The notes under the pieces were generated by a model. The model saw only the letters and a program-made list of their open reading frames with translations, had not been told where the DNA came from and did no database searches. Source: a virus. From it: 26,009 bases of DNA. The stretch is from positions 1 to 26,009 of the IMG/VR virus record IMGVR_UViG_3300037502_000050; one strand, 5' to 3'. Both the position numbers and the translations under genes were made by a program. Numbering within the stretch: the stretch's first letter is position 1; every line of letters starts with the position of its first letter. This document shows positions 1 through 26,009 of this stretch, piece by piece.

Positions 1-111
1 ATCGTCAAGCTCCACGAATCTATGGTAACGTTTAGATAAATGCCAAGCCAGAGATGTTGTGATCTCATTGACCTCATCCCATATAGGATGACTTCGGTCT
101 AGTTCATCCAC
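1..111 (-). CDS. 5' part of a gene cut by the window edge; possibly sigma-factor-like
   Basis: An open frame starts at a GTG (109-111) and runs 37 codons to the left edge without a stop. It overlaps the end of the endonuclease VII gene by 8 bases, the dense packing seen throughout this block. The visible protein begins VDELDRSHPIWDEV and continues with a helix ending KRYHRFVELDD. An aromatic/basic helix followed by a (V/L)(E/D)xDD stretch resembles region 2 of small sigma-70-like factors found in phages of actinobacteria, where the next residues would be of the LxQE type, but these lie outside the window. That assignment is inference from a short piece. The reading frame itself is fairly convincing from its amino-acid composition and position. 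Another small DNA-binding protein is equally possible. Confidence 0.5.
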   Translation of the reverse strand, partial: MDELDRSHPIWDEVNEITTSLAWHLSKRYHRFVELDD

Positions 112-391
112 GTTTTTTAACCAAGTAAGCATGTGCTGCCATCAACATATCTGGATCATCATTGAGTAAACCTAAGACTCTATTGTGAACCGAACACAAG
201 AGACCCCGAACTTCTCCAGTTGTATGGTCGTGATCAATATCAAGAGCACGATTCGCATAAGACTTTCCACAGATATAACATCCGCCGTTTTGTTCTTCAA
301 GCATACGATTATAATCATCAACACTTATTCCGTAGGAACGGATCCTTGAGATCCGTTGTTCCTCGTAAGTTTTATTCCGATTTCTTGGCAT
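104..391 (-). CDS. Endonuclease VII-like HNH/Holliday junction nuclease
   Basis: A 95-aa protein of the T4 gp49 (recombination endonuclease VII) family, which cleaves branched DNA such as Holliday junctions and replication forks before packaging. From the ATG at 391, an N-terminal basic helix is followed by the typical YGISVDDYNRML segment. Then come a CxxC pair (C38, C41), the catalytic region IDHDH (D53-H56) and a second metal-binding group C66-x2-H69-N70 (LLCSVHN). The second pair is CxxH rather than CxxC, a variant I believe is seen in phage members. A GTG at 409 would add six residues; neither start has a strong ribosome site, and I prefer the ATG. The gene overlaps the end of the upstream DUF1599 gene by 20 bases and belongs to the same leftward block. 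Family assignment is secure; the substrate is inferred. Confidence 0.87.
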   Translation of the reverse strand: MPRNRNKTYEEQRISRIRSYGISVDDYNRMLEEQNGGCYICGKSYANRALDIDHDHTTGEVRGLLCSVHNRVLGLLNDDPDMLMAAHAYLVKKRG

Positions 392-722
392 GCTTAGCCC
401 ATACTCCACGCTGCACCATCAGTGCAATGATTGCGTAGTTTGCAATATCAACAAATGAATCTTCTAAAGATTCATTATTAGGTTTAACATTCTTGTATAT
501 CAGATTCTTTAATCGCTCTAACTTGTCTGACATACGAACCATTAACCCATTGGTTGCACCGCCAGGTGCATTCCAGATATTGAATGGACCATAATCTATT
601 TGTTTCTTTACAAGTATTGCCAGCAACTCATCATATATTTTTTGAGCATCCTCTTCGAACTCAAGGATTAGCTGGTCAGATTTTTCAGTCGCCAACGGAG
701 CACCTTTCTTAGTTGATTGCAT
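372..722 (-). CDS. DUF1599 / Nmad1 (nucleotide modification associated domain 1) protein
   Basis: A 116-aa protein matching from memory the DUF1599 family, also called nucleotide modification associated domain 1. Diagnostic stretches are KKQIDYGPFNIWNAPGGA, then GLMVRMSDKLERLKNL, then NNESLEDSFVDIANYAIIAL. The fold is thought to be an all-helical, MazG-like nucleotide-binding bundle; the conserved E/D residues of SLEDSFVDIANY probably hold metal. In phages it is found near nucleotide and DNA metabolism genes, as here between the TOPRIM primase and endonuclease VII. The exact reaction is not established. The ATG at 722 has no visible ribosome site, whereas a TTG at 695 has GAAAGG seven bases upstream, so the true protein may be nine residues shorter. 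It overlaps the primase end by 14 bases. Confidence 0.83.
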   Translation of the reverse strand: MQSTKKGAPLATEKSDQLILEFEEDAQKIYDELLAILVKKQIDYGPFNIWNAPGGATNGLMVRMSDKLERLKNLIYKNVKPNNESLEDSFVDIANYAIIALMVQRGVWAKHAKKSE

Positions 723-1353
723 TGACTAAGTCAGTCAATGCTTGTGCTCCTTGGGTACAAATTATACTATTGACATCACTGTCAGGTGGTAACGACACAC
801 GGACAGCTTGAGGTATTGCATCTTGTAATCTTCTGGCTAGTTCTTGCCCAGGATTTGAGCCATCTTCTTTAGCATCGTTGTCAGTACAGATTACTACTGT
901 ACCTATCCCATCAAAGCAACGAGCAAAGTGAGGCTTCCAAGCGTTAACTCCTGCAACAGCGACAGCAGGATGACCAATAAGTGTTGCACTGATTGCATCT
1001 ATTTCTCCTTCTACTATTAGTACTTTGTTAATGGCATTAAGTATTGCATCAACATTATATAGGTGGTGCTTCTGACCAGTAGGTATCATGTACTTAGGAT
1101 CGCCACCATCTATACGGCGGAACTTGAATCCAACTACACCAGCCTCAGTTATATAAGGAATAGATAGATGGTTCTTGATCCTATCCTCATGCCCAGGTGC
1201 TACCTCTGCTACATATCCAAGCATGAACCGACTAGCACCATCAAGAATCCCACGTTCTTTTAGATAAGACTCTGCTGGTGAACCAGCAAGGCTCTCGTGG
1301 TATTGCTTGGCTGCCCTAGTCCAGAGTTCAATTAGCTTTGGATTAGTTCTCAT
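709..1353 (-). CDS. TOPRIM-domain DNA primase (catalytic part of a split DnaG-like primase)
   Basis: A 214-aa protein carrying the TOPRIM catalytic domain of DnaG-type primases, which make RNA primers for replication. The N-terminal region (1-105) has the phage pattern AESYLKERGI, SIPYITEAGVVGFKFRR and KYMIPTGQKHHLYN. The TOPRIM core follows: glutamate E115 in VLIVEGEIDA, then D158 and D160 in CTDND, and a later acidic PPDSDVNS (D191, D193). It lacks the CHC2 zinc-binding domain that DnaG normally has at its N terminus. That domain is encoded separately at 2082-2411, with the Ntn hydrolase and a small ORF in between, so the primase is split over two polypeptides. The start ATG has an AGGAG just upstream, inside the end of the preceding gene. 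The helicase partner is at 3930-4763. Confidence 0.9.
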   Translation of the reverse strand: MRTNPKLIELWTRAAKQYHESLAGSPAESYLKERGILDGASRFMLGYVAEVAPGHEDRIKNHLSIPYITEAGVVGFKFRRIDGGDPKYMIPTGQKHHLYNVDAILNAINKVLIVEGEIDAISATLIGHPAVAVAGVNAWKPHFARCFDGIGTVVICTDNDAKEDGSNPGQELARRLQDAIPQAVRVSLPPDSDVNSIICTQGAQALTDLVNAIN

Positions 1354-1549
1354 CCCACTCCTGCTTCGCCCACATAGTAAAGTTTATATAACAAAATAAT
1401 AAATCAATACGCATTACTCTTGCATCTACATACTCAATCAAATCAAGAGAATCTAAGTCCTCATACACTGAAGTCATAGTGTGATAGTTAATGCCAAGAC
1501 CCCAACAATAAATTCTATTGAACCCTATATGAACACCTAGTCTGCCCAC
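1343..1549 (-). CDS. Small protein of unknown function
   Basis: A 68-aa reading frame between the Ntn hydrolase and the TOPRIM primase. It starts at GTG 1549 in a TAGTG overlap with the hydrolase stop, with AGGAG nine bases upstream, and ends by overlapping the primase start by 11 bases. Good ribosome site and tight overlaps on both sides support real translation. The protein is rich in aromatic and hydrophobic residues (IGFNRIYCW, LLFCYINFTMW) with an acidic middle (SVYEDLDSLDLIEYVD). I recognise no domain. The FCYINFTMW stretch is too short and too close to charged residues to call a membrane segment confidently. It may be a partner of either neighbour, but nothing in the sequence shows this. 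Confidence 0.6.
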   Translation of the reverse strand: MGRLGVHIGFNRIYCWGLGINYHTMTSVYEDLDSLDLIEYVDARVMRIDLLFCYINFTMWAKQEWDEN

Positions 1550-2082
1550 TATTTCTTCTCCTGTCTATGCATTAAGAATGGAGGTGCAGTATACACATCA
1601 TTCTTCGCTGCTATCTGCAACGCCTTACGCCAAGTTGCGCCTTGTTGTACCGCACCTATTGCATAAGAAGATCCTGACCCTATCCCATACACCCCATCAT
1701 CACGCAAGAATACTGAGAAGGTATCATCTATTTCATAGATGACTCCATTAACTGCAATCAAAAATAAAAACTCATAGTCTTCTGACTTATCATCTGCTAC
1801 CCAGCCAGCATCCTTCAAGCATTCACGCATACTTGGTATTACATCTGTAATCATAAAATGATATGGATCTTTAATTGATACTGGTAAAGCTGGTGGTTTC
1901 CATACATGCTGGATCGTATCGCAAGGCATGGTTGTACCAGCACCAGCAATTAAATACTTACCACGTTTAGTAATCTTTGTAACTATAGGATGAGAGTATG
2001 GTCTACCTTTTTCTGTGGTAGTTCTAGAGTCTGCTGCAATAATGCAGTGATCATTCTTTTGTATACCAATTATCGTGGTCAT
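1549..2082 (-). CDS. Proteasome beta / HslV-like Ntn hydrolase (putative threonine peptidase)
   Basis: A 177-aa protein resembling proteasome beta subunits and HslV. It starts at the ATG at 2082, which forms TAATG with the previous stop; a longer in-frame start at 2109 would bury the nucleophile. With this start, removal of Met exposes Thr1 (TTIIGIQ), the usual nucleophile of the family. The aspartate of IIAADSRT falls exactly at position 17 as in proteasomes. A lysine in VTKI lies at position 35, near the canonical Lys33. Further on, GIGSGSSYAIGA matches the conserved GxGSxxAxGA loop holding the catalytic serine. No propeptide is present, as in HslV. No unfoldase partner is visible here, so it may use the host ATPase, form its own ring or act on specific proteins. 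The family is well supported; the role in infection is unknown. Confidence 0.85.
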   Translation of the reverse strand: MTTIIGIQKNDHCIIAADSRTTTEKGRPYSHPIVTKITKRGKYLIAGAGTTMPCDTIQHVWKPPALPVSIKDPYHFMITDVIPSMRECLKDAGWVADDKSEDYEFLFLIAVNGVIYEIDDTFSVFLRDDGVYGIGSGSSYAIGAVQQGATWRKALQIAAKNDVYTAPPFLMHRQEKK

Positions 2083-2411
2083 TACTTCCGCAATCTTGGC
2101 GGTGTCCACCGTCCATTGGTTCGTCGTCTGCCACGCACTGGCGTGGCAAACTCTTTACTCTTCTCTGTTCCTATATTTTTTTCTGCCCACTTGCGAGCTT
2201 CTGAGTATGTTAGCTTTTCACGAGCCATGATTATGTGTATACCAGAACCACTACTGTTGCAGGCATAACATACCCAGACGCCCTTCTCTGAATTAACTGA
2301 AGCAGACTTACGAGAATCATCATGCACTGGACAGAGAATAGACTTCTCCCCTTGTGGCAAGGTTAAACCATAATGATTAAAGACTGCTTCAAGAAATTCA
2401 GGTTGATTCAC
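2082..2411 (-). CDS. CHC2 zinc-finger protein (zinc-binding part of a split primase)
   Basis: A 109-aa protein corresponding to the zinc-binding domain of DnaG-type primases, which recognises template DNA. The metal ligands are C27-x2-H30 (ILCPVHDDSRKSASVN) and C48-x2-C51 (VWVCYACNSSGSG), followed by the typical IHIIMAREKLTYSEARKWAE helix. The C-terminal tail is Arg/Pro-rich (RGRRRTNGRWTPPRLRK) and could contact nucleic acid or protein. The start is a GTG at 2411 directly abutting the stop of the transglycosylase gene; the stop overlaps the hydrolase ATG as TAATG. In DnaG this domain and TOPRIM are on one chain; here the TOPRIM gene is at 709-1353. Separate zinc-finger and TOPRIM genes are known in some phages, but the intervening peptidase is unusual. 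Confidence 0.88.
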   Translation of the reverse strand: MNQPEFLEAVFNHYGLTLPQGEKSILCPVHDDSRKSASVNSEKGVWVCYACNSSGSGIHIIMAREKLTYSEARKWAEKNIGTEKSKEFATPVRGRRRTNGRWTPPRLRK

Positions 2412-2789
2412 TTAATACCAATTCCTTTCCTGATGGAACTCGTACGCCTTGCACCAAGTTCCGTACCGATGAAGCACATACTCGTGTGCTTCTGATGTTT
2501 GTTTGAGTAGTGACCACCCTGGCTTTGCCCAGAGTAACTGCCATACTCCACGAGCACCACTCGATTTGTTGTACGAGTCGATGTTGTAACGGCTCTCTTT
2601 GTACGCAATCTTCTTCGCACAAGCAGCCTCTCGTTTGTCCGTTGTTACCGTGCTTATCGCTAGCTCCAACGCTTCCTCTTTGTCCAATGTCGAGAGCACT
2701 TGCTCTATTGTTGGATGAGGAGAGTCGGCTAACGCTGGTGTTGATATCACTATCAACATACTCAATACGGTCATTACTATCAACCGCAT
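2412..2789 (-). CDS. Secreted lytic transglycosylase-like protein with signal peptide
   Basis: A 125-aa protein with a clear signal peptide: MR, a hydrophobic run (LIVMTVLSMLIVIST) and a likely cleavage after ALA near residue 21. The mature part has the goose-lysozyme/SLT-like pattern with a probable catalytic glutamate E65 in KKIAYKESRYN, the SSGARGVWQLL loop (76-86), and a C terminus YGTWCKAYEFHQERNWY typical of small actinobacterial and phage transglycosylases. It would cleave peptidoglycan outside the membrane. The ATG at 2789 has CGAGGT just upstream. It is the only exported enzyme in the replication block, far from the endolysin/holin cluster at 8718-9525, so it may act early or be an alternative lysis factor. 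Longer frames in other registers here have no family features and are shadows. Confidence 0.8.
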   Translation of the reverse strand: MRLIVMTVLSMLIVISTPALADSPHPTIEQVLSTLDKEEALELAISTVTTDKREAACAKKIAYKESRYNIDSYNKSSGARGVWQLLWAKPGWSLLKQTSEAHEYVLHRYGTWCKAYEFHQERNWY

Positions 2790-2827
2790 AGTTACCTCGT
2801 TTCATTTGATAACTAACTGTCACCTTG

Positions 2828-3181
2828 TTATCTATGTCCATTGTAACCTGCCTGTTTAAGCAGATCGACCCAGAGTTGCGCTGGCATTACTGCATACGAC
2901 TCTGAGACATTTGTAGTGCCACGCTTTTTTATTAGCACCACTCCAGTCTCGGCATCTGCATGAGTCATTTCATTGTCTAACTCTTTCAGATACCCAGAGA
3001 GATCTATCTTCTTTTCATTCTTACATTCTACTACAACACCATCTATCCCATCAATATCCCCAACATCATCATGGCGACCAGCACCATACGCCCGCTCAGC
3101 ACAAGGGAAACCATTAGCGACTAACCACTTGGCTACATCACGCTCATACTGTGAGCCTTTGCGTTTACTTGGTGTTGACAT
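2828..3181 (-). CDS. PD-(D/E)XK nuclease, Holliday junction resolvase-like
   Basis: A 117-aa protein with the small resolvase-type PD-(D/E)XK layout: an N-terminal basic helix with the first acidic residue (KRKGSQYERDVAKWL, E13), then GDIDGI (D42) and VVECKN with the E52-x-K54 pair. Size and order of motifs fit archaeal-Hjc-like and phage resolvases or VRR-NUC-type nucleases, which cut branched or single-strand-containing DNA. The ATG at 3181 is preferred over a GTG at 3187 because most relatives start close to the KRKGS motif. It overlaps the WhiB gene end by 17 bases and is followed by a short 38-base gap. With endonuclease VII also present, the block carries at least two candidate junction nucleases. 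The substrate is inferred. Confidence 0.75.
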   Translation of the reverse strand: MSTPSKRKGSQYERDVAKWLVANGFPCAERAYGAGRHDDVGDIDGIDGVVVECKNEKKIDLSGYLKELDNEMTHADAETGVVLIKKRGTTNVSESYAVMPAQLWVDLLKQAGYNGHR

Positions 3182-3440
3182 AATCACTTACCAATATTTG
3201 TTGGACAATCATGTTACGTTTCTTTCTGATTCGCATTCTTTCTCTTGGTGAAGTACCACCCCAAATACCAAACGATTCATGAGCAAGACCCCAATCTAAA
3301 CAAGCTTGCATTACTGGACACTCTTTACAAAGTGCTTTAGCTTTCCGTTCTTCACTACTAGATGCAGTGCTGTGTTCTTGGAAAAAAAATTCTAAACCGA
3401 TACCTCTGCATGTTGCACTAGTGAAGTCTGGATATTTCAT
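3165..3440 (-). CDS. WhiB-family (Wbl) iron-sulphur transcriptional regulator
   Basis: A 91-aa protein with all hallmarks of the WhiB family, which is restricted to Actinobacteria and their phages. The four cysteines that bind a [4Fe-4S] cluster are C11, C38, C41 and C47 (CKECPVMQAC). They are followed by the G[I/V]WGG turn (GIWGGTSPRER, 58-68) and a basic tail (RMRIRKKRN) expected to contact DNA. Wbl proteins usually act by binding region 4 of the primary sigma factor; phage members are known to alter host division and superinfection, as WhiB of mycobacteriophage TM4 does. The gene starts inside the end of the upstream nuclease-like gene (23-base overlap), with GAGG about ten bases before the ATG. 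It could switch host or late phage transcription. Confidence 0.95.
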   Translation of the reverse strand: MKYPDFTSATCRGIGLEFFFQEHSTASSSEERKAKALCKECPVMQACLDWGLAHESFGIWGGTSPRERMRIRKKRNMIVQQILVSDYVNTK

Positions 3441-3939
3441 CGACGAGTACCTCTATTGGTTGTAGTTGATTAGCGTCCATTACTAACCGAGTGCCGTAAC
3501 CATAGTCATGCAAGTAATGATTAGCAAGAAAATTTTCTCGTGTTGTCCAACCAATTACATCAAATAAACTATCCACATGTGGAAGTTGTTTATCCCCAGA
3601 AAATTTTACAAGTACGGCTACATCTGAAATAAATAATTCTGGTGCATTAAATATTAATTGCGGTAGTGTCGACGTCTTAACCTGTATAGATCTTCCCAGT
3701 AACGTCTGGAGGTCGTGTCCGTTATCACCGCCAGGCGCAATCGAGTCATCCGTCGGTAACCCAAGGACCCTAGAACACGCCACCTCACCCAACCTACCCA
3801 TAAGATTAACGGAATACGAGGAATTATTTTTATCAAACTTACGATCCGTAACATCAAACTCCTTCTTGTTCTGTCTTACCCTGTGGATAAACCTAAGTGA
3901 ATCCATGATCTCATCTTCAGTTAATTCTATTACTGCCAT
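3418..3939 (-). CDS. Putative PD-(D/E)XK-fold nuclease-like protein
   Basis: A 173-aa protein of uncertain family. The middle shows a pattern resembling restriction-endonuclease-fold proteins: GRLGEVACSRVLGL (E52), then GGDNGHDLQTL (D76), then GRSIQVKTS, where Q86-x-K88 could stand for the usual (D/E)xK. The C-terminal half (FISDVAVLVKFSG, FDVIGWTTRENF, YGYGTRLVMDANQL) looks like the beta-rich continuation seen in such domains. It lies between the helicase and WhiB genes in the replication block and overlaps both neighbours. It may be a recombination or host-DNA-degrading enzyme, but the active-site Gln makes activity uncertain. Overall a nuclease-fold protein is the best guess. Confidence 0.55.
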   Translation of the reverse strand: MAVIELTEDEIMDSLRFIHRVRQNKKEFDVTDRKFDKNNSSYSVNLMGRLGEVACSRVLGLPTDDSIAPGGDNGHDLQTLLGRSIQVKTSTLPQLIFNAPELFISDVAVLVKFSGDKQLPHVDSLFDVIGWTTRENFLANHYLHDYGYGTRLVMDANQLQPIEVLVDEISRLH

Positions 3940-4763
3940 TGTCGCATAGTCCTTGCTCTAGCCAACTCAGCAGGTGAGTTATATAAACTCATATGACTTG
4001 GTTCAACAGATAAAGTTACATAGTTCTCTGCAGTTGGATCAGCCTTACCATGGCGATTCTTTACAACTGCTACTCGATACACATTACCAATAGCATCTAA
4101 CGCTACACTCAATACCAATTCAGGTAAGGCTGACACCTTACCCATTAAAGCTTTACGTGGTGCTGGGTAGTTAGGCTTAGACATCTTTTCATTTTCAGAT
4201 ACATGGTGCAGAACTATGAATGCTGATTCATATTCTCTAGCCATGTAGTGAAATGCAGACATTGCATCACGCAATGCTGTCCACTCATTGTCGCTGACTG
4301 CAGCGACGTTCATTAAGTTATCAATATAAATTGCTGATGGTGGAGCACCGTGCAATTCAATCCAAGCTTCGATCTCTTCTTCAATGTCTTGCAAAGAAGG
4401 AGACGGATCAAAACTAAAACGAATATGTGCAGCACCATCAGCCAGTGCATCCTCTAGGAGGACGGATGCCTCCGAGTCCATCATTCTTTCCACATCAGTT
4501 ACTGATCTATCCATAAGGATCGCACCTGCACGAAGGGCAATCGTTCGAGAATCAGAGTCTGCTGAAAAGTATAACGCTGGAGTCTTGGATGTAATTGCGT
4601 ACCATAAAGCAAGCATGGTCTTACCACCACCTGGTTGTGCTGCTACCAAGTGTAGTTGTGCCTGACGGAATACAACTTGGTTACCAGTGAGTTGAGGAAG
4701 AATCTCAGGAAGGGCATGCCCTGCTGGAGATTCGACTCCTACTACCTGCAATAAGGTACGCAT
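3930..4763 (-). CDS. DnaB/RecA-like replicative helicase ATPase
   Basis: A 277-aa RecA-fold ATPase similar to the C-terminal motor of DnaB helicases and RepA/GP4-type phage helicases. Walker A is AQPGGGKT (42-49), Walker B is AIYIDNL (144-150), preceded by a stretch with LYFSADSDS. A later FIVLHHVSENEK (182-193) matches the DnaB H4 region that couples ATP hydrolysis to DNA. The N-terminal primase-interacting domain of full DnaB is lacking; the first 35 residues form only a short lead-in. It probably unwinds the fork together with the two primase pieces at 2082-2411 and 709-1353. Start ATG 4763 is three bases after the upstream stop (TAATCCATG). A recombination ATPase of the RadA type is the main alternative. 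Confidence 0.85.
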   Translation of the reverse strand: MRTLLQVVGVESPAGHALPEILPQLTGNQVVFRQAQLHLVAAQPGGGKTMLALWYAITSKTPALYFSADSDSRTIALRAGAILMDRSVTDVERMMDSEASVLLEDALADGAAHIRFSFDPSPSLQDIEEEIEAWIELHGAPPSAIYIDNLMNVAAVSDNEWTALRDAMSAFHYMAREYESAFIVLHHVSENEKMSKPNYPAPRKALMGKVSALPELVLSVALDAIGNVYRVAVVKNRHGKADPTAENYVTLSVEPSHMSLYNSPAELARARTMRQWQ

Positions 4764-4766
4764 GGA

Positions 4767-5216
4767 TTACTTAGTCCAGATTGTTTCGGCTTCGACTGCG
4801 CCTACTGTAAATGGCTTTGGTCCTTTAGCAGGATCAAACCAACCTACGTATGCTTTGCCAGCCTTGCTAGTACCCTTCTTCTTGGCGTACTTGCCACGAC
4901 CATCTGGTAGATCAGGAGCATCTGGATGTCCATATGTCCATTCATTACCATACTTGTCTTTAACTACTTCAATAGAAGTAGGACCAGAACTAACTACGGT
5001 TGGATTTAATCCACCATTAGATAAAGCTTGTACTGCCTTATCCATTGATGTCATACCACCACGACCACCAAGTGCGGTCTGTAGTTCTGTTGCTGCTTTG
5101 ATTGCCTCAATAGCAGCCATCATGTTAGTAGCAAACTCTTCAGCACTATCACCTCGGACAGTGAATAGGTCTGTGCTGTTTAGTTTACCTGTATATGAGA
5201 ACTTAGATTCAGTCAT
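4767..5216 (-). CDS. Unknown replication-block protein, possibly single-strand DNA-associated
   Basis: A 149-aa protein between the Cas4-like nuclease half and the helicase. I recognise no domain. The N-terminal part is beta-like (KFSYTGKLNSTDLFTVRG) followed by an Ala-rich helix (FATNMMAAIEAIKAATELQTAL), a Gly-rich linker, and a C-terminal segment with aromatic and basic residues: YGNEWTYGHPDAPDLPDG, then KYAKKKGTSKAGKAYVGWF. The aromatic/Lys pattern and the position between exonuclease and helicase would suit a single-strand DNA-binding or annealing accessory protein, but this is only context. The gene starts one base from the upstream stop, with AAGGA about ten bases upstream, and is clearly expressed with its neighbours. 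Confidence 0.7.
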   Translation of the reverse strand: MTESKFSYTGKLNSTDLFTVRGDSAEEFATNMMAAIEAIKAATELQTALGGRGGMTSMDKAVQALSNGGLNPTVVSSGPTSIEVVKDKYGNEWTYGHPDAPDLPDGRGKYAKKKGTSKAGKAYVGWFDPAKGPKPFTVGAVEAETIWTK

Positions 5217-5894
5217 CTACGTTCGTCCTTTCTTTCCCTTTGTTGTTGGTATTTGCAGTGGGAAATCTTTACTGCCCATCGCTGGGCATTTATCTTGGAA
5301 CGAGCACATCCGACATGAATCACCTACGGATGGTGGAAACCATCCGTTCAATACCGAATGGTTCATTGCACCAAATACATAATCAAAATAATCTATTGTT
5401 AGGTGCGACAGATCTATAAGATCGTCAAGCGTACCTTGTCTAGTCATAAAGAATGCACCCCACTTAGGGCGTACACCTAAAGCTTTTTCAATACCAGATG
5501 CATACAAGCCTGCTTGTATCATGCCAAATGGTGTCCTAGAACCTGTCTTGTAATCAACGATTACCAAGTCTTCCCCCACTTGGTAAATCGCATCTACAAT
5601 AAAGCGAACTGGTGTTCCCCCGAAGTGAACATCAGCAGCCCATTCGATTCCAGGACGACCATCGGGCATCGTAGCAATTTTCCAACCAGATGACTCATAC
5701 CATTTCTGATAAGCCTCAACCTGCTTGAGTCCATCACTTTGCCAGAATGATAGATCTTCTCCGTCTGGACGCAAGGTGGTCTTACGTCCAGCCGTCTTCC
5801 ACTCTATCGAGGGAATACCAGATTTCTCTTCGACTTCCTTGACGGCATCATTAAATACCTCAAGCCACTTCTGTGTCAAATCAATCGAGGTCAT
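5217..5894 (-). CDS. C-terminal half of a split Cas4/RecB-type PD-(D/E)XK nuclease
   Basis: A 225-aa protein carrying the catalytic and cluster-binding C-terminal part of a Cas4/RecB-like exonuclease. Motifs (numbered from the ATG at 5894): FWQSDGLKQVEAYQKW (50-65), VDAIY with D101, VIVDYKTG with D114 and K116, then the Q127-x3-Y131 motif (QAGLY), and a terminal C194-x2-C197-x5-C203 followed by Pro. These are three of the four [4Fe-4S] cysteines of the family. The fourth cysteine and motif I (His/Glu) are missing here and are encoded at 6074-6265. The ATG is chosen over GTG 5900 because AGAGG lies five bases upstream. The likely role is 5'-end resection of DNA in recombination. It overlaps the zinc-ribbon gene by 14 bases. 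Confidence 0.88.
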   Translation of the reverse strand: MTSIDLTQKWLEVFNDAVKEVEEKSGIPSIEWKTAGRKTTLRPDGEDLSFWQSDGLKQVEAYQKWYESSGWKIATMPDGRPGIEWAADVHFGGTPVRFIVDAIYQVGEDLVIVDYKTGSRTPFGMIQAGLYASGIEKALGVRPKWGAFFMTRQGTLDDLIDLSHLTIDYFDYVFGAMNHSVLNGWFPPSVGDSCRMCSFQDKCPAMGSKDFPLQIPTTKGKKGRT

Positions 5895-6105
5895 CGTCAC
5901 CTCTAATGTAATCTGGATTATCCACAGGGGTAGGTGCTGTCATAGGCGAACCGCAGTTCGCACAGAAGGAATCAAGAAACCACATAACCAATTCATAATC
6001 TTGGAATATTGCACGGATGACCTGTATGTTTGAGCCACAGTTGATACACTCATTGCTTGGTATACCACGTTGATCAATTGTCAAGTTGCTTCTTGTAAAG
6101 CTCAT
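5881..6105 (-). CDS. Small zinc-ribbon protein between the two nuclease halves
   Basis: A 74-aa protein with two CxxCG knuckles, C20-x2-C23 (ECINCGSN) and C48-x2-C51 (FCANCGSP), the usual layout of a zinc ribbon with about 24 residues between the knuckles. The tail is acidic (NPDYIRGDDDLD). The ATG at 6105 has GGAG ten bases upstream, lying inside the N-terminal nuclease half (32-base overlap); the end overlaps the C-terminal half by 20 bases. It is out of frame with the upstream half at their overlap. No catalytic motif is seen. The location suggests either a protein that bridges or regulates the two nuclease pieces, or an inserted gene that split a once continuous nuclease gene. Zinc binding is inferred from the cysteines. 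Confidence 0.75.
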   Translation of the reverse strand: MSFTRSNLTIDQRGIPSNECINCGSNIQVIRAIFQDYELVMWFLDSFCANCGSPMTAPTPVDNPDYIRGDDDLD

Positions 6106-6265
6106 GGTTCAACCACTCCAACATGGAGTGAACCGCAGAACCAGCAGCAAGATATACTGCAGGCTTCTCTGGAACCATAGCCACTTTGCTTAGATAGTAT
6201 TTTTGTGGACAGGATTGCCAAGTAGATAACTGGCTATAAGATCTATGAGGGGGAAGTTCGTTCAT
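6074..6265 (-). CDS. N-terminal piece of a split Cas4/RecB-type nuclease
   Basis: A 63-aa protein that reads as the first quarter of a RecB/Cas4-family nuclease. It has the family opening SYSQLSTWQSCPQKYYL with C19 as the lone N-terminal cluster cysteine, then AAGSAVHSMLEWLNHEL, where G42-x3-H46-x3-E50 is motif I. The protein stops shortly after, whereas family members continue for over 200 residues; that continuation is encoded at 5217-5894. Together the two pieces (63 + 225 residues) make a normal-sized enzyme. The start chosen is the ATG at 6265: no ribosome site precedes it, but a promoter -10 lies six bases upstream, so it is probably translated from a leaderless message. It is the first gene of the replication block. 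Confidence 0.83.
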   Translation of the reverse strand: MNELPPHRSYSQLSTWQSCPQKYYLSKVAMVPEKPAVYLAAGSAVHSMLEWLNHELYKKQLDN

Positions 6266-6271
6266 GCTAAA

Positions 6272-6300
6272 ATAATAAACCAAGATACTGACAATCTCAG
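6272..6300 (-). promoter_or_regulatory. Putative leaderless sigma-70-type promoter of the replication block
   Basis: On the minus strand, CTGAGA (6295-6300) is followed by a 17-base spacer and TATTAT (6272-6277). Six bases later comes the ATG of the nuclease N-terminal piece (6265). The -10 matches five of six consensus bases and the -35 four of six. The distance puts the likely transcription start at or next to the A of the ATG, and no Shine-Dalgarno is present, so the message would be leaderless, which is common in Actinobacteria. It would drive the whole leftward block to position 1 and beyond. Prediction from pattern only. Confidence 0.55.
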
Positions 6301-6315
6301 GTAACGACACACCTG
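6298..6315. promoter_or_regulatory. Short inverted repeat overlapping the -35, possible operator
   Basis: CAGGT (6298-6302) and ACCTG (6311-6315) form a five-base inverted repeat with an eight-base centre. It touches the -35 hexamer of the putative replication-block promoter and lies upstream of the rightward gene, a sensible place for a repressor site between blocks. The arms are short and could arise by chance. Confidence 0.22.
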
Positions 6316-6363
6316 TAATTTTTACCAATAATCTGATAAGGTTGAAGGGTGGTGGGTGGGAAA

Positions 6364-6384
6364 GGCTCGCCTCGATGGCGAGCC
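6364..6384. repeat. Perfect 8-bp hairpin around the start of the rightward gene
   Basis: GGCTCGCC (6364-6371) pairs perfectly with GGCGAGCC (6377-6384) across a five-base loop. On the plus strand the possible start ATG (6375-6377) lies in the loop and the first base of the right arm, just downstream of a GGGAAAGG ribosome site (6358-6365). The structure could therefore control initiation of the rightward gene. On the minus strand it is followed only by TTTCCC, too poor a T-run for a typical terminator. Confidence 0.5.
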
Positions 6385-6536
6385 GTGAAAGATATATGGA
6401 AGAGTTTATTAAACGAATAGAAGATGCGAAGACGCATCTTCCTGATGACCACAAAGATAAAGAGTGGATGGATGGATTTAATCAGGGATTAGATTGGGCA
6501 ATAAGAATTTTAAAGAAAGATAAGTCTGCTTATTAA
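6375..6536 (+). CDS. Small protein of unknown function, the only rightward gene
   Basis: A 53-aa frame on the plus strand between the two leftward blocks. The ATG at 6375 has GAAAGG nine bases upstream; an in-frame ATG at 6396 and a TTG at 6342 are alternatives. The core is charged and amphipathic (YMEEFIKRIEDAKTHL, then DGFNQGLDWAIRILKK), like many small uncharacterised phage proteins with a GFxxGLDxA helix. No DNA-binding motif is recognisable. It lies upstream of the replication-block promoter on the opposite strand and converges on the end of the structural block, ending nine bases before the terminator stem. Being divergent from the early promoter and alone on its strand, it could be a regulator, but this is only positional reasoning. 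Confidence 0.6.
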   Translation: MASRERYMEEFIKRIEDAKTHLPDDHKDKEWMDGFNQGLDWAIRILKKDKSAY

Positions 6537-6538
6537 AT

Positions 6539-6572
6539 AAAAAAAGAGGGGGATCAATTAAGATCCCCCTCT
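6539..6572 (-). terminator. Rho-independent terminator of the structural block
   Basis: An 11-bp perfect stem (6545-6555 with 6562-6572; AGAGGGGGATC and its complement) encloses the loop AATTAA. Read on the minus strand the stem is followed immediately by a run of T (complement of the A run 6539-6545), a classic intrinsic terminator for the leftward structural transcript. On the plus strand it is followed by CTCTTCTC, so it could also stop the rightward gene, but less efficiently. Confidence 0.88.
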
Positions 6573-6581
6573 CTTCTCGCC

Positions 6582-6800
6582 CTACCATTCTGGTGGAGCA
6601 ACTGCGAGCGCATCCAGCGTGGCTATATTGATGCACCCGACTGCTGGGATGTCAAGGCGACGCTGCAACCCTTTTAACATTTCCTGTAGGGGAGCATCAA
6701 GCACATCATCGCCAGCAACATTAAGAGCTATACGAACTTTCGTAACTAGCTCACTTCTTTCATCTGGTCCAACAAGTGTTAATAATTTATTTGTATCCAT
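6582..6800 (-). CDS. Last gene of the structural block; small protein, weakly peptidoglycan-binding-like
   Basis: A 72-aa protein starting at ATG 6800, which overlaps the stop of the 635-aa tail protein as TGATG, and ending ten bases before the terminator stem. The C-terminal half (LQEMLKGLQRRLDIPAVGCI then NIATLDALAV) loosely recalls the PG_binding_1 repeat, in which a helix with Q and a short Leu segment precedes a Gly and TxxAL. It is not a clear match, and the usual DGxxGxxT core is absent. The N-terminal part (LLTLVGPDERSELVTKVRIAL) is helical. Function unknown; it may be a virion or tail accessory protein given its place. Confidence 0.65.
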   Translation of the reverse strand: MDTNKLLTLVGPDERSELVTKVRIALNVAGDDVLDAPLQEMLKGLQRRLDIPAVGCINIATLDALAVAPPEW

Positions 6801-8707
6801 CAAGCAATTACTTGTTCAGTATCTATAGTCTGTAACTGAACAGTTACTATTCCACCGAACCCGCTCGCAAAAGTGGGAGGTGCTGCTTGCTCAAATTGAA
6901 TAGCACGGATAACACAGATTCTTTCTTCTCCACTTGAAAAGTCTTGGAACAAGACTGCTCCACCATTTTGCTCAACACGTTCAAGGTATGAGATTCTTTC
7001 CCATGGAACTGAAATTCTTGTATTTCCATTAGGGTCACGCTCCTCTTCATAGCATAGTAACGGAATAGTTAATGTTCTAGATCTTTGTGGTGCAGGTAAT
7101 GCACGTATCTGCCACTCTTCTAGTACAGGTGATTTGGTAGTATCAGATGAATCACGAGTTAAGTTAAATGTAATTTCAAAATGATCTGCTGGTTGTATAT
7201 AACCAGCTAATGTAATTTCAGTGCTCATTCCTAATGGAACAGAACCAATAGATATTAATTGGTCATCTTGATCTTCAACAGTAAAGCCTAGAGTTCCAGT
7301 GCTGTCTGGATCTGAGTTAAGTAATAATGATACTGGTTGTTTTCTTTCGCTAGTTCCCCATCTAATCCAGCCAGATTTTAAATAACCAGATGTGGCTTTA
7401 ACTGTAGCGGATTCAACCCAAACTCCAGTGCTTGTTGTAATAAACTTACGACCACTGGTTCCAATAAAAGAAATACCAGTTATTGAACTGCTGTCAACAA
7501 CCAAGTCAGATGCATAGGCATAACCGTTTCCTACAACTTGACCTAGGTTAATTCTCCATAAACCAGTAGATCCAGAGATTGGATAATCTCTGGTTCCGTA
7601 TACATATGATTGATCAAAGGCTATGTCAGAGACATTGCCTTCTACATTAAGTGGTCCATATGTAAATGATGCACCATCTGTAGATATAGTTCCTACACGA
7701 ATACCTTTAGATGTAGCAAGAACAACAAACTCATTTAAATAAATACGAATCTGATTTAGTGTTTCACCTCTAGGTAATTCAGCGATGATAATTGGATCAT
7801 TAATTGCAGCTAATGGTGATGTCAAACTGATTGTATAAGATTGAACTTTAGATACAGTACCTTGGGTATATCCAACAGTAATAGAACTAGGTAACTCTGA
7901 TACAGAATTAAATACTAATGATGTATTTGGATATGAAAACCTGTCTTCGCTATTAGACATAGTGGCAGGTGGTGAACTTGGATTACGAGATAATTCATAT
8001 AAATGTACATCTACACTATCATGTTTAACACCAGCAATAATACGATCTTTAACATAACCAATAGCTTGAACAGTAATTGTAGTTGTAGATACTGGCTTGC
8101 TCCATAGTTTGGTTACAGCTAATGCTGTGCTTACTTGGTAAATACCATCACTAGCACCAACTAATGCATATACTCCATCTGATGTTAATGTTTGTGCAGT
8201 AACAGATGTTGCTAAAGAGGTTGATGTAGTTGTAGTTCCATCATAAAATTTAACCAGCCCGCTTTGTATAAAGAATGTACCGCCAGATACTGTGGCTGGA
8301 TGGGTAGCACCAGATGTACTTAACTGTGTGGTTGCTGGTAATAACTTAAGCTCACCAATAGTCCAAGGATCTATGTTGTTTGATTCATAGTATCTATATA
8401 GATCACTTGACTCTGCGTCATAGTAACGCTCGCCCGCACCATGATGCCATGAGGTAGCAGATCTCAACCACCAGTTAGATAACGACTGCTCACCAGCAGT
8501 CGCACTCTGGTCAATACGTTCTTTCTGGTATGTCGTAGTAATACGACTAATACGGTTGTTGTCTGAGGCAGCAGATAACCAAGGTGTATTACCTATAGCA
8601 TAACTAGCAGCAAAGTCCTCACGTTGGTATCTAACCAAAGCAGTAGGGATATTGGTGCTGATTGCAATAGGCAGATCGCCTTTAAGATATTTGTTGGTTG
8701 TTGCCAC
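6800..8707 (-). CDS. Large beta-rich tail protein (minor tail / propeller-like)
   Basis: A 635-aa protein at the end of the structural block, starting at GTG 8707 with AGGAG eight bases upstream. The first 100 residues contain a typical actinophage minor-tail lead-in (YQREDFAASYAIGNTPWL, LSNWWLRSATSWHHGAGERYY). Residues roughly 120-430 are Thr/Ser/Val-rich with recurring blade-like units (SDGVYALVGASDGIYQV, SKGIRVGTISTDGASF, TGLWRINLGQVVGNGY), suggesting a beta-propeller or repeated beta-sheet domain. The C-terminal 150 residues resemble a tail-distal domain (QIRALPAPQRSRTLTIPLLC, SGEERICVIRAIQF). No catalytic motif is evident. It follows the endolysin and holin genes and is probably part of the tail tip or a baseplate-like structure. 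Confidence 0.75.
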   Translation of the reverse strand: MATTNKYLKGDLPIAISTNIPTALVRYQREDFAASYAIGNTPWLSAASDNNRISRITTTYQKERIDQSATAGEQSLSNWWLRSATSWHHGAGERYYDAESSDLYRYYESNNIDPWTIGELKLLPATTQLSTSGATHPATVSGGTFFIQSGLVKFYDGTTTTSTSLATSVTAQTLTSDGVYALVGASDGIYQVSTALAVTKLWSKPVSTTTITVQAIGYVKDRIIAGVKHDSVDVHLYELSRNPSSPPATMSNSEDRFSYPNTSLVFNSVSELPSSITVGYTQGTVSKVQSYTISLTSPLAAINDPIIIAELPRGETLNQIRIYLNEFVVLATSKGIRVGTISTDGASFTYGPLNVEGNVSDIAFDQSYVYGTRDYPISGSTGLWRINLGQVVGNGYAYASDLVVDSSSITGISFIGTSGRKFITTSTGVWVESATVKATSGYLKSGWIRWGTSERKQPVSLLLNSDPDSTGTLGFTVEDQDDQLISIGSVPLGMSTEITLAGYIQPADHFEITFNLTRDSSDTTKSPVLEEWQIRALPAPQRSRTLTIPLLCYEEERDPNGNTRISVPWERISYLERVEQNGGAVLFQDFSSGEERICVIRAIQFEQAAPPTFASGFGGIVTVQLQTIDTEQVIA

Positions 8708-8717
8708 GCCTTATCTC

Positions 8718-9119
8718 CTACTTCTTTTCTGGTTGTTCCATCCATTTAAACCATGATGATGTGTCTTTAGCGCACTCTTCTTTGATGGATATATGTAAAT
8801 GTTTTGTGTGCTTATTAGCACCAGTATATTTTCTATCGCCTTTTTGCTTAGACCAAATACGACCATCAAATATTAAATAAGAAACTCTATCGTCTTCTTT
8901 AAGTCGATTGTAAATATCTTTACAGTCGACTCCATTAATAGGATCATGGGTAAGGTCTGCTGCTAGACCAGTATTATGGTCTGAATCAGGACTGGCTTTT
9001 AGGTGAGCAGCAGATGGTAGTAGCCCATCGCTTGCTTTCTTCCTCTTTGGAAACAACGCCGTCGCTTGGCGCAGCACAGCAATTGCAGCAGGTGTGGCTT
9101 TCTTGACAACAGGTTTCAT
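8718..9119 (-). CDS. Endolysin, M15-family zinc peptidase
   Basis: A 133-aa protein with the VanY/M15 peptidase zinc signature. SDHNTGLAADL provides H48 and D55, and KHTKHLHISI provides H107-x-H109 with the last His as the third ligand. The spacing agrees with phage L-alanyl-D-glutamate or D-Ala-D-Ala peptidases, which cut the peptide part of peptidoglycan. The first 30 residues are basic (KKATPAAIAVLRQATALFPKRKKASDG). There is no signal peptide, so it needs a holin, and two holin-like genes precede it (9116-9525). Start ATG 9119 overlaps the previous stop (ATGA). It is a single-domain enzyme without a visible cell-wall-binding domain. The second wall enzyme of the phage, a transglycosylase, is at 2412-2789. 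Confidence 0.9.
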   Translation of the reverse strand: MKPVVKKATPAAIAVLRQATALFPKRKKASDGLLPSAAHLKASPDSDHNTGLAADLTHDPINGVDCKDIYNRLKEDDRVSYLIFDGRIWSKQKGDRKYTGANKHTKHLHISIKEECAKDTSSWFKWMEQPEKK

Positions 9120-9319
9120 CCATTACTCTTTCCTGCCACTAGTTCGTATAAACTGTCAATCCTTTTTTCTAGTCTGTCGATGGAGTCACGCATCGAGGTT
9201 CCTGAATTTGGTTTCAATTCTGCAAGGTAGTGTTTAACTAGCCAACGAACTGAGCCAGCAAAGCTGGCGACTATTGTGGTAACCGCTACTGCGATACCAG
9301 CCCATTCGTTGGTAGACAT
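9116..9319 (-). CDS. Small membrane protein, holin-associated (one transmembrane helix plus coiled coil)
   Basis: A 67-aa protein with one N-terminal membrane segment (WAGIAVAVTTIVASFAGSV), then a basic/aromatic boundary RWLVKHYLAEL and a soluble charged helix SIDRLEKRIDSLYELV with heptad character. This resembles small phage proteins encoded between holin and endolysin genes in actinophages. The ATG at 9319 forms TAATG with the stop of the upstream holin-like gene; the stop overlaps the endolysin ATG. It is probably a second holin or an anti-holin, but could be another lysis accessory protein. The orientation in the membrane is not evident. Confidence 0.75.
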   Translation of the reverse strand: MSTNEWAGIAVAVTTIVASFAGSVRWLVKHYLAELKPNSGTSMRDSIDRLEKRIDSLYELVAGKSNG

Positions 9320-9525
9320 TACTCTTTAGAACCTATTCCAAATTCGCCTTCATTCTTATCTGCCCATTTGGCTAGAGGTGCAGCTACTGCGCCGATAAGA
9401 ACCGCATATTGTGGAGCAAGATCTGTTAGCAAAGCAATACCCATAACAATTGCAGATGCAAGAACTGCACGTAAATATGACTTGATTGCTGCTATTTGTT
9501 TTTTAGATAGCTTAAATGATTTCAT
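9319..9525 (-). CDS. Holin-like small membrane protein
   Basis: A 68-aa protein with two hydrophobic segments (SYLRAVLASAIVMGIALLTDL and YAVLIGAVAAPLAKW), a basic N terminus (KSFKLSKKQIAAIK) and an acidic C-terminal tail (NEGEFGIGSKE). The layout is that of a class II-type phage holin with both ends on the same side. The gene is followed by a second small membrane protein and the endolysin, the usual lysis cassette order. ATG 9525 has AAGGGG eight bases upstream. It forms a hole in the inner membrane to release the signal-less endolysin, by family knowledge; the identification rests on size, hydrophobicity and context. Confidence 0.78.
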   Translation of the reverse strand: MKSFKLSKKQIAAIKSYLRAVLASAIVMGIALLTDLAPQYAVLIGAVAAPLAKWADKNEGEFGIGSKE

Positions 9526-9582
9526 TTGTATCCCCTTATGTTTAATTAGTTGAGCAGTTTAAACACATGCTCAGGTGTTTTT

Positions 9583-9984
9583 TTAAGCAGAAGGTATTAC
9601 TACCTTAATCCACTCTTTATTATATTCAGACCATTTCCAAAAGTATTCTTCTGTTCCTTCTGGCATAGGTATAGGTGGTTCCCATTGAAAGGTTGTGTAA
9701 TTCAACTTCCAAGAAGGATATGGTTGAGGGGCAATAAATACATCAAAGTCCTCATCATATTTATATCCTACACCTGCATAATTAGCACGGATATTTCCGT
9801 TATATGATGTTCTTTTACAAGTCAATCCTTCAAACCAAGGGCGAGAAGCATAAAATTGTTCCCACGCCTCAGATGAACCACCAACTTGTGTACCATCTAA
9901 ATCAATTTGGATTATATTTTCATCAACACCAGTAATTACATTAACCACTATGTTGTCTTTATTTATCAATGCATAATGTGCCAT
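9583..9984 (-). CDS. Virion structural protein (tail-fibre-associated, cyanophage-like type)
   Basis: A 133-aa protein starting at ATG 9984 in a TAATG overlap with the adhesin stop. It opens MAHYALINKDNIVVNVITGV and contains a central aromatic-rich stretch (SWKLNYTTFQWEPPIPMPEG). Similar small proteins that begin MAH(F/Y)A and end with Trp/Pro repeats are common beside tail-fibre genes in environmental phages. The role is not established; they are often found in virions. The C-terminal WKWSEYNKEWIKV is also Trp-rich. Position straight after the FN3/glycine-rich adhesin suggests it assists tail-fibre assembly or is a fibre tip component. The 57 bases after its stop hold no gene, only a weak AACAC/GTGTT hairpin and the ribosome site of the holin gene. 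Confidence 0.75.
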   Translation of the reverse strand: MAHYALINKDNIVVNVITGVDENIIQIDLDGTQVGGSSEAWEQFYASRPWFEGLTCKRTSYNGNIRANYAGVGYKYDEDFDVFIAPQPYPSWKLNYTTFQWEPPIPMPEGTEEYFWKWSEYNKEWIKVVIPSA

Positions 9985-11570
9985 TATGACCAACTCACAT
10001 TTCCGCTACCAGCAGTAATTCGTTTGTATGAAAATGAACCATCAGTACCAGTAGCATCAGCAGTAAGTCCTGCACCAACAGTTATATTCCCAGCAGTTGT
10101 TGTCCAGCGAAGGATTACAACACCTGAACCACCTGTACCTGAACTGTAATTTTGCATGACTCCACCGCCACCACCGCCAGTATTTGCCGAACCTGCACTA
10201 CCATTTGCACCGCTTCCACCATTGCCACCACCACCTGTGCCACCATTTCCAATCTGATTTCCACCACCGCCACCGCCACCGCCATAGGTTACGGATGAGC
10301 CAGTAATAGATATCGCTCTACCAGCACCACCAGCACCGCCAGTAGAAGTATTACTATTTGCGCCAACGGCTGAAGCACCACCACCGCCACCACCACCTTC
10401 GTATAGTCCTGGTGCGTGTTTTCCAGTACCACCAGCAAATCCCTGTCCTGATGGAGAAGCAGTACCACCATTTTTTGTTGCGCCATCGCTATTACTTCCG
10501 CCACCACCGCCAGAACCACCAGAATTACCATCACCAATTCCACCACCGCCACCACCGCCAGTCGCAGTAATGGTACTAAATACAGAGCTAACACCATTAT
10601 TACCAGTAGTGGTACTAGTACCAACAGCAGCACCGCCACCGCCAACAGTTACTGTATAATTTGTACCTATTGCTAAAGTTAGGGCAGACTCTAAAGAACC
10701 ACTACCACCAGTTGCGGTAATAGTTGAACGGACACCGCCAGCACCACCACCACCACCAGCGTTATTACCAACTCCACCACCACCACCGCCACCAACCACA
10801 AGATAATTTACTGTAATAAGTGATGGTATTGTTACTGAATTAGTAGCAGAACTTTCCGTTCCAACACCATTTGCATTTGTTGCTTTAACTTTAAAAGTAT
10901 ATGCAGAACCTTGGGTTAAGCCAGTAAATGTATGTGATGTAGAACTTGTTGTTGCAGCATTTTGTGAAGTCTGTGCAGTAACTCCACTTAAGTATGGAGT
11001 AATTGTAATTGATGAAAGATTTTTACCACCATCGCTACCTAATGTCCAAGTAACTGTAACATCACTTGTAGTACCTGATGTACTTGCTGTTCCAATAGTC
11101 GGTGCTTGTGGCAATGTCGTTGGAGTTACTGGACTAGCATTGGCTGTGTTAGTTGAAGTTCCACTACCATTTTGAGCGTTACCATATACAGTATAAGCAG
11201 TGCCAGGTGTCAATCCTGTAATTTTTACTGTTGAACCTACTGTTGTAAAACCGCTATGTCCCCCTGTTGTAGTATATGCATTATATTGAGTTGCTGTTCC
11301 ACCAGTACCTGCTGGAACAAAAACAACATCTAAAGTTCCAGCAGTTGATGAGTAAGCAAGAGATGTAGATGAGTCTGTTACACTAGAAATTGTTGGTGCA
11401 TCAGGTGGAAAGCCCTCAGTTTTTGCTACTTTCCAAGTTGTGCCATTGTAAATTTCTAATGCTTCTACTTGACCGTTGTAATAAGTATCGCCAATAACAG
11501 GGTTAGATGGGCGACCAGCAGTATTACCTGATGGAATACCACCTTTAAAAGGATATTGTTGAAATGTCAT
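9984..11570 (-). CDS. Tail adhesin with two FN3 domains and a poly-glycine domain
   Basis: A 528-aa protein. The start (residues 1-50) holds a tail-attachment motif like that of other fibres (NPVIGDTYYNG, then LEIYNGTTWKV). Two fibronectin type III domains follow (about 55-150 and 152-248), recognisable by TVKITGLTPGTAYTVYG and SHTFTGLTQGSAYTFKVKA. From residue 253 a glycine-rich domain of about 240 residues begins (YLVVGGGGGGGVG) with many runs of four to eight glycines and a closing SGVVILRWTT. This resembles the phage glycine-rich domain family and the polyglycine type II sandwich of phage S16 adhesin gp38, which touches the host receptor through variable loops. It is therefore a likely host-recognition protein. 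The last 25 residues match a short FSYKRITAGSGNVSW tail. It overlaps both neighbours through TAATG. Confidence 0.88.
   Translation of the reverse strand: MTFQQYPFKGGIPSGNTAGRPSNPVIGDTYYNGQVEALEIYNGTTWKVAKTEGFPPDAPTISSVTDSSTSLAYSSTAGTLDVVFVPAGTGGTATQYNAYTTTGGHSGFTTVGSTVKITGLTPGTAYTVYGNAQNGSGTSTNTANASPVTPTTLPQAPTIGTASTSGTTSDVTVTWTLGSDGGKNLSSITITPYLSGVTAQTSQNAATTSSTSHTFTGLTQGSAYTFKVKATNANGVGTESSATNSVTIPSLITVNYLVVGGGGGGGVGNNAGGGGGAGGVRSTITATGGSGSLESALTLAIGTNYTVTVGGGGAAVGTSTTTGNNGVSSVFSTITATGGGGGGGIGDGNSGGSGGGGGSNSDGATKNGGTASPSGQGFAGGTGKHAPGLYEGGGGGGGASAVGANSNTSTGGAGGAGRAISITGSSVTYGGGGGGGGNQIGNGGTGGGGNGGSGANGSAGSANTGGGGGGVMQNYSSGTGGSGVVILRWTTTAGNITVGAGLTADATGTDGSFSYKRITAGSGNVSWS
10070..10806 (-). 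repeat. Glycine-codon repeat tract in the adhesin gene
   Basis: On the plus strand this stretch is dominated by ACCGCC/ACCACC words, the complement of Gly codons in the adhesin's polyglycine domain. The repetitive DNA also opens long but empty frames in other registers. Such tracts are prone to slippage and recombination, so length variation between related phages is likely here. Confidence 0.75.
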
Positions 11571-11884
11571 TATGCAATCTCCACTCCGCTGATATGGATC
11601 GTTACAGATGAAGTTGAAGCAAAGCCAGTAATTGTCTTTGCTGGGTTAGCAGCAGGTATAACCTGCTTCATATCAAACCCAACTACAGAGTTTGCAGCAA
11701 GTGAAATTGCTGGAACAATTACTACACCATCAATAGCAATAGTTGCAGTTGATGCACTGGTCGCAGCATTAGCTAATACAATATTGGTTACTATTGCAAC
11801 CGTAGATGTATTTGGCGAAGTGTAGAGAGTTGTACTTGAAGTGGCTGCTGCTGTTCTAGCAAGAGCCTTAGTTGTTGTAGCCAT
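11570..11884 (-). CDS. Small beta-rich virion protein
   Basis: A 104-aa protein rich in Ala, Thr, Ser and Val with almost no charged residues. It begins MATTTKALARTAAATSSTTL and continues with alternating hydrophobic beta-strand patterns (TVAIVTNIVLANAATSAST, ATIAIDGVVIVPAISLA, SVTIHISGVEIA). Proteins of this size and composition are common between tail-fibre genes in phages and probably form part of a fibre or decoration. No catalytic residues are evident. ATG 11884 has AAGGAAGG nine bases upstream in the short gap after the Ala/Ser fibre gene, and its stop forms TAATG with the adhesin start. It could be a trimeric fibre tip or chaperone; not determined from sequence. Confidence 0.7.
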   Translation of the reverse strand: MATTTKALARTAAATSSTTLYTSPNTSTVAIVTNIVLANAATSASTATIAIDGVVIVPAISLAANSVVGFDMKQVIPAANPAKTITGFASTSSVTIHISGVEIA

Positions 11885-11899
11885 TAGTTACTACCTTCC

Positions 11900-13531
11900 T
11901 TAGTACGCACCCATGATGCCCATGAGCGTGTTGTCTATTTCTTTTGAGTCCGCATCTAGTGATGCATATGTTGTTGATACTAGTTTTGTAAAACCTTCAA
12001 TTGTTGTTACGGTTGTACCAGATGCAATAAGTGTTGAACCAAGTGTTGGTGCTGAATACGAACTTGTTGTATTAATTGCAACCCATGCAGATCCTGACCA
12101 TACACCCATAATTCCAGTTGTTGAATTAAAGTACAGCGCACCAGTAATAAGTGCGTTACCATCATTATCTACTGATGGGGCTGATGCTTTTGCTCCTAAG
12201 TATCTATCATCAAAATTATCATATGTTGTAGCAGCACTAGATGCACTGGTTGCAGCACTTGATGCCGATGCAGATGCACTAGATGCACTTGTTGCTGCTG
12301 CTTGAGCATGATACTTAGCTGAGTATTCTCCACCTGCTACAGCACCAGTAGTTTTAGTTGCCCAGTCATTAGCCAGTGTTGCAGATGCAGTTGCATTAGT
12401 TTCGCTAGTAGCAGCAGCAGATGCTGATGTTGCTGCAGATGAAGCCGATGTAGCAGCAGAAGATGCGGAAGTTTGTGCAGAAGAAACGCTAGTTGCCATA
12501 GTAGATGCACTTGTTGCTGCACTAGAGGCAGATGTTGCTGCGCTAGATGCACTGGTAGCTGCTGCGGTTGCTGAATTAGATGCCGAAGTTGCTGAGGTAG
12601 CAGCAGCATCTGCATAACTAGCAATTGTTGCAACAGATGCAGCAGCAGTAGTTGCAGATGATGCAGCAGCGGTTGCACTATTAGCAGCCGATGTCGCCGA
12701 AGTTGCAGCACTACTTGCTGATGTGGCTGCAGAAGTTTGTGATGTTAAAGCAGAAGCAGCACTTGTTGCTGCACTTGAAGCACTTGTTTGTGCTGAACTA
12801 ACGCTTGCAGCCATAGTGCTTGCTGATGTGGCTGCGCTTGCAGCCGATGTTGCAGCCGAACTAGCAGAGGTTGCTGCTGAAGTTTGGCTAGTTAAAGCAC
12901 TCGCAGCAGAGGTTGCTGCTGATGAAGCTGATGTTGAAGCACTTGCAGCTGAAGTAGCAGCTGCTGTAGCAGATGCTGCTGCACTAGTTACAGATGTATC
13001 AATATAACCTTTGGTTGCAGCATCTGATGTAGCAGTAGGTGTAGCAAGACCAGTTACTATTGCGCCTGTAATTGTTCCACCAGTAATTGTAGCAGTAGAT
13101 GTAAATGCTCCAGATATAGTAGCACCAGCAATAATTGGAGCGGTTAAAGTTTTAGACACAAGTGTTTGAGATCCACTGGTTCCAACAACATCGCCACTTA
13201 TTCCATGAACTCCAGTAGTTGCTACTTCATGTGCTCTTGAATCTGTAAAATCTCTAGCCGATACACCATGCTCGACGTTAGCACCAACAGCGTGTGCTTT
13301 AGCACCAGATGAGTCAATGTTACGAGTGATCTGGTAGGAAGAACCTACAAGACCAGTTACCTCAACAACCTCTTCATTTGCTGTATCCTTTTCAAGGATA
13401 AGCGTATAAGGATATTGTGCTGGTAAATTAGACGCAGCAGATAGCGTTAAGCTAGTTGCTGAGGAAGAGATCGAATCCGCTAAGGTTGTTTTAGCAGCAG
13501 TCGAACTGTAATAGCGTGATGGTGATGGCAT
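11900..13531 (-). CDS. Ala/Ser-rich repeat tail fibre
   Basis: A 543-aa tail fibre. Residues about 15-95 form a beta domain that ends with a VEVTGLVGSSYQITRNIDSS and GANVEHGVSARDF pattern, the kind found at the base of many phage fibres. Residues about 100-175 hold TLTAPIIAGATISG-type beta repeats leading to DAATKGYIDTSV. Residues about 180-410 are ATSASSAATSA repeats, like the Ala/Ser heptad shaft of lambda-type side fibres, expected to form a trimeric coiled coil. The C terminus contains the common fibre motif DDRYLGAKASAPSVDNDGNA followed by ALYFNSTTGIMGVWSG. The SD and ATG lie right after the upstream stop. It probably makes the long shaft of a host-binding fibre. Confidence 0.87.
   Translation of the reverse strand: MPSPSRYYSSTAAKTTLADSISSSATSLTLSAASNLPAQYPYTLILEKDTANEEVVEVTGLVGSSYQITRNIDSSGAKAHAVGANVEHGVSARDFTDSRAHEVATTGVHGISGDVVGTSGSQTLVSKTLTAPIIAGATISGAFTSTATITGGTITGAIVTGLATPTATSDAATKGYIDTSVTSAAASATAAATSAASASTSASSAATSAASALTSQTSAATSASSAATSAASAATSASTMAASVSSAQTSASSAATSAASALTSQTSAATSASSAATSATSAANSATAAASSATTAAASVATIASYADAAATSATSASNSATAAATSASSAATSASSAATSASTMATSVSSAQTSASSAATSASSAATSASAAATSETNATASATLANDWATKTTGAVAGGEYSAKYHAQAAATSASSASASASSAATSASSAATTYDNFDDRYLGAKASAPSVDNDGNALITGALYFNSTTGIMGVWSGSAWVAINTTSSYSAPTLGSTLIASGTTVTTIEGFTKLVSTTYASLDADSKEIDNTLMGIMGAY
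12230..12995 (-). repeat. Internal Ala/Ser repeat array of the tail fibre gene
   Basis: Irregular repetition of short words such as gatgcactagttgctgc and gcagatgttgctgc on the plus strand, encoding repeats of AATSASSA on the minus strand. Copies are diverged at third positions, so the array seems old and kept for protein structure, with scope for length change by recombination. The repeat shadows produce false frames in other registers. Confidence 0.75.
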
Positions 13532-13534
13532 TTA

Positions 13535-14428
13535 TTACCTCGAGTACTGTATAGTGTTTAGGAAGTTGGCTTGTTGCTTTGATACCTCTTCCGCTAAGCG
13601 GACGGTATAAAGTTGGAAAATATATTTTGCTGTGTTTGTAGAAGCACCAGCTGAAACAGGTTGATCTAAAGCATCAGCAGATACCGATGTAGCAATTACC
13701 TTACCTGGATCGACTGTTGATAACAGGCGATACATAGCACCAAGGCGAACTACATCCTCGCATGATGCTGGTAAACCACTTACTGTTAACTCTTGGTTAT
13801 CAGTAATAGTTGTTGGATACTTTGTATATTGAACACGAACTGTCTGACCAGGCATAGGGGCTTCATTTAGAATCAAAGCTTGACCAGTTGATGCACCGTT
13901 TAGATAGTTAGTATCTAATCTCCAACGCTTGATTAAAGCCCAGACTCCTGTAGAGTCTGGCAGTTCCCAAGATACTCCAGTAATATCTACTAAAGAATCT
14001 GGCATTACATAAGAATAATCACTACCATTAAATGTAAATGTTTCGTTAGCGATAACAGGAAAGTTCATTCCTTTGATTGTTTCTAGGATAGCTCGCTTAA
14101 CTTGACTACGTGGGAACATGGGGTTGTTCTTAACAACTGATCCAGATACATGGCTAGTAGCGGTAGTACCACGCCACCCTCTACCAGTTGGATTTGCTGA
14201 TGTTCCTAAAACTTGAATAGTTCCTGATGCTGTAACTGATTTCTTTACATATATTAATTCATCATCAATTTCAATAATACCTTTACTTAAAGCAGAAGCA
14301 TCATCTACTGTTATTGATATATCACCAGATGTAACGGTATTAGTTGCAATAGTTACCGACTCTTGGTTCTTTACATAACCACTAACTTCACCAAGCGTTT
14401 GCTCTGTTAACTGATTTAACGTAGCCAT
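13535..14428 (-). CDS. Virion structural protein, possibly head-tail connector or tail tube component
   Basis: A 297-aa protein between the small connector-region genes and the tail fibre. The N-terminal helix (NQLTEQTLGEVSGYVKN) is followed by a beta domain (about 24-100) with ISITVDDASALSKGIIEID and ending PTGRGWRGTTATSHVSGSVV, similar in pattern to the N-terminal domain of the Ala/Ser fibre. Residues 105-200 carry FPRSQVKRAILETIKGMNFP, then a strand-rich section with WELPDSTGVWALIKRWRLD. The end (from LPASCEDVVRLGAMYRLLST) is helical. Such proteins in this position of environmental podophages are often called structural or tail tubular-like, but I cannot name a family. It is followed three bases later by the fibre gene. 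The ATG overlaps the upstream stop (TAATG). Confidence 0.72.
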   Translation of the reverse strand: MATLNQLTEQTLGEVSGYVKNQESVTIATNTVTSGDISITVDDASALSKGIIEIDDELIYVKKSVTASGTIQVLGTSANPTGRGWRGTTATSHVSGSVVKNNPMFPRSQVKRAILETIKGMNFPVIANETFTFNGSDYSYVMPDSLVDITGVSWELPDSTGVWALIKRWRLDTNYLNGASTGQALILNEAPMPGQTVRVQYTKYPTTITDNQELTVSGLPASCEDVVRLGAMYRLLSTVDPGKVIATSVSADALDQPVSAGASTNTAKYIFQLYTVRLAEEVSKQQANFLNTIQYSR

Positions 14429-14670
14429 TATGCTTGAACCGCCTTTCCTAATTTATCGGATGCCATAACAGCAGCCTTGATATCATGCATCTTTGTAGAC
14501 CTAGGTTGAATACCTTGTTTTCTTGCTTCTCTATACGCATTTAATTCTGAATTGGCTTGCTTAGATACCGCATTAGCCAGTGGATCTGTAATACTAAAAT
14601 TTGCTGCTCTTGCACATTCGCCCCAGTTAGCATGGTCTTGGGTCTTACAACCAGATCTACAGTTACTCAT
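14428..14670 (-). CDS. Small conserved phage protein with N-terminal CRSGC motif
   Basis: An 80-aa protein starting at ATG 14670 (eight-base overlap with the previous gene). It begins MSNCRSGCKTQDHANWGECA, a cysteine-rich opening I associate with small conserved proteins of actinobacterial and other environmental phages found near head and connector genes. Three cysteines and a histidine (C4, C8, H13, C19) could bind a metal. The rest is a basic helix-rich segment (SELNAYREARKQGIQPRST). No function is known to me; a small head protein is plausible. A start at 14688 is also open, but the CRSGC-containing start fits relatives better. Confidence 0.7.
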   Translation of the reverse strand: MSNCRSGCKTQDHANWGECARAANFSITDPLANAVSKQANSELNAYREARKQGIQPRSTKMHDIKAAVMASDKLGKAVQA

Positions 14671-14917
14671 CCCAGATATAATCTCCATAGCCAGCTGCTG
14701 TTAACTCAGCAGCCTCGGCGTCCGTAATAACATTGTCATAACCGCCACGCAATACACGGTCATATGTAGCAAGATCGCTGTCTTTAGGAACAATAACTGT
14801 CTGCCATGTTCCATTGTTTTTAATTACACTCTTGCCAATTGGATAAGATACAAACCAAAGATCATTAGGGCGACCAAGTTTATAACGATAGGTAGGTCCA
14901 CGAAATATCTTTGTCAT
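14663..14917 (-). CDS. Small structural-block protein of unknown function
   Basis: An 84-aa protein starting at ATG 14917, which forms TAATG with the upstream stop. The sequence has a beta-like basic N terminus (TKIFRGPTYRYKLGRPNDLWF) and an acidic helical C terminus (ITDAEAAELTAAGYGDYIWD). The DAEAAELTAAGYG ending resembles small phage proteins that end with a short capsid-like or connector-like helix. No motif identifies it. It sits in the chain of short genes between capsid and tail-fibre modules and is likely part of the head or connector. Confidence 0.68.
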   Translation of the reverse strand: MTKIFRGPTYRYKLGRPNDLWFVSYPIGKSVIKNNGTWQTVIVPKDSDLATYDRVLRGGYDNVITDAEAAELTAAGYGDYIWDE

Positions 14918-15198
14918 TACCACTTCACCTTATCTGCCCAATATGCTGCTGACATAACGCCTTTGTTTATATTCTTGGCATGACGTGCTTTAAATGACTG
15001 CCTACGCTGACGATAAGACTTGGTTTCTCCAGACTTTTTAGGAGATCCAGATACACCTTGTTGTCCAAACCTAATGGTTTTAACTTGTGAGCCAGACTTG
15101 GCTACAACAACATGTGATTTTTTAGGATGATTAGGTGTACGCTTTGGCTTATTAAAGCCAGATACACCTGCTCTTTTAAGCCTTGAGTCTGTTGCCAT
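14917..15198 (-). CDS. Basic small virion-associated protein of unknown function
   Basis: A 93-aa, strongly basic protein starting at ATG 15198 (MATDSRLKRAG), overlapping the preceding microgene by 23 bases. It contains VSGFNKPKRTPNHPKKSHVV followed by KTIRFGQQGVSG and then KKSGETKSYRQRRQSFKARH with the ending SAAYWADKVKW. The pattern is one I recognise from environmental phages and large viruses as an uncharacterised conserved family; I do not know its function. The high Lys/Arg content and place among head genes suggest binding to DNA inside the capsid. Confidence 0.72.
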   Translation of the reverse strand: MATDSRLKRAGVSGFNKPKRTPNHPKKSHVVVAKSGSQVKTIRFGQQGVSGSPKKSGETKSYRQRRQSFKARHAKNINKGVMSAAYWADKVKW

Positions 15199-15328
15199 TC
15201 TTATTATACTCTCCAACTTTGCCTAGTATGGATTGGATTCGTCCATCTTTACGGACACGAACTACCATTCCATTTTTAATTTGTATTGGATTAAAGCCAT
15301 CATGGCGTTTATATTGACCAGATGACAT
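15176..15328 (-). CDS. Microgene, 50-aa basic protein
   Basis: A 50-aa frame with the sequence pattern MSSGQYKRHDGFNPIQIKNG, followed by MVVRVRKDGRIQSILGK and a short polar tail. It begins at ATG 15328 in a TAATG overlap with the previous microgene and overlaps the next gene by 23 bases. The protein is beta-like in its middle (GMVVRVRKDGRIQSIL) and could be a small folded domain. No family is recognised. The overlaps and lack of stops within the predicted span support it as a real gene. Confidence 0.6.
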   Translation of the reverse strand: MSSGQYKRHDGFNPIQIKNGMVVRVRKDGRIQSILGKVGEYNKNGNRLKA

Positions 15329-15483
15329 TACTTCTTCTTCTTTGCCATCCTCATATTGTCAACAAGGTTTGGATACTTACGCCCTGCTGCTTTAGCAGCA
15401 GCCTTGGCTGCAGCTTTTTGAGATGATGTTAAAGGTTTTGAAATCTTTTTTGGGTTAGGTGTATTCCAAACTTTCTTTTTCAT
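15328..15483 (-). CDS. Microgene, 51-aa Lys/Ala-rich protein
   Basis: A 51-aa frame beginning MKKKVWNTPNPKKISKPLTS, followed by a Lys/Ala run (QKAAAKAAAKAAGRKYPNL) and ending VDNMRMAKKKK. The composition is histone-H1-like, with a lysine every three or four residues in an Ala helix. It forms TAATG with the next microgene and overlaps the end of the DUF6496-like gene by four bases (ATGA). A nucleoid-like or DNA-condensing function in the capsid is plausible, but only from composition. Confidence 0.62.
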   Translation of the reverse strand: MKKKVWNTPNPKKISKPLTSSQKAAAKAAAKAAGRKYPNLVDNMRMAKKKK

Positions 15484-15656
15484 GACTTCTTCTTTACTTT
15501 AGGTTTCTTTACGCCCATCTTCTTGGACATACCAGCTTCAGATAAAGCTATAGCAATTGCCTGTTTGCGAGACTTAACCACTGGTCCGCCTTTGCCAGAA
15601 TGTAAACTCTTGGCTTTAAACTCACGCATTACCTTTTCAACTTTATTCTTTTTCAT
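15480..15656 (-). CDS. DUF6496-like small basic protein
   Basis: A 58-aa protein that begins MKKNKVEKVMREFKAKSLHS and continues GGPVVKSRKQAIAIALSEAG. This pattern corresponds to small conserved proteins of the DUF6496 type found near head genes in many environmental phages; function unknown. After it the C terminus KKMGVKKPKVKKK matches the end of the next upstream microgene, so the two share a tail sequence. ATG 15656 forms TAATG with the upstream stop; the end overlaps the next start as ATGA. Confidence 0.8.
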   Translation of the reverse strand: MKKNKVEKVMREFKAKSLHSGKGGPVVKSRKQAIAIALSEAGMSKKMGVKKPKVKKKS

Positions 15657-15697
15657 TACTTCTTCTTCTTTAGTTTAGGCTTCTTAACGCCTATCTT
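15486..15697 (-). repeat. Direct repeat at the 3' ends of two adjacent microgenes
   Basis: Positions 15486-15521 and 15662-15697 are the same 36-base sequence with four differences. Both encode K(M/I)GVKKPK(V/L)KKK in the same frame at the C terminus of neighbouring genes, so the pair looks like a partial gene duplication or a shared exchangeable tail. Confidence 0.8.
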
Positions 15698-15823
15698 TTT
15701 CTTGCCGTATTCAATTTCTCTTTCCATTTTGCCTTCAGTCTTTTCGTGCTTCATAGAAGCTTTTTTAGCTGCAGCAATTCCCTTTTTAGTATACGGAAAC
15801 TTCTTACCTTCTACCATTGGCAT
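15656..15823 (-). CDS. Microgene, 55-aa basic protein of the MPMVxGKKFPYT type
   Basis: A 55-aa protein beginning MPMVEGKKFPYTKKGIAAAK, a start I associate with a conserved family of short phage proteins near the capsid gene. The middle is a charged helix (MKHEKTEGKMEREIEYGKK) and the end is KKIGVKKPKLKKKK, almost identical to the C terminus of the following gene. ATG 15823 has AAAGAAG about nine bases upstream. It is the first gene after the capsid gene and its hairpin. DNA binding inside the virion is a reasonable guess from charge; unproven. Confidence 0.73.
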   Translation of the reverse strand: MPMVEGKKFPYTKKGIAAAKKASMKHEKTEGKMEREIEYGKKKIGVKKPKLKKKK

Positions 15824-15849
15824 ATCTATCTTCTTTCTTTTAGTAGGTG

Positions 15850-15875
15850 AAGAGGGGCTGTTGCCAGCCCCTCTT
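15850..15875 (-). terminator. Strong GC-rich hairpin just after the major capsid gene
   Basis: An 11-bp perfect stem (AAGAGGGGCTG 15850-15860 with 15865-15875) closes a four-base loop. In the transcribed leftward direction it lies eight bases after the capsid stop. It is followed by CACCTACTAAAAG, not a T run, so it is more likely an attenuator or 3'-end stabiliser than a full terminator. This arrangement could make capsid mRNA more abundant than that of the downstream genes. Confidence 0.6.
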
Positions 15876-15882
15876 CTTTAAA

Positions 15883-16860
15883 CTAAGCCTGAGCTATGCT
15901 TGACTTTGTTTGGATAACGTAACGTGCTTCCTTACGGAAGATGTTCCAACCAATCAAAGCCTTCCATCCTGCTGGACGGAAACGCATCAACTTATCGGTT
16001 ACTGGACCGATAACAGTCTTTGGCTCATATGAAACTGCTTCGATAAGAGCTTGCTTACCAAGAAGAACAGTTGCATAAACCTTTGATGTACCTGAACCTG
16101 AAATGGACTCAGCACGAGGAGTTTCGATATAACGAATCTGATCGTAGATTCCAATTTCACCTGTCCATAGGTTACCTACACCTGCTTCGGTGTAAGTATG
16201 TGGCAACTGCCATACAGCAGATCCGCTTGATTGTGCTTCTGAACGAAGGTCATAAGACACATCTGGGTGGATAAGTGCTGTATAGAAACCACCATCACGA
16301 GGTGACACATTTGCACCACGTAGTCTTGCTACACCTTTGCGAGCAAGAGCTGCAGTGATGTAAGGTGCTGAAGTAGATGAAGATACGTTCTCTCCATTAA
16401 TAGTTGACTCATCAGCAGATGATGTTCCTGTGTAACGACCAGTTGCTAGTGATGTCAACTTGCCCCATACTAGTGAGTCAAGTGAGTCACGCATGTTAAA
16501 TGACAACATGTCGGCAACTGCTGGGTCGATTGCAGATAGAGACTCAAGAGCAAGACGCTCAGTTGTAATTACGGAGTTACCGTATTCATCAACAGTAACA
16601 TTTACTTTGTTAGTGTTGTTCAACTGTACTGCATCTGGATCTTGTGTCTGTGTTAGTGCTGATGTAGCACGAGATAGATCCGTGTAGACTTGGAATACAA
16701 TAGTATTACCAGGGTTTGTTACATCGACAGGACGCTTGTCCGCAAACTTGCGGAACATTGGTTCTGAACGAAGGTTAAACTCGATATACTTATCATACGC
16801 CGTCTGGATCAAGTTCGACATCGTCGATGTCGTTGTTGATGTTGCTGGGGTAGTAGGCAT
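15883..16860 (-). CDS. Major capsid protein, N4-gp56 family
   Basis: A 325-aa protein resembling the N4-gp56 family of major capsid proteins, which have the HK97 fold. Recognisable parts: the N-terminal opening MSNLIQTAYDKYIEFNLRSE, then KFADKRPVDVTNPGNTIVF, the central VTVDEYGNSVITTERL, the LARKGVARLRGANVSPRDGG segment, the FYTALIHPDVSYDLR section, and the C-terminal GWKALIGWNIFRKEAR. The gene starts at ATG 16860 with AGAAGGAA just upstream, a strong ribosome site as expected for the most abundant protein. It follows the scaffold-like gene, and a hairpin comes right after its stop. No capsid protease or delta-domain fusion is seen, so maturation may rely on the separate scaffold protein. Assignment is by remembered family pattern. 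Confidence 0.9.
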   Translation of the reverse strand: MPTTPATSTTTSTMSNLIQTAYDKYIEFNLRSEPMFRKFADKRPVDVTNPGNTIVFQVYTDLSRATSALTQTQDPDAVQLNNTNKVNVTVDEYGNSVITTERLALESLSAIDPAVADMLSFNMRDSLDSLVWGKLTSLATGRYTGTSSADESTINGENVSSSTSAPYITAALARKGVARLRGANVSPRDGGFYTALIHPDVSYDLRSEAQSSGSAVWQLPHTYTEAGVGNLWTGEIGIYDQIRYIETPRAESISGSGTSKVYATVLLGKQALIEAVSYEPKTVIGPVTDKLMRFRPAGWKALIGWNIFRKEARYVIQTKSSIAQA

Positions 16861-16892
16861 AATTTCCTTCTATTAGGGGTTGATATGGACTA

Positions 16893-17351
16893 TCAGCGTT
16901 TTAAGAAGTTAGTTAATTCCTCTGGACTACTTGCATTAGCAATTAGAGAGGCAATATCTTGACCAACATTTGGGTCAATATCACTATTCTCAAAGTCTGA
17001 TATTTGCTCAAATGATTGAGCGTCAGCATCTGGTTCATAACTAGATTCTGATTCATCAACGGCAGTGATACCAAAAGCTTCGCCGTATTCGGTTAACCAT
17101 TCAGAAACTGCATCCTCGTCGGCTTCAATATCCGATGGAATGAACTGAGCGATTTTTGGATTTAGTCCAAAGCTTTGTAGAATTTCTCCTACTGAAGCCT
17201 CATGACTGTAAGTTTGAAACTCTTCAATAACTTGATCTCTTTCCTTAAGTTGCTTGGAAAGTACATCAACTTGCTTACGTAGTTTCTTTACTAGATCAGT
17301 ACCATAGTCCTCGGTATCATCCTCGAACTCGTACTCTGTATATTCTGCCAT
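16893..17351 (-). CDS. Scaffold-like protein
   Basis: A 152-aa, highly acidic protein directly before the major capsid gene, the standard place for a scaffold. An N-terminal acidic segment (MAEYTEYEFEDDTEDYG) is followed by a coiled-coil helix (LVKKLRKQVDVLSKQLKERDQVIEEF, about 20-46), a middle with few charged residues, and a long acidic disordered part, ending in a short helix (SPEELTNFLKR). Coiled coil plus acidic tail with a basic end is typical of phage scaffold proteins that direct prohead assembly. ATG 17351 has GGGAGAAA upstream. A protease domain is not visible. Function is by context and composition. Confidence 0.75.
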   Translation of the reverse strand: MAEYTEYEFEDDTEDYGTDLVKKLRKQVDVLSKQLKERDQVIEEFQTYSHEASVGEILQSFGLNPKIAQFIPSDIEADEDAVSEWLTEYGEAFGITAVDESESSYEPDADAQSFEQISDFENSDIDPNVGQDIASLIANASSPEELTNFLKR

Positions 17352-17492
17352 TGCGTTTCTCCCTATTAGTTGATTGGACCCTCATCGGGCTTGCACCACA
17401 CGTACTCCTCACCAGGGGAAGTGATTCGTAGACGTGATGACTACCAGACTTATACACGTTACCTGGGCTGGTCGGTCAGGAACGGAAACTAT
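17352..17492 (-). other. Longest gene-free stretch: G+C-richer leader before scaffold
   Basis: 141 bases with no supported gene, visibly richer in G+C than the rest of the window. It contains short inverted repeats: CCTGG...TCAGG (about 17462-17480) and ACTCC...GGAAGT (about 17404-17422). The transcribed strand has a possible -10, TATAAG, near 17450 with a poor -35. A fragment reading RLRITSPGEEYVWCKPDEGPIN in the minus frame has no start codon and a stop just before it. A GTG start inside it would give an 11-codon peptide next to a GAGGAG. It may be an mRNA leader or processing region for the capsid genes, a late promoter, or a degenerated gene. No tRNA can be fitted. Confidence 0.45.
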
Positions 17493-19088
17493 TTATACGT
17501 CTGCTGTTTTATTACGACGTGCAAGAGATGTTGCATCGATTGCAGACTTTTGCTGGAACAATGCTCTTTCTTTAGAAGCAAGTCTCTTCTTCTTCATGGT
17601 TACATCTGTACCACCAGCAAGTGCTAACTCTTCACGAGCAACATCTTGTTCTCCAGCGGTCTCACCATAAAGACCCATTAATCTTCTGTAATCTCTTTGT
17701 TGTGCAGCAGCAGTCTGGAATGCAGACTCTGCTTGACCTGCTTTACCAGCAGTGTAGATCTCTTCAGCAAATGCTTTATCAGACATCTGACCTGCACGAA
17801 GTGCAGCTCCACCGATTTCAGCAGATGTGTACATCTTCTTAGCTTCTTCAGTTGTGTATTTAAATCTAGAGTCAATTAAGTTCATTGCTCTATCTTTATC
17901 AAGAAGATATGCTGTTAAGTCCTCATTGGTTAATCCATAGTAATCTTTAAGTGCTGTCTTAATTCCTTCGTCAGCATTGTTTAAAGCATTTCTTGCTATG
18001 TTAACTCGATCAGTTAATTCTGCTGTGCTTACGCCCATAGCAATGAAGTTAGTAAAATCTTCTTGCTGGTCATAGAATCCAGTAGGAAGACCTGCTTCTC
18101 TAAGGATTTCCTCGTAAGCTTTTTCAGTTTGAATGTATTCATATGGGGTTAAAAGTCTGTCTCCAGGACGACCTTTACCATCTGCCATACGCTTTTTAAT
18201 TGCTTCATTAGCAGCAAACCGTGTCTTATAAGCTTGGCTATTGTAAATACTATTAAGAACCTGTGCGTCAGTTGGTGCTATGTTCTCTTCGTAAACTTTA
18301 TCAATTGTCTGCATTAAAGAATCAATATAAGCTTGACCTAATCCAGTATTCTCAAACATCTTCATTACTGAATCACGAGCACCAAAGTCTTTATATGACT
18401 CTATTAAAGAACCTCTGGTTCCATCTGACATAGTGTAGTAAACTTCAACTACGCCACCAGTTTTACGTACAGTTTGTTGACCAACAACTTTTGGCTTAGC
18501 AGCTTCTGCTGCAGCAGCAGCTTGCATTGATGCAATCTGTGCTTGTAATGCAAGAATTTGATCTTGAACTCCTGCGGTTGCTGCAGCAACTGGCTCAACA
18601 AATGTTACCGCTGGTCCAGTAGATGTACCAGTGGATGTGTTGGTAGTAGTTGCTGTATTTGTAGTAGTAGTATTTGTATCCGCAGTAGTAGTATTTGTAT
18701 CCGCAGTAGTAGTTGTTGTATCTGTAGTAGCAGTTGAGGTTGTAGTATTTGTTCCCCTATCACGCTCTTCGCCTTGACGAAAACGCCCAGGATCAAAATT
18801 ACTAGAATCTGGTGTAGCCTTAACCGCTGGTTCTAAAACAATCTTTGTGTTAGAAAAGATAGTTCTTCCACCATCATATTTAGGATTACTAGTCAGTGCT
18901 GGATTTATAGCAAGTAATTCTTTTACAGTTGTATTGTTAGCTTTAGCAATTTGACTTAATGTATCACCAGGTTGAACACGATAACTTACTTCTGGTTTTG
19001 CAACAGGCGCAGGTGTACTAGCTGCTTTATATACTTCTTGAAATGCGCCAACAGTTCTTGCCCAGTTTGCTGCGTCTAATGCACTCAT
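17493..19088 (-). CDS. LysM-domain virion protein (putative ejection protein), 531 aa
   Basis: The second of two adjacent LysM proteins. Residues 34-88 form one LysM domain, which binds peptidoglycan (VQPGDTLSQIAKANNTTVKE, NPALTSNP, then KYDGGRTIFSNTKI). A linker (about 110-155) is a Thr/Asn tandem repeat made of DTNTTT units. Residues about 175-195 are a coiled-coil-like helix (LALQAQIASMQAAAAAEAAK). The remaining 330 residues are mostly helical with repeated Tyr/Lys-rich segments (YKTRFAANEAIKKRMADG, YEYIQTEKAYEEILREAGL). The end is basic. No enzymatic motif is seen. The LysM could hold the ejected protein to the wall during DNA entry. It starts right at the end of its LysM sibling gene. 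Confidence 0.8.
   Translation of the reverse strand: MSALDAANWARTVGAFQEVYKAASTPAPVAKPEVSYRVQPGDTLSQIAKANNTTVKELLAINPALTSNPKYDGGRTIFSNTKIVLEPAVKATPDSSNFDPGRFRQGEERDRGTNTTTSTATTDTTTTTADTNTTTADTNTTTTNTATTTNTSTGTSTGPAVTFVEPVAAATAGVQDQILALQAQIASMQAAAAAEAAKPKVVGQQTVRKTGGVVEVYYTMSDGTRGSLIESYKDFGARDSVMKMFENTGLGQAYIDSLMQTIDKVYEENIAPTDAQVLNSIYNSQAYKTRFAANEAIKKRMADGKGRPGDRLLTPYEYIQTEKAYEEILREAGLPTGFYDQQEDFTNFIAMGVSTAELTDRVNIARNALNNADEGIKTALKDYYGLTNEDLTAYLLDKDRAMNLIDSRFKYTTEEAKKMYTSAEIGGAALRAGQMSDKAFAEEIYTAGKAGQAESAFQTAAAQQRDYRRLMGLYGETAGEQDVAREELALAGGTDVTMKKKRLASKERALFQQKSAIDATSLARRNKTADV
18664..18726 (-). repeat. 21-base tandem repeat in the Thr-rich linker
   Basis: The unit gtagtagtatttgtatccgca occurs at 18664-18684 and 18685-18705 exactly, with a third diverged copy at 18706-18726. 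It encodes Thr/Asn/Ala/Asp repeats of the LysM protein linker. Perfect neighbours suggest recent expansion by slippage, so copy number may vary between related phages. Confidence 0.85.
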
Positions 19089-20341
19089 GCTAGGAACCCA
19101 TGATCTCTAAGAATTGTTGCACCAATATTTGTCTTTTCTTGTTTAGCAGTCTCTGTGAAATCCCAGTTAGGATGACGGCGTGCTGCTTTTTTAGCACCAT
19201 AAAGATTCATTGGCACAATGTTTCCTTTATCATCTGTATAGTTAAGAACCTGTTGTACTGTGTCATTATTAAGATCTATAGAGTTTGCATCAACTTCCCA
19301 TGTATTGGCAATAGCTTGTAGATATGGATCGGCTGCTTGTCTTAATGTCTCACCACGAGCAATCTTGTCTTTTAAGCCAGGGAATAATGAGATAGCACGT
19401 TGTTCTAATTCATTGTCAACATCTTCTGGGTTTAATGTTCCAGCAACCAATCCTTTAATTGATGCCTCAAACCACTTTTTAAATCCTTCATTTGAAGTTG
19501 TTGCTGGGTATCCATAATCCCATGCTCTTTCATATAAAGCTTGAGCCATAGTCTCAAGCTTTCCGTCAAGGTCGTAGATGACCTTTCCGCCAACTTCAAA
19601 AGTATTTGTTTTATCAAACTTAATAGAATCAGCCATTAACTTATTTAAAAAGTCTTGATCGTATCTAACAACCTTGCCGTCTTTAATAACAGCCTGTTGC
19701 ATCATTTGATCTGCATACTTGATAGCATCGGCAGCGGTAATACTTAAACCATTGCCTGCGTATTGTTTAATAATATTGCTTGCGTTTAATTGTAAATCTG
19801 CAGCATATTGCCCAGGATTAGACTCTTTAAAATATGTATACTTACGTTGAGTATCTGTTTGGTTCTTATACCAAGCAGTACCCTGAATAATTTGTTGTTG
19901 CAAGAATGGATCTGTAATCATGGTTCCGCTACCATCAAGACCAAGAATTTTATTTATTGCATCTTGAAGGGATTTATCTGAACCAATAATTGCAGCAGCA
20001 ATACCAAATTTGGCTTGAAGTTGAGCCATGGATAATGTATCCATTTGAGTAGCACCAGTTGAAGATACGCCAGTATCTACAACTGTGCTGCTGCCAGGAG
20101 CATAACTGGTTGTGCTACCAGTTACAGGTGGGATTCCTGGTGTATTAACTACTGGCTTAGATGTATTAACCGTAGTTGGAATAGTAAGTTTAGTTCCAGA
20201 AAATATTGTTCTACCACCATTATATTTAGGGTTGGTAGTTAGTGCTGGGTTGGCAGCAACAATCTTTGCAACTGTTGTCTTATTAGCTGCAGCAATCTTT
20301 GATAATGTATCGCCAGACTTAACGGTATATTTATCTGCCAT
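19085..20341 (-). CDS. LysM-domain virion protein (putative ejection protein), 418 aa
   Basis: The first of the LysM pair. The start is taken at ATG 20341 (MADKYTVKSGDTLSKIAAAN) because the LysM domain begins there; an upstream in-frame start at 20365 would overlap the previous gene more. Residues 1-56 are the LysM domain, closely similar to that of the next gene: NPALTTNPKYNGGRTIFSGT against NPALTSNPKYDGGRTIFSNT. A Pro/Thr/Ser-rich linker (60-105) follows. The remaining 310 residues are helical and include segments such as DFLNKLMADSIKF and LNPEDVDNELEQRAISLFPG, and AARRHPNWDFTETAKQEK near the end. No catalytic motif was found. Both proteins look like a duplicated LysM head with different bodies. 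Confidence 0.82.
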   Translation of the reverse strand: MADKYTVKSGDTLSKIAAANKTTVAKIVAANPALTTNPKYNGGRTIFSGTKLTIPTTVNTSKPVVNTPGIPPVTGSTTSYAPGSSTVVDTGVSSTGATQMDTLSMAQLQAKFGIAAAIIGSDKSLQDAINKILGLDGSGTMITDPFLQQQIIQGTAWYKNQTDTQRKYTYFKESNPGQYAADLQLNASNIIKQYAGNGLSITAADAIKYADQMMQQAVIKDGKVVRYDQDFLNKLMADSIKFDKTNTFEVGGKVIYDLDGKLETMAQALYERAWDYGYPATTSNEGFKKWFEASIKGLVAGTLNPEDVDNELEQRAISLFPGLKDKIARGETLRQAADPYLQAIANTWEVDANSIDLNNDTVQQVLNYTDDKGNIVPMNLYGAKKAARRHPNWDFTETAKQEKTNIGATILRDHGFLA

Positions 20342-21086
20342 CGCCCACCACCGCTCCAATAGCATTTGGATCTGTTAGTAAACCACTAATAATTTTTAAT
20401 ACATTTTTAGCAGCAAATGATTCCGCAAAATCTGGTTGGCTACGAGCAAAGTTCCGAGCAAACATAGTTGGATCAAATCCAGTTGTTTGCGTTCCTTTGG
20501 TTGTAGTTTGACCTAACTCAAAACCTTTACCACCAGGAGCAGTAGTTGTAGTTCCTTCAAATATAGAAGGTTCTTTTGTAGCAGCAACATTCATTGCTGT
20601 AGTTCCTGCTGCTATTTCATTAGCAGATGCAGTACGACCAAGCTCTTGTTCCATAGTATCGGAAATAGTTTGAGCACCAGCAGATGGACTGTATTTGGTT
20701 ATACGTTCATCACGTACTTTGGTTGTTCCGTACTTCTTAGTTGCACCAGCGTAATCTGATGGATCTAAAACATCTAAGTAGTCTTCTGGGTTAGAACTTG
20801 GTGAACCAATTGATGATACCCATTCGAGAGCATCGCTCCATACTTTTGCTGCTGCTGATTTAGGAACACCTCTTGCAACAATTTCTCTAACTAACTCATC
20901 ATAACGTGCTTTGTTATTATTCTTGAGAAACTTAAACCAAGCTTTTCCTTCTTCTATAGTAACTCCACCCGAAACACCAGGTAGGGATATTGGATTTGTT
21001 CTTCCTTGAAGTGTTGGAAGAGGATTTGCTGGTGAAACAAAACCAGGATTTGGGTTGCCAGAACCATAAACAAAATTAGTTGACAT
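20331..21086 (-). CDS. Virion protein of unknown function
   Basis: A 251-aa protein between the giant virion protein and the first LysM protein. The N-terminal 35 residues are Pro/Gly/Asn-rich and flexible (SGNPNPGFVSPANPLPTLQ). Residues about 42-100 are a helical domain (IEEGKAWFKFLKNNNKARYD, then AAAKVWSDALEWVSSIG), a short Pro-rich linker follows, and the end contains a Thr-rich stretch with FDPTMFARNFARSQPDFAES. No family recognised. It starts by a TAATG overlap with the giant protein, suggesting coupled synthesis. It may be a small internal virion protein accompanying the ejection proteins. Confidence 0.72.
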   Translation of the reverse strand: MSTNFVYGSGNPNPGFVSPANPLPTLQGRTNPISLPGVSGGVTIEEGKAWFKFLKNNNKARYDELVREIVARGVPKSAAAKVWSDALEWVSSIGSPSSNPEDYLDVLDPSDYAGATKKYGTTKVRDERITKYSPSAGAQTISDTMEQELGRTASANEIAAGTTAMNVAATKEPSIFEGTTTTAPGGKGFELGQTTTKGTQTTGFDPTMFARNFARSQPDFAESFAAKNVLKIISGLLTDPNAIGAVVGDGR

Positions 21087-24000
21087 TATTTTACCGCCGA
21101 ATCTGGATTTAGTTGAGGCATGTTTTCAAACCACCTTGCTGAGAATGTATCAAAATCATCTCCTGCTACTTGTAGGAAATCAAAGTGCCATTGAGACAAT
21201 TGAGTTCTTAGATCTCTTTCACGACGTGGGTCATTCATGACCAAGTCGTAATCTTTTTTCCATTGCTTAACTTGCTGTAAATAGAAAGCAATTTCATTCC
21301 ATTTATTAGTTTGTTTACCAGCATGGCTCATCCACTTCTGGTTAGAAACAATCTCTTCAATTACTGGTATGGTTACATTCCAAAAGTCTTTTTGACCCTG
21401 AGAACGTTCATCAGCCCAACCTTTAAACTCACGGCTTATCTGACTTACTTGTTCATTAAAGTATGCCTGTATACCGCTAGATTCATATCTAGCTTCTGAG
21501 GTATTTTTAATACCATATTGATACATCATGGCATCTCTCCACTTAGAGAGTTTGTCATATTCATACCAACCACGTCTTGCCTCAACAGATGCCCTTACTT
21601 CTTCAGCACTTTTTTGTTGAGTCAATGGTGAGTTATATCCACCAGGAAAGTTTAACTTCTTATATATCGCAGCGACTTCAGTTGAGTATTCATCTGTTAA
21701 ATCGCCATAACCAGTAGATAACATCTGAGCAAACTTGGTATCGTAACGACCAATACTTTCTAATAACTCTGGGTTATTACGTAGCATTTTAATATCAGAT
21801 AAGTTTGCTGCTACTCCCGCTATGTTCTTTCGGTTAGATCCAATAAATGCTAGACCATCAACACCGAAATCTTGAACAAATCTATCTTGGGCTTTATCGT
21901 AATCACCATTAAATTGTTCTACTAAATCGCTATAGTATTGAGTTGCAGCTCTAGTTACTGGATCAAAGCTAACAGAAATTGGTGCAGAGAACTGGGTTAT
22001 AGATCTAATAAAAGCCATATTGGCTGCTGCTTTAGCAGCAGAATCCATGTTAGGTGGATTACCTATACGACCATTACGATCCCATTCAGAGTATTGAACT
22101 CTAAACATCATGTTTACATCATCAGCAAAACGCTCACTTTTAAATCCAGGGAACTTACCTGCATCTATTAAAGACTGCAAATAACTTGGTATTATTGCAT
22201 TTGCTGTAGTAAAGAAAGCGTTCTTTCCTTCAATTGGATAGCCACCATAAAGTAAACTATTCTCATAGAAGTCATCACCAAAAGTATTTCTTAAAGCTTC
22301 TGATATATCTTCGCCATAAACTTTCCATAATCCACCTGGGGCATTAATACCATTTTTAACAAGTTCAGATAATGCAACTCCACCAAACCAAGATACGCTT
22401 GGATCAGCAACCATGAACTCCATTTGCTTTGGATTAAATCTTACTCCACCGCCACGAGGGTCAGTAAATGGTTTAAGTGAATCTTTAATTGCCTTTGGCA
22501 ATTTGTCACCATAAGGTATTGGATATCTAACTGTTAGTTTAGTACCTGGCGGGGCGTCAGATGCTTTCTTGTAAGTATTGCCTTCATCATCTTCATAAGA
22601 TTCAAAGTTATCAAAAGCATTAGCAATTGTTCCATACCAGTAAGCATTTACTGGGTTCTTTGCCATAAGGCGAAGAGCCACAGCCTGTGAGTTAAAGAAT
22701 GCTAGAGGGAATGACATTGCAAATCGTGCTGCATACATACCATTGCTTAGACGACGTGAGGAGTACAAGGTTCTCTCTACACGATCTGTGGCTTTACGAT
22801 ATGCAACCTGACGAAACTGGTTATTAACTACAGCATCTGATGGATCTATACCATTTCGTTGTGCTGCTGCAATAAGATCCTTCATTTCTTCTCTTACATA
22901 TGTAAGGAAGAGTGGATTACGAACCATTCTATTTTCAGCTGCAGCCAATACTCTCCATGCTGCATCAATAGCACCTTGAGTCTTAACAAGACCACGTTCT
23001 ATATTGTTTAAATCAGATAGATCAATGTTTGGTCCATCGATTTCAGGTAGTAAATCTGGTCTATTCTTTAACGCTGCAGTCATTTCATCAATGCTGACGT
23101 TTCTATCTAAGATGATATTACGAATGTTTGGATCTGGATACATCTTAAACAATTTATCTTGAGTTGCTGTAGCCCAGTTTAAGAAATCATCTTGACCCAT
23201 TGGTCTACCAGCACGAGATTCCATACGACGGCGATACTCAGCACCTTTAGTATCCTTGTATAACCATCTAACAATCTCAATAGGTGAATCACCACGGAAC
23301 ATCATTCCAAGTGGTAGATCTAATTCCTGACGTATCTGACGATTAGCAATATGTGTCAAAGCATTCATGTATGGCTTGACTTCATTACGTGGAATAGTTA
23401 CAAATCGTGTGCCATCAGCTCTTAATTGTCTAGAAATCTGAGATTGTGATTGAGTATTAATAAAGTTAGCAGCGGTATCCATCTCAGCAAGATATGCACT
23501 TGCTCCACGAATGTTTGGATCTGCTAAACCATCAATAGTATATTTCTTACCGCCAACTTCTAGGATCTCTTTGTCTTGTCCTAAGTATTTATAGTTCTTT
23601 AATTCTGCTCTGTGTGTTGCAGCAGTAGTAAGAACCTCACGATGTTTTTTCATTAAAGAAGAAACACCATTTACCATGTCGGCACTATTGGTTAATGCAT
23701 CATCCGCATCAATAAACTCTCTTTGAGCCAAAAACATCTGATAATCTGCATTGTTTTTAGCAGCAGTAAGGTCTGCTTTATTGTTTTTAGTTGCTTTACG
23801 TAGTGCTGCTTCAGCTTTTGCCTGTGCTGCGATGGCAGCATTTAGTTTAACTTCTGCAGCATCAAGAGTTTTTTGAGCAGTTTCCCATCTTTCGACCACT
23901 GGCTTTAATTCACCAGCAAGAATGTCCATTTCTTTCTGTGCTTGCTTCTCTACTTTGCGAGCATGGTTAGATGGAGACCCTGGTATAAACCTTTTTGCTG

Positions 24001-26009
24001 AATCTATACGCAAACTGTTGTTATGAACAAGGTTCATTACACCTGGAATTGCATTTTTAAGTAAACTTAAGTTACCAAGAGCCATGCTTGCTCTAGCAAA
24101 TGGATCAACTATTGAGTTCTTTGGGATATAAGCAAGACGAATTAAGTTTAAATTGCTGAATGTTGCATTTGCTAAGTCTAAAAACTCACCAGTACCCATA
24201 AGACCTTTAGAGGTAACTGCTCCTCTAACCTGTCCAGCGGTAATTGGTGACCTTGCACCTAAAGTTCTTTTAGAATTTAATATAACTTCTATTTCTAACT
24301 TACGAAAATCAAGCATTGGAATAATTGATGCTTCATTTGATATAGAAAAGAAGTTGCTTACGTTAATTCCACCGTTTTCATCTGGAATAAAACCATTTTT
24401 TGTGGCATACTCCTTGATGGTTTGACGACGACCTTTAACTCCTTCATGCCAACTGGTAATTAATTTAACTTGATCAGCAGCAGTTCTAATATCTTGAACA
24501 TCTCCAGCACCTGCAAACTTAGCAAGACGCAACATTACTTGTTGCTCAATGTAATCTAAGGCAATTGCACGTTGGGTATCATCTTGGGCATTTAAAAACC
24601 TAGATACCATTTTGCGTTTAAAGTCAGTACCTTCTTTGCCACGAAGAATCTGTAGACGATTTAGGTCTGAAAGCACATCCATTGCTGATTCATACTTACG
24701 TGGGTTTGATATATTGATCATTCCCTGTGGGCGACCTGAGCCTACCCAAGCAATAGTACGAATAACACGATCATATGGTGATGATTGGTAAACTTGAGTA
24801 CGCCAACCGTTGCCACCATCTTTACCAAATAACTTTAAATCACCAAACTTAGCTTCAAGCTTAAGTTTTTCTTTAGCAAGTTTAACTGATTCAATAGATG
24901 CAAACTTACCTGGTTGATAAGATGAGAACTGACCTATGTTAATATCATCTTTAAAACTATCTAAAGCGTATTTAAATTCTCGGTCTCTTGCTTTCTTATC
25001 GTCGATAAGTTGTTGATATCTAGGAGTTAACTTAGGATCAAGTGCTTCTGTATGAATCTTAGATAGATCCGAAATCGGATCTATGTTATTTATTCCATAG
25101 TTATCTAAATGATCAGCCATTAAAGGCGATCTTGAGAAGAATCTTTGGAAAGCTACTTTATCTCCACGCTCGGCTAGTAAGTAATCAGCCATATCTCTGT
25201 GGTTATCGATGCGAGCCATAATGGCTGCAGAACGATTTGGGTTAGATCCGTTAGATACCAATGGGTTAGCAATAATCTTGCTTACATCTTTGGTCTTAAC
25301 TGCATCATCTACTAATTTAGATAGACCTGTAGGTGGTGGAGTTCCATCATTACGAGTACCCCATGCAACTGCATCTTCTAAATTCTTTTTAAATAAATCT
25401 TGATCAGCTTTGGTTACTATCTTTTCAGATCCAAGTGCTGTGGTTTTGGCTGCCTTAACAGCACTACCAACACCTTTACTTCCAAGCAGGGCAAGTCCTA
25501 GGTCTGTACTTCCAGATGCAATCCATCCAAGAAACTCATTCTTATATGCTTGGTTTCTTTGTTTATCATCAAAGACGTTAAAGTCTTCATCCATAAATGT
25601 TGGTGTAATTTGATCTGGAAGAAAGTTTCCAGCAAGTTGACCAGCAGTGGTAGCAACAGCTTGACCCATTGAAATCTTTTTAGCTTGCTCTCTAGCAAAC
25701 CTAAAGCTTTGTACAAATCCTTGTGTCTTGCCTTGACGTGATGCTTCTGCTGCTAGAAAAGGAGTTGCTACTGTTTGAGTAACGGCACTAATTACATTGC
25801 CAATCCCCCCCATTATTTGAAGAGCGGGATTAACTGCATACTTATATAAATTTGGTTTACTTTTTGATTTTTCAATTGCGCCAGCAATGCCAGCACCAAC
25901 TTTTTCTTCTACCCTACCTACAGCAGTTTTATCTAATACTTCTTTTTTAAATTCATTAACTCTGCTTAGGGGATTAGGTACAGATGTCGTGCCTGTTTCA
26001 GCTCTCCAG
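21086..26009 (-). CDS. Giant virion protein, 5' end beyond the window (putative internal/ejection protein)
   Basis: At least 1640 residues are encoded. An ATG at 25813 would give 1575 aa, but the same frame continues upstream for 65 codons to the window edge with no stop, no other start codon and no ribosome site before that ATG, so the gene begins outside the window. Counted from the ATG, residues about 618-710 are a long Ala/Lys/Glu coiled coil (KVEKQAQKEMDILAGELKPV, then ETAQKTLDAAEVKLNAAIAA). Residues about 1020-1070 are rich in hydrophobic and aromatic residues (ARFAMSFPLAFFNSQAVALR), possibly membrane-interacting. The rest is mixed alpha/beta with many Arg/Asp/Asn. No polymerase, lysozyme or protease motif is recognised. 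Size and place beside the LysM proteins resemble the large ejection proteins of podoviruses (T7 gp16-like in role). Confidence 0.75.
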   Translation of the reverse strand, partial: WRAETGTTSVPNPLSRVNEFKKEVLDKTAVGRVEEKVGAGIAGAIEKSKSKPNLYKYAVNPALQIMGGIGNVISAVTQTVATPFLAAEASRQGKTQGFVQSFRFAREQAKKISMGQAVATTAGQLAGNFLPDQITPTFMDEDFNVFDDKQRNQAYKNEFLGWIASGSTDLGLALLGSKGVGSAVKAAKTTALGSEKIVTKADQDLFKKNLEDAVAWGTRNDGTPPPTGLSKLVDDAVKTKDVSKIIANPLVSNGSNPNRSAAIMARIDNHRDMADYLLAERGDKVAFQRFFSRSPLMADHLDNYGINNIDPISDLSKIHTEALDPKLTPRYQQLIDDKKARDREFKYALDSFKDDINIGQFSSYQPGKFASIESVKLAKEKLKLEAKFGDLKLFGKDGGNGWRTQVYQSSPYDRVIRTIAWVGSGRPQGMINISNPRKYESAMDVLSDLNRLQILRGKEGTDFKRKMVSRFLNAQDDTQRAIALDYIEQQVMLRLAKFAGAGDVQDIRTAADQVKLITSWHEGVKGRRQTIKEYATKNGFIPDENGGINVSNFFSISNEASIIPMLDFRKLEIEVILNSKRTLGARSPITAGQVRGAVTSKGLMGTGEFLDLANATFSNLNLIRLAYIPKNSIVDPFARASMALGNLSLLKNAIPGVMNLVHNNSLRIDSAKRFIPGSPSNHARKVEKQAQKEMDILAGELKPVVERWETAQKTLDAAEVKLNAAIAAQAKAEAALRKATKNNKADLTAAKNNADYQMFLAQREFIDADDALTNSADMVNGVSSLMKKHREVLTTAATHRAELKNYKYLGQDKEILEVGGKKYTIDGLADPNIRGASAYLAEMDTAANFINTQSQSQISRQLRADGTRFVTIPRNEVKPYMNALTHIANRQIRQELDLPLGMMFRGDSPIEIVRWLYKDTKGAEYRRRMESRAGRPMGQDDFLNWATATQDKLFKMYPDPNIRNIILDRNVSIDEMTAALKNRPDLLPEIDGPNIDLSDLNNIERGLVKTQGAIDAAWRVLAAAENRMVRNPLFLTYVREEMKDLIAAAQRNGIDPSDAVVNNQFRQVAYRKATDRVERTLYSSRRLSNGMYAARFAMSFPLAFFNSQAVALRLMAKNPVNAYWYGTIANAFDNFESYEDDEGNTYKKASDAPPGTKLTVRYPIPYGDKLPKAIKDSLKPFTDPRGGGVRFNPKQMEFMVADPSVSWFGGVALSELVKNGINAPGGLWKVYGEDISEALRNTFGDDFYENSLLYGGYPIEGKNAFFTTANAIIPSYLQSLIDAGKFPGFKSERFADDVNMMFRVQYSEWDRNGRIGNPPNMDSAAKAAANMAFIRSITQFSAPISVSFDPVTRAATQYYSDLVEQFNGDYDKAQDRFVQDFGVDGLAFIGSNRKNIAGVAANLSDIKMLRNNPELLESIGRYDTKFAQMLSTGYGDLTDEYSTEVAAIYKKLNFPGGYNSPLTQQKSAEEVRASVEARRGWYEYDKLSKWRDAMMYQYGIKNTSEARYESSGIQAYFNEQVSQISREFKGWADERSQGQKDFWNVTIPVIEEIVSNQKWMSHAGKQTNKWNEIAFYLQQVKQWKKDYDLVMNDPRRERDLRTQLSQWHFDFLQVAGDDFDTFSARWFENMPQLNPDSAVK

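Follow-up and report, generated by a model that had tools for sequence, protein, structure and literature searches.

Phage enzymes encoded in pieces are already known. As set out in PMC2988022, the pieces of Aeh1 NrdA and of gp43 of Aeromonas phage 25 (the DNA polymerase of gene 43) are functional and have been shown to form active enzyme, those of T4 topoisomerase (gene 60) probably are functional, and such splits are mostly linked to homing endonucleases. Among Fe-S nucleases, the domains of AdnA, AddB, Dna2, Cas4 and ACE1 each unite motif I with the D-x-K core on a single chain. The single-chain actinophage Cas4/RecB exonucleases (Mycobacterium phage SWU2 gp68; phrog_1870, phrog_69) have the fold family, the motif order, four cysteines and a downstream DnaB-like helicase gene in common with the locus described here, but are encoded by one uninterrupted gene of ~264 aa, and the loop at which the lake phages split contains a Met in these proteins.

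The locus lies in a 26,009-nt stretch of viral DNA (IMG/VR record IMGVR_UViG_3300037502_000050, positions 1–26,009; hereafter the window), where motif I and the D-x-K core are found in two genes. What is new is thus not a split phage enzyme but a split Cas4/AddB-type (Cas4/RecB) nuclease, of which a limited search of the open-access literature found no description. The same limited search turned up no account of the three-gene form seen in the window, in agreement with the initial annotation, which knew of none.

Two genes for one predicted nuclease

Three overlapping open reading frames occupy the minus strand, with all motif residues where the initial annotation had placed them. The N piece (6265–6074, 63 aa) holds the first helices of a Cas4/AddB-type nuclease, the first Fe-S cysteine (C19) and motif I (H46, E50). 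The C piece (5894–5217, 225 aa) holds D101, D114-x-K116, Q127-x3-Y131 and Fe-S cysteines 2–4 (C194-x2-C197-x5-C203). Between them lies Z (6105–5881, 74 aa), a zinc-ribbon-like gene with C20-x2-C23 and C48-x2-C51. Z overlaps N by 32 nt (6074–6105) in the +1 frame relative to N, and the Z/C overlap spans 5881–5894, the ATG of C starting 11 nt ahead of the first base of the Z stop codon. The next gene of the presumed operon (4767–5216, minus strand) encodes a 149-aa product with no match in family scans; it is followed by a DnaB-like helicase gene of the replication module (3930–4763, minus strand; phrog_243, E = 3.9e-75). Elsewhere in the phage's replication half, the minus-strand frame at 1549–2109 matches the HslV peptidase family (phrog_1040, E = 4.2e-26), its match to Proteasome being weak.

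The suggestion that a Cas4/RecB-type nuclease is divided between two genes was borne out by profile comparison. N and C cover consecutive parts of both Pfam PDDEXK_1 (profile positions 3–53 and 89–247) and the phage exonuclease family phrog_1870 (positions 11–67 and 75–293). Apart, the pieces score 31.9 and 31.5 bits against PDDEXK_1; joined, they align end to end (3–247 of 247) with 64.7 bits against a cut-off of 22, and with phrog_1870 they give an end-to-end alignment of 231 bits. The complete RecB/AddB/Cas4-type motif set runs in order across the two pieces (motif I H and E, D...D-x-K, QxxxY), as had been claimed for the locus, and the cysteine pattern of an Fe-S 'staple' is present as one N-terminal Cys (C19) and a C-terminal C-x2-C-x5-C. 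From these matches, which lie far beyond chance, N and C are predicted to be successive parts of one Cas4/AddB-type PD-(D/E)XK exonuclease. The four cysteines could hold Zn in place of an Fe-S cluster, by analogy with a Zn-binding example at such a site discussed in PMC3466216.

Because the joined pieces score under the curated cut-off of the CRISPR Cas4 equivalog TIGR00372 (41.1 bits against 65; SWU2, 54.3 bits), we take the enzyme for a relative of Cas4, predicted to work as the nucleases of that family do, and not for a CRISPR Cas4. Among the scanned window genes, family scans found no Cas protein besides the nuclease. No match to the exonuclease region was found by blastn in phage records. 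Two scans of bacterial and archaeal genomes, the first of them weak owing to its very degenerate patterns, returned no relative, so there is no prophage or host link from that source. N also matches near the 3' part of phrog_31737, a 146-position 'exonuclease' family that may include other N-terminal pieces.

The reading we favour, and regard as very likely on the sequence evidence, is a two-chain 'genes-in-pieces' exonuclease with Z as an independent gene in the gap. A recombination/replication exonuclease of the Cas4/AddB (Fe-S PD-(D/E)XK) type would be encoded as two pieces, N giving the first helices, staple cysteine 1 and the motif I H and E, and C giving the catalytic D...D-x-K core, QxxxY and cysteines 2–4. 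One transcript would yield both chains through coupled, overlapping translation, and the chains would assemble into one nuclease, with its break in a surface loop that follows the helix of motif I. Z would have entered a gap that was already there or that formed at the same time.

Conservation and expression of the pieces

Searches of families and contigs established the three-gene form as conserved, as the initial annotation had supposed. Of the 80 contigs that C recovered from IMG/VR, 77 hold both N and C, and all 77 have the trio in the same three frames, with an N-to-C gap of 173–194 nt that is always 2 modulo 3. N-Z-C is present in every complete relative examined of this trio clade (69 unique N+C pairs). 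In a second phage clade the gene is split likewise but Z is missing (74 unique pairs in direct overlap); a few members of that clade carry another gene, Y, in the gap. The fetched loci comprise 225 with a gap of 100–300 nt (Z), 140 with direct overlap, 13 with a gap above 300 nt and 52 intact genes; these counts are redundant, as one contig may recur, and reduce to 147 unique N+C pairs (69 with Z, 74 direct, 4 long-gap). C occurs without N only at contig-edge loci. The locus thus has what defines genes in pieces: its pieces are conserved, complement each other and correspond to a single unbroken gene in relatives.

Across the 147 unique pairs and the window, and in all three gap types, C19, G42, H46 and E50 of N and E84, D101, K116, Q127, Y131, C194, C197 and C203 of C are invariant. 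The sole exception among the tested catalytic and cysteine positions is D114, which is V in one sequence. This invariance across the break is the strongest evidence that the N and C products act jointly, and it speaks for the proposal that an active site and a four-Cys site are common to two chains. Outside the overlaps, the median dN/dS values of N, Z and C in the trio clade are 0.023, 0.064 and 0.109, and those of N and C in the direct clade are 0.065 and 0.111; each frame is strongly held by purifying selection.

These data bear directly on whether the pieces are decaying pseudogene fragments or products of assembly or sequencing error, an explanation to which we give practically no weight. 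One trio-clade contig (L255:700–1564) does have an in-frame stop within C, where the GEDLVIVD region reads G-stop-DLVIVD, and may be an inactive copy or contain a sequencing error; this contig is one of the 13 loci with a gap above 300 nt, yet a trio member. Against that single case stand the recurrence of these frames in two sequenced isolates and numerous independent contigs, dN/dS values far below 1 and the invariance of the active-site residues. Error or decay is ruled out by the recurrent frames, the constant N-C offset and the purifying selection. The initial annotation had seen its reading as overturned by uninterrupted relatives together with an error in this window: such relatives do exist among mycobacteriophages and among phages of Gordonia, Streptomyces and Cutibacterium, yet the sequence of the window is free of error at this locus.

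How the two chains would be made can be read in part from their start sites. The C start is ATG in 69 of 69 unique trio-clade loci, lies at −11 from the Z stop in 67 of them and is preceded by a Shine-Dalgarno (SD)-like site in 62. In the window, the corresponding AGAGG (5900–5904, minus strand) stands 5 nt upstream of the C start codon; a GTG at 5900 offers an alternative start, and the ATG at 5894 is the one kept in relatives. All 74 direct-clade loci likewise start C with ATG, at −5, −8, −11 or −17 from the N stop, and SD-like sites number 11, a scarcity that fits termination-reinitiation. Upstream of N, a −10-like box (TATTAT, 6272–6277, minus strand) lies 12 nt from the N start codon. In 51 unique trio-clade upstream sequences, TANNNT was counted 45 times at position −12 or −13 relative to the ATG of N, where chance would give ~1.3 per position. 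This excess suggests that the transcript is leaderless and begins at N.

A continuous N-C or N-Z-C enzyme could in principle arise if ribosomes underwent programmed +1 frameshifts, one in the two-gene clade and two across Z in the trio. The direction required never varies (+1 from N to Z, from Z to C, and from N to C where Z is absent), and the reading frames always overlap. Yet no unique trio or direct-overlap locus lacks a separate ATG for C, and 62 of 69 trio loci add an SD-like site; the spread of ATG positions in the direct clade leaves no fixed shift site; and in four loci (L198, L226, L232, L374) other genes separate N from C by 320–930 nt. We hold frameshifting to be improbable, and favour separate coupled genes because C has its own conserved ATG, mostly with an SD-like site in the trio clade. 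Low-level frameshifting may still yield some fused form where the genes merely overlap.

Occupants of the gap

Two CxxC knuckles, whose cysteines are invariant in 26 aligned homologues, and a conserved PTP motif mark the sequence of Z, which matches zinc-ribbon families weakly. Its sequence gave chance-level matches only in the PDB, and an AF2 model of Z alone was poor (pLDDT 45.7). Across 214 loci the Z start codon is ATG in 198, GTG in 12 and TTG in 4. Two loci, L017 and L022, have the Z ATG changed to ACG, a change silent in N; the next start is a TTG 21 nt downstream, so Z is shortened or unusually started there.

The gap is not always filled by Z. In OX376641, an unannotated record, N (L082 2790–2975) and C (2959 or 2965 to 3567) overlap directly. 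This is Planktophila phage LanE43AprF5 (F5). PMC10202952 describes two lytic phages cultured on 'Ca. Planktophila' LanE-43, of which F5 is one; in the other, E7 (OX376640, a record likewise unannotated), N and C are arranged as in F5. Both are split at the same place as the window but, unlike it, have a gap without Z. The exonuclease goes unmentioned in the main text of PMC10202952, as far as that text was available.

Other long-gap loci, part of the direct clade, carry Y, a plus-strand gene of ~105 aa with a Lys-rich start and a probable coiled coil. Y stands alone in a gap of ~320 nt in three loci (L226:2664–3008, L232:2658–3002, L374:2176–2502); in a fourth, with a gap of ~930 nt, it (L198:2039–2365) is followed by a second plus-strand ORF of ~200 aa before C (L198:2349–3014), which is present in three contigs. 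Y has no clear family match and is unrelated to Z. The gap thus holds Z, Y, Y plus one ORF, or nothing, and no homing endonuclease was found at the break, Z and Y matching no endonuclease family. The genes-in-pieces enzymes Aeh1 NrdA, T4 gene 60 and gene 43 likewise consist of conserved pieces of one enzyme, assembly being predicted in the present case. Their breaks hold homing endonucleases or untranslated spacers, whereas here, in a Cas4-type nuclease, there is nothing, a zinc-ribbon gene or Y.

These varied inserts also count against removal of the intervening DNA before or after translation, as by an intron, intein or bypass element. The pieces are contiguous in the profile, as removal would have it, but between 4700 and 6900 every RNA family stayed below its gathering score, and selection acts on the insert as a protein-coding frame in its own right. 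We consider removal highly improbable.

The initial annotation had further taken the zinc-ribbon gene to be the likely cause of the split and perhaps a subunit or regulator. Neither part found support: in a second large clade and in two cultured phages the split comes without an insert, and other members have an unrelated gene in the gap. As a true third subunit or regulator, Z would bridge or target the split nuclease. It is always present in the trio-clade gap and is strongly conserved (its dN/dS, invariant cysteines and PTP motif), and its overlap with both N and C would equalise synthesis. The split enzyme nonetheless occurs without Z or with Y in its place, and a Z profile recovers a distant stand-alone homologue in F5 and E7 (E = 2.6e-5), ~5 kb from the exonuclease genes and, in F5, on the opposite strand from them. 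In F5 this homologue (L446:26775–26951, plus strand) adjoins a transglycosylase-like gene and an FmdB-like zinc-ribbon ORF, both named by eye. The results of the Z scan overlap those of the C scan, and the loci concerned have no Z outside the gap.

Because the split occurs without Z or with Y, and F5 and E7 have a stand-alone Z homologue, we see in Z a likely passenger that came into the gap from elsewhere, and not a subunit the enzyme needs. A role for Z within the trio clade is possible, but we think the subunit reading unlikely. A broader version, which we find more doubtful still, would make the split functional and not neutral: N, Z and C would form a three-chain nuclease that the zinc ribbon targets or switches, and the gap would be an evolutionary socket for differing control subunits (Z or Y).

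The break site and its significance

As a single-chain stand-in for the fold we modelled L320, an intact homologue identical to the SWU2 protein, with AF2 (pLDDT 91.7, pTM 0.88), and aligned it with other intact proteins and with split C pieces. In structure comparisons, which included Foldseek, the model matched Fe-S nuclease domains along almost all of its residues (AdnA, Z 17.3 over 229 residues; ACE1, 16.9; AddB, 14.8; Dna2, 13.7; Cas4, 13.5). Helices 41–56, containing motif I (H48, E52), and 63–84 flank a loop at 57–62. Placed by alignment of motif I and of the restart, the lake-phage break is modelled to fall at or beside this loop, after the motif I helix.

Intact genes occur in Mycobacterium, Gordonia, Streptomyces and Cutibacterium phages; that of Cutibacterium phage CAP 6-3 (L318:2264–3193) is unannotated. 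A Met stands at position 61 in 25 of 28 intact proteins, and the residues that follow resemble the trio-clade C start (MSLQAMQQVF versus MSLTEKWLEVF). We infer that one frame-disrupting change at the loop would have left two overlapping frames and a ready start codon. In the tree, good support attaches to the trio clade and to the direct/Y clade, and less to the intact group (33/41), with long branches; this topology is compatible with a single split shared by both clades as well as with separate ones.

The locus appears, from its genes, to encode a natural two-chain Cas4/AddB-type nuclease in which metal staple and active site are both completed across chains. Phage gene callers and annotation can overlook such enzymes if the pieces are called separately, and the gap contents indicate that small genes are able to invade a split gene without a visible homing endonuclease at the break. 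Strong selection maintains the split across a family of freshwater (lake) actinophages that is widespread and infects abundant freshwater bacteria, and the two cultured phages provide a ready system for how split enzymes assemble and why they persist.
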